DNA from: Alphaproteobacteria bacterium
GTDB lineage: Bacteria > Pseudomonadota > Alphaproteobacteria > Micropepsales > Micropepsaceae
Reading direction: 5' to 3'
Assembly: GCA_028871345.1 (NCBI GenBank)
Contig: JAGWNK010000003.1
Location: forward strand, 1 to 64,000
Length of the DNA: 64,000 bases
In this document: one piece after another, positions 1 through 64,000 of the stretch
Position numbering within the stretch: the stretch's first letter is position 1
Layout of the letters: every line of letters begins with the position of its first letter
Made by a program: the position numbers and the translations under genes
The notes under the pieces: generated by a model
Database searches by the model: none
Told to the model about the DNA's origin: nothing
What the model saw: only the letters and a program-made list of their open reading frames with translations

Positions 1-161
1 AAAGGCTCCTCAGGCTCTCTTGACTATGTTGTATCGCTCGACGGATCGCCTCTGTCGTTGTGGCGCAGCCGTGAAGAACCTGGCCCATAGTGCATCCCTC
101 CACTCCAGGGAAAATAATGCACCATCAAAACCTGGGATCAAACATCTAGATCGGGACGGCC

Positions 162-968
162 TCAGCTCTTCAAGAACACGTCCACCCGGTCCGTCGGCCC
201 GTCGTCTTCGACGCCGCCCATGGCCCGTACGTCGATGCGCTCCGAGGGAACGCCATCGTCGATCAGCAGCTGACGCACGACCAGCGCCCGCTTGAGCGAT
301 AGGCGCCGGGTGTCCGACGACTTCTCGCCGCGCGGCCCGCCATACGCCATCAACTGCACGCGGGCATCGGCGTTCATGAGGTCGTCGTCGAGTTTCGCAG
401 CCAACGCTCTGATCGCCTGAATGGCGCTCGTGGAGGGATCGCTGGCGTTCAGAGCGAAGAGGATGGTGTCTTTGGCGGTGCTTTGTGTCGTGCGGGTACG
501 CGCGGGCGGTACGTCGGCATTGGCCATGCGCGGCTCTGCGGCAGGCTTGGCTTTGTGCTCCGGATTGGCGGGCGAGGCCGCCGCGAGGTTGGCCAAGTCA
601 TTGAGATCGTTCGGTGCCGCGACTGGTGTGGCCGGCTGGATCGGTTGCTCCACGGCCTGGCGCACCGGTCGCGCGGGGTGGTGTTTGCGGGCGGGCGCCG
701 GTGGTGGGGCCGGTGCGGTCGCCTCTGCCGGCAGCTCGGTTGCTGCCGTCTGCGAAGGCGCCGTGTGGTGGTGGCGGGGCATGTGCAGATGGATTGGGCC
801 CATGTCCTCGCCAGGTTCCAGCAGGGCCGGCACATAGCGCGGTTGGCCGGTCGCCGGGTCGATCAGCACGCGGCCGCCCGCCGATGGGTTTACCGTCACG
901 TCCTGCGCTTGAGCCGCCGACAAGGCGGCGGTCATCACAAGAACCGGCAGAATAGCGAGGATGCGCAT
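162..968 (-). CDS. Secreted protein with C-terminal OmpA-like domain
   Basis: About 268 residues. The start is placed at the ATG that opens MRILAILPVLV, a typical signal peptide ending near AAQAQ; the upstream in-frame extension has no secretion character. The middle (about residues 80-160) is rich in Pro, Ala and His and looks disordered. The last 100 residues have the OmpA/MotB peptidoglycan-binding layout: residual beta-alpha repeats, an RRLSLKRALVVRQLL helix and a VPSERIDVRAMGG turn. Family knowledge says such domains bind diaminopimelate in peptidoglycan, so a periplasmic or outer-membrane anchoring role is likely. It lies 52 bp downstream of the SuhB-type phosphatase gene and may share its transcript. 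The exact partner is unknown. Confidence 0.8.
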   Translation of the reverse strand: MRILAILPVLVMTAALSAAQAQDVTVNPSAGGRVLIDPATGQPRYVPALLEPGEDMGPIHLHMPRHHHTAPSQTAATELPAEATAPAPPPAPARKHHPARPVRQAVEQPIQPATPVAAPNDLNDLANLAAASPANPEHKAKPAAEPRMANADVPPARTRTTQSTAKDTILFALNASDPSTSAIQAIRALAAKLDDDLMNADARVQLMAYGGPRGEKSSDTRRLSLKRALVVRQLLIDDGVPSERIDVRAMGGVEDDGPTDRVDVFLKS

Positions 969-1020
969 GGAATCGGGTTGCCGTTTGTTAGGCCCAACAT
1001 AGACGCGTCGGATGCGCCCC

Positions 1021-1830
1021 TCAACTCTCGCTGCCGGCCACCGCACCTTTCAAGAGTTTGAGGATCTGGGGGTGGAGGACCTCGTTCGCCGCCAGGATGT
1101 GACCCGATTCGAGCATGCGCGGTCCCCCGTCGGCATCGCTGACCATGCCCCCCGCCTCGCGCACCAGGAGGATCCCGGCCGCCATATCCCAGGCATTCAG
1201 GCCTCTCTCCCAGAAGCCATCGAAGCGCCCCGCGGCCACGCCGGCCAGGTCCAGGGAGGCAGCGCCGCAGCGCCGCACGCCGGTGGTGGTGGCAATGATG
1301 GCTCTGACCTCCGCCAGCGAGCGCTCATGCCCCGGCCGGCCCATGAAGGGGATGCCGGTGGCGATGAGCGTATCCTTGATCGATTTGCGGGCCGCCACGC
1401 GCAGCCGCTTATCGTTGAGGTAGGCCCCATGGCCCTTCTCGGCGACGTACATCTCGTCCGTCACAGGATTGTAGACGACGGCCGACTGAAGCTGCCCCTC
1501 GCGCTCGAGTGCAACCGAGATGGAGAAGATCGGGATGCCATGCAGGAAATTCGTCGTACCGTCGATGGGATCCACGATAAAGCGATGGGTCCTGTCGGGT
1601 CCCTCGCGCGTGCCGCCTTCTTCGCCCCAGAAGCTGTAGCCGGGACGCGCCCGCGACAACTCCTCGTAGAGGATCTTCTCGGTGCGCTCGTCCGCCGTCG
1701 AAACGAAGTCGCCGGGGCCCTTCATCGAGACCTGCAGGTTCTCCAGCTCGCCGAAATCGCGGATCAGGCCGCGCCCGGCCTTGCGTGCGGCGGAGACCAT
1801 GACGTTGAGGGCGGGGGACAGGTACGGCAT
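1021..1830 (-). CDS. suhB: Inositol monophosphatase family protein (SuhB-like)
   Basis: 269 residues, the normal length for the family. It has the Li+-sensitive Mg2+-dependent phosphatase motifs in order: WGEEGG near residue 70, the metal-binding DPIDGTTNFLHG near 87, and WDMAAG near 215, the last completing the metal site. It dephosphorylates inositol-1-phosphate or related sugar phosphates; in enterobacteria SuhB also binds the transcription antitermination complex, which cannot be judged here. It starts 2 nt after the efp stop codon, so the two are almost certainly co-transcribed, an arrangement common in alphaproteobacteria. The start ATG has only a weak ribosome binding site, consistent with translational coupling to efp. 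Confidence 0.92.
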   Translation of the reverse strand: MPYLSPALNVMVSAARKAGRGLIRDFGELENLQVSMKGPGDFVSTADERTEKILYEELSRARPGYSFWGEEGGTREGPDRTHRFIVDPIDGTTNFLHGIPIFSISVALEREGQLQSAVVYNPVTDEMYVAEKGHGAYLNDKRLRVAARKSIKDTLIATGIPFMGRPGHERSLAEVRAIIATTTGVRRCGAASLDLAGVAAGRFDGFWERGLNAWDMAAGILLVREAGGMVSDADGGPRMLESGHILAANEVLHPQILKLLKGAVAGSES

Positions 1831-1832
1831 GT

Positions 1833-2399
1833 CTATTCGGCCCGGCGCACGTAGGAGCCGTCCTCGGTCGAGACGATGATCCTCGTGCCTGCGTCGATGA
1901 ACGGCGGCACTTGGGTTTTGATCCCGTTCTCAAGCACCGCGCCTTTGTAGGACGGTGCCGCCGTACCGCCCTTGAGGACAGGATCGGCCTCGGTCACGGT
2001 CAGCGTCACGTGTTGGGGCATCTGCACGCCGATTGGCTTTCCTTCATGGCTCTGCACCATCACTTTCATGCCATCCTGGAGGAACTGCGCGCGCTCGCCG
2101 ATGAAGTCGCGCTGTAGCTCAATCTGCTCGTAGGTATCGATATCCATGAAAGTGAGAACGTCGCCCGATGCGTAAAGGAACTGGTAGTCCTTCTTCTCGA
2201 GATAGATTTCCTCAACGGTCTCGTCGGAGCGGAAGCGCTCGTTGAGCTTGGTGCCCGTGATGATGTTCTTGAGTTCGACCTGGTTGTAGGCGCCGCCCTT
2301 GCCCGGCTTGACAGCCTGGGACTTCACCGCGATCCACAGCCCGCCGTCGTGCTCGATGAGCGTTCCCGGGCGGATTTCGTTTCCTGCGATCTTGGACAT
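1833..2399 (-). CDS. efp: Translation elongation factor P
   Basis: 188 residues from the ATG of [12 protein letters not shown], the usual EF-P length; a GGGAG ribosome binding site lies about 10 nt upstream, so the 15-residue in-frame extension is left out. The KOW-like N-terminal domain ends in the loop KPGKGGA with Lys34, the residue post-translationally modified in EF-Ps of the E. coli type. Two OB-fold domains follow, the last ending [12 protein letters not shown] relieves ribosome stalling at polyproline stretches. No lysyl-modification gene (epmA) is seen in the window, so the modification state is unknown. First gene of a probable efp-suhB-(OmpA-like) operon. Confidence 0.96.
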
Positions 2400-2516
2400 A
2401 GTAAACGCGCTCCCGGCGCGGGCGAAATGGCTGGTCGATGACATAGAGCGCGCGGGTGATAGCAGGGCACGACGAACTTGTCACCCGCCGCCCGCGACCC
2501 GGCGAGGCTGGGCACG

Positions 2517-2541
2517 AAAAGCGTGATTTTCATGGACGCTT
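2517..2541 (-). terminator. Weak intrinsic terminator after class II aldolase gene
   Basis: Read on the minus strand, AAGCGT, an 11-nt loop and ACGCTT form a 6-bp stem that runs directly into TTTT. It lies about 60 bp beyond the aldolase stop codon and upstream of efp. The stem is short, so this is only a candidate. Confidence 0.35.
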
Positions 2542-2599
2542 CCGAAGGCGAGGCGCCCACCCCGAAGCTGCTGCGTCGGCACGCAGGGAGCCGGGTGGC

Positions 2600-3691
2600 C
2601 TATACCGCCAGGCTCTTCCCGACCGAGCCCAAATCGTTCATCGCCTCTTCCAGCCGCGCCACGACGGACAGCTCGCCGGCCCTCAGCCATTTGCGCGGAT
2701 CGTAGAGCTTTTTGTACGGCTTTTGATCCACCGGATCGACTTGGTGCTTGAATGCCTTCGGATTGGCATCCACTTCGGCCGCCACGCCGTGCGCAAACGC
2801 GAACTGCAGATCGGTGTCGATGTTCATCTTGAATACGCCGTAGCTCACGGCCTCGCGGATCAGCGCGTTGGGTGTGCCCGAACCGCCGTGGAACACGAGG
2901 TCCAGCGGCTTGGGGTTGAGCTTGTGCGTCTTCATCACCAGGTCCTGGGAATTCTTCAGGATGACTGGACGCAGCTTGACGTTGCCCGGCGCATAGACCC
3001 CGTGCACGTTGCCGAACGAGGCCGCCACCGTGAAGTGGCCGAGCGGGCTGAGCACATCATAGGCGCGCAGCACGTCCTCCGGCTGGGTGTAGAGCTTGGG
3101 ATTGCCGACATCGCCTTCCCCGAGTTCATGGCCGATGCCGTCTTCCTCGCCGCCTGTGACACCGAGTTCGATCTCGAGGCTCATGCCCATGGGCGCCATG
3201 CGCTTCAGCACGCGGGCGCATTCCTTGAGGTTGTCTTCGATCGGCTCGCTCGACAGGTCGAGCATGTGCGACGAGAACAATGGCTTGCCGGTGCGCGCGA
3301 AGTGCTCTTCGCTGCGGTCGATCAGGGCGTCGACCCAAGGCACCAGCTTACGGTTGGCATGGTCGGTGTGGAGCACCGCGCAAATGCCGTATTCCTTGGC
3401 CAGCAGATGCACATGCTGCGCCACCGAGGTCGCGCCCAGCACCCGCGCCATGTGAGCGTCGGGCAGGGCTTCGCCGGCAAAGAAGCGCGCGCCGCCGTTC
3501 GACATCTGGATGATGACGTCGGATTTCGCTTTGGCGGCGGTCTCCATGACGGCATTGAGGACGTTGGTGCCCACGACATTGACCGCAGGAAGCGCATAGC
3601 CGCCATCCTTGCAGGCCTTCAACAGCAGCCGGTACTCCTTGCCGGTGACGGCGCCGGGTTTCAGACGGGTGGCTTCGTGAACGCTCATCAT
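2600..3691 (-). CDS. fbaA: Class II fructose-bisphosphate aldolase
   Basis: 363 residues, matching the long E. coli FbaA-type class IIA enzyme (about 359). The zinc-dependent active site is visible: HTDHAN near residue 108, FGNVHGVY near 226 and the phosphate-binding HGGSGTPN near 264. It cleaves fructose-1,6-bisphosphate to dihydroxyacetone phosphate and glyceraldehyde-3-phosphate, or the reverse in gluconeogenesis. Two adjacent ATG codons open the gene, preceded by GAGGAC. It is the last gene of the minus-strand carbon block, 84 bp after thiE. A second, unrelated class I aldolase lies 1.4 kb upstream in the same direction, so the organism encodes both mechanistic types close together. Confidence 0.95.
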   Translation of the reverse strand: MMSVHEATRLKPGAVTGKEYRLLLKACKDGGYALPAVNVVGTNVLNAVMETAAKAKSDVIIQMSNGGARFFAGEALPDAHMARVLGATSVAQHVHLLAKEYGICAVLHTDHANRKLVPWVDALIDRSEEHFARTGKPLFSSHMLDLSSEPIEDNLKECARVLKRMAPMGMSLEIELGVTGGEEDGIGHELGEGDVGNPKLYTQPEDVLRAYDVLSPLGHFTVAASFGNVHGVYAPGNVKLRPVILKNSQDLVMKTHKLNPKPLDLVFHGGSGTPNALIREAVSYGVFKMNIDTDLQFAFAHGVAAEVDANPKAFKHQVDPVDQKPYKKLYDPRKWLRAGELSVVARLEEAMNDLGSVGKSLAV

Positions 3692-3775
3692 GTCCTCGTT
3701 GGGCTTGAGAGAACGGCCTACATACCGGCCGGGGTCGGGGAAGACAACCCGGTCCCACGCGTCAAATTCATTGTG

Positions 3776-4396
3776 TCAGAACAACGTGTTGAATGCCTTC
3801 ACGGCCGCCGCAGGACCGTCCTTGTGGTCCCACACGCCGCTTGAGACCGCCAGGAAGTCGGCCCCGGCATCGACCAGCGGTTTGGCGTTCTCCACGGTGA
3901 TGCCGCCGATGGCGACGCAGGGCACCACCATGATCTCCGACCACCATTTGAGAAGGCCAGGATCGGCGCTGGTCTTGGGTTCCTTGGTCGTGGTCGGGAA
4001 GAAGGCGCCGAAGGCGACATAGTCCGCGCCCGCCTCGGCGGCTTCCATCGCCATGTGGCGCGAGTCATGGCAGGTGACGCCTACAATGCGGTCGCGCCCC
4101 ATGAGCGCCCGCGCCTCCGCGTAGGGTACATCGTCCTGGCCCACATGGACGCCGTCGCAGCCCAGCCGCTTGGCCAGGTCCGGCCGGTCGTTGAGGATGA
4201 AGGCGACATCCTTCTTCTGCGCGACGGGCATCAGGACGTCGACCGCCCGCAGGATCTCTTCTTCCGCCACGTCCTTGAGGCGCAATTGCAGGCAGGCGAC
4301 ATCGCCGGCGTCGAGCGCGCTATTGAGGGGCTCGGCGAAGCTTTTCGGCTCCAGCTTCGGTGGCGTGATGAGATACAGGCGACAGCGTTCTGTCAT
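3776..4396 (-). CDS. thiE: Thiamine phosphate synthase family protein
   Basis: 206 residues from the ATG of [13 protein letters not shown], which matches the usual ThiE opening and has AAGAAG 8 nt upstream; an ATG 24 bp further upstream (4420) is the alternative and has no visible ribosome binding site. The TIM-barrel landmarks are present: LQLRLKD, the Mg2+-pyrophosphate motif [19 protein letters not shown], and the C-terminal phosphate loop [10 protein letters not shown]. ThiE joins hydroxymethylpyrimidine pyrophosphate to thiazole phosphate to make thiamine phosphate. Its place beside transketolase, a thiamine-diphosphate enzyme, and aldolases is a known alphaproteobacterial arrangement. 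The variant TTTKEPKTS around residue 140 is typical of the alphaproteobacterial subgroup. Confidence 0.88.
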
Positions 4397-4441
4397 GGAC
4401 TTCTTATTGGGCATCCGCATCCGTCGTAGCCAAAGCCGAAA

Positions 4442-5089
4442 TTATCCCAGGTGGAATCCATTCTTACCTGGTATGTAGCGAAGGGCCTTGGCGGTCGTAT
4501 TCTTCGTCTCGCAGTTCATCGATTGAATTTTGTAGACGATATTCTTGAGTCCGTCCGACCTCGATTCGATGTGAGAATCCATCTCGCTTGCCGTTGTTTC
4601 GGTGTAACCCTCGCCCGGCCCGCACCAACCATCAATGGCGTCCTCAAAAGCTTCCGCCAGCTTTTCTGTCTCGCCGGTTTTGAAATTAACAAGCTCGTGC
4701 CACTCAAACATGGGACCCTGATGCAAGTAATGGCCGGAAACAAGAAGAAAGGCTGCACCGCCATTATCCTTCAAAATCTCAAGATGCCTGAACTGTCCAC
4801 GTTCAGCGACCTTGGCCTTCAGCACACCATTAGCAATGGTTACGACATAGAGGTCACCGAGATTGCTGCCAAATTGCGTGGCCAGAATGATGTGTCGGCT
4901 GTTGTTCGGGTCTCTGCAATTGAATCCAACAAGGTCTGTGCGTCCATCATCAATCTCGAGTCGGGGAAGGATGTCCGCGATTTCTTTGGTAGACATCCCG
5001 GAGACACCCTTATGGCAGGTGTTCTCCGCGCCGTGCACTGAGCCTGCCAGCATGATGCTCAATAGGCAAAAGGGAGTAGTCAATTTCAT
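4442..5089 (-). CDS. Hypothetical secreted protein, low GC
   Basis: 215 residues of unrecognised family. The ATG of MKLTTPFCLL is chosen because a strong ribosome binding site (GGGGAAGGG) lies just upstream and the first 22 residues form a signal peptide ending near VHGAENTC. The mature part has four well-spaced cysteines (ENTC, NCRD, WCGP, NCET), which suggests disulfides in an exported protein. Its base composition is visibly lower in GC (near 50 percent by eye) than the flanking thiE and aldolase genes, suggesting later acquisition into the carbon cluster. No enzymatic motif is seen and no function is proposed. Confidence 0.7.
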   Translation of the reverse strand: MKLTTPFCLLSIMLAGSVHGAENTCHKGVSGMSTKEIADILPRLEIDDGRTDLVGFNCRDPNNSRHIILATQFGSNLGDLYVVTIANGVLKAKVAERGQFRHLEILKDNGGAAFLLVSGHYLHQGPMFEWHELVNFKTGETEKLAEAFEDAIDGWCGPGEGYTETTASEMDSHIESRSDGLKNIVYKIQSMNCETKNTTAKALRYIPGKNGFHLG

Positions 5090-5131
5090 AACCCTTCCCC
5101 CCCTCGCGCACGCTGCCCGCACGCGACGCCG

Positions 5132-6049
5132 TTAGCCTCGATATACTTCCACCAGCTTAGCCAGCAACTCCAACGCGTCCTTCTTCGTCCGTTGGAACGA
5201 GTTGCGGCCAATGATCGAGCCGTTGCCGCCGCCAGCCTTGATCGCCTTGGCCTCTTCGATGATACCGGCTTCGTCCTTCTTGGCTCCGCCTGAAAATACC
5301 ACGATGCGCCGACCGCCCAGCGCCGCCTTCATCACCAGCTTGATGCGGTCGGCGAGCGTATCGATCGCGACATTGCCCTTTTTGTAGAGCTCTCCCACGT
5401 CCTTCGCCTCGACGAAGGCGGTTGGCAGCTTCACCTTGATGATGTGCGCGCCCAGCAGCGCCGCCATCTGCGTGGCGTATGTGCAGATGTCGATGGCCGT
5501 CTCGCCTTCTTTGGAAAGATCCTCGCCGCGCGGATAGGACCAGATCACGGTCGGCAGGCCGACGTCCTTGGCCGCGGCCACGAATTCGCGCGCGGTCTCG
5601 AACATGTCATAGGACTTAAGCGAGCCCGGATAGATCGTCAGCCCCACCGCGCAGCATCCCAGCCGCAGCGCATCGCGCACCGTGGAGGTGACCGCCTGGG
5701 CCTTGGGGCCCTCCTTGGGATAAAGCAGGTTGGCGCTGTTGGCCTTCAGGATCAGCGGCACGCGCCCGGCGTAGGTCGAGGCGCCTGCCTCCAGCATGCC
5801 GAGCGGCGAGGCGAAGGCGGAAAGGCCGGCGTCGAGCGCCAGTTCAAAATGGTAATGAGGGTCGTAGGCCGGTGGGTTGGGCACGAAGCAGCGGTCCGGC
5901 CCGTGTTCGAAGCCCTGGTCCACGGGCAGGATGACGAGCTTGCCGGTGCCTCCCAGCCGCCCATGATAGAGAATTCGCGCAAGATTGGTCTTTACGCCCG
6001 GGTTGTCGCTTTCATACCAGCCTAGGATTGTCTGGACGGCGTCGGTCAT
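5132..6049 (-). CDS. fbaB: Class I fructose-bisphosphate aldolase (DhnA/FbaB type)
   Basis: 305 residues. The sequence has the archaeal-type class I aldolase pattern: LPVDQGFEHGP near residue 40, the Schiff-base Lys region IIKVKLPT near 200, and phosphate-binding loops VFSGGAKK and GSIIGRNSFQR near the C-terminus. It catalyses the same reaction as the class II enzyme encoded 1.4 kb downstream but through a lysine imine and without metal. It sits after pgk, separated by a strong intrinsic terminator, so it may have its own promoter. Having both classes could allow different direction or metal conditions to be served; that is inference. Confidence 0.93.
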   Translation of the reverse strand: MTDAVQTILGWYESDNPGVKTNLARILYHGRLGGTGKLVILPVDQGFEHGPDRCFVPNPPAYDPHYHFELALDAGLSAFASPLGMLEAGASTYAGRVPLILKANSANLLYPKEGPKAQAVTSTVRDALRLGCCAVGLTIYPGSLKSYDMFETAREFVAAAKDVGLPTVIWSYPRGEDLSKEGETAIDICTYATQMAALLGAHIIKVKLPTAFVEAKDVGELYKKGNVAIDTLADRIKLVMKAALGGRRIVVFSGGAKKDEAGIIEEAKAIKAGGGNGSIIGRNSFQRTKKDALELLAKLVEVYRG

Positions 6050-6063
6050 GGGGCCTCCAATGG

Positions 6064-6097
6064 AAAACGCCCTCTCCGGCCGAAGCAGGAGAGGGCG
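6064..6097 (-). terminator. Intrinsic terminator after pgk
   Basis: CGCCCTCTCC at 6068-6077 and GGAGAGGGCG at 6088-6097 pair perfectly over 10 bp with a 10-nt loop. On the minus strand the stem is followed at once by TTTT (6064-6067). It lies 23 bp after the pgk stop codon and about 15 bp before the class I aldolase start. A similar palindrome occurs at 38703-38726. Confidence 0.8.
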
Positions 6098-6120
6098 CCG
6101 AATTTAACGCTTTACGCGTC

Positions 6121-7317
6121 CTATTTCACCATCAGCGCCTCCACCCCCGGCAATTCCAGGCCCTCCAGCCATTCGAGGAAGGCGCCGCCCGCCGTCGAGA
6201 CGTACGAGAACTCGTCGGCCACGCCGGCCTTGTTGAGCGCGGCAACCGTGTCGCCGCCGCCTGCCACCGAGAGGAGGTTGCCGGCCTTGGTGCGCTGGGC
6301 GACCAGTTTGGCGGCCGCCACGGTTCCCTTGTCGAATGGCTCGGTCTCGAAAGCGCCAAGCGGCCCATTCCACACTACGGTGCGCGTGTTGTGCAGGAAG
6401 CGCTCGAACTCCCTAATGGTGGCGGGGCCGACGTCGAGAATCATGTCGTCGGCACCAACCTGATCCACCGCAATCACGCGCGATGCGGCGCCGGCCTTGA
6501 ACTCCTTCGCGACGACGGCATCGGTTGGCAGTACGATGGCCGCGCCGGAATTCGTCGACAGAGCGATGACGCGCCGCGCCGTCTCGACATGATCGGCCTC
6601 GTAGAGCGACTTGCCGACCTTGCGGCCCTCGGCCACCAGGAAGGTGTTGGCCATGGCGCCGCCGATCACCAGCGTCTCGACGCGCTTCACCAGGTTCTCA
6701 AGCAGGGCGATCTTGGTCGATACCTTGGCACCGCCGATCACAGCCATCAGCGGCCGCTCCGGATCGTTCAACGCCTTCTGCAGATGCGTCAGCTCCGCCT
6801 GCATCGAACGGCCGGCCGCGCTGGGCAGCAGATGCGCCACAGCTTCGGTCGAAGCGTGGGCGCGGTGGGCGCTGGAGAAGGCATCGTTGACGTAGAAGTC
6901 GGCCATCGCCGCCATCTGCTTCGCCAGCTCCGGGTCGTTCTTCTCTTCGCCGGCATGGAAACGGGTATTTTCGAGCAGGAGCACATCGCCGTCCTTCAGC
7001 TTCGCGACGGCCTCCTCGGCCACCTTGCCCACGCAGTCCGAGGCGAAGGCGACGGGCCGGCCGACGGCCTTCGCCAGCGGGGCGGCGACGGGCTTGAGCG
7101 ACATCGACGGCACGACCTTGCCCTTCGGACGGTCGAAGTGAGAGCAGACGACGATGCGGGCGCCCTTCTTGGCAAGCTCGGCGATGGTCGGCGCCTGACG
7201 GTCGATGCGCGCGGTGTCGGTGACGGCCCCGTCCTTCATCGGCACATTGAGATCGGCGCGCACTAGCACGCGTTTGCCGGCAACCTGAAGGTCGTCGAGG
7301 GTGCGGAATGTGGGCAT
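6121..7317 (-). CDS. pgk: Phosphoglycerate kinase
   Basis: 398 residues from the ATG of [11 protein letters not shown], the family's normal length; AGGAA lies 10-14 nt upstream and the 22-residue in-frame extension is not family-like. Motifs: [11 protein letters not shown] near residue 20, HFDRPKG near 62, GGAKVSTK near 195, the hinge [10 protein letters not shown] near 320 and the nucleotide loop [10 protein letters not shown] near 353. It transfers phosphate between 1,3-bisphosphoglycerate and ADP in glycolysis or the reverse in gluconeogenesis. It follows gap, with a strong hairpin terminator in the 108-bp gap between them. Confidence 0.97.
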
Positions 7318-7382
7318 GGGATTTTTCCTGAGGTTCACCACTCCCACAGGGTTGGGGAGGGCGTCGGCACGGACAGAACGCA

Positions 7383-7417
7383 TAAAAGCGACGAGGGGCG
7401 CAGACTGCGCCCCTCGT
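7383..7417 (-). terminator. Intrinsic terminator between gap and pgk
   Basis: ACGAGGGGCGCA at 7391-7402 and TGCGCCCCTCGT at 7406-7417 form a perfect 12-bp stem with a 3-nt loop. On the minus strand it is followed by CGCTTTTATG. It lies just beyond the gap stop codon and before pgk, so it probably lowers pgk expression from the gap promoter or separates two transcripts. Confidence 0.8.
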
Positions 7418-7425
7418 TTCGATGC

Positions 7426-8433
7426 TCAGAGGAACTTGCTCATCGCCACGGCCGTGTCGACCATGCGGTTGGAGAAGCCCCATTCGTTGTCGTACCAGGA
7501 GTAGACGGCGGCGAGATTGCCGTCGAGGACCTTGGTCTGGTCCGGCATGAACGACGACGACGCCGGGCAATGGTTGAAGTCGCTCGACACCAGCGGCTCG
7601 TCCACGATCTCGAGGATGCCCTTGAGCGGGCCGGCGGCCGCCGCCCGCATCGCCTCGTTGATCTCCTCCTTTGTCGTGGCTTTGCGGGTCACAACCTTGA
7701 GGTCCACGAGCGAGACGTTCGGCGTCGGCACGCGCACCGAGATGCCGTCCAGCTTGCCCTTGAGTTCCGGCAGCACCAGGCCGACGGCCTTGGCCGCACC
7801 GGTCGAGGTCGGGATCATCGACAGTCCCGCGGCGCGGGCGCGGTAGAGATCCTTGTGCAGCTGGTCGAGGGTCGGCTGGTCGTTGGTGTAGGAGTGGATC
7901 GTGGTCATGATGCCCTTCTCGACGCCGAAATTGTCGTTGAGCACCTTCACCACCGGAACGAGGCCGTTCGTCGTGCACGAGGCGTTCGACACGACCAAAT
8001 GGTCCCTGGTCAGCTTGTCGTGGTTCACGCCGTATACGACCGTGAGATCGGCGCCGTCCGACGGGGCCGACACCAGGACGCGTTTGGCACCTGCTTCGAG
8101 ATGGGCCGCCGCCTTGGCGCGTGCCGAGAAGATTCCCGTGCATTCCATGGCGATGTCGACGCCGAGGTCCTTGTGCGGCAGCTGGGCCGGATCCTTGGTC
8201 GCTGTCACCTTGATCCTGTGACCGGCCACCACCATCGTGTCGCCATCGACCGTCACGCTTGCCGGAAACCGGCCGTGGACGGAATCGAAGCGCAGAAGAT
8301 GCGCGTTGGTCGGGACCGGGCCGAGATCGTTGACCGCCACGACTTCGACGTCACGACGGCCGGCTTCCACGATCGAACGCAGCACCAGGCGCCCTATGCG
8401 CCCAAAGCCGTTGATTGCAACACGAATGGCCAT
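7426..8433 (-). CDS. gap: Glyceraldehyde-3-phosphate dehydrogenase, type I
   Basis: 335 residues. The Rossmann motif INGFGRIGR opens the protein; the catalytic Cys153 lies in SNASCTTN, and the catalytic His lies in the [10 protein letters not shown] segment. The C-terminal [14 protein letters not shown] is a strong family signature. It oxidises glyceraldehyde-3-phosphate to 1,3-bisphosphoglycerate using NAD(P). The residues after the second strand read VNDLGP, compatible with NAD use, but cofactor choice cannot be settled by eye. It lies 52 bp after tkt and is probably co-transcribed with it. Confidence 0.97.
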
Positions 8434-8485
8434 ACCTACCTCCTAGAATCCTTCTATCTGTCGAGGCTCAAATAATCCGCTATAG

Positions 8486-10501
8486 TCAAGCTTTCAATGC
8501 ACTTTTTGCCGCTTCGGCCAGGGCTTCGGGTGTGATGCCGAAATGGTTGTAGACGTCCTTGTAGGGCCCGCTAGCGCCGAAGCTATGCATGCCGACAAAA
8601 CGGCCGGATTGGCCGACATATCTATCCCAGCCGAATGACACCCCTGCCTCAATTCCGATCTTCATGCCGCTGCCGAGGACGCTGTCACGATATGTTGCGC
8701 TTTGTTGCTCGAACAGCTCCCAGCAGGGCATCGAAACCACGCGCGCCGCGATACCGTCTGTTGCGAGAATCTCGCGCGCCTTGAGCGCCAGCTCCACTTC
8801 CGAACCGGTTGAGAGGAGCGTCACTCTTGCGTTCGCGGCCGCCGCCAGCTCGTAAGCGCCCTTGGCGCACAAGTTTTCCTGGGTGTGAGTCGTGCGAAGT
8901 GTGGCCAAATTCTGGCGCGTCAGGGCCAGCAGGCTGGGGTGTTTGTGGTCGGCGAGCGCCAGCGCCCAGCATTCGGCGGTCTCGATCGCGTCCGCCGGAC
9001 GGTAGACCCGCAGATCGGGAATGGCGCGCAAGGCCGCAAGGTGTTCGACCGGTTGGTGTGTCGGGCCGTCTTCGCCCAGTCCGATTGAGTCATGGGTCAT
9101 TACAAAAATGACACGCACACCCATGAGCGCGGACAGGCGAATCGACGGGCGGCAGTAATCCGAGAAGACCAGGAAAGTGCCGCCATACGGCACTACGCCG
9201 CCATGCAGGGCCATGCCGTTCATCATGGCGGCCATGCCGTGCTCGCGGATGCCATAGCGGATGTAGCGGCCGGAGAAGTCGCCCGGTACGATATCCTTGA
9301 AGTCCTTGGTGCGCGTGTTGTTCGACGGTGTCAGGTCGGCGGAGCCGCCGATGGTCACCGACCAGTTGGCGTTGATGGCTTCCAGCGCCATTTCCGATGC
9401 CTTGCGGGTCGCGACCGACGGCTTCTCGGCACTGACTTTCTTCTTCAGTGCATCCAGGGCATCCGTGACGGACGACGGAACATCGCCCTTCTGCAGCATG
9501 TCGAAGGCCGCGCGCAGATCGGGTGCCGCGCTGTCGTGACGCTTCAACCAAGCGTCGCGCAGGGATGCGCCGCGCCGACCTACCGACTTCCAGTCCGCCA
9601 TGATGTCGTCGGGCACGATGAAGGGATCGTACGGCCAGTTGAGCGCCTTGCGCGCGCCTGCGATCTCTTCCGGTCCGAGCGCTTCGCCGTGCGCCTTTTG
9701 CGTGCCCTGCTTCTTCGGCGCGCCGTAGCCGATGATCGTGCGGCAGGCGATCATTGCGGGCTTGTCGCTCGATCGGGCCCAGGTCAGCGCATCGGCGACC
9801 TCGGCGGCGGCCATGCCGTCGATGCGGCGTGCGTTCCATCCCGCCGCTTCGAAGCGCTTGAGCGCGTCGGTGGAATCCGCCATCGATGTCGGACCGTCGA
9901 TCGAGATGTGGTTGTCGTCATAGAGCAGCACGAGCTTGTTGAGCTTCAGGTGGCCCGCCAGCGAGATCGCTTCGTGCGAAATTCCTTCCATCAGGCAACC
10001 GTCGCCGGCGATCACGTAAGTCTTGTGATCCACCAGTCCGTCGCCGAACCGCGCGTTGAGGATGCGTTCGGCGATCGCCATGCCGACGGCGTTGGCGATG
10101 CCCTGTCCGAGAGGGCCCGTCGTCGTCTCGATGCCGGGGATGGCGCCATGTTCCGGATGTCCGGCGCAGGGGCTGTCCACCTTGCGGAAGCGGCGGATGT
10201 TGTCGAGCGTGATTCCGGGGTAGCCGGTCAAATAGAGCAACGAGTACAGGAGCATCGAGCCGTGGCCGGCGGACAGCACGAAACGGTCCCGATCGGGCCA
10301 GGCCGGATCCCTGGGATCGAATTTCAGGAACTGCGTCCACAGCACCGTAGCGGCATCGGCCATGCCCAGCGGCAGCCCGGGGTGGCCGGACTTGGCAGCT
10401 TCGACGGCGTCCATCGATAAGGCGCGAACGGCGTTCGCCAACCTTCGGATGCCGGCTTGCAGATCGCCAGCGGGCCGGAACGGCAAAGTATCATTGCTCA
10501 T
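8486..10501 (-). CDS. tkt: Transketolase
   Basis: 671 residues, standard for bacterial transketolase. The thiamine-diphosphate motif GDGCLMEGISHEA lies near residue 160 and ends in the usual LYDDNHISIDG. The pyrimidine-domain segment RYGIREHGMAAMMNGMA lies near 410, and DSIGLGEDGPTHQPVEHL near 470. It moves two-carbon ketol units between sugar phosphates in the non-oxidative pentose phosphate pathway, linking it to gap and the aldolases downstream. The cofactor need explains the closeness of thiE. It is transcribed away from the DUF4164-zapA genes across a 152-bp divergent promoter region. Confidence 0.97.
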   Translation of the reverse strand: MSNDTLPFRPAGDLQAGIRRLANAVRALSMDAVEAAKSGHPGLPLGMADAATVLWTQFLKFDPRDPAWPDRDRFVLSAGHGSMLLYSLLYLTGYPGITLDNIRRFRKVDSPCAGHPEHGAIPGIETTTGPLGQGIANAVGMAIAERILNARFGDGLVDHKTYVIAGDGCLMEGISHEAISLAGHLKLNKLVLLYDDNHISIDGPTSMADSTDALKRFEAAGWNARRIDGMAAAEVADALTWARSSDKPAMIACRTIIGYGAPKKQGTQKAHGEALGPEEIAGARKALNWPYDPFIVPDDIMADWKSVGRRGASLRDAWLKRHDSAAPDLRAAFDMLQKGDVPSSVTDALDALKKKVSAEKPSVATRKASEMALEAINANWSVTIGGSADLTPSNNTRTKDFKDIVPGDFSGRYIRYGIREHGMAAMMNGMALHGGVVPYGGTFLVFSDYCRPSIRLSALMGVRVIFVMTHDSIGLGEDGPTHQPVEHLAALRAIPDLRVYRPADAIETAECWALALADHKHPSLLALTRQNLATLRTTHTQENLCAKGAYELAAAANARVTLLSTGSEVELALKAREILATDGIAARVVSMPCWELFEQQSATYRDSVLGSGMKIGIEAGVSFGWDRYVGQSGRFVGMHSFGASGPYKDVYNHFGITPEALAEAAKSALKA

Positions 10502-10653
10502 TTTGGGGTTCTCACCTTCGCGCCTGGGTCCGGCCTTATCGAGCCTTTGCGGTTCGAGTCAACTCTCCCCACAGGAACGTGCGAAACGGTGCGTTGACCG
10601 CATTTCCGGCAAGCGCCTAAGGTCCTGTCCGTGAACGCGAAGGAGGCGCCTCC

Positions 10654-10917
10654 ATGAGCAGACTGGAACTCGCGGCAGAACGCCTCGCCAAGGCTCTGGA
10701 ATCTCTCGAATCAGTGACTGCGCCGCTTGCCATGGCCACCCAGTCCGCGTTGGAAACCGAGAAACGCATGGCGCAACTGAACGCCGAGCGGGAGTCCCTG
10801 CTGAAGCGTATCGCGGACCTGGAGGAAGAAACGCGCTCGCTGTCAGGCCTCACGGAGGAGGTGGAAGGCCGTCTCGACGGCGCCATTGCCGAGATCAGGG
10901 CGGCGCTGGGACGCTAA
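10654..10917 (+). CDS. DUF4164-like small coiled-coil protein
   Basis: 87 residues, almost entirely predicted coiled coil: heptad-like spacing of Leu, Ala and Met with many Glu, Arg and Lys, for example EKRMAQLNAERESLL and RIADLEEETRSL. No signal peptide or membrane segment. Position between divergent tkt and zapA is the standard alphaproteobacterial site of the DUF4164 family, which is thought to be associated with division or ZapA by context only. An AAGGAGG-like ribosome binding site lies just upstream of the ATG. Molecular function is unknown. Confidence 0.75.
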   Translation: MSRLELAAERLAKALESLESVTAPLAMATQSALETEKRMAQLNAERESLLKRIADLEEETRSLSGLTEEVEGRLDGAIAEIRAALGR

Positions 10918-11000
10918 AATAGGAAAATCTGCCCCGAACGTTGGGGCATGCCGCATGCTGCCGGGCGAAGGGGCCGCGCAGCCGGCTCATGGAGGAATGA

Positions 11001-11357
11001 ATGCCCCTCGTTAATGTACTGGTCAACGGTCGCGCCTTTACGGTCGCTTGCGACGAAGGCGAGGAAGAGCACCTCAAGGAACTCGGAGCCCACGTCGACA
11101 AGAAGGTGCGGGAACTGCTGGAGAGCGTGGGCCAAGTCGGTGATCTGCGCCTGCTGTTGATGGCGGCGTTGCTGATCGCCGACGAGCATCACGATGTCGC
11201 CACACAGCTCACGGCGGCGCGCCAGGAGTTGTCCGCGCTCAAGTCTGCCGAGAACAGCTGGAATACCGACCGCGAGGCAGCCGAACGCGTCGCAGCCGAT
11301 GCCCTGGAGAACGCCGCCAAGACGGTCGAGCAGATCGCCGCCAGCCTGGCGCATTGA
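11001..11357 (+). CDS. zapA: Cell division protein ZapA
   Basis: 118 residues. The N-terminal half carries the ZapA globular domain: NVLVNGRAFTVAC, then EEHLKELGAHVDKKV and the LLLMAALLIADE helix. The C-terminal half is a coiled coil with an Ala-rich tail. ZapA crosslinks FtsZ filaments at midcell. A GGAGGA ribosome binding site precedes the ATG. It follows the DUF4164 gene by 83 bp and precedes the 6S RNA, the common proteobacterial order zapA-ssrS-5FCL. Confidence 0.92.
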   Translation: MPLVNVLVNGRAFTVACDEGEEEHLKELGAHVDKKVRELLESVGQVGDLRLLLMAALLIADEHHDVATQLTAARQELSALKSAENSWNTDREAAERVAADALENAAKTVEQIAASLAH

Positions 11358-11477
11358 CGACGTTCGGCTTGCACCGTGCAGGTTCCGGATTTCGATCGTT
11401 GTAACCCATTCATTGTTCATCATTTTTCACGCTCGATGCGCATTGCCGCGATCCCCTTTCGCGATTACATTGGGTCT

Positions 11478-11641
11478 TGGACAGGCACTGCCCCGTGCGT
11501 CAGGAGCGTGATACCCAGGGGCCTTAATGGTACTCACCGGGAGCTGTCCCTGACCGGGGCCGTGGCCTCGGACATATGGCGCCCACCTGCACTTGCAGGC
11601 CCGTGAGGATCCACATCCAACGGCGGAGGCGGTCCTGTCCA
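11478..11641 (+). ncRNA. ssrS: 6S RNA
   Basis: A 164-nt stretch in the conserved site between zapA and the 5-formyltetrahydrofolate cyclo-ligase gene. Its ends pair as the closing stem: TGGACAGG (11478-11485) with CCTGTCCA (11634-11641), one bulged C, then ACTGCC with GGCGGT including one G-U pair. The interior has short G/C-rich half-stems such as ACCCAGGGG and CCGGGAG around an open central part, as expected for an RNA that mimics an open promoter and binds sigma70 RNA polymerase. The exact ends are inferred from pairing. The 3' arm overlaps the ribosome binding site and likely start of the next gene. Confidence 0.82.
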
Positions 11642-12204
11642 CTTCAGACAAACGAGACCTGCGGACGACGGCCCGGACGCGGCGAGCCGGATTGGCGCGC
11701 GCGACACCGGATCTGGCGGCGCGCCTCGCGACATTCGCAGCGGATATCGATCTGCCTCCCTGTGCCACCGTGGGCGGCTACAGTGCCATCAGCGATGAAG
11801 CCGATCCCAGACGACTGATGATGGCGCTGCTGGAGCGCGGTCACACCCTGGCGCTGCCGCGCATGATCGGGCGCACCGCGCCGCTGGCATTCCATATATG
11901 GAAAGATTCCGATGTCCTGCGCGCAGGCGTTTATGGCATCGCCGAACCGGTGGAAGGAGCGCCGGTCGCCAGGCCCGATGCGTTGCTCGTGCCGCTTCTG
12001 GCGTTCGACGCGGACGGACATCGCCTGGGCTACGGCGGCGGCTATTACGATCGCACCTTGCGGGCCTTGCGCGCCGGCGGCTCGCTGATCGCCATCGGCG
12101 TCGCTTATGCGGGCCAGGAAGTGACTTCGCTGCCGGTCTTGGCGCATGACGAAGGTCTGGATGCGGTGCTTACCGAGCGGGGTCTGCGGCGGTTTCGCCG
12201 TTGA
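11635..12204 (+). CDS. ygfA: 5-formyltetrahydrofolate cyclo-ligase
   Basis: About 189 residues. Hallmarks: the N-terminal basic helix SDKRDLRTTARTRRAG, and the C-terminal ATP/phosphate motif GYGGGYYDRTLRAL with LLVPLLAFDADGHRLG before it. It converts 5-formyl-THF to 5,10-methenyl-THF using ATP. The start is unusual: no ATG or GTG lies near the homologous beginning. I choose CTG at 11635 because GGAGG sits 5 nt upstream and the residues after it (STSDK) look like the family's start; TTG at 11593 is the alternative but lies deep in the 6S RNA with no ribosome binding site. The 3' end overlaps a convergent HAD gene by 35 bp. Confidence 0.9.
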   Translation: MSTSDKRDLRTTARTRRAGLARATPDLAARLATFAADIDLPPCATVGGYSAISDEADPRRLMMALLERGHTLALPRMIGRTAPLAFHIWKDSDVLRAGVYGIAEPVEGAPVARPDALLVPLLAFDADGHRLGYGGGYYDRTLRALRAGGSLIAIGVAYAGQEVTSLPVLAHDEGLDAVLTERGLRRFRR

Positions 12205-12757
12205 GCGCCAGGTCGCGCTCGAGCTGCTCGGCCGTTTGGAACCGGAGCGCGCGCATCCCCGCCTTCTTGGCGCCGATCAGGTTCTCGGGGTTGTCGTCGA
12301 TCATCAGCGCTTCCGACGGCGCCGCCTTCATCCGCTCGAGCAGGCGGGCGTAATAGGCCGGGTCCGGCTTCGCCAGTCCTTCTTCTGCAGACACCAGGAT
12401 GGTTTCGAACAGCCGTTCGAGGTCGTGCTGCGCCATGACCTCGCGGACGAAAGGCACGATGGCGTTGGTGAGGAGCGCGACACGGTGCTTCTTGCGGGCG
12501 CGGTCGACGATGCCGACCACTTTAGGATCGATGCGCACTTCGGCCCGGAATTCCTCTTCCAGTCGTTGGGCGGGGACCCTGGCGATCCGGCTCAGATCGT
12601 CGAACATCTGCTGCTGGGAGATTACTCCAAGATCGGCGTCGCGCACGACCGTCGCCTTGTAGGCGATCGCGGCGTCGGTCGACATGTATTTCGGCAGCAG
12701 GAACGGCGCGATCTCCGAACAGATGACGCCGAAGAAGTCGAATACCAGAACCTTCAT
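12170..12757 (-). CDS. HAD-family hydrolase, YihX-like
   Basis: 195 residues from the ATG of MKVLVFDFFGVI, where the family begins; upstream in-frame codons are not family-like. Motif I is FDFFGV, keeping the first Asp nucleophile but not the second Asp of the DxD pair. Motif II is LLTNA, motif III the Lys in GLAKPDPAYY, motif IV IDDNPENL followed by GAKKAGMRAL. This pattern matches HAD subfamily IA members such as YihX (glucose-1-phosphatase) and the N-terminal domain of soluble epoxide hydrolase. Substrate unknown. Convergent with, and overlapping by 35 bp, the 5-FCL gene. Confidence 0.82.
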   Translation of the reverse strand: MKVLVFDFFGVICSEIAPFLLPKYMSTDAAIAYKATVVRDADLGVISQQQMFDDLSRIARVPAQRLEEEFRAEVRIDPKVVGIVDRARKKHRVALLTNAIVPFVREVMAQHDLERLFETILVSAEEGLAKPDPAYYARLLERMKAAPSEALMIDDNPENLIGAKKAGMRALRFQTAEQLERDLALNGETAADPAR

Positions 12758-12988
12758 GCTGTTCACCAAACCCGAGTGGAGCCGGTATCGCATGCACGCG
12801 GCAAATACGGAATAGCCGCCACCCGCGGTCATTTTCCCTGGCTGGGGCTCGTGGCCGTAGGGCAAGGCGGCAGGAGCAGCCGCGCCGCAACACCGGGGCC
12901 GCTTTGAATGCGGATTTGTGGGTTTATGGTCGAGGGCAAAGGGCGCATGGCTGCTGGCCAGTGCGTTCTAATATGGTAAGAAGCGGTC

Positions 12989-13801
12989 ATGCACATCCTG
13001 TTTATAGGCGACATCGTCGGACGGCCGGGACGCGATGTCGTCGCAGCCCAATTGCCGCGCCTCAAGGACGCACTTCAACTCGATTTCGTTGTGGCCAACG
13101 GCGAAAACGCGGCCGGCGGCTTCGGCCTGACCAGGGCGCTGGCCGATGACCTCTTTGCCCTGGGGATCGACTGCATCACAACTGGAAATCACTGGGCCGA
13201 CCAGAAGGAAATTCTCTCCTTAATAGACCAGGAGGACCGCATCCTCCGTCCCAGGAATTATCCGGCTGGCGTACCCGGCAAGGGGGTGGGCCTCTATCAT
13301 ACACGCCGGGACCATCGCGTCCTGGTGATGAACGTGATGGGCCGCGTCTTCATGGATCCGCTTGATGATCCGTTCGCCGCGGTCGAGGCGGAGCTGTCCG
13401 CATGTCCGCTTGGCGAAGGCGCCGACGCGGTGATCGTCGACATGCACGCCGAGGCCACCAGCGAAAAGATGGCGATGGGGCAGTTCTGCGACGGGCGCGC
13501 CAGCCTTGTCGTCGGCACGCATTCCCACATTCCGACTGCGGACGCGCAGATTCTTCCGCAGGGCACGGGGTATCAAAGCGATGCGGGAGCATGCGCGGAC
13601 TACGACTCGGTGATCGGCATGGAGAAATTCGAGCCGGTCCAGCGTTTTGTGAAGAAGATGCACACCAGCCGCTTCACCCCTGCCATGGGGCCGGCGACGC
13701 TGTGCGCCGTCTTTGCCGTGACCGAGGGCGCTGGATTCGTCAGCCGCATCGAGCCGGTGCGTGTCGGCGGCCGATTGGCACAGACAATGCCGGCTCTTTA
13801 G
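12989..13801 (+). CDS. ymdB: YmdB-family metallophosphoesterase
   Basis: 270 residues, family length. It begins MHILFIGDIVGRPGRD with the first metal ligand Asp, followed by VVANGENAAGGFG, TTGNHWAD, MNVMGRVFMDP and VGTHSHIPTAD, which together supply the two-metal site. Bacillus YmdB hydrolyses 2',3'- and 3',5'-cyclic nucleotides; cellular role in alphaproteobacteria is not established. It sits downstream of 5-FCL, separated by the reverse-strand HAD gene; the 5-FCL-YmdB neighbourhood is common in this class. Confidence 0.9.
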   Translation: MHILFIGDIVGRPGRDVVAAQLPRLKDALQLDFVVANGENAAGGFGLTRALADDLFALGIDCITTGNHWADQKEILSLIDQEDRILRPRNYPAGVPGKGVGLYHTRRDHRVLVMNVMGRVFMDPLDDPFAAVEAELSACPLGEGADAVIVDMHAEATSEKMAMGQFCDGRASLVVGTHSHIPTADAQILPQGTGYQSDAGACADYDSVIGMEKFEPVQRFVKKMHTSRFTPAMGPATLCAVFAVTEGAGFVSRIEPVRVGGRLAQTMPAL

Positions 13802-13905
13802 CGGGCCGGTTCCACAAAATTCGTGATATCCGCACGCAGAACGCGGTTGAATCCGGAGCAGGAGCCATCGATCTATGAATGGTGATGCGGTCGCGGGAAG
13901 GACAC

Positions 13906-14319
13906 ATGGCTCCCTTCGAATTGAAGCATATCGACCGTATCGTCTTGTGCGTGCGCGACTTGGCGAGAAGCCTCGCATTCTACGGTGATGTGTTGGGTTG
14001 CACGGTCGAGAATTACCAGCGCGAAATCGGCCTGATGCAGGTCCTCGCGGGTACGTCGCTCATTGACCTCGTCCCCGTGGATGGCCCGCTGGGCCGCAAG
14101 GGCGGTTCAGGGCCCGGAACGGAAGGCCACAACGTTGACCATTTCGCGCTGGAGATAGATCCCTTCGACGCGCAGACGATCGGTGCCCATTTGTGCAGGC
14201 ATGGTGTCGCAATCGGCGAGGTTGGCACCCGCTACGGCGCACGCGGCGACGGGCCTTCGATCTACATCAACGATCCCGACGGCAAAACGATCGAACTCAA
14301 GGGTCCGCGTGGCGGCTGA
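13906..14319 (+). CDS. VOC-family (glyoxalase-like) protein
   Basis: 137 residues from the ATG of MAPFELKHIDRIVL, preceded by GGAAGGA at a good distance; two in-frame ATGs upstream lack such a site. It has paired beta-alpha-beta-beta-beta units of the vicinal oxygen chelate fold: HIDRIVLCVRDLARSLAFY at the start, NVDHFALEID in the middle and SIYINDPDGKTIELKGP at the end, which supply His and Glu metal ligands. Members include glyoxalases, dioxygenases and fosfomycin-type resistance proteins; the exact reaction is not assignable. It ends 119 bp before a terminator belonging to the opposite-strand peroxiredoxin gene. Confidence 0.85.
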   Translation: MAPFELKHIDRIVLCVRDLARSLAFYGDVLGCTVENYQREIGLMQVLAGTSLIDLVPVDGPLGRKGGSGPGTEGHNVDHFALEIDPFDAQTIGAHLCRHGVAIGEVGTRYGARGDGPSIYINDPDGKTIELKGPRGG

Positions 14320-14437
14320 CGGCCGGTCTCGCCGGCGCCGGCGCTGCAACCAAGAGGGTTCTCGCGTCCGGTCTCAGGCCGCCGCAGCGTGGGCCTTTCC
14401 GGCCGGGGTCGTGGCAACCTATTCCGGGTCATTGCAG

Positions 14438-14488
14438 AAAAAAATGAGACCCCGCCGGTTGGAGGGGGGAATGACCGGCGGGGTCTCA
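14438..14488 (-). terminator. Intrinsic terminator of the peroxiredoxin gene
   Basis: TGAGACCCCGCCGGT at 14445-14459 pairs perfectly with ACCGGCGGGGTCTCA at 14474-14488, a 15-bp stem with a 14-nt loop. On the minus strand it is followed by seven T (14438-14444). It is the strongest terminator in the window and lies 47 bp past the stop codon. Confidence 0.9.
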
Positions 14489-14535
14489 CGCGATGGACCG
14501 GGCGGCGGGAGGGGGCTGCGCCGCCGGTCCGGCAC

Positions 14536-15078
14536 TCAGGCAGCCGGTTTGAGGACCTCTTCACCTTTGTGCCAATTGCAGGGACAGAGTTCGTCGGTCT
14601 GCAACGCGTCCAGCACGCGCAGGACTTCCTGCGGATTGCGTCCGACGCTCATGTCGGTGACGTATACGAAACGGATGATGCCGTCGGGATCAACGACGAA
14701 GGTCGCCCGCTTGGCAACGCCCGACTCCGTGTCCAGAATTCCCAGCGCCGTAGACAATTCGCGCTTGATATCCGACAGCATCGGGAACGGAAGGGTCTTC
14801 AGGTCGGGATGGCTTTGCCGCCAGGCCAGGTGCACATACTCGCTGTCAATCGACACGCCGTAGATTACCGCGTCGCGATCCTTGAAATCCTTTGCGAGCT
14901 TGCCGAAGCCGGCGATTTCGGTCGGGCAGACGAAGGTAAAATCCTTCGGCCAGAAGAACACAACCTTCCACTTCGATCCGTCGGACGCCTGCGTGAAGTC
15001 CGCGAACGCGGTGTTGGCATCGCTTGAAATGACGCCCTTGAGCGCGAATTGGGGAAACTTATCACCGACCGTGAGCAC
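14536..15078 (-). CDS. ahpC: AhpC-type 2-Cys peroxiredoxin
   Basis: 180 residues. The peroxidatic Cys51 is in FTFVCPTEI and the C-terminal resolving motif is CPC (Cys165, Cys167) in DELCPCNWHKGEE, as in mycobacterial and alphaproteobacterial AhpC enzymes reduced by AhpD or thioredoxin-like partners. It reduces H2O2, organic hydroperoxides and possibly peroxynitrite in the cytoplasm. No ahpD or ahpF gene is next to it. It stands alone between a strong terminator and an AT-rich upstream region that holds a 19-bp perfect palindrome resembling a Fur/PerR-type operator, which suggests regulation by peroxide or iron. Confidence 0.95.
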   Translation of the reverse strand: MLTVGDKFPQFALKGVISSDANTAFADFTQASDGSKWKVVFFWPKDFTFVCPTEIAGFGKLAKDFKDRDAVIYGVSIDSEYVHLAWRQSHPDLKTLPFPMLSDIKRELSTALGILDTESGVAKRATFVVDPDGIIRFVYVTDMSVGRNPQEVLRVLDALQTDELCPCNWHKGEEVLKPAA

Positions 15079-15106
15079 GAAACGACCTCCTTGCGTTAGG
15101 CACCGT

Positions 15107-15125
15107 TATTAGAATAATTCTAATA
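15107..15125. promoter_or_regulatory. Fur/PerR-like operator upstream of ahpC
   Basis: TATTAGAATAATTCTAATA is a perfect 19-bp palindrome centred on A15116, about 30 bp upstream of the ahpC start codon. Its core TTAGAAT-A-ATTCTAA has the 7-1-7 layout of Fur-superfamily boxes (PerR consensus TTATAATNATTATAA) and also resembles Irr boxes. A second shorter palindrome, GATAAAGTTTATC, lies at 15168-15180. Which regulator binds is inference. Confidence 0.65.
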
Positions 15126-15274
15126 TAACGTCAAGATTACAGTGATGTCCATGACAACTTTGCGCGTGATAAAGTTTATCTATTTGATATGACTATAAAA
15201 TCAGACAGACAGAATTCGTGACGCTCTGATTTTTCCGGCGCAGATTGCGTTGCTCGATTCGGTGCCGACAAGCT

Positions 15275-15790
15275 CTAAACGGGTGTACGTCGGCTGCGGA
15301 CGATGCTGCAAACGTGGTCGGCGATCTCTTCGGGCGTACCGGTGGACCGTGAGTACTCCGAGGACGGTCCCGTCAGAGTCCAGACCTGCGAGGGCTGCGC
15401 CGGATCGAACTCGATCATGAGCTGCCACTGCTGGCTGGCTTCCGCGGTCGCTTCGCGCTGCTCGTCGGGGCTGCGGAACTGGACGAACTGGACGCCGGCG
15501 CAGTTGGCCAGCGGCGTCGCGATCTTGGCTTCGAAAGCCTCCAGACCGCCCGTGTCGCTGGTGGCGCAGGCTTGCATCCGGGCCGTCATTTCCGGGCAGG
15601 ATTTCACGGCCGCACAGCCCTGCTGGGTTACCGCGACCTGGTTCGCCTGCATCCAGTCCTTTGATGCCTGGCACACCTTCTTCGCGGCGCCCGCATTCCA
15701 CCAGCTATCAAGAACGACGACGGGCCTCGGCTTGCTGCAACCGTAAAGCGCCACAAGTGCCACGAGCGGCAACGTAACGAGACGTTTCAT
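15275..15790 (-). CDS. Hypothetical lipoprotein
   Basis: 171 residues. The ATG of MKRLVTLPLVAL has GGAGGAA 6 nt upstream, and the signal peptide ends in the lipobox LYGC, so it is a membrane-anchored lipoprotein. The mature region contains six further cysteines (KVCQAS, QGCAAV, KSCPEM, QACATS, NCAGV, HVCSIV), which suggests disulfide bonding. No enzyme motif recognised. It is separated from ahpC by about 200 bp of AT-rich DNA and is preceded by a 590-bp gene-free stretch. Function unknown. Confidence 0.72.
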   Translation of the reverse strand: MKRLVTLPLVALVALYGCSKPRPVVVLDSWWNAGAAKKVCQASKDWMQANQVAVTQQGCAAVKSCPEMTARMQACATSDTGGLEAFEAKIATPLANCAGVQFVQFRSPDEQREATAEASQQWQLMIEFDPAQPSQVWTLTGPSSEYSRSTGTPEEIADHVCSIVRSRRTPV

Positions 15791-16384
15791 CGTGTTTCCT
15801 CCAGATGTCTGTGAAACCACCCGACGCGTTACGCACGCCGCATTTTTCCGGTCGCACGAAAGGGACAACAGGGAGAAGCGAGGTCAGGCCGGCAGCCGCA
15901 AGGTCGCGGGCGGCAAACGACTCGCGCTTGGCGCACGGCACGATGCCGATCGTCGATGTGAACGCACCACAGTGCACCCAATTCCATAGCTTGCGCATCA
16001 GGTCTCCCGAAAACGCGCCGCGCAAGAGTGCTCCAATCGCGCATCGATACAATGCGGCAAGAACGGTATGCGTAGCTCGTCTCGATTGAATTTAAGGCGC
16101 GGAAGGTTCGTCGCCGCGTCACGCGCGTGCCGGCTGCACACAGTTTGGAGAGCGTGACGTGAGGTGGTTATCAAAGTAATCGGGAGGTCCCTGCCGCCGC
16201 TTGAACCAGGCTGGGTGAAACCTGGTTCCGCAGACAACCGCCCCCGACGGCCCTCCGCCACGGCGAAGGGACCTCCCGATTCCATCGCTTCGCGGACGAA
16301 CATTAAGACGCGACCTCGATGGGCCTCAACTCATCTATCTTGTAAGGTGTTGCCTCGAATTCGTGTAGGGCGAGGTACTACATG
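15791..16384. other. Gene-free stretch with a hairpin element
   Basis: About 590 bp between the lipoprotein start and the response-regulator stop. Short open frames occur on both strands but none has a ribosome binding site together with a recognisable protein pattern. The only clear feature is the nested inverted-repeat element at 16178-16281. Confidence 0.5.
16178..16281. other. Nested inverted-repeat element, possible structured RNA
   Basis: AATCGGGAGGTCCCT (16178-16192) and AGGGACCTCCCGATT (16267-16281) are perfect 15-bp complements 74 nt apart. Inside lies a second perfect hairpin, GAACCAGG (16203-16210) with CCTGGTTC (16221-16228). The 104-nt unit could fold as a closed multi-branched RNA on either strand. 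No poly-T tract follows on either strand, and no family could be named. It lies between the lipoprotein and the two-component genes. Confidence 0.5.
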
Positions 16385-17044
16385 CTAGCCGCCCGCTTCA
16401 CGTTCGTTCCAGCGGACCGCCTCGCGCAACAGCTCCGTCGCCGTGGTCAGTTCGAGCTTCTGCTTGATGCGCACGCAATAGGCTTGGACGGTCTTGATGC
16501 TCACATTGAGCATTTCGGCAATCTTCCTGGTTTCCAAGCCTTGGCCGAGGAGGTTGAACACTTCCAGCTCCCGGTCGCTCAGCTGTTCGATGGGCGATTT
16601 CGCCGATTCGCGCGGGCCGAGGACAAATCGCTGGGCCAGGATGGACATCATCTGCTCGCTGATGGCGAGCTTGCCGGCCATGACCTGATGGATGGCTCCG
16701 ACGATGCGCTTGGTGGATTCCCGTTTCATGACATAGCCGCGCGCTCCCGCGCGGATGGTTCGTTCGGCGTAAAGCTTCTCGTCGTGCATCGACAGCGCGA
16801 TCACCGCGACGCGCGGATGGCGCGCTTTCAAGGTCTTGATGAGTTCGAGGCCCGACCCACTCTTGAGCGAAATGTCCACGATGGCCACGTCCGGCTCGTG
16901 CTCCGCGATGTCGCGCAGGGCGCGGGCGCCGTCCTCGGATTCGCCGCAGACATGGAGATTGGGCTGCTGGTTTATGAGATTTGTCAGTCCCTCGCGGACC
17001 AGCGGATGATCGTCGATGAGATAGATGCGATGGCGTTCAGGCAT
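16385..17044 (-). CDS. NarL/LuxR-type response regulator
   Basis: 219 residues. The receiver domain (1-120) has the acidic pair Asp11-Asp12, the phosphoacceptor Asp57 in VAIVDISLKSGSG and the conserved Lys in GYVMKRES. The C-terminal LuxR helix-turn-helix begins QLSDRELEVFNLLGQGLETRKIAEML and ends with a recognition helix SIKTVQAYCVRIKQKL. It binds DNA when phosphorylated by its partner kinase; the kinase gene lies immediately upstream and overlaps it by 8 nt, so the pair is translationally coupled. Target genes are unknown. Confidence 0.93.
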   Translation of the reverse strand: MPERHRIYLIDDHPLVREGLTNLINQQPNLHVCGESEDGARALRDIAEHEPDVAIVDISLKSGSGLELIKTLKARHPRVAVIALSMHDEKLYAERTIRAGARGYVMKRESTKRIVGAIHQVMAGKLAISEQMMSILAQRFVLGPRESAKSPIEQLSDRELEVFNLLGQGLETRKIAEMLNVSIKTVQAYCVRIKQKLELTTATELLREAVRWNEREAGG

Positions 17045-18101
17045 GTTGTTCCGACTTGCAGCGGGACAGAATGCAGAAAACCTCGGTCCCGCCGTTCTGT
17101 CTATGCTGGATCGTCAGTTTGCCGCCGATGACCTGCGCCCGGTCCGCCATGATCTTCAAGCCCATGCCGCCTCCCGCCGGGGGAAGCGGAATGCCGCTCC
17201 CGTCGTCCAGGATCGCCAGCATCAGGCCTTGCGCGACGGATTCCAGTCGGATGACGATCCGGGAGGCCCGGGCGTGGCGCGCAGCGTTATTCACGGCCTC
17301 CTGGGCGATGCGGTACAGCTGCGTCGCCGTGGAGGGATTGTCAACCAGCACTGGCGAATCGCATTCGAAAAGGCAGGGCATGCCGTAGCGGTCCGAGGCG
17401 GTGGCGGCGAATTCGTCCAGGGCCTGCATCAGGCCGTCGGGCTGTGATTCGACGGGATAGAGGCCTTTGGCCACACCCCGCGCCAGGTTAATTCCCTTCT
17501 CGATGAGATCGACGATCTTCTGGGACTCTGCGGCTTCCGGCAGGGCACGGAGGGCCAACTTGTGGTTCAGCACTTGGCCGACCAAGGCCGTTCCGGTGAG
17601 GTGCTGGCACAGTCCGTCATGCAGGTCCTGCCCGATGCGGCGGCGCTCGCGCTCGCTGACTTCGGTCAGTTCGCGCTCCAGCCGCTCGCGCTCCGCGATC
17701 TCCTTGGTGAGGGCGACGGCTCGTTCGTGCACGCGGTGCTCCAGCTCCCTCTGAAGGTCGCGCAAGCGGCACAACACGAAAATGAGGCACGCATAGAAGA
17801 GCAGGCGTATGAAGCCGTTCCACACGAGCACAAGATCGTTGGGGCCCATGCCTTCGATGATGTCGCCGGCGATCCAGGCAGCCGTGCTGAGCGCCGCCAG
17901 GCCATAGGCGAAACGGGCGCTGACATACCAGGCGCCGATGGCGATCGGGATCACATAGATGACGGATAGCGAGACCCAGGCGCCGGTGACGTAATCGATG
18001 TAGCCTTCCGTCAGGACGAGGAACAGGCAGAAAAGCGCGATCTGGCTGCGCGAGCGCGCAGCGCACCACCGTTCGATGCGGCTCCAATTCGGACTCGTCA
18101 T
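17037..18101 (-). CDS. Membrane sensor histidine kinase, HisKA_3 family
   Basis: 354 residues from the ATG of MTSPNWSRIER, chosen for its GAGGGG ribosome binding site; an in-frame ATG 57 bp upstream is weaker. About four membrane-spanning helices fill residues 20-120 and resemble a compact integral sensor with little periplasmic exposure. A coiled linker (LQRELEHRVHERAVAL) leads to the H-box ERERRRIGQDLHDGLCQHL, then the ATP-binding domain with the N-box AQEAVNNAARHA and the G-boxes LDDGSGI and GGMGLKIM. It probably phosphorylates the NarL-type regulator encoded next. Signal unknown. Confidence 0.92.
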   Translation of the reverse strand: MTSPNWSRIERWCAARSRSQIALFCLFLVLTEGYIDYVTGAWVSLSVIYVIPIAIGAWYVSARFAYGLAALSTAAWIAGDIIEGMGPNDLVLVWNGFIRLLFYACLIFVLCRLRDLQRELEHRVHERAVALTKEIAERERLERELTEVSERERRRIGQDLHDGLCQHLTGTALVGQVLNHKLALRALPEAAESQKIVDLIEKGINLARGVAKGLYPVESQPDGLMQALDEFAATASDRYGMPCLFECDSPVLVDNPSTATQLYRIAQEAVNNAARHARASRIVIRLESVAQGLMLAILDDGSGIPLPPAGGGMGLKIMADRAQVIGGKLTIQHRQNGGTEVFCILSRCKSEQHA

Positions 18102-18200
18102 CTGCCCCTCGTCATCGGATATCACTATAGCTTGGACGCAGGGCGCCATGCCACGCACCGTTGCTGTCTACCGCGTCGGATCGATGGTAAAAGCGGTCGC

Positions 18201-18800
18201 ATGCGGTCGCTGCTCGACGTGCTCTACAATTTCCACTGGATCGTGCCCGGCGAGGCGGCGCGATCGGCCCAGCCCTACCTGGGGAGGGTGGAGCCTTTCC
18301 TGCTGCGCCATGACATCAAGGCCGTCATCAATCTGCGCGGCCGCCACCAAAGCTGGGGATGGTGGCTGCACGAGGAGCGCATTTGCCGTCGCAACGCCAT
18401 CGCCCATTTCGATCCGGCGCTGAACTCGCGACGCTTGCCGACGCGGAGGATGTTGGCCGCGCTTCTCGACGCCTTCGACGCGTCGCCGCGCCCCCTGCTG
18501 GTCAAATGTTCCGGCGGGCAGGATCGCACGAGCTACGCGGCCGCGCTTTACGTCGTTCACAGCCGGGGGTGGAGCGCCTTGGAGGAGGCTGGGCGTCAGT
18601 TCGCCGGCTTCCCGTATCTGCATTTCCCGAGGCGACAGCAGCATTGGCTGCGTCGTTTTCTCGAATTTGCCCGCGAGGACGCGGGATCGCTGCCCTTATA
18701 CCGCTGGGCACGCGAACGCTATGACCCGTCCAGCCTGGCGACTTGGCTCGTGGACCGCGGCGAAGGCGACAGCTTCAAGGCCGTGTTCGGCCAAGGCTGA
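18201..18800 (+). CDS. Tyrosine/dual-specificity phosphatase-like protein
   Basis: 199 residues. The start is taken as ATG 18201 (MRSLLDVLYNFHWIVPGEA), which matches the opening seen in bacterial DSP-like proteins; in-frame codons upstream lack family character. The middle has AVINLRGRH and later the P-loop VKCSGGQDRTSYAAALY, a C-x5-R motif (CSGGQDR) that defines protein-tyrosine-type phosphatases. The C-terminus is rich in Arg, Trp and Phe. Substrate may be a phosphoprotein or a phospholipid head group. It is transcribed divergently from the two-component kinase gene with about 100 bp between starts. Confidence 0.78.
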   Translation: MRSLLDVLYNFHWIVPGEAARSAQPYLGRVEPFLLRHDIKAVINLRGRHQSWGWWLHEERICRRNAIAHFDPALNSRRLPTRRMLAALLDAFDASPRPLLVKCSGGQDRTSYAAALYVVHSRGWSALEEAGRQFAGFPYLHFPRRQQHWLRRFLEFAREDAGSLPLYRWARERYDPSSLATWLVDRGEGDSFKAVFGQG

Positions 18801-18907
18801 ACGTACCGGCGCCGCAACACCTAATTCATAATGAGATGCAGGCGAAAGCATCCGCCGTCCCCTTGCCACACTTTGCGGTAATATCCTCTGCAGGCAGGGG
18901 GGATCTC

Positions 18908-19591
18908 ATGGAAAGCAGACGTGTTGTCATGATGTCGCTTGTCAACGCCGCGGCGATCACGTCGCTGGTCCGCGCCCGCGCGGCCGATGCGATGTTTCCG
19001 GGGCCAGTCACCGATGACACGCCGAAGGCCACCGTGATCAAGGGCACGCCGCCGGTCCTCGATTTCGGCGATGGAACCAGAATTCCCTGCGACAAGTCCG
19101 CGTTCCTCACGCTCTGGGAAGGCAGGACATTCTGGCTGACGTTCGGCGCCGGCCGCTCGTCGTATCGGTTGCGGGCGCAGGGCGAGGCGGTCCTTTTCGC
19201 CATGGGCGCCATGAAGGCGCTCTTGATGACTTTGGCTTTCGCTCCGGAGCGCCTCGACCACGTCAATGGCGGGTGGAAGCTCAAGGTGCAGGACCCGAAG
19301 AACTATGTGCTTGGCGACGTGATGCTGCCGGGCAAGCCCTACTGGCCCATCAATGATGCCGACTTCACCGGCTTTGGGGATTCGGACTCTTCGGGTTTGA
19401 GCGGTCCGATGCATGGAAGTGGCGGAATGGGCTCTGGTCCCACCCAGGGCAACGCGGGTGGCGGCCCGTCATCTGGTCCCAGCGTCGCCTCCGATCTTCT
19501 GAAGGTCGACGCCTTCACCAGCTACGTCGTGCTCAAGAAGAAACTGAGCCTCGAGGACGTCCGCCGCCGCGCCCAACTGCTGGTGCAGTAG
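18908..19591 (+). CDS. Hypothetical exported protein
   Basis: 227 residues of unrecognised family. The start ATG follows a GGGGGG tract that serves as ribosome binding site. Residues 1-26 form a signal peptide with Arg-Arg near the front (MESRRVVMMSLVNAAAITSL) ending near ARAADA. A compact domain (30-150) follows, then a Gly/Ser/Pro-rich flexible segment of about 35 residues and a C-terminal helix VVLKKKLSLEDVRRRAQ. The twin Arg could suggest Tat export but the motif is incomplete. It is 49 bp upstream of the GH105 gene, which may share its transcript. Confidence 0.68.
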   Translation: MESRRVVMMSLVNAAAITSLVRARAADAMFPGPVTDDTPKATVIKGTPPVLDFGDGTRIPCDKSAFLTLWEGRTFWLTFGAGRSSYRLRAQGEAVLFAMGAMKALLMTLAFAPERLDHVNGGWKLKVQDPKNYVLGDVMLPGKPYWPINDADFTGFGDSDSSGLSGPMHGSGGMGSGPTQGNAGGGPSSGPSVASDLLKVDAFTSYVVLKKKLSLEDVRRRAQLLVQ

Positions 19592-19640
19592 CCAAGCCGG
19601 CATTCGGGATGTGCCGCGGAATACGGAAGGGAGCCGAGAC

Positions 19641-20786
19641 ATGTCCAGGGGCTTTCTTGCGGTTTTCTTGGCCGTCGCAGTCGTCACGCTGCCCGCCCCG
19701 GCATCGCTCAATTCCAATAGCGTCTTGACCGAAGCCCGCCGCGTCGCCGATTGGCAGCTGGCACAAATCGGCGATGCCGACCAGCTGGCATCGCTGAAGA
19801 ACAACGACCGTTCGTTGCGGGGCTGGGTGATGGGCGCCTTCGATGTCGGACTTTCGGCGCTTGCCGACAAGGATCCGAAATATGCCGAGATCATCTATGC
19901 CCAAGGCCGCAGGCAGGGATGGCAGCTCGGCGGGCGTCAATTCCACGCCGACGATCATGTCATTGCCCAGACCTGGATATGGGCCTACGAGCGCCGGCAC
20001 GATCCGGTGATGATCGCCGCTGTGCGCCGGACCTTCGACGCGGTGATTGCCGCCTCTCCCGATGTCCCGCTCGATTTCGTGTCCGACAGCGAAACTTCTT
20101 GCCAGGTCCGCTGGTGCTGATGCGACGCGCTGTTCATGGGGCCGCCCGCCTGGGCGGAGCTTTCCCGCGCCACCGGCGACGACCGGTATATCGCTTACGC
20201 CGACAAGGAATACTGGGCCACCGCGGCGAAACTGTTCGACGGCCAAGAGAAACTGTTCTACCGCGACTCACGCTTTATCGGGCAGCGCGGGCCCCATGGC
20301 GAGAAGATCTTCTGGGCGCGCGGCAACGGCTGGGTCTACGCTGGCTTGGCGCGCATGATCCGGTTCATCCCGGCGGCCGATCCGCGTCGCGCCCGCTATG
20401 TCGCACTGTTCGAGAAGATGTCGTCGCGCCTCGTTGGACTGCAGAAGCCCGACGGCTACTGGCCGGCGTCCCTGCTCGAGCCGCCCGCAGGCACGTCTCC
20501 TGAAACCAGCGGCACAGGCTTCTTCACCTATGGATTGGCGTGGGGCGTGCAGGCGGGTCTGCTGAAGGACCCCAAATTCCTGCGGACCGCGGTCCGCGGC
20601 TGGCATGCGATGGAAGCGGCTGTCCAGCCCGACGGCAGGCTGGGTTGGGTGCAGCCCATCGGTGCGGCGCCCGAAGACGTGACAAAGGACGACACACAAC
20701 TTTATGGCGTCGGTGCCTTTCTCCTCGCTGCCACGGCAATGGCCGACCTCACCGATGGCGGAGCGCCGAAGGAAACCCGGCCATGA
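19641..20786 (+). pseudogene. GH105/GH88-type unsaturated uronyl hydrolase, interrupted by TGA
   Basis: An otherwise intact 381-codon gene with a GGAAGGGAG ribosome binding site and a signal peptide (MSRGFLAVFLAVAVV). Codon 160 is TGA (20118-20120), inside what reads C-stop-CDALFMGPP; family members carry Trp there (CWCDALFM), so a single TGG to TGA change explains it. The Asp two codons later is in the region of the catalytic Asp of this family. After the stop the frame continues unbroken with family-like sequence (IFWARGNGWVYAGLARM, TSGTGFFTYGLAWGV). GH105 enzymes remove the unsaturated uronic acid from rhamnogalacturonan or related oligosaccharides. Stop overlaps the start of the DUF4861 gene (ATGA). 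Confidence 0.85.
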
Positions 20787-21763
20787 TGCCGCAGCTGGCA
20801 GCGATCTTCCTGTTCTGCTTCCCGGCTGGAGCGGTTGCTGCGCCGCTCACCATCCACAATCCGCAGGCCCTGGCGCGCGCGACAATCCCGGTGAAAAGCG
20901 GCAAAGGTTACCGCAAAGTCTCTTCCGTCGTGTCCGCCGCGCACGTCATTCACGACCCGCTCTTTCCCATCGAAGGGGCAGGTTGGGAGTCCGACCGTAT
21001 TGGCTATCGCGTCGATCTCGACAAGCGCAACGCCGTCGACATTTACGGCAAGAAGCGGCCTGCGGCCGTACTGCACAGGATCGGTCAGGGTAACGGCAGC
21101 TATCACGAAGAGGTGGCTTGGGGCATGGACATCTGGCGTGTTGGCGACAGCTTGGGCGCCGGGGCCTCGGCATGCTGCGCGACAACATGGCGACGCAGGT
21201 CGGCGATATGAAGCGGATGTCCGCAACCATCGCGGATTCCGGACCGGTGATTGCAACCATGCGCATCGTTGCCGACGGCTTCGTGGTCGACCGCCGGGCG
21301 TGCAGCCTTACGGCCTCGTACACCATTGCCGCCGGATCGCGCCTTTTCATGGTTTCGGCTTCGGCCAGTCCGCGCACACCGCTGGTGGCCGGCTTCGGGA
21401 AATATCCGTACGCCACATTTTTCCGGTCTGCGGGCAAATCGGGCTGGGGCTGTATGGCCGACAGGGGGGCGCCAGAGCGAGAACGACAAGGATGTCGTGG
21501 GGGCAGCGTTGTTCTTTCCTCGGTCTGGCATCGCACGCCGCGGCGACGATGGCCGCAGCTACTACATCGTTTTCAAGGACCCGGCGCGGGGGCGCTACGC
21601 CTTTGCGGCCGTCTGGGCGAAGGATTCTGGCGGGATCCGCGACCAGAAGAGCTTTGCGGCGTTCGTTGAGCGCACCGTCCGGCAGTTGAATGCGCCCTGT
21701 CCGTCTCCGCGCGGTAGCGGCGAGCATTATCGGAATTTGATGCTTGGCCGCGCAAGCATCTGA
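20783..21763 (+). pseudogene. DUF4861-family secreted protein, two frameshifts
   Basis: The protein reads through three segments in two frames. Frame A runs from the ATG at 20783 with signal peptide MMPQLAAIFLFCFPAG to about 21160 (GDSLGAG). Sequence then continues in another frame (GLGMLRDNMATQVGD to SGWGCMADRG), and from about 21470 returns to frame A (SENDKDVVGAALFFP to the stop at 21763). The breaks fall in G-runs at 21161-21164 (one G too few) and 21464-21469 (one G too many). Restored length is about 326 residues. DUF4861 proteins commonly accompany GH105 enzymes in pectin-use loci; their activity is not established here. Translationally coupled to the interrupted GH105 gene. Confidence 0.8.
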
Positions 21764-21930
21764 ATCGTATGGGACGCTGACAAGATTGTGACCGCCGGCG
21801 ACATGGAAGTCCGTGGTCGGAGGATCACGCCGCAAGGTATATTTGCCCCAAAGTATATTATGCATCTTAGCTACATGTTAAAAATATCTACCCGACACTG
21901 GCCATTCGCTGAACTGCAACTGGGGCTTCA

Positions 21931-23136
21931 ATGAAAAATATAACCATCGCCTTCGCAGGCATTTTGTCTGCTGCAGCGCTTTGCGCGGCAGCTGTTGCTC
22001 AGCCCACCATGATGACTCGACCGGAAGTCGAAGTTTCTCACAATGTCTTTCACGTCGCGGTCTGCGGCCGCAACGTGCCAGTCGGCGTCGCACGCTGCTT
22101 CGCTCATGTGGTGACCGACCGCTCGGGCCGCATCCTTCCCGGCAAGATCAAGCCGAACGTCGTGCCCGCGGGTTACGGCCCGGCACAGCTGCGCTCGGCT
22201 TATGCGATCACGACCACGGGCAGCTTCTCGACGATCATCGCGATCGTCGATGCCTACGGCTACAACAACGCCGAGAGCGATCTCGCCACCTACCGCGCGC
22301 AGTTCGGACTGCCGCCCTGCACGGTGAGCAACGGCTGCTTCCGCAAGATCAATCAGAACGGCCAGCAAAGCAATTATCCGCGGCAAGACACGGGCTGGGC
22401 GCAGGAGAGCGCGCTCGATCTCGACATGGCGAGCGCCATGTGCCCGAACTGCAGAGTCTATCTGGTCGAAGCCAACTCCGCGTCGCTCTACGATCTGGCG
22501 ACGGCGGAGAACAGGGCGGCTTGGCTCGGCGCACACGTCATCAGCAACAGCTACGGCGGCGACGAGTCGGGGACGCAGAGCTATGAGAGCGCCTACAACC
22601 ACTCGGGCGTAGCGATTACCGCCAGCTCCGGCGACAGCGGCTATGCGGGGGGCGTGGAGTTCCCCGCCTCTTCGCCGCATGTGACGGCGACCGGCGGTAC
22701 CAGCCTGTATCGCGCCAGCAATGCACGCGGCTGGTCCGAGACCGTGTGGTCCGGAGCCGGCTCCGGCTGCTCGAGCGTCTACTACAAGCCGACCTGGCAG
22801 AAGGATCAGTTGTGCGGCATGCGCATGGTCGCCGACGTCTCGGCGGTGGCCGATCCCTCGACCGGCGTGGCGGTCTACGGGCCCGTCACCTACTCGACGT
22901 CCGGCTGGCAGGTCTACGGCGGCACCAGCGTGGCGGCGCCGCTGATCGGCGGCATCTACGCCAACAATGGCGGCTCGGTGACTTACGGCTCCAACCCGTA
23001 CGCCAACCAGACCCATCTGTTTGACGTGACGTCCGGTTCCAACGGCAGCTGCGGCGGCACCTATTTCTGCACCGGCGAGATCGGTTATGACGGGCCTTCG
23101 GGCCTGGGCACGCCCGACGGCATCGGTGCGTTCTGA
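21931..23136 (+). CDS. Sedolisin-like (S53) serine-carboxyl peptidase
   Basis: 401 residues with signal peptide MKNITIAFAGILSAAALC. The sedolisin triad is visible: Glu159 and Asp163 in WAQESALDLDMA (ExxxD) and Ser333 in YGGTSVAAP, with the oxyanion Asp235 in ASSGDSG. The C-terminal region has an Asp-rich turn near RMVADVSAVADPSTG. Such enzymes are acid-active endopeptidases, normally secreted. The usual long N-terminal pro-domain (over 150 residues) is mostly absent; only about 75 residues separate the signal from the catalytic domain. Eight or more cysteines suggest disulfides. A strong terminator follows the stop codon. Confidence 0.88.
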   Translation: MKNITIAFAGILSAAALCAAAVAQPTMMTRPEVEVSHNVFHVAVCGRNVPVGVARCFAHVVTDRSGRILPGKIKPNVVPAGYGPAQLRSAYAITTTGSFSTIIAIVDAYGYNNAESDLATYRAQFGLPPCTVSNGCFRKINQNGQQSNYPRQDTGWAQESALDLDMASAMCPNCRVYLVEANSASLYDLATAENRAAWLGAHVISNSYGGDESGTQSYESAYNHSGVAITASSGDSGYAGGVEFPASSPHVTATGGTSLYRASNARGWSETVWSGAGSGCSSVYYKPTWQKDQLCGMRMVADVSAVADPSTGVAVYGPVTYSTSGWQVYGGTSVAAPLIGGIYANNGGSVTYGSNPYANQTHLFDVTSGSNGSCGGTYFCTGEIGYDGPSGLGTPDGIGAF

Positions 23137-23143
23137 GGGGACG

Positions 23144-23177
23144 CCCGGCCGGAGCCCTGCTCCGGCCGGGGTTTGTT
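23144..23177 (+). terminator. Intrinsic terminator after the S53 peptidase gene
   Basis: CCCGGCCGGAG (23144-23154) and CTCCGGCCGGG (23160-23170) form an 11-bp perfect stem with a 5-nt loop, followed by GTTTGTT. It separates the peptidase from the downstream secretin gene. Confidence 0.75.
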
Positions 23178-23234
23178 AACGGTGTTCTGCTACTGCAGTT
23201 TGCGAGAGGGGCGCCTGCATCAAGGATTGCGAAT

Positions 23235-24785
23235 TTGATCCTGCGTCGTTCGATACCGGCCTCCGGCCCGCGCCAAGCGGGCTTTTTGTATATTTTCCTC
23301 TGCTCGGTCGGATTGCTCGTCGTCGCCCGCGATGCGGCGGCCCAGACCCAGCCGCCGCCCGTGCCTGCGGTGCTCAACAACGTGTCGCTCAGTGAAGACA
23401 AGAGCGAGATTCGCCTGACCTTTTCACCGGTGGCGCCGAAATTCTCGATCGTCAAGAACGACGCGGACTCGACGGCCGTCGGCTTTGCGATGTCGTCGCG
23501 TTCGCCCAGCGCCCTGGTGCCCACCAAGCTGGGCACGGTGCTGCGCTCGCTGACCTTCGAGCAGCAGGGCAGCGTGCTGATCCTGCGGATTCACACGGCC
23601 GCGGCGGAGAAGATCGCTGCCGCCCCGGCGGGTCCCGCCACCATTGCCATCAAGATCGGCACCGGAAGCGACAAGCCCGCCGACAAGGTGGCGGAGCGCG
23701 CCGCATCTCTGCCGGCGGCGCCGTCGCCGAAAGCCGAGGGCGACGATTTCGTCGTCGTGCCGCTCAAATACGCGGACGTCAGCGAAGTGGTGGGTCTTCT
23801 CACCAACGGCGCGACCATCAAGTCGAACGACAATTTCACGCCCAATGAGCCCGACTTCGGCTCGGCCGGCATGGGAGGCACGCAGACCTACGCGCCGCAG
23901 CCGCCTCCGACGCCCGAGACGCAGGGTGAGCCGCTGGGACAATCGGTCGACGACACGATCGCCGTCGACCGCCGTCTCAACGCCATCATCCTGAAAGGCT
24001 CGCCCGAGCAGATCGCGCGCATGAAGGCCAAGATCGCCGAGATCGACGTGCCGGTGAAGAGCGTCCTGCTCGAGACAGTGTTCGTCGAGCTGACGAACAA
24101 TGCCGCCAAGGCGGTGGGCCTCGACTTCAACAATGCATCGGGGCAGATCGGTGTCGCCACGCTGCAGACCGGACAGTTCATTCCTTCTGGTCTGCCGACC
24201 GACAAGCCGCTGAGCAGCGCCGCGCTGCAGGCCGCGATCTATGCCGAGGTCGTCAAGGGCAACGGCCGCATCGTCTCCAAGCCGCGCATCGCCGCGCAGA
24301 GCGGCTCGACCGCCAAGATCATCACGGGCGACGCCCTGCCGATCCTGACCTCGATCGCGCTGTCTGGCGTCAACGGCGTCTCGCAGCAGGTGCAATACGT
24401 CAATGTCGGCGTCACGCTGCAGATCGCGCCGCGCGTCAGCGACGACGGCTTCGTCACCTCGCACGTCTTCTGCGTCGTCTCGAGCGTCACCGGCTATTCG
24501 CAGGGCTACCCGACGATCAGCCAGCGCAAGGCGGAAACCTCGGTCACGGTCCACGACGGCGAGCCGTTCGTTATCGGTGGACTGACGCAGGAAAACGACA
24601 TGGCGAACGACAACAAGGTACCCGTGCTCGGCGATGTGCCGTTGCTCGGCAGGCTGTTCACGACGCACAGGAGCACGGATTCGAAAACCGAGCTCTACAT
24701 CGTCGTCACGCCGCACGTCGTGCACGGCGGCGTGCCGGCGCCGGAAGTTCCCGGCGCTGCGCCGCCGCCGGCAGCGGGGAACTGA
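23235..24785 (+). CDS. Orphan secretin (GspD/PilQ-type domain protein)
   Basis: 516 residues. Residues 1-37 contain a signal peptide (GFLYIFLCSVGLLVVA). An AMIN-like N-terminal domain (about 45-145) is followed by a linker and an N1/STN-like domain (ILKGSPEQIARMKAKIAEID near 255). The secretin core covers about 275-495: VFVELTNNAAKAVGLDF, NGRIVSKPRIAAQSGSTAKI and the closing QENDMANDNKVPVLGDVPLLGRLF with the VPLLG signature. Secretins form outer-membrane rings for type II secretion, type IV pili or Tad. No inner-membrane platform, ATPase or pseudopilin is nearby, so partners are elsewhere or it acts alone. GTG and ATG alternatives at the start were not separable. Confidence 0.85.
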   Translation: MILRRSIPASGPRQAGFLYIFLCSVGLLVVARDAAAQTQPPPVPAVLNNVSLSEDKSEIRLTFSPVAPKFSIVKNDADSTAVGFAMSSRSPSALVPTKLGTVLRSLTFEQQGSVLILRIHTAAAEKIAAAPAGPATIAIKIGTGSDKPADKVAERAASLPAAPSPKAEGDDFVVVPLKYADVSEVVGLLTNGATIKSNDNFTPNEPDFGSAGMGGTQTYAPQPPPTPETQGEPLGQSVDDTIAVDRRLNAIILKGSPEQIARMKAKIAEIDVPVKSVLLETVFVELTNNAAKAVGLDFNNASGQIGVATLQTGQFIPSGLPTDKPLSSAALQAAIYAEVVKGNGRIVSKPRIAAQSGSTAKIITGDALPILTSIALSGVNGVSQQVQYVNVGVTLQIAPRVSDDGFVTSHVFCVVSSVTGYSQGYPTISQRKAETSVTVHDGEPFVIGGLTQENDMANDNKVPVLGDVPLLGRLFTTHRSTDSKTELYIVVTPHVVHGGVPAPEVPGAAPPPAAGN

Positions 24786-24926
24786 GCGCCGCGTCCGGTT
24801 CACGCTGACGGCAACGGCGTCATCCTGAGCGCAGCGTGCATTTTTCGAAATCGTGATCCGTCTGACACGGCGCTGTGATGTGGCGCTGACATCTAGCGTG
24901 CGCAAACTTCGGGATGGAGCCCTCTG

Positions 24927-25283
24927 ATGTCGCGCATAAGCCGCCTTGCTCTCGCCACGCTCGCCGTCTTTGTCGTCGCCACGCCAATGCGGGCCGCAGA
25001 CTGGAATCGCCAGGAAGTGACGGTTTCGTACGCGGATCTGGATCTGTCGCATCCAGCCGGCGCCGCCGCGCTGCTCGAACGCCTGCAAGCCGCCTCGCAG
25101 GCCGTCTGCGGCGGCATGCCCAACATCCGTGATCTTGCCGCCATGGCCCGGTTCAAGGCCTGCCGCAGGCAGGCGATGGACCGCGCCGTGGCTTCGGTCC
25201 CTGCTCCGCTCGTGGCCGAGATTTATGGCCGGCCGGTGCACGAAGCCGGCGAGTCGCCGCGCAACCTCGCCGACAGCAACTAG
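24927..25283 (+). CDS. UrcA-family protein
   Basis: 118 residues with signal peptide MSRISRLALATLAVFVVATPMRA. The mature part shows the UrcA pattern: VSYADLDLSHPAGAAALLERLQAASQAVCG, then a second Cys (FKACRRQAMDRAVASV) expected to pair with the first. UrcA proteins are small periplasmic proteins of unknown role found in Caulobacterales, Sphingomonadales and relatives. It converges with feoB across a short hairpin. Confidence 0.85.
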   Translation: MSRISRLALATLAVFVVATPMRAADWNRQEVTVSYADLDLSHPAGAAALLERLQAASQAVCGGMPNIRDLAAMARFKACRRQAMDRAVASVPAPLVAEIYGRPVHEAGESPRNLADSN

Positions 25284-25293
25284 CGGAGTGGGC

Positions 25294-25315
25294 GCGGGCG
25301 CCTGAAGGCGCCCGC
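25294..25315. terminator. Convergent hairpin between urcA and feoB
   Basis: GCGGGCGCC (25294-25302), loop TGAA and GGCGCCCGC (25307-25315) form a perfect 9-bp stem between two convergent genes. T-tracts on either side are weak, so it is a likely but not classic terminator that could serve both strands. Confidence 0.5.
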
Positions 25316-25317
25316 CG

Positions 25318-27198
25318 TTATCCGGCGCCCAGCGCCACGGCGATATGGTAGGTCGCGAAGGCCGCGACATAGGCCAGCGTCAGCATGTAGCCGAAGGTGA
25401 CGGCCATCCATTTCCAGCTGCCGGTCTCGCGGCGGATGACGGCCAGCGTCGAGGCGCATTGCGGCGCGAAGATATACCAGACGAGCAGCGCCAGCGCCGT
25501 GGCGACGCTCCATTGATGGGCCAGGGTCTGGCCGATCTGGTGTGCCGCTTCTTCGCCGCCCTCGATGGAATAGACCGTGCCGAGCGCCGCCACCGCCACT
25601 TCGCGCGCCGCCATTCCCGGCACCAGCGCCACGTCGATGTGCCAGTTGAAGCCTACCGGCGCCAGCGCCGGTGCGATGAACTTGCCGATCTTCGCGGCCA
25701 GGCTGTAGTTGATGGCGGGGTCCGTGGCGCCGGCGGGCGGCCGCGGGAACGACGCCAGGAACCAGATCAGCACCATCATCGAGAAGATCGTGGTGCCGGC
25801 GCGCTTGAGGAACGCTTTGGCGCGCGTCAACAGGCCCAGGAGAACGCTCTTGCTGCGCGGCAGCTTGTAGTCGGGCAGTTCCAGCATGAAGGGCGGGCTC
25901 GGCTCGTCGCGCCAGAACAGCTGCTTGGCCACGAACGAGACGGTGAGCGCGCTGACGATGCCGGCGGCATAGAGCCCGAACATCACCAGTCCCTGCTCGT
26001 TTAGCAGTCCCCACACCCGCGTCGACGGGATGAAGGCCGATATGATGAGCGTATAGACCGGAATGCGCGCCGAGCAGGTCATTAGGGGCGCCACCAGGAT
26101 CGTGGTCAGCCGGTCGCGCTTGTTGTCGATCACCCGCGTCGACATGATGCCGGGAATGGCGCAGGCGAAGCTCGACAAGAGCGGGATGAAGGCGCGCCCG
26201 TGCAGTCCCGCCCCGCCCATGATCTTGTCCATCAGGAACGCCGCGCGCGCCATGTAGCCCAGATCCTCCAGCAGGAGGATGAAGAGGAACAGGATCAGGA
26301 TCTGCGGCAGGAACACGATCACGCTGCCCACGCCCGCAATAACGCCGTGCTCGATGAAGCTTTGCAGGAGGCCCGAGGGCAGGGTGTCATGGGCTGCCTG
26401 GCCCAGGGCGTCGAAGGCCGACTGGATCAGCTGCATCGGCGGCTGGGCCCAGGTGAACACGGCCTGGAACATCACGAACAGCAGGACCAGCAGCACCGCG
26501 AGGCCCGCCACGGGGTGGAGCAGCACGGCGTCGAGGCGCGTGGTCAGCGTGTCGGGTGCCGCCGGCAGCTTGACCGCCGAGGCGATGATGGCGTCGGCTT
26601 CGCGCTGGGCGGCGCGCAATTCGGAGGTCGAAGGTGACGTCCAGGTCGCCAGCGTCTGGCCATGGCCTGCAAAGGCGAAGGTCTGTAGCTTGTGCATCAG
26701 GCCGTCGATGCCGCCCTTGCGGACTGCCACCGCCGTCACCACCGGTATGCCAAGCGCCGCCGACAGCTTGTCGACATCGATTTCGATGCCGCGCCGGCTG
26801 GCGATGTCCATCATGTTGAGGACAAGTATCAGCGGCCGTCCCACACGCTTCAGCTCCAGCACCAGGCGAAGGGCCAAACGCAGATTGGTGGCGTCGGCAA
26901 CGCACACCAGGAAGTCCGGCGTCGTCTCGCTCGCCAGATTCCCCAGCACCACGTCGCGCGTGATCTCCTCGTCGGGGCTGCGCGCCCGCAGCGAATAGGT
27001 TCCGGGCAAATCGACGATCCTGATGCATTGGCCCGTCGGCATGTGCACCACGCCGGCTTTGCGCTCGACGGTGACGCCGGGATAGTTGGCGACCTTCTGA
27101 CGGCTGCCGGTCAGCGCGTTGAAGAGCGCCGTCTTGCCGCTGTTGGGTGTTCCGACCAGGGCTGCGTGGCATGCACCTGCGTCGGTCATGATGGTCAT
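25318..27198 (-). CDS. feoB: Ferrous iron transporter FeoB
   Basis: 626 residues, shorter than the E. coli protein (773) but within the bacterial range. The N-terminal G domain has G1 GTPNSGKT, G3 DLPGTYSL and G4 NMMD, with a switch region NYPGVTVERKAG. A helical spacer follows, then a membrane part of about eight to ten segments including the Cys-bearing Gate motif PLMTCSARIPVY and a second gate region. It imports Fe2+ across the inner membrane with GTPase control. It follows feoA by 13 bp on the same strand and probably shares its iron-regulated promoter. An internal ATG three codons later is an equal start candidate. Confidence 0.95.
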   Translation of the reverse strand: MTIMTDAGACHAALVGTPNSGKTALFNALTGSRQKVANYPGVTVERKAGVVHMPTGQCIRIVDLPGTYSLRARSPDEEITRDVVLGNLASETTPDFLVCVADATNLRLALRLVLELKRVGRPLILVLNMMDIASRRGIEIDVDKLSAALGIPVVTAVAVRKGGIDGLMHKLQTFAFAGHGQTLATWTSPSTSELRAAQREADAIIASAVKLPAAPDTLTTRLDAVLLHPVAGLAVLLVLLFVMFQAVFTWAQPPMQLIQSAFDALGQAAHDTLPSGLLQSFIEHGVIAGVGSVIVFLPQILILFLFILLLEDLGYMARAAFLMDKIMGGAGLHGRAFIPLLSSFACAIPGIMSTRVIDNKRDRLTTILVAPLMTCSARIPVYTLIISAFIPSTRVWGLLNEQGLVMFGLYAAGIVSALTVSFVAKQLFWRDEPSPPFMLELPDYKLPRSKSVLLGLLTRAKAFLKRAGTTIFSMMVLIWFLASFPRPPAGATDPAINYSLAAKIGKFIAPALAPVGFNWHIDVALVPGMAAREVAVAALGTVYSIEGGEEAAHQIGQTLAHQWSVATALALLVWYIFAPQCASTLAVIRRETGSWKWMAVTFGYMLTLAYVAAFATYHIAVALGAG

Positions 27199-27211
27199 GA
27201 TAACGTTCCGG

Positions 27212-27496
27212 TCAGATCACCAGGATCGACATAGCCTCGCGTCGGCGCAGTGCGACGGTGCTGTTGTCCACTCGCACAGCGATGGGATCGTGGCCAATGA
27301 TGCCCTCGTGCAGAATCTCGACCGCCGCCCCTTCGACGAAGCCGAGTTCAATCAGACGACGCTCGAGTTCCTCGGGAGCCAGGCCCGAGCTGCCACCCGC
27401 CGCATCGATGGAGTCGATGCGCCCGCGGAAGCCGGCTTCGGCACCGCCAAGGGGCTTTCTCACGCGCCCTGCCACTGGTGGGCTTTCTCGGAACAT
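27212..27496 (-). CDS. feoA: Ferrous iron transport protein FeoA
   Basis: 94 residues, an SH3-like FeoA domain in the second half: LERRLIELGFVEGAAVEILHEG, then DPIAVRVDNSTVALRRREA. The first 40 residues are a basic and Gly-rich extension relative to the 75-residue E. coli protein. FeoA assists FeoB in Fe2+ uptake, probably on the cytoplasmic side. A candidate Fur box lies 24-42 bp upstream of the start codon. Confidence 0.9.
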   Translation of the reverse strand: MFRESPPVAGRVRKPLGGAEAGFRGRIDSIDAAGGSSGLAPEELERRLIELGFVEGAAVEILHEGIIGHDPIAVRVDNSTVALRRREAMSILVI

Positions 27497-27519
27497 GGGC
27501 CGGCCATCCCTACGTAATT

Positions 27520-27538
27520 GCGACCTATTCTCATTATC
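27520..27538 (-). promoter_or_regulatory. Candidate Fur box upstream of feoAB
   Basis: On the minus strand GATAATGAGAATAGGTCGC matches 11 of the first 12 positions of the Fur consensus (GATAATGATAAT...) and then diverges. It lies 24 bp upstream of the feoA start codon, the expected position for iron-dependent repression of ferrous uptake. Regulator identity is inferred from gene function. Confidence 0.5.
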
Positions 27539-27540
27539 AT

Positions 27541-28021
27541 CTACCAGGGATTTCGCCGTGGGTCAATGACCAACCTTGACGCACCAGTCATGAAATTTCT
27601 CGCACGCCGCAAAATGCCTTATTTTTCTTATGGATTTTATAAGGCGCGTCCATGGCGAGAATCGTAGCGGTCGCTTTTGTCGCGTTTCCCAGGGGTCCTT
27701 GCCACTTCTGTCGACAGGGTTGGCGCTCGCCGATCAACCTTCCTCCCATGACAGAAGAGTCAGTAAAGCGCCGAGTCGGGGTTTCCTGTGTTCAGACATG
27801 GGGTGCCCCCGAGGTCGGGACCGCTGCACCGCAACCAGATAATGCGCCGCACTCGTCATGCGCGGCACCCCGACGCATCCGGCGCGTGCCGGAGGCGTCA
27901 CCAGCGCGCCCGGTGAGGGCCGCGGCACACGCGGCCCGCCGGTGTCGTGGAATTCTTGCCGCCACGGTAGTGGACGTTCGGAATGGGCCCTATCGTGCGG
28001 TGCCCGCCCCGGGAACTTGCC
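27541..28021. other. Gene-free stretch between feoA and PD40 gene
   Basis: About 480 bp. Open frames here have no convincing ribosome binding site or protein pattern. Two strong GC-rich hairpins lie at 27872-27899 (TCCGGC-GCGT-GCCGGA extended by GACGC/GCGTC) and 27917-27937 (GGGCCGCG-GCACA-CGCGGCCC). The promoter of feoA must lie at the left edge. Confidence 0.45.
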
Positions 28022-28867
28022 ATGTCGGCCATTGAGAGCACGCTGGAAACCTTCAACATCGAGACCGGCACACGCCGCGTCATTCATCGCGCCCGCGGCC
28101 ACTTCGAAGCGCCCAACTGGTGCCGCGAGGAGGAGTGCTTCCTCGTCAACAGCGGCGGCCTGCTTTATCGCGTCAGGGCCGGAGGCCAGCCTGAGCGCGT
28201 CGATACCGGCGGCCTCGTGCGTCTCAACAACGATCACGGCCTGTCGCCTGATGGCCGATGGGTTGCCGTGAGCGATCAATCGGAACCCGACGGACTGTCT
28301 CGCATCTGGATGCTGCCTGCGAACGGCGGTGCCGCCAGGCTCATCACGCGGGAAGGTCCGTCCTATTGGCACGGCTGGTCACCCGACGGCAGAACCATCG
28401 CGTATGTCGCCGGCCGCGGCGGGGCGTTCCTCAACATCTATGCGGCGCCGGTCGAAGGCGGCCAGGAACGCCGTCTGACCGACACGTCCGCGCTCGACGA
28501 CGGTCCAGATTATTCGCCCGACGGCCGACACATCTATTTCAACTCCGCACGCAGCGGGAACATGAAGATCTGGCGCATCGAGGCCAACGGCGCGCGCCCC
28601 GAGCAGCTGACCTTCGAAACCGACACCCGCGACTGGTTTCCCCATCCGTCGCCCGACGGAAAATGGATCGTGTTCCTGTCCTTCGGCCCGGACGTCGCGG
28701 TCCCCGACCATCCGCCCAACAAGACGGTGAGCCTGCGCATCATGCCCGCGACAGGCGGCAGCCCGCGCGCGCTCACGACGCTGTTCGGCGGCCAAGGCAC
28801 CATCAACGTTCCTTCCTGGGCGCCGGACTGCCGCCGTTTCGCTTTTGTGAGCTATCGCCTCCTCTGA
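28022..28867 (+). CDS. TolB-like PD40 beta-propeller protein
   Basis: 281 residues from the ATG of [16 protein letters not shown]. The protein is made of repeated PD40 blades, each with an SPDG turn: [50 protein letters not shown]. No signal peptide is evident, so it is probably cytoplasmic, unlike TolB itself. Members of this group are annotated as biopolymer transporters or peptidase-related propellers without proven function. It is followed 71 bp later by the dioxygenase gene. Confidence 0.8.
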
Positions 28868-28938
28868 CCTCGACAAGCAGGACGAGCGTTCCTATCTGCT
28901 GCAGGTAAGGTTACAGTTCGTCCTGCGCAGGAGGGTCG

Positions 28939-29703
28939 ATGCTTCCAGCCCTTTTCGTATCCCATGGCGCCCCCACGCTGCCGTTCGATGATGTGCCGGC
29001 GCGGGAATTCCTGCGGCGTGTCGATTCCGGATTCGAACCTCCACTGGCCATCCTGACCGTCTCCGCCCATTGGGAAACCGACGTGCCGTCGGTCAACGCG
29101 GTGGTCCGCAACGAGACCATCCACGATTTCCAGGGCTTTCCCCCGCCGCTCTATCGGTTGCACTATCCCGCCCCCGGCGCTCCGGAACTCGCTGGCCGGA
29201 TCGCCTCGCTCCTGAAGGAGAAGGGCGTCAACGTTTGCATCGACCGGAACCGCGGCCTCGATCATGGTGCCTGGGTGCCGTTGATGCTCGCCTATCCTGC
29301 CGCCACCATTCCCGTGCTGCAGCTCTCGGTCCAGCCGCGGGCCGATGCGGCGCACCACATCGCGCTCGGCCAGGCGCTCGCGCCTCTGCGCGATGAGGGT
29401 GTGCTGATCCTCGGCAGCGGCAGTTTCGTGCACAATCTTCAGGCGCTGGAATGGCGGGGCGGGCGGGAGCCGGAATGGTCGCGGAACTTTGCCGCATGGA
29501 TGCATGAGGCGCTGGTCGAAGGGCGCGACCGCGATCTGGAGAACTGGCGGGCGCGAGCGCCGGACGCCGCCAAGGCGCACCCGACCGACGAACATCTGTT
29601 GCCGCTCTTCGTGGCCTATGGCGCGGGCGGTCCGCCGGCGGTGCGTCTGCATGACAGCGTCATGTTCGGTACATTGCGCATGGATGCCTACCGCTTCGGC
29701 TGA
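28939..29703 (+). CDS. LigB-type extradiol dioxygenase (YgiD/DODA-like)
   Basis: 254 residues with a good GCAGGAGGGTCG ribosome binding site. The metal ligands sit in FVSHGAPTLPFDD (His8-type), VSAHWE and NRGLDHGAWVPL, and the LigB closing motif GSGSFVHNL. Members include 4,5-DOPA extradiol dioxygenase and E. coli YgiD, non-heme metal enzymes that cleave catechol-type rings. Natural substrate unknown. Confidence 0.88.
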   Translation: MLPALFVSHGAPTLPFDDVPAREFLRRVDSGFEPPLAILTVSAHWETDVPSVNAVVRNETIHDFQGFPPPLYRLHYPAPGAPELAGRIASLLKEKGVNVCIDRNRGLDHGAWVPLMLAYPAATIPVLQLSVQPRADAAHHIALGQALAPLRDEGVLILGSGSFVHNLQALEWRGGREPEWSRNFAAWMHEALVEGRDRDLENWRARAPDAAKAHPTDEHLLPLFVAYGAGGPPAVRLHDSVMFGTLRMDAYRFG

Positions 29704-29859
29704 ATCCGTTTTCCTGCATTGATCGGTTTGTCCGTGATGACCGCTGATGCGATCATCAGGGCCCGGTGATTCGGCGCCGTCACGGATGTTGCCCGGCGCC
29801 AGCGATCGCAACACTGGCCTGCGGATTGCCCCGGAACCGGGGCTCAAACGGTGACTTAA

Positions 29860-30726
29860 GTGGCCATGGGGATGCTTGCTGAGTTTTGGGCCTTCGTCAA
29901 AGCGGCACTGGCCGCCTTCTTCCATGACGGAGCGCTCAGCCGCGGAGCCGCGATCTCCTTCTATGCCATGACGGCGACGCCGCCGATTCTTTACATTTGT
30001 GCCTGGCTGGCGGGGCTGGTGCTCGGTCACCATGCGGCATCGAGCGGCCTCATCCAGGAGGTCGGGCGCATCGTCGGTGCTGACACCGCGAAGATGCTGC
30101 AGACCGCCATTCACAGTTCGGGCCCGCGAGGCACGGGCTTTTGGGCCGGCGCAGTCGGCACCGCGATCCTGGTCTTTACCGCCGGCGGGGTGTTCATTGA
30201 AGTGCAGGATGCCCTCAACGCCATCTGGCACGCGGCGCCGCCGCGCATGACCTTGTGGCGCTTTCTGCGGTCATGGATCGAGAGCCTGGCGATGGTGCTG
30301 GGCCTTGGCGTGCTGCTGGCGATGTCGCTGATGGTCAACGCCTTGATCAGTGGGCTCGGCGAACATGCCGAACACTTCCTCGGCGTCGGAAGCTGGGCGG
30401 CCAGGACCGTGAACTTTGGCGTCTCCGCGACGTTCATTACCGTACTGTTCGCCGCCATCTACATGGTGCTGCCCAACCGCGACCTGCGGTGGCGCGACGT
30501 GCTGGTCGGCGCCGTGGTGACGACCGTGCTTATCGAGATCGGTGAGTTCCTCATCGGCCTCTATCTCGCCACCAGCTCGATCAGCCAGCGCTACGGCACG
30601 GCAGGCGGCACGATCGCGGTACTGATGTGGATCTACTATTCGGTGCAGGTCTTTCTTCTCGGTGCCGAGTTCACCAAGGTCTGGTCGATGCGCCATGCGG
30701 GCTTGCCGGCACAGGGTCCGCCGTAG
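29860..30726 (+). CDS. yihY: YihY/BrkB-family membrane protein
   Basis: 288 residues with about six transmembrane helices. The family start (FVKAALAAFFHDGALSRGAAISFYAMTATPP) and the C-terminal YGTAGGTIAVLMWIYYSVQVFLLGAEFTKVW segment are diagnostic of the YihY (former RNase BN) group. Location is the inner membrane; function is not settled for the family. The start is GTG 29860 or one of two nearby ATGs (29866, 29872). A perfect inverted repeat GCCCCGG-AA-CCGGGGC lies at 29828-29843 just upstream. Confidence 0.9.
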   Translation: MAMGMLAEFWAFVKAALAAFFHDGALSRGAAISFYAMTATPPILYICAWLAGLVLGHHAASSGLIQEVGRIVGADTAKMLQTAIHSSGPRGTGFWAGAVGTAILVFTAGGVFIEVQDALNAIWHAAPPRMTLWRFLRSWIESLAMVLGLGVLLAMSLMVNALISGLGEHAEHFLGVGSWAARTVNFGVSATFITVLFAAIYMVLPNRDLRWRDVLVGAVVTTVLIEIGEFLIGLYLATSSISQRYGTAGGTIAVLMWIYYSVQVFLLGAEFTKVWSMRHAGLPAQGPP

Positions 30727-30759
30727 TTATTGTCGCGGTTCGGCAAGGGAGTGGCGGAC

Positions 30760-31488
30760 ATGGCAGGGCGTCTCGAAGGCAGGGTGGCGATCGTCACGGG
30801 AGCGAGCGCCGGCATCGGCCGGGCCACGGCGCAGCTGTTCGCACGCGAGGGCGCGCGGCTGGGGCTCTCGGCGCGCCGTGTGGAACGGCTGGAGCAGGTG
30901 GCCGCCGAGGCCAGGGCTGCCGGCAGCGATGCCGTCGTCGCGGCGGGGGACGCGCGCGCCGAGGAGACCGCGATGAGGACGGTCGCCGCGACTCTGGGGA
31001 AATTCGGCCGCATCGATATCCTGATCGCCAATGCCGGCATGGGCGTCTACAAGAAGTTCGTCGACACCTCGCTCGCCGAATACGAGGCGATGATGGATTC
31101 GAATGTCCGCTCCTCCTGGTTGATCGCGCGCCACACGGTGCCGGTGATGCTTGCGCAGAAGGAGGGCACGGTGCTGTTCGTGTCGTCGGTGGCGGGCATG
31201 CACGGCTATGCGAACGAGGCGACCTATTGCGCCTCCAAGTTCGCTCAGATGGGCCTTGCCGAGGCCCTTGATGCCGAGCTGCGCCTGCACAACATCAAGG
31301 TCGGCACCATCAATCCCGGCGGGGTCAAGACGGAGTTCGCCATCGGCCAGGGCCGCACGGAAGACGGCGTGGCGCGGTCTGGCATGATGGAACCCGAAGA
31401 CGTGGCGCAGGCGATCCTCTTCGCCTGCATCCAGCCGGCGGGGACGCGCCAGCTTGGCCTCGTCATGCGACCGATGTGCGAAGCCTGA
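30760..31488 (+). CDS. Short-chain dehydrogenase/reductase
   Basis: 242 residues from the ATG of MAGRLEGRVAIVTGAS; a GTG nine bases upstream is possible. Classical SDR motifs: TGASAGIG cofactor loop, NAG in IANAGMG, catalytic Ser in VSSVAGMHG and YxxxK in YCASK, then NPGGVKTEF. It resembles the YdfG/serine dehydrogenase-like group, using NAD(P)H to reduce or oxidise an alcohol. It lies 33 bp after the YihY gene. Confidence 0.9.
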   Translation: MAGRLEGRVAIVTGASAGIGRATAQLFAREGARLGLSARRVERLEQVAAEARAAGSDAVVAAGDARAEETAMRTVAATLGKFGRIDILIANAGMGVYKKFVDTSLAEYEAMMDSNVRSSWLIARHTVPVMLAQKEGTVLFVSSVAGMHGYANEATYCASKFAQMGLAEALDAELRLHNIKVGTINPGGVKTEFAIGQGRTEDGVARSGMMEPEDVAQAILFACIQPAGTRQLGLVMRPMCEA

Positions 31489-31498
31489 GGCGCGCTCG

Positions 31499-32953
31499 TC
31501 AGACGCCGCGCAACAGCGCCGGGCGCTTCTCCGACAGCTTGAGCACCAGTTCGCCGAACAGGCTGTTGGCCCAGGCGAACCAGGGCCGGGTGTATTTCGA
31601 GGCGTCGTCCTTGTCGAAGGCCTCGTGCATGAAGCCCGTGCCGTCATCGGTTCTGGCCAACATGCGCAGGCAGCCGAGGATTTCCGAATCGTCGTTGCTG
31701 GTCAGGGCGCGCATGATGAGCCCCATAGGCCAGATGCGCCCGGCCGGGCTGTGCGGGCTGCCCAGGCCTTCGGCCGCCGAACCCTGGAAGAACCACGGGT
31801 TGTCTTGGCTCAGCACCAGCGCGCGGGTGGCGCGGTAGACGGGGTCGCCCGCCGCGCAGCAGCCCAGATAGGGCAGCGACAAGAGGTTCGGCACATTGGC
31901 GTCGTCGATGCACAAGCGGTTGCCGTAGCCGTCGACCTCGTAGGCGTAGACCGCACCGTGACGCGGGTGGTCGACCACGGCGTATCGGCGCAAGGCGGTT
32001 TCGACTTCGTCCGCCAACGCACGGCATTGGGCGACGAAGCGCTGATCGCTGAACAGGACCGCATGCATCTCGGCCAGCTGGCGCAGGGAGGCCACGGCGA
32101 AGAAGTTCGAGGCCACCAGGAAGGGGAAGATGGCGGCATCGTCCGAGGGGCGGAAGATCGACACGATCAGGCCGACCGGACGAATGGGGTTTCCCAGGCC
32201 TTGTCGCGGCACTGAATCGGGATTCCACCCCGTGACGCGTTCGAAGCTGTAGGGGCCGTCACCGCTCTTGCGTTGCTGCGCGCGCAGCGTGTCGAGGATC
32301 AGATGCGAGGCTTGCCGCCAGGCCGCATCGAAACAGGACGCATCCTTCGTCCGCCGCCAATAGCCGTGAGCCAGGCGGACCGTGTAGCACAGCGAATCTA
32401 GTTCCCATTTGCGCTCGTGGATTTCGGGCTTCATCACTGTCTGGTCGCCGGCGAAAGGCGAGCCGGTCGGGTCCTTGTTGAAGGCGTTGGCATAGGGATC
32501 GATCAGGATGCATTTGGTTTGGCGGTTGATGACTCCGGCCAGGAGCTGGCGCAGCATCGCGTCCTTCGTCGCCAGCGTCAGATAGGGCCAGACCTGCGCA
32601 CTCGAATCGCGCAACCACATGGCCGCGATGTCGCCGGTGATCACGAATGTGTCCGGACGGCCGTCGAGCAGTCCGAAGTCGACGGTCGAATCCAGTGTGT
32701 TGGGAAAGCACTTCTCGAACATTTCGCCGAGCCGCCCGCGGGGGCCGGTCAAGGCGCGTATGCGGGCGATGGTTTCTTCCACGGCCCTGCTGGTGAAGCG
32801 CGGTTCGGCGGGACGCCGGGTGAGCGGCGGCATCGGCGCCGGCGCCGCGGTCGCCGCTTGCGCGGGGCGTGAGGGCATCGCGGCGGCGAGCGCGCCGGCC
32901 AGGATGGCGCGGCGCAGGGGGTCTGTCTTCGCGCGAGAGGTTTCCTGGATCAT
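31499..32953 (-). CDS. GH125 exo-alpha-1,6-mannosidase
   Basis: 484 residues from the ATG of MIQETSRAKTDPLRRA. The N-terminus has a twin-arginine-like LRRAILAGALAAAM segment followed by APA-rich linker, so export is likely. The catalytic region matches the Mug157/GH125 family: DTFVITGDIAAMWLRDSSAQVWPY, KWELDSLCYTVRLAHGYW, VTGWNPDSVPRQGLGNPIRP, HEAFDKDDASKYTRPWFAWANSLFGEL. GH125 enzymes remove alpha-1,6-linked mannose from N-glycans or fungal mannans. It converges with the SDR gene and lies next to GH28 on the same strand. Confidence 0.92.
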   Translation of the reverse strand: MIQETSRAKTDPLRRAILAGALAAAMPSRPAQAATAAPAPMPPLTRRPAEPRFTSRAVEETIARIRALTGPRGRLGEMFEKCFPNTLDSTVDFGLLDGRPDTFVITGDIAAMWLRDSSAQVWPYLTLATKDAMLRQLLAGVINRQTKCILIDPYANAFNKDPTGSPFAGDQTVMKPEIHERKWELDSLCYTVRLAHGYWRRTKDASCFDAAWRQASHLILDTLRAQQRKSGDGPYSFERVTGWNPDSVPRQGLGNPIRPVGLIVSIFRPSDDAAIFPFLVASNFFAVASLRQLAEMHAVLFSDQRFVAQCRALADEVETALRRYAVVDHPRHGAVYAYEVDGYGNRLCIDDANVPNLLSLPYLGCCAAGDPVYRATRALVLSQDNPWFFQGSAAEGLGSPHSPAGRIWPMGLIMRALTSNDDSEILGCLRMLARTDDGTGFMHEAFDKDDASKYTRPWFAWANSLFGELVLKLSEKRPALLRGV

Positions 32954-33014
32954 CACTGCCCCCGGATGCGGCAAGTCTACGCCGGAACAGGCGCCGCAGC
33001 GATCCTTCGCCGGC

Positions 33015-34493
33015 TCAAGGCCGCACGCAAGTGCCGCTCGTATCCGGCCCGAATTTCACGTCCGGGCGCGATTCTCCCGCCGCGCGCGGGAAATGGACAT
33101 CGATCATGGTCAGGCCGCTGACGTGCCGCGTCCACAAGCCGTAGGCCGGCATCACGTTGGCCCGGCCGAACATAGGCGGATCGGGATAGTCCGCGCGCTT
33201 TTCCGGAATGGCCGCATCGTCGAGGACCGGCAAGTCGGCGGCCGCCATGGGAAGCGTCACGTCGCGCAGCAGCACGTCGCGGATCTGCGCCCCTTGGACA
33301 CCGGTGAAATAGGAGCCGCGCATGCCGTTGTCGGCGCCGGTGATGTGAGCAAAGACGATCTGGCGGATGACGCCGGGGGCGGGGCGCGGCTGTTCCGGCC
33401 GCACGCGGCCGCGATCGCCGAGGCGCAGGAACAGCGGGCTTTCGCTGCGCACGATGCGGGCGTTGCGCACCACCAGCCGTTCGACGATGCCGCCGTCGAC
33501 GCTCTCCCACGAGACGCCGCCGTCGGCCTTGCGCATGTTCAGGACGCGCGTGCCGGGTGCCGGCCCGCCGAGTTCGACGTTGCGCACCAGCACGTTGCGG
33601 AAATCGCCCTGGCTGTCGGTGCCGAACTTCAGCGCGTTGCAGCTGGAATAGATGCGGCAGTTCTCGACCAGCACCCGCTCCATCGGGCGCTCGCTGGCGC
33701 CTTTGAAGCACAAGCCGTCGTCCTCCGAGCTGATGTGGCAGTTGCGCACGATCACGCGGCGGCAGCCGTCGATGTCCGCGCCGTCGTTGTTGACGTTGGC
33801 CTGGTTCTCGACCTGGATGCCGTCGATCAGCATATCCTCGCAATTGAGGTAATTCTGCATCCAGCACGGCGAGTCCTTGAGGCGGATGTCGCGCAGCGTC
33901 ACCTGGCGGCAATCGATGACGCGGATCAGGAACGGGCGGCCAGGCGTCGGTCCGCTGGTTTCCTCGCCCGGGAAGTTGTCGCGTGTGCCGCGGCCGTCGA
34001 TCTGGCCCTTGCCGCATATGCCAATGCGCTCGCAGCCTTCCGCGAAGATCAGCGACTGGTTCATCGCCATGTTGCTGTCCATCACCGTCGGACGGCGGGC
34101 GACGTGGTCCGGGTAGTCGCGCAAGTCGGTGCTGCCGAGCAGGCGCGCGCCTTCGGCGATCTCGAGCATGACGCCGCTGCGCAGCACCAAGGTGCCGCTG
34201 ACGTAATCGCCCTCGGCCAGCCGTACCGTACCGCCGCCTGCGGCCGCACAGGCTTCGATCGCCTGCTGGATCGCCGCGGTGGCGAGCGCGCCGGCGCGAT
34301 GGCCGAAGTCCTCCGGCCGGAAGCGGCGCGGCGGGACGGGCCAGGCCTTCAGCGTACGATCGAGCTGCGCCGCCATGCGGTCGAGGTCGCGCTCCAGCCG
34401 GCCGGCCCAGCGCGGCGCCGCACACGCAGCCATGACCGCCTGAGGGACGGCCAGGACGGCGGTGACGGCTGTGCCGAAGAGGAGGCGACTCAT
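33015..34493 (-). CDS. GH28-type polygalacturonase family protein
   Basis: 492 residues with signal peptide MSRLLFGTAVTAVLAV ending near VMAAC. After a helical segment it folds as a right-handed beta-helix with repeated VENCRIYSS, NVLVRNVEL-like coils. Catalytic-region signatures: NVNNDGADIDGC, HISSEDDGLCFKG and SCNALKFGTDSQG, which give the acidic residues typical of GH28. Family members hydrolyse galacturonan or modified pectins. Together with GH105 and DUF4861 13 kb away it suggests pectin use. It is followed 61 bp later by GH125 on the same strand. Confidence 0.87.
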   Translation of the reverse strand: MSRLLFGTAVTAVLAVPQAVMAACAAPRWAGRLERDLDRMAAQLDRTLKAWPVPPRRFRPEDFGHRAGALATAAIQQAIEACAAAGGGTVRLAEGDYVSGTLVLRSGVMLEIAEGARLLGSTDLRDYPDHVARRPTVMDSNMAMNQSLIFAEGCERIGICGKGQIDGRGTRDNFPGEETSGPTPGRPFLIRVIDCRQVTLRDIRLKDSPCWMQNYLNCEDMLIDGIQVENQANVNNDGADIDGCRRVIVRNCHISSEDDGLCFKGASERPMERVLVENCRIYSSCNALKFGTDSQGDFRNVLVRNVELGGPAPGTRVLNMRKADGGVSWESVDGGIVERLVVRNARIVRSESPLFLRLGDRGRVRPEQPRPAPGVIRQIVFAHITGADNGMRGSYFTGVQGAQIRDVLLRDVTLPMAAADLPVLDDAAIPEKRADYPDPPMFGRANVMPAYGLWTRHVSGLTMIDVHFPRAAGESRPDVKFGPDTSGTCVRP

Positions 34494-34585
34494 ACCGGCC
34501 CTCACCAAGTTGCTCCCTGACTTGAACGCGACGCCGGTGCCGCGGTTTCACGAAGCATGCCGTGGTACCCTGCCGCTCCCAATCC

Positions 34586-35992
<1,407 letters not shown>

Positions 35993-36258
35993 GGGCCGAG
36001 GGTTACCCAGCCGCCGGGACGCTGTCCAGGGCCACGCCGAGGGGGCGCACGCCGCCGCGATCGCCCCTCTGGACGGCGGTCGCCTCGATCCTTGGATCGC
36101 TGAGGTCAGCCTTGCGAAAAACTCTCAACCTCCTGCCCGACAGGGGCGCTGGTACGGATCGGAGCGCTCTTGCTTCGCGCCGCCCGTCATCGAATCATCA
36201 TCCAAAATGTTGCTGATGGCCCTACACTCGCACGGAGTCACCAAGAGGGAGTGATCGC

Positions 36259-38214
36259 GTGCGCTCGCTTCACCGGTTCTGCGCCATTCTCTTGTCGAGC
36301 GCCGCCTTGGCGCTGCCTGCTTCCGCGGGTCCGACGATCGACACGACCCCGGGGCCCGACGTCAGTCCCTATGTGGTGGCCGCGGCGGACGAACCGTCCC
36401 TGTCGCATGCGCAGATCGTGGAGCTTCTGCGCCGGCACATAAAATACGTGTTCGTGATCTATCAGGAGAATCGCAGCTTCGATTCGTATTTCGGCACGTT
36501 CCCCGGCGCCAATGGCCTGTTCAGCCAGCCCGAATCCGAGACGCCCGGATTCACCCAGGCGCTCATGGACATCGACGGCTCGGCAACGACGGTTCAGCCA
36601 TTCCGCATCGGACCGGCCGAGTTTGCCGCCGACACGGACGACGTCGATCATTCGCACTCGATGATCGCCGAGAAGATTCACGTGCTCGACGGCGTCGCCC
36701 GCATGGACCGCTTCGCGATCGCCGAAGAGCGCAAATATTCGGGTGACCAGATTCCCACGCTGATGGCCAAGCAGTTCGGCGAGCTCACCATGGCCTACGA
36801 GGACTGCGATACGGTTCCCTTCCTCTGGCGCTACGCCGACCGCTTTACGCTGGCGGACAACATGTTCCAGGAAATCAGCGGCCCGTCGACGCCCGGCAAT
36901 CTCGACATCATCGCTGCGCAGACCGGTGTCACGCAGTGGGTCGAGCATCCCGAGCAGGGTTATTCCGGCAACGGCGATTCCGGCCCCGGCGAGCCCGTTG
37001 TCAACGACGCCGATCCGTTCTGGGGGTCGCCGTACGACAGGCGCAAGAAGGTTCCGGTCAATCCCAATGATTTCAACAAGTACTTTCACTATCCCGTCCA
37101 GTACAACCAGACCTACGCCTCGCTGCCGCTGACGCTGGCGCGCGGAGGGCTGGGATCGGTGGTGAAGAAAGACGAACTGCCGGACGATGATCTGGCCGAC
37201 ATACGCAACGACATCGCCGCGGTGACCGCCGCGGGACACGCGCCCGTCGCCTGGCGCTGGTACGAGGAAGGCTTCGACCGCGAACCGGCGAGCGGGGAAT
37301 GCGATGGCACCGACGCCGGCGGGCTGCACGCCTCCTACATCACGCATCACAACGGGCCCCAGTATTTCGGCTATGTCTCGAACAATCCTGAGATGCGCAA
37401 CAAGTTGCGCGGACTCGACGACTTCTTCCGCGAAATCGGCAAAGGCTCGCTGCCAGCAGCGGGCGGCGTCTTCTACGTCAAGGGCGGCTGCCGCAACATC
37501 GCGGACCTGCAACCCGCCAACCCCAAAGCGCGGGGAATCGTCCTGGGCGACGATGATCATCCAGGCTATTCGGATTCCATGATCTCGGAAGCGATGGTGG
37601 CGCGGGCGGTGAATGCGATCGCCGCCAGCCGCTATTGGAGCCAGAGCGCGATCATCATCACCTGGGACGATTCGGAAGGCGATTACGACCATGTGCCGCC
37701 GACGATTCGCGTCCATCAGCCCAACCTCTCGGGAGCCAAGGACGTGGTGCCGATCTCCGACGGTCCGCGCGTGCCGTTGATCCTGATCTCGCCTTATGCG
37801 CGCGCCCATTACATCGACCACGATCACGGCAGTCACGCGTCCGTTGTGAAGTTTGTCGATGCAGTGATGGGCCTCATTCCGCTTGCCCAGCTTCCCGACG
37901 AGCTCGCCGCTCGCCGGCGCGGTGAGAAGGAGTACGGCCAGACGGACCTCGGCCCGCAGGACGCGCTGACGCCGGGCATCGACGATCTCGCCGGTGCGTT
38001 CGACCCGGCGCGGCTTTCGGGCAAGCTCCCGCCGCTGCCCGCGAGCTATGCGATCATCCCGCCCGAGCTGGTACAAACGCAGCCAGCGGCACTGTCGGGG
38101 CACTATGGCTGCAAGCAGATCGGGATCGTGCCGACCGACCGGCAGCTCGGCATCGCCAATCACATCCCGGCCGATTTCAATCCGCGGCCGAAGACCGAGC
38201 CGACGCCCAACTGA
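36259..38214 (+). CDS. Secreted phosphoesterase (acid phosphatase/phospholipase C family)
   Basis: 651 residues with a GTG start preceded by GAGGGAG and a signal peptide (FCAILLSSAALALPASAG). It belongs to the phosphoesterase family of phospholipase C and AcpA: VFVIYQENRSFDSYFGTFPGANG near residue 75, the nucleophile/metal region ISGPSTPGNLD near 215, ITWDDSEGDYDHVPP near 470, and ISDGPRVPLILISPYA with HGSHASVVKFVD near 530. It probably cleaves phosphate esters or phospholipids in the periplasm or outside the cell. Confidence 0.88.
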   Translation: MRSLHRFCAILLSSAALALPASAGPTIDTTPGPDVSPYVVAAADEPSLSHAQIVELLRRHIKYVFVIYQENRSFDSYFGTFPGANGLFSQPESETPGFTQALMDIDGSATTVQPFRIGPAEFAADTDDVDHSHSMIAEKIHVLDGVARMDRFAIAEERKYSGDQIPTLMAKQFGELTMAYEDCDTVPFLWRYADRFTLADNMFQEISGPSTPGNLDIIAAQTGVTQWVEHPEQGYSGNGDSGPGEPVVNDADPFWGSPYDRRKKVPVNPNDFNKYFHYPVQYNQTYASLPLTLARGGLGSVVKKDELPDDDLADIRNDIAAVTAAGHAPVAWRWYEEGFDREPASGECDGTDAGGLHASYITHHNGPQYFGYVSNNPEMRNKLRGLDDFFREIGKGSLPAAGGVFYVKGGCRNIADLQPANPKARGIVLGDDDHPGYSDSMISEAMVARAVNAIAASRYWSQSAIIITWDDSEGDYDHVPPTIRVHQPNLSGAKDVVPISDGPRVPLILISPYARAHYIDHDHGSHASVVKFVDAVMGLIPLAQLPDELAARRRGEKEYGQTDLGPQDALTPGIDDLAGAFDPARLSGKLPPLPASYAIIPPELVQTQPAALSGHYGCKQIGIVPTDRQLGIANHIPADFNPRPKTEPTPN

Positions 38215-38323
38215 AGCTGCCGGCCTCCCGCGTGGGTTCGATCGGACGCGCCGCCGCGGCGCAATTCCGGCATTTTTCCCTCCGCTTTCCCGTGCTAGTT
38301 TAATTCCGGGGACAGGGGGGATC

Positions 38324-38692
38324 ATGCGCAAGAGCACCATCGCCATCATCGTCATGCTGGGCATCCCGGTCGTGACCATGACTTGGTTCATGCTGACGGG
38401 CGCCACCATCGCCTTGGTACGCAACGAGGGCACCCAGGACACCACCGTGTCGATGACCATCGACGACCACGGCACGATCGAACGCACGCCGGAAAAGCCG
38501 ATCGCCGCGGGCGGCGCGGCCTTCATCGTCTTCTTTCCGAGAACGACGGGTGACCTCTCTGTGACGTGCTGGACGGACAGAGGATGGAAAGGCTTCGCCG
38601 TGGGCAGCGACGGTCCCGACAAGTTCATCGCTTCGGAGATCGCCATCGCTTCCTGCGACCGGCTCATCGGCCACGCGGGGATTGCGCTCTAG
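38324..38692 (+). CDS. Hypothetical single-span membrane protein
   Basis: 122 residues. A strong GGGGGG ribosome binding site precedes the ATG. One N-terminal hydrophobic segment (MRKSTIAIIVMLGIPVVTMTW) anchors or exports a beta-rich domain that has two Cys (VTCWTDR and ASCDR), perhaps a disulfide. No family recognised. It follows the phosphoesterase gene by 109 bp. Confidence 0.6.
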   Translation: MRKSTIAIIVMLGIPVVTMTWFMLTGATIALVRNEGTQDTTVSMTIDDHGTIERTPEKPIAAGGAAFIVFFPRTTGDLSVTCWTDRGWKGFAVGSDGPDKFIASEIAIASCDRLIGHAGIAL

Positions 38693-38702
38693 CCGGCCGC
38701 AC

Positions 38703-38726
38703 GCCCTCTCCGAAGAGGGAGAGGGC
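38703..38726. repeat. GCCCTCTC palindrome between convergent genes
   Basis: GCCCTCTC (38703-38710) and GAGAGGGC (38719-38726) with an 8-nt interior, between two convergent genes. It resembles the pgk terminator stem at 6068-6097 in sequence, suggesting a shared palindromic repeat type or a bidirectional terminator without T-tract. Confidence 0.5.
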
Positions 38727-38746
38727 ATGCGCTCCGGAGGAACGGA

Positions 38747-39142
38747 TCAACCGCCGCCGGGAGGCGGATTCTGGTTTGGCGGCACCGGGGCTGGCGGATT
38801 GTTCGGCGGCGCCGGGCAGTTCTGCAGGTTTCGCTCCAGCGAGGCATGGCGATGCCGATGGTGGTGTCGCACACGGTGACGCATCGTCTCGTGGCGTTCA
38901 GCCATCGCCTGATCCAGCCTGGAATCCACGCGCCTGGCGATCGATTCCGCCTCCTGGGCCTCCTTCATGGCGTCGTCGGCCGAGGCTTGTGCCTTCTGGG
39001 CGGCCGACATGGCCGCCTGGGCGTTCTGATTGGCTTGATCCGCCGAGGCCTGGGCATGTTCGACGGACTCCCGCGTCGCGCAGCCGCCGAGCAGGAGACC
39101 GATGCCGACAATCGCAATCAGGGGATTTCTGACGAGGTGCAT
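38747..39142 (-). CDS. Lpp-like coiled-coil lipoprotein with Pro-rich tail
   Basis: 131 residues. The ATG of MHLVRNPLIAIVGIG has GGAGGG upstream; the signal peptide ends in lipobox LGGC. Residues 30-85 are an Ala-rich coiled coil with heptad repeats (HAQASADQANQNAQAAMSAAQKA), as in Lpp-type trimers. It is followed by a His/Arg-rich segment (RHRVRHHHRHRHA) and a Pro/Asn-rich tail. Likely an outer-membrane lipoprotein; whether it is linked to peptidoglycan is unknown since the usual C-terminal Lys is lacking. Confidence 0.75.
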   Translation of the reverse strand: MHLVRNPLIAIVGIGLLLGGCATRESVEHAQASADQANQNAQAAMSAAQKAQASADDAMKEAQEAESIARRVDSRLDQAMAERHETMRHRVRHHHRHRHASLERNLQNCPAPPNNPPAPVPPNQNPPPGGG

Positions 39143-39467
39143 GTTCCCTCCGGGTCTTGTTAATCCGTATACGTCGCAACCAGCCCGCAGACGTGGAACG
39201 ATGGCACGGGCCGCGGAGCCATCGGTGTGACAAGGCTGGGGCGGAAATAGGCTGAATGTCGGCAGCGCTGCGGAGAGACGGATTTGACAACGGAACCGCG
39301 GGGCGACTTCTTCCCGCGCCGATGGCCGATCAATTGCGGTTGGGATGGTGCGCAAGTTCTTGGCGTCGGTAGCCTGGCTACAATGCAAGGGGGCCGCGCA
39401 CCGTCCGGACCCGTGGCGGTGTGGCCCCACATTCGATAATATGCACTTCCCGTCGTGGATTTTTCCG

Positions 39468-39746
39468 ATGCTCGCGCTGCGTCCCAACTGCGAATGCTGC
39501 GACAACGATCTGCCGCCCGATGCACCGGCGTTGATCTGCAGCTTCGAGTGCACCTTCTGTCCTGCCTGCGCCGCCAAGCTCGGCGGCGTCTGTCCCAATT
39601 GCGGCGGCAATCTCGTGGCGCGCCCGATCCGTCCGGCAGCCCGGCTCGCCGCCCATCCGCCGTCCACGGAGCGCATCTTCAAGCCTGCGGGCTGTGCGGC
39701 GGCGATTACAGTTAGATCGAAAATCCACGAGTGCGGCGGACTTTAG
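39468..39746 (+). CDS. DUF1272 small zinc-ribbon-like protein
   Basis: 92 residues from the ATG of MLALRPNCECC, the usual family start; in-frame ATG 39441 is possible. Cysteines in CECCDNDL, CSFECTFCPACA and GVCPNCGG form two or more zinc-binding knuckles, which is the DUF1272 hallmark. Function unknown. The C-terminal 25 residues extend past the usual end. The roughly 325 bp upstream hold no other gene that I can support. Confidence 0.82.
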   Translation: MLALRPNCECCDNDLPPDAPALICSFECTFCPACAAKLGGVCPNCGGNLVARPIRPAARLAAHPPSTERIFKPAGCAAAITVRSKIHECGGL

Positions 39747-39869
39747 CTCATTTCGTAGAATGTCTCTAAATCGCGATCAAATGGGCTTGCGCTGTGCGCA
39801 TGGGCGCCATTCCGCCGCCACACGGAGTGTGTACCTATGTCGGTCAGGTGATCTCGCGTGGGGGATGAA

Positions 39870-41294
39870 ATGTTGCACACTCCGGCTTCCGCCGTGCTGG
39901 TGGTGGCCGCCGCTCTGGTGGCGACGGCATTTCTCCTGATCTTCGGCCGCCTGTTCTTCCGCTATGTGTTGGGGCCGATCCGCCGGGCCTTCGCCGTCAT
40001 CGGGCGGCGCGTCCTCGCGCCCATCTATCGCGTTACGCTGCGCCCGCTGGTTCGCGCCATCCGCCGCATCTTCAAGCTCGCCGCCAAGCCCGCCAAGCAC
40101 GGCGCGCCGTCCGGCGCCGGCGCTGCGCCTTACAAGGCGCTCGTCAATCTGCTCGAGGACAACTCGCTCGCCATGAAGGCGCTGGGCGAGGTTCCTGAAT
40201 CGGTCAAGAGTCTCATCGATTCGCGAGGCCTGTTGTTCGGCAAGACCAACGCCAACCGCGTGATCGCGGGCTTCCACGAGACGCTGACCATCGAAGACGC
40301 CAAGGCGAACATCGAGCTGGCGCGGCGCTATTACGAGAAGTCGGTCGACGAACAGCTGGTCAGCCCCACCTTCCTCTACGAGGATGTCGAGGAGGCGACC
40401 ATCATCGAGATCCTGCGCGACGCCGACATGAGCTTCTTCTACGTGCTGCGGCTCATCCGGCGCAACGTGGCGCGCAATGTGCTCAAGTCGCTGGCGCTGA
40501 TGATGATCATCGTCGCCCTGTTCCCCTTCGCGCTCAATTCCTTCGTGGTGCGCGCTGATTTCCTGCACACTATGACCACGGTCAATATCGCGATCTATGC
40601 GGCGATCTGTCTGGCGGCGCTGGGCTTCGCCTTTATCGTACGCCAGTACCACGGCATGGCGGCGACCTATAACGGGCTGCAGCTCAACCAGTTCGTCGGC
40701 ACCTACTTCCGCTGGCTGCAGAACCAGTACAAGTCGGCGGCGACGGCGTTCTCCAACATCCTTTCAGACCGCACCACGCGCCTCGACACCGTCGAAGCCA
40801 ACGCCAGCACCTGGTTCATCAACCTGCACTGGATTTCGGCGCGGCAGTATTTCCTCGACCTCTACGTGCGCAACATCATGTTCCAGATCCGCCGCGACTG
40901 GCTGTGGGTGCAGCTCGGCATTCCCCTGTTGCTGTTCGTCATCGTGGTGCCCCTGTCCTGGGTGGTTCTGGAATCCTATTCGCCCTCGCTGCAGGCCACG
41001 TTGAGCCAGCATCTGGGTACCGACGTCTCTTCGGCCGCCTTCACCGCGAGCTGGAGCGCCTGGACCTTGTGGCCGTCGATGGCGCTATTCGTGATCGGCA
41101 TGGCGTTCTCGCTGAAGGGTGGGCTTGACCGGCTGTGGGACGAAGTGGCGGTGCATTCCTGGCCGAGCTTCCACGCCATGGATATCAAGGACGCCATCGA
41201 GCGCAACATCGGCCCCATCGTGCGCGAGGTGGTCGACAAGCGTCGCAATCCCTACGGCACCTCGATGCCGCCGCCGGGGCAGGGCGGAAGTTGA
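39870..41294 (+). CDS. Large membrane protein of unknown family
   Basis: 474 residues. Start: ATG 39870 has GGGGGAT upstream; GTG 39858 is an alternative. A first membrane segment (AVLVVAAALVATAFLLIFG) is followed by a basic stretch, a soluble helical region (70-200) and then about four more membrane segments (LALMMIIVALFPFAL, IAIYAAICLAALGFAF, LGIPLLLFVIVVPLSWVVL, SMALFVIGMAFSL). It ends one base into the start of a second small membrane protein gene, so the two are translationally coupled. No family recognised; not a transporter pattern I know. Confidence 0.7.
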   Translation: MLHTPASAVLVVAAALVATAFLLIFGRLFFRYVLGPIRRAFAVIGRRVLAPIYRVTLRPLVRAIRRIFKLAAKPAKHGAPSGAGAAPYKALVNLLEDNSLAMKALGEVPESVKSLIDSRGLLFGKTNANRVIAGFHETLTIEDAKANIELARRYYEKSVDEQLVSPTFLYEDVEEATIIEILRDADMSFFYVLRLIRRNVARNVLKSLALMMIIVALFPFALNSFVVRADFLHTMTTVNIAIYAAICLAALGFAFIVRQYHGMAATYNGLQLNQFVGTYFRWLQNQYKSAATAFSNILSDRTTRLDTVEANASTWFINLHWISARQYFLDLYVRNIMFQIRRDWLWVQLGIPLLLFVIVVPLSWVVLESYSPSLQATLSQHLGTDVSSAAFTASWSAWTLWPSMALFVIGMAFSLKGGLDRLWDEVAVHSWPSFHAMDIKDAIERNIGPIVREVVDKRRNPYGTSMPPPGQGGS

Positions 41295-41575
41295 TGGCGC
41301 GCGGCCGCCGGCGCGTGTCGTTCCTGCTGCTGACCTGGGCCGCGCTCGCTGTGTCCTGGATCGGGTATTGGCTGTCGAACACCTGGTTTCTCGCCTTGGT
41401 GTCGCTGTTCTTCCTCGATCGTCTGCAGAAAGTGTGCGAGGCATGCCGCTCGCACGCGGCGGGGTTCGGCCTCATGTGGTTCGGGATGCTGGCGATCCTG
41501 TCGCTGCCGCCGATTCTGCTGCTGTTGGCCGGTCTGGCGGCCAAGAGGAACCTCAGCCACCAGCTGGCTTCATGA
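41294..41575 (+). CDS. Small membrane protein coupled to the upstream gene
   Basis: 93 residues. Its ATG overlaps the last base of the upstream stop codon (TGATG). Two or three hydrophobic stretches (RVSFLLLTWAALAVSWIGYWL, LALVSLFFLD, LMWFGMLAILSLPPILLLLAGL) point to an inner-membrane protein, probably a partner of the 474-residue protein. Family unknown. Confidence 0.65.
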   Translation: MARGRRRVSFLLLTWAALAVSWIGYWLSNTWFLALVSLFFLDRLQKVCEACRSHAAGFGLMWFGMLAILSLPPILLLLAGLAAKRNLSHQLAS

Positions 41576-41689
41576 ATTATTTTTCAGCTTGGGCAACGCG
41601 GCGGGATTTTCCGCGTTCTTGCCCGATCCGCGACACAAAGCGGCGTTACGCGCGGCGGCGTTGGCGCCATCTTCGGGCGCCGGAGGGTG

Positions 41690-42847
41690 ATGACGTTGCA
41701 GGAACCTTTGCCACGCCGCGACGAGCGCATTGATTTCCTGCGCGGCTTCGCGCTGCTCACCATCTTCGTCGACCACGTGCCGAAGAACCTCTTCGAGCCC
41801 TTCACCCTGCACGCCTATGGCTTCAGTGACGCTGCCGAGCTCTTCTTCTTCCTCTCGGGCCTGGTGGCGGCGATGGTCTACGGCCGCACCATGGAAAGGC
41901 AGGGTTTCGTCGCGGCGGCCAGGCGGGTGTGGCGGCGCGCCGGCGTCGTCTATGGAGCGCAGCTCGGCCTCCTGGCCGTGGTTCTGGCGCTGGTCTGGGT
42001 CTGCCTCGCGGCGACGGGCAACGACGTCTTCCGCTGGATGTTCCGCGTGGAATGGATATACGAAGATCCGCTCACCTATGCGATGCCGGTGCTGACACTG
42101 CATTACCAGCCGGGCTATCTCGACATCCTGCCGAGCTATGTGCTGCTTCTCGCGATCTTTCCTTTGGTGCTGAAAGGCCTGCAGCGCAATGTGTGGCTGG
42201 TGCTCGTGCCGTCCTGTGCGCTGTGGCTGGCGGTGCAGGTCTTCGGCCTGACCTTGTGGACCACGCGCGGCGAGCGCTGGTTCTTCGATCCCTTCGCCTG
42301 GCAGTTCATTTTTGTGCTCGGCGCCGTGGTGGGACATCCTGCGCTCGATGGCCGGCTGGGTTTCCTCAAGTCGCCGTTGCTGTTCAAGCTTGCCGCGGTC
42401 GCCGCGGCGGCGATCGCGGTGGTGCAGATCAGCTTCGCGCTGAACGCGGTCTTGCCCCAGATTCCCAATCTGCGCCCCGACAGCCTGCCGCTGGACAAGT
42501 CCACGCTCTCGCCTCTGCGGCTCGCCGGATTCCTGGCGCTCGCTGTCGTCGCCCGCCGCTTCCTGCCGGAGAAGGGCGTGCTGCTCCGTCAATGGCCGGC
42601 ACTGGCCGTGATCCGCTGCGGACGCGCTTCGCTGCAGATTTTCGCGCTCGGCGTGGTGCTGTCGAGCCTGACGGCCGTCACCTGGGTGCTCGGCGGCAAC
42701 AATGCGGCGCTGCAGTCGCTGCTCTGTCTTGCCGGCCTCGGTGTCCAGTTTGCCTATGCTGCCTGGCGCGAACGCACGGTTCGCACGCCGATCCTCGCCC
42801 CGGTGCCCGTGCGCGCCGAGCCCGAGCGTCTGGACGGAGAGATCTAG
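41690..42847 (+). CDS. opgC: OpgC-like membrane acyltransferase
   Basis: 385 residues with about ten membrane helices. Family signs: RRDERIDFLRGFALLTIFVDHVPKN at the front with the conserved Arg, Asp and His, and FSDAAELFFFLSGLV. OpgC succinylates periplasmic osmoregulated glucans in enterobacteria and alphaproteobacteria; here the acyl group and acceptor are not proven. Start is uncertain: GTG 41687, ATG 41690 or TTG 41696, with GGAGG at 41682-41686 best spaced for the TTG. No opgGH genes nearby. Confidence 0.85.
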   Translation: MTLQEPLPRRDERIDFLRGFALLTIFVDHVPKNLFEPFTLHAYGFSDAAELFFFLSGLVAAMVYGRTMERQGFVAAARRVWRRAGVVYGAQLGLLAVVLALVWVCLAATGNDVFRWMFRVEWIYEDPLTYAMPVLTLHYQPGYLDILPSYVLLLAIFPLVLKGLQRNVWLVLVPSCALWLAVQVFGLTLWTTRGERWFFDPFAWQFIFVLGAVVGHPALDGRLGFLKSPLLFKLAAVAAAAIAVVQISFALNAVLPQIPNLRPDSLPLDKSTLSPLRLAGFLALAVVARRFLPEKGVLLRQWPALAVIRCGRASLQIFALGVVLSSLTAVTWVLGGNNAALQSLLCLAGLGVQFAYAAWRERTVRTPILAPVPVRAEPERLDGEI

Positions 42848-43033
42848 CGGGGCAGCGTCCCGCCGACCGAAGCGCCTGCCATCCCCTGCAATTCCTCTCG
42901 TCCGTGGCCGGCCGCATTGCGGGCTCCGCGCCATGGTGAACGATTCCTTGACGAGACCGTTCGGGTCACCCTGTCCGAATTAGGTTTCTGAAAATCAGTC
43001 GCAATCTACATTGCCTGTCACGGAGGCGTGGCG

Positions 43034-44353
43034 ATGTGGCGGTGGACTTGGCGCCGGGTATGCCGATGGGTGGCGGGGCGCTCGCGCGGCAACGTCGCGA
43101 TCATGTTCGCCCTCATGGCGCCGATGCTGATCGGCGGCCTCGGTCTCGGAGTCGAAACGTCGCTCTGGTATGCCAAACAGCGCGACCTGCAAAACGCAGC
43201 CGACGCCGCGGCAAGCGCGGCCGCCGGAGACGCATCGTCGAATTACACGGTGGTCGCGGATGCGGTCGCCGCTTCGTACGGCTATCAGAACGGCGTGGGC
43301 GGCGTGACTGTCACGGCGTCGAACGCCGCCGCCTGCCCGGCCGGCGGCAACGCCTGCTACAGCGTCACCATCGCCTACAAGCAGCAGCTCTACCTCTTGC
43401 CCGTCGTCGGTTTCAGAGGTGACACCACGCTGCAGGGCCAGCCTGCCCAGACCTTGCAGGCAACCGCGACGGCGACGCCCAGCCAGAACATCCACGACTA
43501 TTGCCTTCTGACGCTGGCCACGACCGGCACGGCGCTGCGGACCAATGGTGCGCCCAAGGCCAACCTCGCCGGTTGCGATGTGATGTCGAACGCCGACGCC
43601 ACCTGCAACGGGCACAATCTCGGCGCCGATTACGGCGACGCGGCCGGCGCCGACAACGGCTGCGGCGTGGTGCAGACATCCAACGTGCCGGTCGTGTCCG
43701 ATCCGTATGCCGCGCTTGCCAGCAACATCCCCGCCGATCCCTGCAGCTCGTATCCCCAAGAGCCCGCGAAGAAGAAAGACCCCCCATTGCCGGCCAGCAA
43801 CCAGTGGAGCGGCAGCGTGTCCTGGTCGGGCACCAAGATCATCTGCGGCGATCTCCAGCTCACCGACGACGTCACGCTCGACGGTGGTCCCGGTTCGGTG
43901 CTGGTCATCGAAAACGGCCAGCTCGATACGGGCAACTACACGATCCAGACCGCGAGCGGCACGACCGCCACAATCATCTTTTCCGGGACCTCAGGGTCCT
44001 ACACGCACGCCCCCACGGGGAGCGGCACCATCGACATCCAGGCGCCCACGTCGGGCACCTGGTCCGGCGTGGCCCTCTATCAGGATCCCAGCCTGACGAG
44101 CGGCGTCGATATTTCAGCGGCCGGCAACAGCCCGACCTGGGACATCACCGGGCTGGTCTATCTGCCTCACGCCAACGTCACGTTCAGCGGAGCCGTCAAC
44201 AAGTCGAGCAACGGGGCGTCGTGCTTCGTCCTGGTCTCCTACACGCTCCTCATCAACGGAACGGCCGACATTCTGGCCCATGGCGGCTGCACGCAGGCGG
44301 GCTTGGGCATGCCGTCCAACACCCTGGGCAGCCGCGGTCAGCTGGTGAACTGA
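43034..44353 (+). CDS. TadG-like pilus-assembly family protein
   Basis: 439 residues; ATG 43034 lies 7 nt after GGAGG. The N-terminal RGNVAIMFALMAPMLIGGLGLGVETSLWYAKQRDLQNAADAAA segment is the TadG/TadE-like pilin-type membrane helix. The rest is a large secreted part rich in Ser, Thr and Gly with many cysteines and beta structure. The protein probably sits at the inner membrane with its bulk in the periplasm. It heads a three-gene Tad-type set with no ATPase, platform or secretin gene. Confidence 0.85.
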   Translation: MWRWTWRRVCRWVAGRSRGNVAIMFALMAPMLIGGLGLGVETSLWYAKQRDLQNAADAAASAAAGDASSNYTVVADAVAASYGYQNGVGGVTVTASNAAACPAGGNACYSVTIAYKQQLYLLPVVGFRGDTTLQGQPAQTLQATATATPSQNIHDYCLLTLATTGTALRTNGAPKANLAGCDVMSNADATCNGHNLGADYGDAAGADNGCGVVQTSNVPVVSDPYAALASNIPADPCSSYPQEPAKKKDPPLPASNQWSGSVSWSGTKIICGDLQLTDDVTLDGGPGSVLVIENGQLDTGNYTIQTASGTTATIIFSGTSGSYTHAPTGSGTIDIQAPTSGTWSGVALYQDPSLTSGVDISAAGNSPTWDITGLVYLPHANVTFSGAVNKSSNGASCFVLVSYTLLINGTADILAHGGCTQAGLGMPSNTLGSRGQLVN

Positions 44354-44881
44354 ATGATGAACGCGCGCCGTATTTTGCGGAAGGACGAACGCGGCATCGC
44401 CAGCATCGAGTTCGCGCTCATCGCGAGTTTCCTGGCGTTTGCCTTCCTCAACGTCTGCGACGTCGCCGTCTATTTGTTCGACGGAATGCAGGTCAACAAC
44501 GCGACGCAGATGGGTGCGCAGGCCGCCTTCGCGGCTTGTGACCTCAACCATCTACCCGCCACCACCAATTGTTCGGGGCTGAGCAGTGCCGTCACGGCGG
44601 CGGTCGGTTCCACCTCCCTAGGTTCGGCTGTCAGCGAGCGGTCGGGTTCTCCTTCGGAAGCGTATTACTGCCCGACATCCGGGGGCGCACTGCAAAACGT
44701 GGGGTCCGTGTCGTCGGCCAAGCCTGCCGATTGCTCCGCCGCCGGCGAGCCGTCCATGAAACCGGGCGATTACGTGCTCATTCAGACGACCTACACCTTC
44801 ACGCCGCTGTTCCCGGGCGCCAGCGTCGGTTCCCTGTTGCCGGCCACGATCACCGACAGCGCCGAGGTGCGGTTGGGATGA
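44354..44881 (+). CDS. TadE-like protein
   Basis: 175 residues. Starts directly after the TadG stop codon (TGAATG) and again has the pilin-like segment DERGIASIEFALIASFLAFAFLNVCDVAVYLFDGMQ with the Glu that family members carry near the front of the helix. Five cysteines in the mature part. Its stop overlaps the next start (ATGA). Confidence 0.82.
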   Translation: MMNARRILRKDERGIASIEFALIASFLAFAFLNVCDVAVYLFDGMQVNNATQMGAQAAFAACDLNHLPATTNCSGLSSAVTAAVGSTSLGSAVSERSGSPSEAYYCPTSGGALQNVGSVSSAKPADCSAAGEPSMKPGDYVLIQTTYTFTPLFPGASVGSLLPATITDSAEVRLG

Positions 44882-45258
44882 TGCTCGCGCGATCCCGGCA
44901 CTGGCGGCATGACGATCGTGGATCGAGCGCCATCGAATTCGCGCTTGTCGCGCCGGCGTTCCTGTTGCTGGCCATCGGCGTGACCTACGCCTGCCTGTTG
45001 TTGTTCACGATCGGCAGCATGCAGTACGCGGTGGAAGACGGCGCCCGATGCGCGTCCGTCAGGACGGCGGTTTGCAGCTCCGCGCAATCGACCGTCACCT
45101 ACGCGGCCAGCGTGTACAGGGGTCCCGTCAAGTCGCCGACATTCAGCTATGCCGCCGCAAGGTGCGGGCACCAGGTGACCGGATCGGTGAATTTCACGTT
45201 CTACATGGTGGTGACCACGCTGACTGTGCCGTTGTCTGCGACCGCCTGCTATCCGTGA
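44878..45258 (+). CDS. Second TadE-like protein
   Basis: 126 residues from ATG 44878, overlapping the previous stop by 4 nt. The segment DDRGSSAIEFALVAPAFLLLAIGVTYACLLLFTIGSMQ is a TadE minor-pilin helix. The small periplasmic remainder has four cysteines. Completes a coupled TadG-TadE-TadE set. Confidence 0.82.
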   Translation: MMLARSRHWRHDDRGSSAIEFALVAPAFLLLAIGVTYACLLLFTIGSMQYAVEDGARCASVRTAVCSSAQSTVTYAASVYRGPVKSPTFSYAAARCGHQVTGSVNFTFYMVVTTLTVPLSATACYP

Positions 45259-45436
45259 TCGGGCGGTCCCTGTCGTGAGGGCCGCTGGCCGGTCCCCGGC
45301 CGCCCATGGCCGGTGATTTGCGACCGCAGGGCCGATTGATCTCCATTGCCTGTGGCAGGCCGCGAATGCGGCACCCGCGCGCCCGGCTGGCGCATTCCAC
45401 GGTCGGCTTGCTACGCTGGACAAAAAGGGGATGTCC

Positions 45437-47002
45437 ATGTCCGCGAGAACCATTGCCGCCGTCCTGCTCGTCCTCGGCACGGCGCAGGCCTCCCCGCCGG
45501 CTCCTTTGTCGGTCGACGGCGGCCTGATCGCGGCGGCGCCTGATACCCAGGGCTTGCGCGTCTACAAGGGCTTGCCCTATGCCGCGCCGCCGGTAGGTGA
45601 CCTGCGCTGGCGTCCGCCTGCACCCGTCGTGCCGTGGAGCGGCGTGCGTCCCGTCGACCGCTACGCGCCGAACTGCCTGCAGCCCAAGGCGTTCCACGAC
45701 ATCGATCCGTTCAATCCCTCGATGTCCGAGGATTGCCTCTATCTGAACGTCTGGACCGCCGCAAAACCGGGCGAGGCGCGGCCCGTTCTGGTGTGGATCC
45801 ACGGCGGCGGCTATGCGGCCGGGTATGGCGGCGAACCGCGCCACGACGGCACCGTGCTGGCCGGGAAGGGATTGGTGGTGGTCACCATCAATTACCGGCT
45901 CGGCGTCTTCGGCTTCCTGGCGCATCCCGATTTGACGGCGGAATCGCCGCAGCATGCCAGCGGCGATTACGCGCTGATGGACATGATCGCGGCGCTGCAC
46001 TGGGTCAAGCGCAACATCGCGGCGTTCGGTGGCGATCCGGCGCGCGTCACTATCGCCGGTGAATCGGCGGGCAGCGATGCCGTGAGCCGGTTGATGGCCT
46101 CGCCGGAGGCGGCCGGATTGTTCGAGCGCGCCATCGGCGAAAGCGGCGCGGCGTTCGGCACGACGCCCGACGACACGCTGGCCGAGGCCGAAGCCAAGGG
46201 TATCGCGTTCGCGCACGCCATGGACGGCGACAGCATCGCGGGGCTCCGCCGGCGCTCCTCGGCCGAGATCCTGGCGCTGGAATTGGCCGGCGACGAGCAT
46301 TGGGATTTCGGGCCCGACATCGACGGCTGGATCGAGCCCGCCCCTCCGCGCCGGATCTTCGCCGAAGGAAAACAGAACGACGTGCCGATGCTGGTCGGCT
46401 GGAACGCCGACGAGGGCAGCCTGTTCGAGCCCGGCGTGTTCGGTGCGCGCAGCCTTGCCGACGTGCTGAAGGCGCGCTTCGGCGACAAGAGCGCCGCGGC
46501 GGCGCAGTTCTATCCCGCCACGCCCGAAGCGGCGGAACGCTCCCGCGAAACCTTCGCCGGCGACGAGGTGATTGCCGCGCCGACCTGGATGTGGGCGGCG
46601 GCGCAGACGCGGACGGGCCATGCGCCGGTCTATCTCTACCTTTTCGCGCAGCGCCCGCCGATCCCGCCCGACTGGTTCGGCGCCGCCTATGAAGGCAAGG
46701 ATGTGGGCGCCTTTCACTCCGGCGAGATCCCCTATGTCTTCGGGCATCCCGGCATCTTCCCGTCCTGGGCGCCGACGGCGGACGACTTGGCGCTGGCCGA
46801 TCTGATGTCGTCGGTCTGGGCGGCGTTTGCGGCGTCCGGCGACCCCAACGGCGACGGGCGGCCGGCGTGGCCGGCCTACGATCCGCAAGGGGCGGCGCAG
46901 CGCATGGTGTTCAAGGGCACCCGTTCCGCCGTGCAGCCGGACACGGATTTGGCGCGTCATGCGTTCTGGGAAGCCAACCCGCCGCCGCGCGCAGGACAGT
47001 GA
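45437..47002 (+). CDS. Type-B carboxylesterase/lipase family protein
   Basis: 521 residues from ATG 45437, which is spaced 6 nt from AGGGG; ATG 45431 is too close. Short signal peptide ending near AQAS. The alpha/beta-hydrolase signatures are oxyanion HGGGY, nucleophile GESAGS near residue 208 and EDCLYLNVW typical of type-B esterases. Catalytic His is expected in FHSGEIPYVFG. It hydrolyses carboxyl esters, probably in the periplasm. Confidence 0.92.
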   Translation: MSARTIAAVLLVLGTAQASPPAPLSVDGGLIAAAPDTQGLRVYKGLPYAAPPVGDLRWRPPAPVVPWSGVRPVDRYAPNCLQPKAFHDIDPFNPSMSEDCLYLNVWTAAKPGEARPVLVWIHGGGYAAGYGGEPRHDGTVLAGKGLVVVTINYRLGVFGFLAHPDLTAESPQHASGDYALMDMIAALHWVKRNIAAFGGDPARVTIAGESAGSDAVSRLMASPEAAGLFERAIGESGAAFGTTPDDTLAEAEAKGIAFAHAMDGDSIAGLRRRSSAEILALELAGDEHWDFGPDIDGWIEPAPPRRIFAEGKQNDVPMLVGWNADEGSLFEPGVFGARSLADVLKARFGDKSAAAAQFYPATPEAAERSRETFAGDEVIAAPTWMWAAAQTRTGHAPVYLYLFAQRPPIPPDWFGAAYEGKDVGAFHSGEIPYVFGHPGIFPSWAPTADDLALADLMSSVWAAFAASGDPNGDGRPAWPAYDPQGAAQRMVFKGTRSAVQPDTDLARHAFWEANPPPRAGQ

Positions 47003-47090
47003 AACACGGCCGGAGCGATGCCGAGCGAACAAGGCTGCCTATGCTGTCGCCGAATACTCGCAATCGACCACCCTATAAGGTGAATCCGTG

Positions 47091-48614
47091 ATGCGCCGGT
47101 TCTTCCTGACAGCAATTTTGGCATTGTGCAGCGTCGTGCTGGGCCAGGCGAACGCCCATCCCGCGCTGCTGCCCGCGCCGACGTCTGTGCAATGGCGTGA
47201 CGGCGAGTTCAAGATCGAGCGAACGACGATTGTGGAGGGCGCCGGTGACGCCGGACGCGTCGCCGAGTATCTGGCACACGCGCTCAAGCTGAAAACCGCA
47301 GGACTGGGGCCATCGCGCATACGGCTCCTGTTGATTCCGGGCGGGCAGTTCGGCGGACCGGAGGGCTATTCGCTGAGGGTCGCCGGCAGCGAAATCCGCA
47401 TCGAGGCCGAGGATCCTCGCGGGTTGTTTTACGGCGTTCAGACCCTGCGCCAGCTGGTTTCCGAAACGGTGCCCGGACAGCGATCCGTTCCGGCCGTCGA
47501 AATTCGCGATGGGCCGCGATTCAAATGGCGGGGACTGCTCATCGATGTCAGCCGCCATTTCTTTGGGCCGCCTACTTTGTTGCGCCTGATCGATGTGATG
47601 GCGGCGTACAAACTCAATGTGCTCCATCTTCACCTCACCGATTATCAAGGCTGGAGGCTCGAAATTCCGTCCTACCCGCGGTTGACGCCAACCTCGTCGA
47701 CGGGCCGCCACAAGACAAGGCAGTACTACAACGCCGGCGACATCAAGAAGATCGTCGCCTTTGCGGCCGAGCGGAACATCGTGATTGTCCCCGAGATCGA
47801 AATGCCGGGACATGCGGGAGCCGCGGCCCAGGCCTATCCCCAGTTCTTCGGCAGCGACGGCATATTCGATCCTGCAAAGCCGGAAACCTATCGTTTCATC
47901 CGCACCGTCATGGCGACGGTCAGCAAGTTGTTCCCCGGTCCGGTCATTCATTTTGGCGGTGACGAGGTGCCCGAGGAGACCTGGGACAAGATGCCCGACG
48001 TCGTCCGGTTTCGCGAAGCAAATGGACTGCAGGCCAGGGGCGCGGTCCAAGCCTGCTTTGGAAACGAGGTGGCCAAGATCATCGCCGGCGTCGGCAAGCG
48101 GCCGATGGCGTGGGACGAGCAGGCCGAGGCAGGCGTTTCCAAAGATGTGCTCATAGAGTGGTGGCGCAAGAGCAAACCCGAGGTGCGCGACGCCGCAGTC
48201 AAGGCCGGCTACGAAGTGGTGCTCTCGCCGGCCGACGAACTCTACCTCGATTATGCCCAGCGTCCCGGGGAACCGGGCGCACCGTGGGAGGGAAACGACA
48301 ATGGTCCCACATCGGTCGCCAAGATAATCGCCTGGACGCCCGTTCCTGCAAATTACACGGATGCCGAGAAGGCGAAGGTCATCGGTATCGAGGCGGCCGT
48401 ATGGACCGAGTTCATTCGCTCCGAGCGGTACCTGCAATACATGACCTTCCCGCGGCTCCTGGTGGTCGCCGAAAAGGCATGGGCCGAGCGCGACATCAGC
48501 GATGCCGCGGAGTTCACGGACCGTTTGCAGAAGCACATCGAGCGCCTGCGAAAACAGGGCATCAACGCGCGCCGGTCATTCGACCAGGATGCCGTGGAAT
48601 TCGTCACACATTGA
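47091..48614 (+). CDS. GH20 beta-N-acetylhexosaminidase
   Basis: 507 residues from ATG 47091 (GTG 47088 is adjacent) with signal peptide MRRFFLTAILALCSVVLGQANA. A GH20b-type N-terminal domain (25-135) leads into the barrel: RFKWRGLLIDVSRHFF, LNVLHLHLTDYQGWRLEI, EIEMPGHAGAA and the catalytic Asp-Glu in HFGGDEVPEETW. It removes terminal GlcNAc or GalNAc from chitin, peptidoglycan or glycan fragments by substrate-assisted catalysis, most likely in the periplasm. Confidence 0.94.
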   Translation: MRRFFLTAILALCSVVLGQANAHPALLPAPTSVQWRDGEFKIERTTIVEGAGDAGRVAEYLAHALKLKTAGLGPSRIRLLLIPGGQFGGPEGYSLRVAGSEIRIEAEDPRGLFYGVQTLRQLVSETVPGQRSVPAVEIRDGPRFKWRGLLIDVSRHFFGPPTLLRLIDVMAAYKLNVLHLHLTDYQGWRLEIPSYPRLTPTSSTGRHKTRQYYNAGDIKKIVAFAAERNIVIVPEIEMPGHAGAAAQAYPQFFGSDGIFDPAKPETYRFIRTVMATVSKLFPGPVIHFGGDEVPEETWDKMPDVVRFREANGLQARGAVQACFGNEVAKIIAGVGKRPMAWDEQAEAGVSKDVLIEWWRKSKPEVRDAAVKAGYEVVLSPADELYLDYAQRPGEPGAPWEGNDNGPTSVAKIIAWTPVPANYTDAEKAKVIGIEAAVWTEFIRSERYLQYMTFPRLLVVAEKAWAERDISDAAEFTDRLQKHIERLRKQGINARRSFDQDAVEFVTH

Positions 48615-48768
48615 GAGGGTAACGGACAACGGAATTCTCCGACCGGCGCCTGCGAAAAGCCTTGGGCTTCACGACGTCCGCCGCCAGACGACAAGAGTCG
48701 TTGTACAGGGCGGTCGAACGCACGGTTCGAGCGCGGCCGCATGCGAAGGAAGCGCTAACGGGCGCGCA

Positions 48769-48948
48769 TCAAGCCTTGCTCCATTTGCCGCTCTTGATGT
48801 CGAACTTCACTTTTCCTTCGGCCCGCATCCGCAGCAGCAAGGCATGCAAGGCTTCTGTACTTTTGCTGCTGGGGTCGAGCCGTTGCTGCAGCGCGTAGAT
48901 GGCGCGCGGCTTGTCCAACACGGCCAGCACATCCTCTTCATTCGTCAT
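48769..48948 (-). CDS. Small putative winged-helix-like protein
   Basis: 59 residues from the ATG of MTNEEDVLAVLDKPR. The sequence DVLAVLDKPRAIYALQQRLDPSSKSTEALHALLLRMRAEGKVKFDIKSGKW has the helix-helix-helix-beta-hairpin look of a short winged-helix domain. Isolated on the minus strand between the GH20 gene and yebC. Family not recognised, function unknown; it could be a DNA-binding accessory protein. Confidence 0.55.
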   Translation of the reverse strand: MTNEEDVLAVLDKPRAIYALQQRLDPSSKSTEALHALLLRMRAEGKVKFDIKSGKWSKA

Positions 48949-49781
48949 GATCGATGGTCTGTTGCCTGCGTCCAAACAGGCAATAGCCGCAACGGGCGGT
49001 TCGGGCAATGGCGGGCCTTGCCGCATATGAGAACCGGAGTCCGGGGCCGGCCCCCAACGGGTACTGCCGCTCTCACGCTCGTCGCTCGCCGCGATACATA
49101 CCCCAACGAACGGGTATTCCGTCGCGGTATTTGCCTGTTGCCGATAGTCGACGCGACGGGTTGTTACGCTCTACTCTCGGCGGCAACAGCGACTGGGCGC
49201 CTGACCGTTCTGCTCAATGTGCGCGATCCGCGTGCATTACGGCGGCGAGGCTTCACTGGGTTATGTCCTGGCGGACCATTACTTCTTCGGTACGCCCCGC
49301 CATTACATCGAAGTCAGCCGCTCCTTGTATCAGTTCAGCCACTGGCAAACACCCGCCGTGATGATTACGCAGCCAATCGGCATGCTCTGCGCGATGGCGC
49401 TTTGGCCGCGCTCATTCCGCGCGCGGGTGTGGCTTGAAGGCTCCTGCGCCTGCGCCGCGGGTGCATCGACCACAAAGATTTAATATTGTGGGAATCTTGT
49501 CATTTCATAGGACAATGCCCACATGCATACCGAAGTCTGTGCCGCAGGAGATCCTCGTGACGATCGGATGGAGAAGAAAGTGGGGAGGGGGAGGGGGTCC
49601 CCCCGAAAAATGGCGCACAATTATATTGCTCAAACTGCAAGCTGCGTTGGAGGAAGAGGCTTCTGACTCGGCGCCGGGCGGTCCGAGGGGCTGAAGCCGC
49701 GCCAGCCGCCGGCGGGTCTTGAAACCATCGGCGCCGCCCGGCTATCTCACCGCCCCGCCAATCCCAGAAAAGAAGTCCCCC
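48949..49781. other. Gene-poor stretch upstream of yebC
   Basis: About 830 bp without a gene I can support. An 88-codon open frame (49217-49483, plus) has no ribosome binding site and no recognisable fold. A G-rich tract with three long G-runs (49582-49597), followed by TCCCCCC, lies about 190 bp upstream of yebC and may form a hairpin or quadruplex-like structure. Confidence 0.4.
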
Positions 49782-50528
49782 ATGGCCGGCCATTCCCACG
49801 CCAAGAACGTGATGTTCAAGAAGAGCAAGGCGAACAAGGAGCGTTCCAAGCTCTTCTCCAAGCTCGCGCGCGAAATCACCGTCGCCTCGAAGATGGGCAT
49901 GCCCGACCCCGACCACAATCCGCGCCTGCGCGCGGCGGTCATCGCGGCGCGCAGCCAGTCCATGCCCAAGGACAACATCGAGCGCGCCATCAAGAAGGGG
50001 CAGGGCGGCGACGCCGAGAACTACGACGAGATCCGCTACGAGGGCTACGGTCCCGGCGGCATCGCGCTGATCGTGGAATGCCTGACCGACAACCGCACCC
50101 GCACCGCGGCCGATGTGCGCGCCGCTTTCTCGAAGTTCGGCGGGGCGCTGGGCGAGACGGGTTCGGTGGCGTTCATGTTCAGCCGCGTCGGCGTGGTGAC
50201 CTATCCCTTGGCCAAGGGCTCGGCCGACGAGATGCTGGAGCTGGCGCTGGATGCGGGTGCCGACGAGGTCGACACCGACGACAGCGAGCACGAATTCCTC
50301 ATTGCCCCCGACAACTTCGCGGCGGTGGCGAAGGCGCTGGAAGCCAAGCTGGGGGCGCCGGAGACATCGGGCATTTTCTTCCGACCGCAGAACACGGTGG
50401 CGGTGAAGGACGATGCGGGCGAGACGCTGGTCAAGCTGATCGAGACGCTCGACGATCTCGATGACGTGCAGCGTGTTACCGGCAACTACGAGCTCTCCGA
50501 CGCCCTCCTGGCGAAGCTGGAAGAGTGA
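49782..50528 (+). CDS. yebC: YebC/PmpR-family regulatory protein
   Basis: 248 residues from ATG 49782 ([18 protein letters not shown]), the family's start; in-frame codons upstream are not family-like. Motifs [27 protein letters not shown] and [22 protein letters not shown] are diagnostic. Members act as transcription or ribosome-associated factors; recent work on the family links them to relief of ribosome stalling. It heads the yebC-ruvCAB order common in proteobacteria. Confidence 0.95.
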
Positions 50529-50640
50529 CGTTTCCTCCCCCGTTTACGGGGGGCCGAGCAGGCATTTGCGAGCGAGGGGCGGGCTGGCATCCCCTGCCTC
50601 AATCCGCGAAACTCGTTTTCGCGATTCGTTCGGGCGGCTC

Positions 50641-51147
50641 ATGCAGACCGTGCGCATTCTCGGCCTCGATCCGGGCCTCGGCCGCATGGGCTGGGGCGCC
50701 ATCGACGTCGACGGCACGAGGCTGCGCCATGTCGCCCACGGTGTCATCGTGACGCGCGCGGGCGAGGGGCTGGGCCTGCGCCTGCTCAAGCTGCACGGCG
50801 CCGTGGCCGAAATCATCGCCGAATTGCAGCCCGGCGCCATCGCGGTGGAGCAGGCTTTCGTCCACAAAGATCCCTCCGCCGCCCTCAAGCTGGGCCACGC
50901 CCGCGCCGTCGCCCTGCTGGCAGCCGCGCAGGCCGGCTTGGAGATCGCCGAATACGCCCCCAACCACATCAAGAAGTCTGTCGTCGGCGTCGGTCATGCC
51001 GGCAAGGAGCAGGTCCAGGCGATGGTCCGCCGTCTCTTGCCGGCGTGCGGCGTCGAGGTGGCCGATGCCGCCGATGCGCTCGCCGCAGCCATCGCCCACG
51101 CCCATCTGGCGGGAACGCGGGCCCGGATTCTGGCGGCGCTCTCATGA
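50641..51147 (+). CDS. ruvC: Holliday junction endonuclease RuvC
   Basis: 168 residues from ATG 50641. RNase H-like fold with active-site acids: Asp10 in ILGLDPGLGRMGWG, Glu in IAVEQAFVHKDPSAALKLGHARAV and the C-terminal Asp pair in EVADAADALAAAIAHAH. It cuts Holliday junctions resolved with RuvAB. Its stop codon overlaps the ruvA start (ATGA). Confidence 0.96.
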   Translation: MQTVRILGLDPGLGRMGWGAIDVDGTRLRHVAHGVIVTRAGEGLGLRLLKLHGAVAEIIAELQPGAIAVEQAFVHKDPSAALKLGHARAVALLAAAQAGLEIAEYAPNHIKKSVVGVGHAGKEQVQAMVRRLLPACGVEVADAADALAAAIAHAHLAGTRARILAALS

Positions 51148-51749
51148 TCGGCAAGCTGACCGGCTTCTTGGAATCCGTCGGCGACGACCATGTGGTCATC
51201 GACGTCGGCGGGGTCGGCTATCTCGTCCACTGTCCAGCCTCCACCCTCTCCAAGCTTTCCCCCGGAGGGCAGGCCGCGCTGATGATCGATCTGCGCGTCA
51301 CGGACGAGACCATCCGGCTCTACGGATTTCTCACGGTCGAGGAGCGTGAGTGGTTCCGTCTCCTGCAGACGGTCCAGAACGTCGGCGCCCGCGTGGCGCT
51401 CAATGTGTTGTCGGCGCTGACGGCGCGCGATCTGGAGCGGGCGCTGGCGCTGGGCGATAAGGCCATGGTCGCCCGCGCCCAAGGCGTTGGTCCCAAGCTG
51501 GCGACGCGTATCGTCACGGAGCTGAAGGACAAGGCGCCCACCATGATGCTCCGCGGACATGCCGGCGAGGCGGTCGCCGCGACGGCCCCGCGTGGTCCTG
51601 AAGCGGATGCCGTCGCGGCGCTCGTCAAGCTCGGCTATTCTCAGGGCATTGCAGCGGAGGCCGTCGCCCGCGCCGCGCGCGACCTGGGGGAAGGTGCCGC
51701 CGCCTTGGACAGTCTGATCCGTGAGGCCCTGCGGGCGATGGGACGGTAG
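51144..51749 (+). CDS. ruvA: Holliday junction DNA-binding protein RuvA
   Basis: 201 residues. The OB-fold N-terminus begins MIGKLTGFLESVGDDHVVIDVGGVGYLV; two helix-hairpin-helix motifs follow (VQNVGARVALNVLSAL and AQGVGPKLATRIVTEL), then a flexible linker and domain III that contacts RuvB (VAALVKLGYSQGIAAEAV). It overlaps ruvC by 4 nt and ruvB starts at the next base after its stop. Confidence 0.96.
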   Translation: MIGKLTGFLESVGDDHVVIDVGGVGYLVHCPASTLSKLSPGGQAALMIDLRVTDETIRLYGFLTVEEREWFRLLQTVQNVGARVALNVLSALTARDLERALALGDKAMVARAQGVGPKLATRIVTELKDKAPTMMLRGHAGEAVAATAPRGPEADAVAALVKLGYSQGIAAEAVARAARDLGEGAAALDSLIREALRAMGR

Positions 51750-52808
51750 ATGGCAAAACCGCAAGCAACCGAGCGCGTCCTGGCACCCGAGCGCCGCGAA
51801 GACGATACGCTCGAGGCATCTCTTCGCCCCAAGTGCTTGGCGGACTTCGTCGGCCAGAAACAGGCTCGCGACAACATCTCTGTCTTCATAGCCGCGGCCA
51901 AGGCGCGTTGCGAAGCGCTGGACCACGTGTTGTTCTCGGGCCCGCCGGGCCTCGGCAAGACCACGCTCGCGCAGATCGTGGCGCGCGAGCTCGGTGTCAA
52001 TTTCCGTTCGACATCGGGCCCCGTACTCGCCAAGGCCGGCGACCTGGCCGCCATCCTCACCAACCTGGAGCCGCGCGACGTACTCTTCATCGACGAAATC
52101 CACCGCCTGAATCCGGCAGTCGAGGAAATCCTCTATCCGGCCATGGAGGATTTCGAGCTGGATCTGGTGATCGGCGAGGGGCCGTCCGCGAGGTCGGTCA
52201 AGATCACGCTTGCCCCCTTCACGCTGATCGGTGCGACGACGCGATCGGGCCTCATCACGACGCCGCTGCGCGACCGCTTCGGGATTCCGGTTCGTCTCAA
52301 TTTCTATTCTGCGGACGAACTTTTGGCGATCGTGGAAAGGGGTGCGCGCGTCCTGGGTTTCAACCTGACCACGGATGGGGCGCAGGAGATCGCAGGTCGG
52401 GCCCGCGGCACGCCGCGTATCGCCGGCCGGCTCCTGAAGCGCGTGCGCGACTTCGCCTCGGTTGCCGAGCAGTCCCGGGTTGATGCGGCGATCGCGGATG
52501 CGGCGCTGACCAGACTTGAAGTCGACTCGCGCGGCCTGGATGCTTTCGACCGCCGCTATCTCAAGCTCATCGCCGACTCCTTTGGCGGCGGGCCGGTGGG
52601 AATCGAGACGATTGCGGCGGCTTTGGGGGAAGCGCGCGACGCCATCGAGGAGATCGTAGAGCCCTATCTCCTCCAGCAAGGATTCGTGCAGCGCAGTCCG
52701 CGGGGACGGGTCCTGACGTCCAACGCGTTTGCGCATCTTGGACTGCCGGCACCTGCCCGCGACCCGGTGCAGGTCGGGCTGTTTGCCGACGAGGGCGGCG
52801 ATGATTGA
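51750..52808 (+). CDS. ruvB: Holliday junction branch-migration ATPase RuvB
   Basis: 352 residues. AAA+ ATPase: [14 protein letters not shown], Walker [13 protein letters not shown], Walker [10 protein letters not shown], sensor [15 protein letters not shown] with Arg finger, and a C-terminal winged helix ([23 protein letters not shown]...[19 protein letters not shown]). It drives branch migration with RuvA. Its 3' end overlaps the ybgC start by 8 nt. Confidence 0.97.
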
Positions 52809-53238
52809 CGGCCGTTTCGAGGGCAACGTCCACGTTCTACCGATCCGGGTCTATTATGAAGACACCGACCTTTCGGGTGTGGTCTACCACGCGAATTACC
52901 TGCGATTCATGGAACGCGGGCGCTCGGAGTTTTTCCGGGCCGTCAACATTCCGCTGGCATACTTGAACGAGGCCGAGCCTGCGGCCTGGACTTTGCGCAA
53001 GGTCACCGTGGAGTTCATACGCCCCGCCAGGCTCGAGGACGTCGTCGAAGTACGGACCGTGCCGGCAACGCTGACGGGGGTCCGCCTGTCTGCCGATCAG
53101 TCCGTTTATTGCGGCGACGTGCTGTTGATGAAGGGCTGGGTGGAGGCATGCATCATGACGACGGCGGGGAAGCCCCGCCGAATTCCTCGCGACGTGCGCG
53201 ACAAACTACTGCCTTTCCTTGGGAAAACAGAGGCTTAA
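52801..53238 (+). CDS. ybgC: YbgC-type acyl-CoA thioesterase
   Basis: 145 residues, hot-dog fold. [29 protein letters not shown] holds the catalytic Asp and the helix typical of the 4-hydroxybenzoyl-CoA thioesterase/YbgC group. It hydrolyses acyl-CoA or acyl-ACP and is associated with the Tol-Pal system by position and known interactions in E. coli. It links ruvB (8-nt overlap) to tolQ 92 bp downstream. Confidence 0.93.
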
Positions 53239-53330
53239 GGTTATCCGGTCAAAATATGGCCAACTTTGGGTGAGCATTTTCGGCCCGACCCGGCATAATC
53301 GGTCCAGGGGGCCCGCAAGAGGTTGCGTAC

Positions 53331-54212
53331 ATGACACTGAGAAGGGGAGTCGCCGCGTTCCTGCCGGCGTTGGTAGTTCTTTTTGCCATGTCTCTGGCGG
53401 CGCCGGCCTTGGCCCAGAGCGCGCCCCGCGCCGCACCGACGGGAGAACCGGCACAGACGGCTCCCTTGGAAGCGCCAACCGCCAATTCCGACGTCAGTGC
53501 CGACAGCGGCGGAATGGCGGCGTCACCAATCGGCGGCGTTTCAATCGTGTCGCTTTTCATGCGCGCAGATCCGCTCGTGAAAACCGTAATGATCGTATTG
53601 CTTCTTGCCAGTATTTGGTCGTGGGCCATTATCATCAACAAGGGGATTGCGCTCTCCTCGCTTCGCCGCCGGGCCGGCAAGTTCGAAAAGGTGTTCTGGT
53701 CCGGCCAGTCGCTCGACGAGCTGTTCTCGCAGTTCGCGTCGCGCAACGATCATCCCTTTGCCGCCGTTTTTGTGTCAGGCGTTCGCGAGTGGCGCAGGGC
53801 GTTCGACCATGGTGCGCCGAAGGAAAGCGCCGTTTCTGGCGTCAAGGATCGCGTCGAGAAGGCGATGAGTGTCACGATCTCCCGTGAAGCGGATGCTATT
53901 GAGGGGCAGCTCGGGTTTCTCGCGACCGTTGCATCTACCGCACCCTTTGTGGGCCTGTTCGGGACCGTCTGGGGCATCATGAATTCGTTTTCGGCCATCG
54001 CGGCCAGGCACGATACGACGCTCGCCGTCGTTGCACCGGGCATCGCCGAAGCACTGTTCGCGACGGCGATGGGGCTGCTGGCCGCCATTCCCGCCGCCAT
54101 TTTCTACAACCGGTACGTCAACGAGATTGGCCGGTATACCAACAGGCTCGATGCGTTTGCCGACGAGTTGTCGGCCATCCTGTCGCGCCAACTCGACGAG
54201 AAGGCGCGCTGA
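53331..54212 (+). CDS. tolQ: Tol-Pal motor protein TolQ with N-terminal extension
   Basis: 293 residues, about 60 more than enterobacterial TolQ. The extra N-terminus looks like a cleavable signal peptide (RRGVAAFLPALVVLFAMSLAAPALAQS) plus a Pro/Ala-rich linker. The MotA/ExbB core follows: a first membrane helix (KTVMIVLLLASIWSWAIIINKG), a cytoplasmic loop, then STAPFVGLFGTVWGIMNSF and ALFATAMGLLAAIPAAIFYNRYV. With TolR it forms the proton-driven motor that energises TolA during outer-membrane constriction. It is followed by tolR after one base. Confidence 0.95.
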   Translation: MTLRRGVAAFLPALVVLFAMSLAAPALAQSAPRAAPTGEPAQTAPLEAPTANSDVSADSGGMAASPIGGVSIVSLFMRADPLVKTVMIVLLLASIWSWAIIINKGIALSSLRRRAGKFEKVFWSGQSLDELFSQFASRNDHPFAAVFVSGVREWRRAFDHGAPKESAVSGVKDRVEKAMSVTISREADAIEGQLGFLATVASTAPFVGLFGTVWGIMNSFSAIAARHDTTLAVVAPGIAEALFATAMGLLAAIPAAIFYNRYVNEIGRYTNRLDAFADELSAILSRQLDEKAR

Positions 54213-54213
54213 G

Positions 54214-54663
54214 ATGGCGGCGGGCGTCCAATCGATCGAACGGGGACGAAGGTCCAGGCGCCGCCGACCGCTCGCCGAGATCAACGTGACGCCGTTCGTC
54301 GACGTCATGCTGGTCCTCCTGATCGTGTTCATGGTGACGGCGCCGCTATTGACGGTCGGTGTTCCCGTTGATTTACCGAAAACCCGTGCGCAGAACCTGG
54401 GGCAGGATCGCGAGCCTTTGTCGGTCACGATCAAGCGGGATGGCCAGATCTATCTGCAGAACACGCCGGTCGCCGAGGACGTGCTGGTTTCGAAGCTCAC
54501 GGCGATCGCGGCGAACGGGTACGATCAGCGGATATTCGTGCGTGGGGATGCGTCCGTCGACTATGGCCGCGTCATGGAAGTGATGGGGACGCTGAGCGCT
54601 GCGGGATTTACGCATATCGGGCTCGTCACCGGCCCGCCGAAGCCCAAACCCGATGAGAAATAG
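54214..54663 (+). CDS. tolR: Tol-Pal motor protein TolR
   Basis: 149 residues. Basic N-terminus, then INVTPFVDVMLVLLIVFMVTAPLL with the proton-carrying Asp30 in the membrane helix, and a periplasmic domain with RGDASVDYGRVMEVMGTLSAAGFTHIGLVT. It begins one base after the tolQ stop and overlaps tolA by 11 nt. Confidence 0.95.
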   Translation: MAAGVQSIERGRRSRRRRPLAEINVTPFVDVMLVLLIVFMVTAPLLTVGVPVDLPKTRAQNLGQDREPLSVTIKRDGQIYLQNTPVAEDVLVSKLTAIAANGYDQRIFVRGDASVDYGRVMEVMGTLSAAGFTHIGLVTGPPKPKPDEK

Positions 54664-55414
54664 GGCCACAGCAAGTCAGCAGAGCGGAGCTCTGGGCGCT
54701 GTCGGGACGGCGTTGCTGCATCTCGGCATCATCGCCAGCATGTTCATTACTTGGTCGCATCGCTTCGATATAGTCGACCAGTCCACGCCGGTGGTGCCCG
54801 TCGATCTCGTAACGGTCGCTGAACGGACGAACGTGGCGCCGCAGGTCGCGCCCCAACCGATAACTCCGCCAGCCGTCCCGAACATGATCGAACCACTGCC
54901 CCAGACGGTTGAGGAGCCGAAATTCGAAGTCGCGCCTGCGGACGTCACGCCGCCAGTCAAGCCAAAGCCGGCACCGAAGAAGGAGCCGAAGGCAGAGTCC
55001 AAGAGCGATCAGCTTGACAGCTTGCTCAACAAGCTGGCCTCGGCCAAACCCGCCAACGCCCGGGCGGGCAGCCGCACGATCCAGGGTCAGGGAGCGCAAA
55101 CGGCAATGACGGCCGATCTGGTGTCAATACTCCAAAGCCAGATCTACAGATGCTGGAGCCCGCCGATGGGAGGCCCAAACTCCGAATCCCTCGTCGTCAC
55201 GTATGAAGTGTGGCTGAATCCGGACGGTCGCGTTGCGCAGCCTCCGGTGTTGCTGTCGGCGCCCGACAGCGAGAGCGCCTATCGCTACGCGGCGAACCAT
55301 GCTGCCGAACGTGCGATCTACGCGTGCCAGCCCTACAAACTCCCTCTCAATCGCTATAATGAGTGGCATAGCTTCAATTTCGTTTTCGATCCGCGTTCTT
55401 TGACGGGGCAGTAG
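54653..55414 (+). CDS. tolA: Tol-Pal envelope protein TolA
   Basis: 253 residues. One N-terminal membrane segment ([23 protein letters not shown]), a Pro/Lys/Glu-rich middle region ([18 protein letters not shown]) that spans the periplasm, and a C-terminal TonB-like domain ([39 protein letters not shown]). It links TolQR to Pal and TolB. Overlaps tolR by 11 nt; shorter middle region than in E. coli. Confidence 0.92.
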
Positions 55415-55431
55415 GCGTCAGGAGGTATGAA

Positions 55432-56751
55432 ATGCGCAGAATTGGTATTGCATTCGCGGCAATACTCACTTTGACGATGCTTTCGCCCGTGCTTGCGGCG
55501 CTGACGGTCGACGTCAATCAGGCCAATATTCAGCCGCTGCCGATTGCCATACCGGACTTTGTGGCTGCAACGCCCAACGATACGGCCGCGGCGCAGAACA
55601 TCGCCAAGGTCGTGCGCGCCGATTTGGACCGATCGGGCCTTTTCCGTCCTCTGGACCCGAAGTCGTACATCGATCAGATCACGAACATCAACGTCCAGCC
55701 GAACTTCGCCAACTGGCGGGTCATCACCGCACAGGGGCTGGTGACCGGCCAAGCGGCGATGCAGCCGGACGGGCGCCTGCGCGTCGACTTCCGTCTTTGG
55801 GATGTCTACGGAGGAAGCCCCATGTTGGGCCTCCAGTATTTTACCCAGCCGGCGAACTGGCGGCGCATCGCGCACATGATTTCCGACGCCATCTATCAGC
55901 GGATTACTGGTGAAAAAGGCTATTTCGACACCCGGATCGTATTCATCTCGGAAAGCGGCCCGGCACTGGCCCGCAAGAAGCGGCTTGCCGTCATGGACGA
56001 AGACGGCGCCAATCCAATCTTCCTGACGAACGGCAGCTATCTTGTGTTGACGCCCCGCTTCAATCCGGCAACGTATCCGACGGCGCAGATGATCGCCTAT
56101 ATGTCGTACATAGGGGGCAAGCCTCGCGTCTATCTGTTCGATCTCGAAAGCGGGCGCCAGGAAAAGCTCGGCGACTTCCCCAATATGCAGTTTTCGCCTC
56201 GCTTCTCTCCCGACGGCAACAAAGTGGCGATGTCGCTGGAAAGTGGGGGCAACTCGGATATTTACGTGATGGATCTTCGAACGCGCGCGACGACCCGTCT
56301 CACCTATGACCCGGCGATCGACACCGCGCCGTCGTTCTCGCCGGATGGCAAGCAGATCACGTTCGAGTCCGACCGTAGTGGCAGCCAACAAATTTACGTG
56401 ATGAATGCCGACGGTTCCAACCAGCACCGGATCAGTTTCGGACCAGGCAGGAATGGAACTCCGGTATGGAGTCCGCGGGGCGATCTTATCGCCTTCACAA
56501 AAGTTGAAAGCAGCGCCATTCGAATTGGTGTGATGCGACCCGATGGCTCAGGCGAGCGGATGCTCTCGACTGGCTGGGAGGACGAGGGTCCTACCTGGGC
56601 TCCCAACGGGCGGGTTTTGATGTTTACCAGAACGCCTCCCGGGGGGCGCGGCGCCCAGATATGGTCCATCGATGTCACGGGCCGCAACGAGCGTCGCGTG
56701 GCAACCCCGGGAGATGCATCCGATCCCGCCTGGTCGCCCTTGATCCAGTAG
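55432..56751 (+). CDS. tolB: Tol-Pal periplasmic propeller protein TolB
   Basis: 439 residues with signal peptide [18 protein letters not shown]. An N-terminal alpha/beta domain ([22 protein letters not shown]) precedes a six-bladed propeller with [37 protein letters not shown] and [11 protein letters not shown] repeats. It binds Pal and TolA in the periplasm. It starts 17 bp after tolA with an AGGAGG site. Confidence 0.96.
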
Positions 56752-56886
56752 GTGATTGTTCCTTACTATGCCGGGCCGCTCCCAAGAGTTCGACGATCTG
56801 CGAGCGTCGTGCCGCGGGGTGCACTAGGGCAGTGACAAGAGTCTGAGCGCCGGGGAAACGAGGCGCCTCTGAGGAGTTGGGATCAC

Positions 56887-57396
56887 ATGACGAAATTTTC
56901 TGCCGGCCTGAAACTGGCCGCGATCGCATTTGCCATCGTACTCGCGGGCTGCGAGACAAAGCCGCCGCCGGTGGCGCCAGCATCCGCCCCTGCGCCGGTC
57001 GCCGCTCCCACGCACACAATAGTGCCGGGCAGCGCAGAGGACCTCAAGGTCAACGTCGGGGACACGGTGCATTTCGACTACAACAAGTACAACATCCTCG
57101 ATGCCGACAAGGCTACATTGCAGCGGCAGGCTGCATGGCTCGCGAAGTATCCATCGGTCCGCGTGACGATTGAAGGCCATTGCGACGAGCGCGGAACCCG
57201 CGAATACAATCTCGCCTTGGGTGCGCGCAGAGCGAACGCTGTTAAGGAATATCTCGTCAGCCTTGGCGTTTCCGCCAGCCGCGTTGACACGATTTCGTAC
57301 GGCAAGGAGCGCCCGATCTGTACGGAGTCGACGGAGTCTTGCTGGGCGCAGAACCGGCGCGGCGTTACGACGATCGTGTCCGGCGCCAATTCCTGA
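56887..57396 (+). CDS. pal: Peptidoglycan-associated lipoprotein Pal
   Basis: 169 residues. Signal peptide ends in lipobox LAGC, so the mature lipoprotein is outer-membrane anchored. A Pro/Ala linker is followed by the OmpA-like domain VHFDYNKYNILDADKATLQRQAAWLAKYP and IEGHCDERGTREYNLALGARRANAVKEYL, which binds peptidoglycan. Starts 135 bp after tolB. A strong terminator lies 24 bp past its stop codon. Confidence 0.97.
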   Translation: MTKFSAGLKLAAIAFAIVLAGCETKPPPVAPASAPAPVAAPTHTIVPGSAEDLKVNVGDTVHFDYNKYNILDADKATLQRQAAWLAKYPSVRVTIEGHCDERGTREYNLALGARRANAVKEYLVSLGVSASRVDTISYGKERPICTESTESCWAQNRRGVTTIVSGANS

Positions 57397-57420
57397 TCTG
57401 CCGATCAGGAGGGGTAATGG

Positions 57421-57447
57421 AAGGGGCGCCGGCAACGGCGCCCCTTT
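57421..57447 (+). terminator. Intrinsic terminator after pal
   Basis: AAGGGGCGCCG (57421-57431), loop GCAA and CGGCGCCCCTT (57436-57446) form an 11-bp perfect stem followed by TTTCTC. It separates tolQRAB-pal from cpoB or reduces read-through into it. Confidence 0.75.
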
Positions 57448-57499
57448 CTCGTCAGAAGGCAATTTGATCTAACTGTTCGTTCCTGCGGAGACTGAACCG

Positions 57500-58384
57500 G
57501 TGAGAGCGATGAACTGGCGATTGAATGCAATGGCGGCATCCGTGGTTCTGGTTTCGGCATTGTGTGGACCTATGCACGCCGCCGGACGGGATGCACCCGC
57601 CATACAGGTGGCTTCTCTCTTCGGCGAAAGCGATGACGAAAAGGCCGCCCGCCTCCAGCACGAGAGTGACCAGGACGCGCAACTGCGCGATCTGAAGCAG
57701 CGAGTCCAGGACCTTGAGCAATCCTTGCAGCAAGTCACCGGCCAGAACGAGCAACTCAGTCACCGCATCCAGGAATTGGCCGATCGCATCGACCGCCAAC
57801 AGAAGGATTTCGACTACAAGCTTTGCGCTCTGGCCGCCCAGCAGTTGGGCGCGGGAACAGCGGCCGATCAGTCCGGCGGTGGCCTGCCCTGCGACACCGG
57901 GGCTGCCATGTCGACTCTTGCTACGCCGTCCTCGCCGACCTTGGGCTCAGGTGGAACGCTCGGGACCCTGCCACAGGGTGCGGCCAACCAGCCCTCGGCA
58001 CGTTCGCAGTTTGCGGACGCGATGAACATGTTGGCAAAGGCCCAATATGATGCCGCGCGTGCGGCGTTCCGCAGCTTTGCCGATGCCAATCCCCAGGATG
58101 AACTTGCGCCTCAGGCACTATATTGGGTCGGAGACATCGCTTTTGTGCAAAAGGACTATGCCGGGGCCGCTCAAGCCTTTGCCGAAGAAATCAAGAAATA
58201 TCCGACCAACCCGAGAAGTGCAGAGAGCATGCTTAAGCTGGGGCAATCGCTTCTGGCATTGGGCCAGAAAAAGGAAGGGTGCCTGACCCTTGGCGCCATC
58301 AAGAGCAAATATCCGAAAGCATCGTCGCAAGTCCTCTCGCAAGCCGCGAGCGCCCGCGCAGCCGCCTGCACGAAACGGAACTAG
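57500..58384 (+). CDS. cpoB: Tol-Pal-associated TPR protein CpoB (YbgF)
   Basis: 294 residues, GTG start (ATG 57509 is possible). Signal peptide to about AAGRD, then a coiled coil (RLQHESDQDAQLRDLKQRVQDLEQSLQQVTGQNEQLSHRIQELADRI) and a C-terminal TPR domain (FADAMNMLAKAQYDAARAAFRSFADANPQDELAPQALYWVGDIAF). CpoB coordinates Tol-Pal with peptidoglycan synthesis in E. coli. Its 3' end overlaps the tilS open frame. Confidence 0.93.
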   Translation: MRAMNWRLNAMAASVVLVSALCGPMHAAGRDAPAIQVASLFGESDDEKAARLQHESDQDAQLRDLKQRVQDLEQSLQQVTGQNEQLSHRIQELADRIDRQQKDFDYKLCALAAQQLGAGTAADQSGGGLPCDTGAAMSTLATPSSPTLGSGGTLGTLPQGAANQPSARSQFADAMNMLAKAQYDAARAAFRSFADANPQDELAPQALYWVGDIAFVQKDYAGAAQAFAEEIKKYPTNPRSAESMLKLGQSLLALGQKKEGCLTLGAIKSKYPKASSQVLSQAASARAAACTKRN

Positions 58385-59414
58385 CAGCGAGTTTGCAGCC
58401 CGTTTCCATAGTGCAATGAAAGGCTTGCCCTGGCCCGGCGCGGTTGGCGTGTCGGGTGGAGGCGACTCTGTCGCGCTCATGTATCTCCTGCGCGAGTGGG
58501 CAAGCGAAACCGGCCAGGACCCTCCGGCCGTACTCTGCGTCAATCACGGGCTTCGGCCCGAAGCCGCTAACGAAGCGCGTCTCGTTGCTCGCTGGGCGAG
58601 GGTTGTGGGATTGCGGGCAAAGGTGCTGCGACATTCAGGTCCGGTTCCGACCTCCGACGTGGAGGCGGAGGCGCGACGAACCCGTTATCGGCTCATGGGG
58701 GCTTGGGCCGACAAGGCCAAGATCGGGGCTGTTTACGTCGCCCACACGCAGGATGACCAAGCGGAAACCTTCCTGTTACGGCTGGCGAGAGGCAGCGGCG
58801 TGGACGGGCTTGCCGCCATGCGCGCAGTTTCGGGCTATCCAGACGGAATGTTTCCAAACCTTGTCGTGGCACGCCCGCTGCTTTGCTTCACGAGGCAGGA
58901 ACTTCGGAATTACCTCACGCGGTTGGCCCATCCATGGCTCGAGGACCCGATGAATGCCGATCCGCGGTTCCCGCGGGCGCGGCTGCGGCAATTGTGGCCG
59001 GTTCTTGAGGAACTTGGTCTCCGAACCGGTCGTATTGCGGATGCCGCCGAGCACCTCGGGCGTGCTCGAGAGGCGTTGGATACCGCCCGAGATGCCGTTA
59101 TCGCCCGATCCTGCCGGGTGACGGAACGAGGCATTCTGGTGGATTCTGCGGCCCTCACCGCGGCGCCGAGGGAATTAGGGCTTCGCGCCCTGGCGACCGT
59201 GCTGATGACGGTCTCGAAGGCCCCATATCGACCCAGATTCGAACGCCTGGAGCGGTTGTTCGATGCGATCCGCTTCGACGACATTGGGGGAGGGCGGACC
59301 CTGCACGGTTGCAAGTTGGCCCCGGCGCCCCGTTCAATGGCTGTGTTTGGAAGCCGCACGCTTCTGGTCCGTCGGGAGGATTACCCTGCTACCGCTAGGG
59401 CAAAGCCCGCCTGA
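58290..59414 (+). CDS. tilS: tRNA(Ile)-lysidine synthetase TilS
   Basis: 374 residues by the TTG start at 58290, which lies inside cpoB. The only other in-frame start is ATG 58416, but residues before it (EFAARFHSAM) already look family-like, so TTG is preferred. PP-loop SGGGDSVALMYLL, then LCVNHGLRPEAANEARLVA, VAHTQDDQAETFLLRLARGSGVDGL and NYLTRLAHPWLEDPMNAD. It converts cytidine to lysidine at position 34 of tRNA-Ile(CAU), essential for AUA decoding. Confidence 0.9.
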   Translation: MAPSRANIRKHRRKSSRKPRAPAQPPARNGTSSEFAARFHSAMKGLPWPGAVGVSGGGDSVALMYLLREWASETGQDPPAVLCVNHGLRPEAANEARLVARWARVVGLRAKVLRHSGPVPTSDVEAEARRTRYRLMGAWADKAKIGAVYVAHTQDDQAETFLLRLARGSGVDGLAAMRAVSGYPDGMFPNLVVARPLLCFTRQELRNYLTRLAHPWLEDPMNADPRFPRARLRQLWPVLEELGLRTGRIADAAEHLGRAREALDTARDAVIARSCRVTERGILVDSAALTAAPRELGLRALATVLMTVSKAPYRPRFERLERLFDAIRFDDIGGGRTLHGCKLAPAPRSMAVFGSRTLLVRREDYPATARAKPA

Positions 59415-59569
59415 AAGGTTCCAAGAGGATCTTAATGGGTTTAGGGCATTTTCATTGCCGTCGCGGGTCAAATTCCTTAACGTTTCCAAATCTGGCAATG
59501 CCGTATAAACGCCCTATCTATATGCACAGGTGATAGCGTTTTTACTGCTTGGCCCCGGAAAGGACGCCC

Positions 59570-61501
59570 TTGAACAACCTTCGCAATTTGGCGCTTTGGA
59601 TACTGATCGCGCTGCTGCTCGTTCTGCTCTTCAACCTTTTCCAGGGAACCGGTCAGCACAGCAGCGCGCCTCCGTTGAGCTACACGGCGTTTGCCCAGGA
59701 GGTCGACCAGGGCACCGTCAAGGACGTGACGATCCAGGGTGACCAAGTGCATGGCACGCGCACGAACGGGACCTCGTTCTCGACGACGGTGCCAACCACG
59801 GACCAGAATCTGTGGAATCTGCTCAAGCAGCACCCGAACGTGAATGTGACGATCGCGCAAGCGGACGACGGCATGTCCCCGCTGTTGGGCGTTCTGCTCA
59901 ACTGGTTCCCCATGCTGCTGTTGATCGGTGTTTGGGTCTTTTTCCTGCGACAGATGCAGGCCGGTGGTGGCAAGGCCATGGGCTTTGGCAAGTCACGGGC
60001 AAAGTTGCTCACCGAGCGCCAGGGCCGCGTCACGTTTGAGGACGTTGCCGGTGTCGATGAGGCCAAAGACGATCTTAAGGAGATTGTGGACTTCCTGAAG
60101 GACCCACAAAAATTCCAGCGGCTCGGCGGTCGCATTCCCAAGGGCGTATTGCTTGTCGGCCCTCCCGGTACGGGCAAGACGCTGCTGGCTCGTGCCATAG
60201 CCGGTGAAGCAAATGTGCCGTTTTTCACGATTTCGGGTTCCGACTTCGTCGAAATGTTCGTAGGTGTGGGCGCCAGCCGTGTCCGCGACATGTTCGAACA
60301 GGCCAAGAAGAACGCTCCATGCATCGTGTTCATCGATGAGATCGATGCAGTCGGCCGGCACCGCGGGGCGGGCCTCGGTGGCGGCAATGACGAACGTGAA
60401 CAGACGCTCAATCAGTTGCTTGTCGAGATGGATGGATTTGAGTCCAACGAGGGCGTGATACTGATTGCCGCGACCAACCGTCCAGACGTGCTCGATCCAG
60501 CGCTGTTGCGGCCTGGTCGTTTTGACCGGCACGTAGTCGTCCCGAATCCAGACTTGGTCGGTCGTGAGAAGATTCTGCGGGTCCATATGCGAAAGGTGCC
60601 GCTGGCACCGGACGTGGATCCGCGGACGATTGCCCGGGGCACACCGGGCTTTTCGGGCGCGGATCTCGCAAACTTGGTCAATGAAGCCGCACTTCTCGCG
60701 GCACGACGAGGCAAGCGCGTCGTAACCATGAGCGAGCTCGAGGAAGCCAAGGACAAGGTCCTGATGGGTGCCGAGCGCCGCTCCATGGCGATGACCGAGG
60801 AAGAGAAGAAGCTGACGGCCTACCATGAAGGCGGGCATGCAATCGTTGCCCTCAACGTGAAGGGCTCCGATCCCATTCACAAGGCGACCATCATCCCGCG
60901 CGGCAGGGCGCTAGGCATGGTCATGCGGCTCCCCGAGCGCGATCAATTGTCGGTGACACGCGAGAAGATGCTGGCGGACCTGTGTGTCGCGTTTGGCGGT
61001 CGGATCGCTGAAGAGTTGGTTTTCGGCCACGAGAAGGTCACCACCGGCGCCATGAGCGACATTGAGCAGGCCACACGCATGGCGCGCGCGATGGTGACGC
61101 GTTTTGGCATGTCCGATGACCTTGGTCCGATTGCCTACGCCGAGAACCAGGAGGAGGTTTTTCTGGGTCACAGCGTTTCGCGCCAGCAGAACGTTTCGGA
61201 GGCGACCGCGCAGCGCATCGATGCCGAGATCCGACGCATCATCGACGATTGCTACAAGCGCGCGTATCAGATCTTGAGCGAGCGGATGAGTGATCTGAAT
61301 GTGCTCGCCCGCGGATTGCTGGAATACGAAACATTGTCCGGCGACGAGATCGTTGCACTGCTCAAGGGCATACCACCGGTACGCACGCCATATGAGGAGC
61401 CGGAGCCGCAACGCGGACCGGGACCAACGGTGCCGCAGGCAGGTGTTCCGCGCGGCCCTGGTCCGGGCATTATCGCGCCAGAACCTCAGCCAGGGCGGTG
61501 A
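59570..61501 (+). CDS. ftsH: ATP-dependent zinc metalloprotease FtsH
   Basis: 643 residues from a TTG start at 59570, with GGAAAGGA upstream; the text after it ([15 protein letters not shown]) is the family start. Two membrane segments flank a periplasmic domain. AAA+ domain: [18 protein letters not shown], Walker [16 protein letters not shown], arginine finger region [20 protein letters not shown]. Zinc protease motif HEGGH in [14 protein letters not shown]-terminal tail is rich in Pro and Glu. It degrades membrane and some cytoplasmic proteins. Stop overlaps the folP GTG start. Confidence 0.97.
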
Positions 61502-62373
61502 GGGAGGCGGACAGTCTTAACGGCGTGGGGGCGGCGTCCGAAGTGGCATCGCGGTTTCCGGTCCGGCCTCCCGGCATCTTCGGCATCGTCAACATCACTG
61601 AAGACTCATTCTCGGACGGCGGCCGCTATCTCAATCCGGCATCAGCGATCGAGCATGCCCGTGCGCTTGTCAACAACGGGGCAATGGCTGTCGATCTTGG
61701 AGCGGCAGCGAGCAACCCAAAGGCGAGACCTGTCTCTCCGGATGATGAAATTCGGCGACTCGCGCCAGTCGTCAAAGCCCTTAAGCAAGACGAAATCCGC
61801 GTCTCGGTTGACACCTTTTCGCCGGAAGTGCAGCGCTGGGCGATGGCACAGGGTGTGGCGTATCTCAATGATATCGAGGGCTTTGCCGATCCCTCTTTCT
61901 TCCCTGAACTGGCATGCGGGTCTGCCGGCCTTATCGTCATGCATTCTGTCCAGGGCCGCGGACGTGCGACGGCTATAGATGTCCGGCCGGAAGAGATATT
62001 CGACCGCATCTCACAGTTTTTCGAACAAAGGATTGGAGCGCTGACAAGTGCCGGCATCGACAGATCGCGGTTAATACTGGACCCCGGTATGGGATTCTTT
62101 GTAGGGACAGATCCACAAACCTCGTTTTCGGTACTGCGGCAGCTCCCAGCGCTCAAGCAGGCGTTTGGGATGCCCCTGCTCCTATCGGTATCACGGAAAT
62201 CCTTCCTGAGGCTGACGACGGGCCGTGGACTCCCTGAGATCGGGCCGGCTACGTTGGCTTGCGAGCTTTTTGCAGTAATGCAGGGAGCAGACTATATCCG
62301 TACCCATGACCCAGGCGCCTTGGCGGACGGTCTGAGAGTCCTGGAAGCTGCGACAGCTCGTAACAGAACGTAA
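61498..62373 (+). CDS. folP: Sul2-type dihydropteroate synthase
   Basis: 291 residues, GTG start overlapping the ftsH stop. Like Sul enzymes, not like E. coli Fol[15 protein letters not shown] at 29-42 (ordinary FolP has NVTPDSFSDGG), [23 protein letters not shown] at 65-87 (ordinary FolP has GGESTRPG here), [37 protein letters not shown] at 195-203 and [15 protein letters not shown] at 230-244. From memory of the Sul2 sequence, each matches closely. It joins pterin pyrophosphate to p-aminobenzoate to make dihydropteroate. As the only dihydropteroate synthase gene in this conserved ftsH-folP-glmM position it is presumably the housekeeping enzyme. Intrinsic sulfonamide insensitivity is inference. 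Confidence 0.93.
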
Positions 62374-62443
62374 AATCAATCTATTAGACAATCTGCTACA
62401 ATGGGGACAGAAAGGCGCCCGGACGCCTGAGGGGTTCCAATCG

Positions 62444-63790
62444 ATGACGCGGAAGTTGTTCGGAACGGACGGGATCCGGGGGCTGGCCAACGCGCACCCC
62501 ATGACTGCGGAGATCGCCATGAAGGTGGGGATGGCCGCGGGACGCATCTTCACCCGTGGCGAGCACCGCCACCGGGTGGTGATCGGCAAGGACACACGGT
62601 TGTCGGGTTACATGGTCGAATCCGCACTGGTGGCCGGCTTCACGTCGGTGGGCATGGACGTGTTCCTGTTCGGACCGCTGCCGACGCCGGCGGTGGCCAT
62701 GCTGACCCGGTCGCTGCGCGCCGACCTGGGCGTCATGATATCGGCCTCGCACAACGCCTACACCGATAACGGCATCAAGCTGTTCGGACCCGACGGACAC
62801 AAGCTCTCGGACGCCCGCGAGCAGCAGATCGAGAACCTGATGGCCAACGGGCTGGAGAAGGGCTTGGCGCCGTCGCCCAAGATCGGGCGGGCCAAGCGCA
62901 TCGACGATGCCCAGTCGCGCTACATCGAGCTGGTCAAGGGCACGTTTCCCAGGAACCTGCGGCTCGACGGCCTGCGCATCGTGGTCGATTGCGCCCACGG
63001 CGCCGCCTACAAAGTGGCGCCGGCCGTGCTGTGGGAGCTGGGCGCCGACACGGTGGCCATCGGGGTCGATCCCAACGGCGCCAACATCAACCTCGACTGC
63101 GGGTCGACCGCACCGGAAGCCATGTGCAAGAAGGTGCGGGAGGTCCGCGCCGATTTCGGCATCGCGCTGGACGGTGACGCCGACCGGCTGGTGATGGCCG
63201 ACGAGCATGGCCGGATCATCGACGGCGACCAGGTTCTGGCCCTCATCGCCCGTTCCTGGGCCAAGACCGAGCGGCTGAAGGGCGGCGGCGTGGTCGGCAC
63301 GGTGATGTCCAACGCCGGCCTCGAGCGCTATCTCGCCACGCTGAACCTCAAGCTGGCGCGGGCTCAGGTCGGCGACCGCTACGTCATCGAGGAGATGAAG
63401 GGCGGCGGCTACAACGTCGGCGGCGAGCAGTCTGGACATATCATCCTCTCGGACTTCTGCACCACCGGCGACGGACTGATTGCGGCGCTGCAGGTGCTGG
63501 CGGTGATCGCCAAGGAAGGCAAGCCGGCAAGCGCCGCGTGCCACCTGTTCGAGCCGCTGCCGCAGATCCTGCAGAACGTGCGCTTCCGCAAGGGGGCGCC
63601 GCTCGACGATCCGCAGGTGAAGTCCCGCATCGAATCCTGCCGAGCCAAGCTCAACGGCAACGGGCGCATCCTGGTGCGCAAGTCGGGCACCGAACCGGTC
63701 ATCCGCATCATGGCCGAGGGCGACGACGAGAAGCTGATCCAGGCGATCGTCAACGACATCGCCAGCGCCATCGAGGAAGCCGCGGCGTGA
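62444..63790 (+). CDS. glmM: Phosphoglucosamine mutase
   Basis: 448 residues. [11 protein letters not shown] near the start, the catalytic phosphoserine Ser102 in [13 protein letters not shown], metal loop DGDADRL and C-terminal phosphate loop [16 protein letters not shown]. It converts glucosamine-6-phosphate to glucosamine-1-phosphate for UDP-GlcNAc. It follows folP by 70 bp. GC content rises visibly here compared with tol-folP. Stop overlaps the next start (GTGA). Confidence 0.97.
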
Positions 63791-64000
63791 CGGGCAGGCC
63801 GGCGCGGCTCCTGATCATCGCAGGATCGGACTCCAGCGGCGGCGCCGGCATCCAGGCCGACATCAAGACGGCGGAGGCGTTCGGCGTCTACGCCATGACC
63901 GCGATCACCGCAGTGACGGTGCAGAACACCAGAGGCGTCAGCGGCATTCAGGCGGTCGCGCCCGAGATCGTGCGCCGGCAGATCGTCGCCTGCCTCGACG
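63787..64000 (+). CDS. thiD: Hydroxymethyl(phospho)pyrimidine kinase ThiD, 5' part
   Basis: 71 codons to the window edge. GTG start overlapping the glmM stop. The visible protein begins [28 protein letters not shown], the ThiD ribokinase-fold start with the [13 protein letters not shown] substrate loop, then [18 protein letters not shown]. It phosphorylates hydroxymethylpyrimidine for thiamine synthesis, upstream of ThiE encoded at 3.8 kb. C-terminus missing because the window ends. Confidence 0.92.

Follow-up and report, generated by a model that had tools for sequence, protein, structure and literature searches.

Disabling lesions in an overlapping, single-copy GH105–DUF4861 gene pair suggest recent pseudogenisation

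The window analysed here, a stretch of 64,000 nucleotides, is part of a contig of 155,411 bases (C103) from a genome of 3.9 Mb (113 contigs, estimated 99.94% complete). Inside this contig, and not at its edge, two genes of glycan metabolism lie in tandem (Table 1). The frame of the first, a member of family GH105, extends from an ATG at 19641 to a TGA at 20784-20786, and the latter falls within a short overlap (20783-20786) that also supplies the start codon of the second, a DUF4861 gene (ATG, 20783). No second functional copy of either gene was found in the genome. Homology statements for DUF4861 are made, unless otherwise indicated, against its closest homologue, L016 (MAG fen_915, 381 aa).

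Table 1. Features of the GH105–DUF4861 locus, in window positions
Feature	Position	Strand	Basis or remark
GH105 / GH88-clan unsaturated glycuronyl hydrolase gene (PF07470)	19641..20786	+	Interrupted by a nonsense codon; the genome's sole match to the family
TGA, codon 160, at an invariant Trp (equivalent of YteR Trp141), two residues before the catalytic Asp	20118..20120	+	Frame reading and alignment of homologues
DUF4861 gene (PF16153), broken; the genome's only DUF4861 locus	20783..21763	+	Overlaps GH105 gene by 4 bp (ATGA)
LTIHNP stub, then junction of an in-frame gap of ~69 codons	20846..20870	+	Relative to L016
G-run at which DUF4861 passes from the frame of 20783 into that of 20785	21161..21164	+	Profile pieces, codon-usage HMM, alignment to L016
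TGA closing the frame entered at the DUF4861 ATG (product of 142 aa)	21209..21211	+	Frame reading
G-run where the original DUF4861 frame resumes	21464..21469	+	Profile pieces, codon-usage HMM, alignment to L016

The surrounding genes offer a varied context. Upstream lies a phosphatase that is near-universal across the genus. Downstream, a 401-residue protein devoid of Pfam matches (21931-23136, +) carries SGDSG and GGTSVAAP motifs and, by eye, resembles sedolisin-type (S53) peptidases; it is followed by a stand-alone secretin-domain protein (23235-24785, +), whose best matches among the searched genus genomes are at most 36% identical. Because these secretin matches are so distant, flanking synteny yielded no empty-site comparison. 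The genome's only GH28 gene (33015-34508, -), which is intact, is found about 11 kb downstream of the pair and adjoins a GH125 alpha-mannosidase gene (31499-32974). A 6S RNA (RF00013, 61.3 bits) is encoded at 11482-11639 (+). The earlier description of the neighbours as intact held for those that were tested. Disruption by a mobile element was considered and rejected, the repeats at 18-24 kb amounting to weak matches only. Among 37 genus genomes searched, including this one, only five matched the GH105 protein of the window, a distribution consistent with dispensability.

The GH105 gene scores above the curated PF07470 cut-off across the whole domain (224.6 bits, profile positions 3-349 of 352), and its frame contains a single internal stop; the part before the TGA scores 28.6 bits and the part after it 188.8 bits. 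In an alignment of 42 homologues, drawn from named genomes and from genus-mates, every sequence has Trp at the column of the stop, within the motif RW[CSA]W[CAS]D[AS]LFM or close variants of it (for example RWCWCDALFM). The earlier note had read this codon as a TGA in place of a family Trp, and had proposed comparison with related genomes; that comparison bears the reading out. The corresponding YteR residues, Trp141 and Asp143, belong to a published list of active-site positions that are conserved and implicated by experiment (PMC4528949). The frame is thus broken at the active-site Trp, before it can reach the catalytic Asp, and the shortened 159-residue product has neither that Asp nor any of the C-terminal half.

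In the DUF4861 gene, the core domain is interrupted by two frame breaks. The Pfam profile matches in three pieces and two frames (20912-21178, 21151-21411 and 21464-21700; 81.9, 33.9 and 30.3 bits, each above the curated cut-off of 22.3), together covering profile positions 104-378. Aligned singly to the closest homologue, which is itself uninterrupted, the pieces correspond to residues 97-198, 200-297 and 300-376 with 72%, 57% and 61% identity, and are therefore nearly contiguous within it. Long ORFs of this genome were used to train an ab initio HMM of codon usage, which leaves the frame at 21162/21163 and comes back to it at 21473, in both cases beside the G-runs of Table 1. Loss and return of the frame are accordingly shown independently by homology and by codon usage. 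The earlier note had called the two G-run indels compensating. Arithmetically the second does restore the frame, but functional compensation was rejected: the start-codon frame meets one TGA soon after the first break and another at 21248-21250, and the presence of two stops in the intervening frame means that no full-length product results.

A further difference, absent from the earlier note, is an in-frame gap of about 207 bp near 20866, which takes out nearly all of the N-terminal domain of DUF4861 (profile positions 7-103, approximately). The closest homologue matches the full profile (1-380 of 380), whereas the window sequence matches from position 104. After the signal peptide, the residues LTIHNP are identical to the N-terminus of the homologue, and the sequence then jumps to about its residue 98; this identity points to a deletion and not to an alternative start. 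The tetranucleotide ATCC stands on both sides of the inferred junction, and a short-homology deletion is a possible origin of the gap. Since the DUF4861 proteins of L024, L026 and G007 naturally lack the N-terminal domain and begin near profile position 118-120, such a deletion alone might be tolerated and need not inactivate the gene.

What the intact pair would have acted upon bears on its earlier description as pectin genes, a label that these results support only loosely. Akin to characterized GH105 enzymes (PF07470; YteR, 1NC5/2GH4; 4CE7; 5NOA), the window gene has, apart from the stop, a full-length match, the WxD motif region and a conserved C-terminal half; it departs from them in the TGA at the active-site Trp. 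Among solved chains, 4CE7 (E 6e-52), which is an unsaturated 3S-rhamnoglycuronyl hydrolase, and 5NOA lie closest to its C-terminal half, whereas the pectin enzyme YteR gives only 2e-6. On the strength of these similarities the substrate may have been a glycan of the rhamnose-glucuronate type rather than a pectin backbone. As for DUF4861, the literature searched held no paper on its function, and no PDB relative was found by sequence. Among its relatives (PF16153), separate as in L016 or fused as in L033 and G007, adjacency to GH105 is likewise seen, and from them the window gene differs in the reduction of its N-terminal domain to a stub and in the loss and recovery of its frame. L016:82-2607 encodes a fusion of GH105 with a BNR_4 domain, and a separate DUF4861 gene follows directly; single proteins that join GH105 to DUF4861 occur in L033, L009 and other Massilia/Duganella loci, the fusion of L033 keeping nearly the whole DUF4861 profile and that of L009 (genome G007) only the part from position 118. 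The present genome has no BNR_4 domain. Loss of such a partner is not claimed, the GH105 proteins of G033 and G026 being also without it.

All pieces of both genes retain the character of coding DNA. GC3 is 0.75-0.80 in every piece, and the out-of-frame piece of DUF4861 keeps the excess of third-position differences typical of coding sequence (differences to L016 at the three codon positions of 0.34/0.24/0.48, against 0.20/0.17/0.49 and 0.27/0.30/0.52 in the flanking pieces). In GH105, four of 76 otherwise invariant positions are changed, one of them being the stop, and intact relatives show zero to five such changes (up to 5/77); relative-rate counts gave no consistent acceleration. Because codon bias, third-position excess and identity to relatives persist throughout, the lesions appear to be either recent or artefactual, and these signatures indicate that, whatever their nature, they are recent.

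The weight of three point lesions depends upon how often genes are broken elsewhere in the assembly. A frame-scan covered stretches of this genome that add up to about 739 kb, window included. Its filter passed 25 candidates, of which the DUF4861 gene alone looked like neither a boundary between genes nor a shadow of the opposite strand when the joined translations were read by eye rather than searched for homology. Of 150 simulated single-base indels, 105 are called before filtering and 50 survive it, and this sensitivity of about 33% bounds the number of other frameshifts at roughly fewer than nine per 739 kb. Within the sample, 1878 G/C runs of at least four sit inside intact long ORFs. Across four large families of the genome, about 112 genes in all (21 TonB, approximately 30 MFS, 41 ABC and 20 SDR), one other broken gene was found, an apparently frame-broken MFS transporter on a 6.2-kb contig (L093, G000:C29, about 5175-5819, -). 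Against this background, an overlapping pair with three lesions in 1.4 kb shows a strong local excess. A single-contig genus-mate (G028) proved unsuitable as a clean control for the scan, with 37 filtered candidates in 400 kb (L096-L115) as opposed to 25 in 739 kb here, a surplus that indel errors of long reads might explain.

Taken together, three point lesions and a domain deletion in one pair, set against a low background, make loss of function the best-supported reading: the single-copy GH105 and DUF4861 genes were probably functional until recently and have since been inactivated. The GH105 message would end just short of the codon for the catalytic Asp, giving only the short stub, while that of DUF4861 would lose its frame at the first G-run and yield a 142-residue stub already devoid of the N-terminal domain. 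The pair thus carries disabling lesions relative to its intact homologues, as pseudogenes do, and the reading is strengthened in that homopolymer error explains neither the nonsense change, a substitution, nor the gap of some 207 bp. From this we infer that the lesions are present in the DNA of the organism and that they arose after selection had relaxed. Recent bacterial pseudogenes and singleton frameshifted genes (PMC2916853, PMC3711429) are alike in their isolated lesions, their retained coding signatures and the lack of a conserved frameshift in relatives. Nothing material separates the present case from them, save that two overlapping genes are hit together, and it looks like ordinary gene decay.

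The leading alternative, to which we give a minor yet appreciable chance, is that the single-base lesions are errors of consensus or base-calling, for instance where coverage is locally low or strains are mixed, and that, a harmless N-terminal shortening of DUF4861 aside, both genes are intact. Of the four differences, three involve a single base, and two of these are changes in G-run length, a class of error known to create false pseudogenes (PMC2916853). Moreover, an artefact would look the same as a recent lesion, since every piece keeps its coding signatures and identity and no long-term acceleration is seen; the expectation that sequencing errors outnumber true indels among homology-confirmed singleton frameshifts (Antonov et al., PMC3711429) also counts against real lesions. 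Against this stand the low frameshift background of the assembly, the presence of a substitution among the lesions and the position of the locus inside a 155-kb contig, away from its edge. The earlier note had suggested a locus losing function, with base-calling error in the two G-runs as the alternative; the former is now favoured, with a lesser chance left to the latter.

In an intermediate case only the G-run changes would be errors; the TGA and the N-terminal deletion would be genuine, leaving GH105 dead and DUF4861 intact but short. The classes of change do differ in this way, the G-run changes being of the homopolymer-miscall type and the other two not, and N-terminally short DUF4861 proteins exist, but two such errors within one gene are improbable given the measured background, and we consider this case unlikely.

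Very improbable is recoding, by which UGA would be read as an amino acid and programmed frameshifting of DUF4861 would allow both proteins to be made; its sole support is the conservation of the downstream pieces. UGA recoding, including selenocysteine, was rejected, as no SelB scored above cut-off in a profile search of the genome (best 101.6 bits versus 242.25), TGA terminates ordinary genes throughout the window and the sampled loci, and none of the 42 GH105 homologues has a stop at the codon-160 column. Programmed frameshifting was rejected in view of the uninterrupted closest homologue and the two stops noted above. We know of no precedent for two opposite programmed shifts in one gene. 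That both genes are still expressed through readthrough at the active-site Trp and a double shift, or that the stubs have a regulatory role, is more improbable still.

Recent pseudogenisation of the pair therefore remains the reading we prefer, and it bears on how the genome is annotated: until reads confirm the sequence, no working GH105/DUF4861 step should be credited to the organism. If the lesions are real, the locus would illustrate how an accessory pair for polysaccharide degradation is being lost when both of its overlapping genes are hit.
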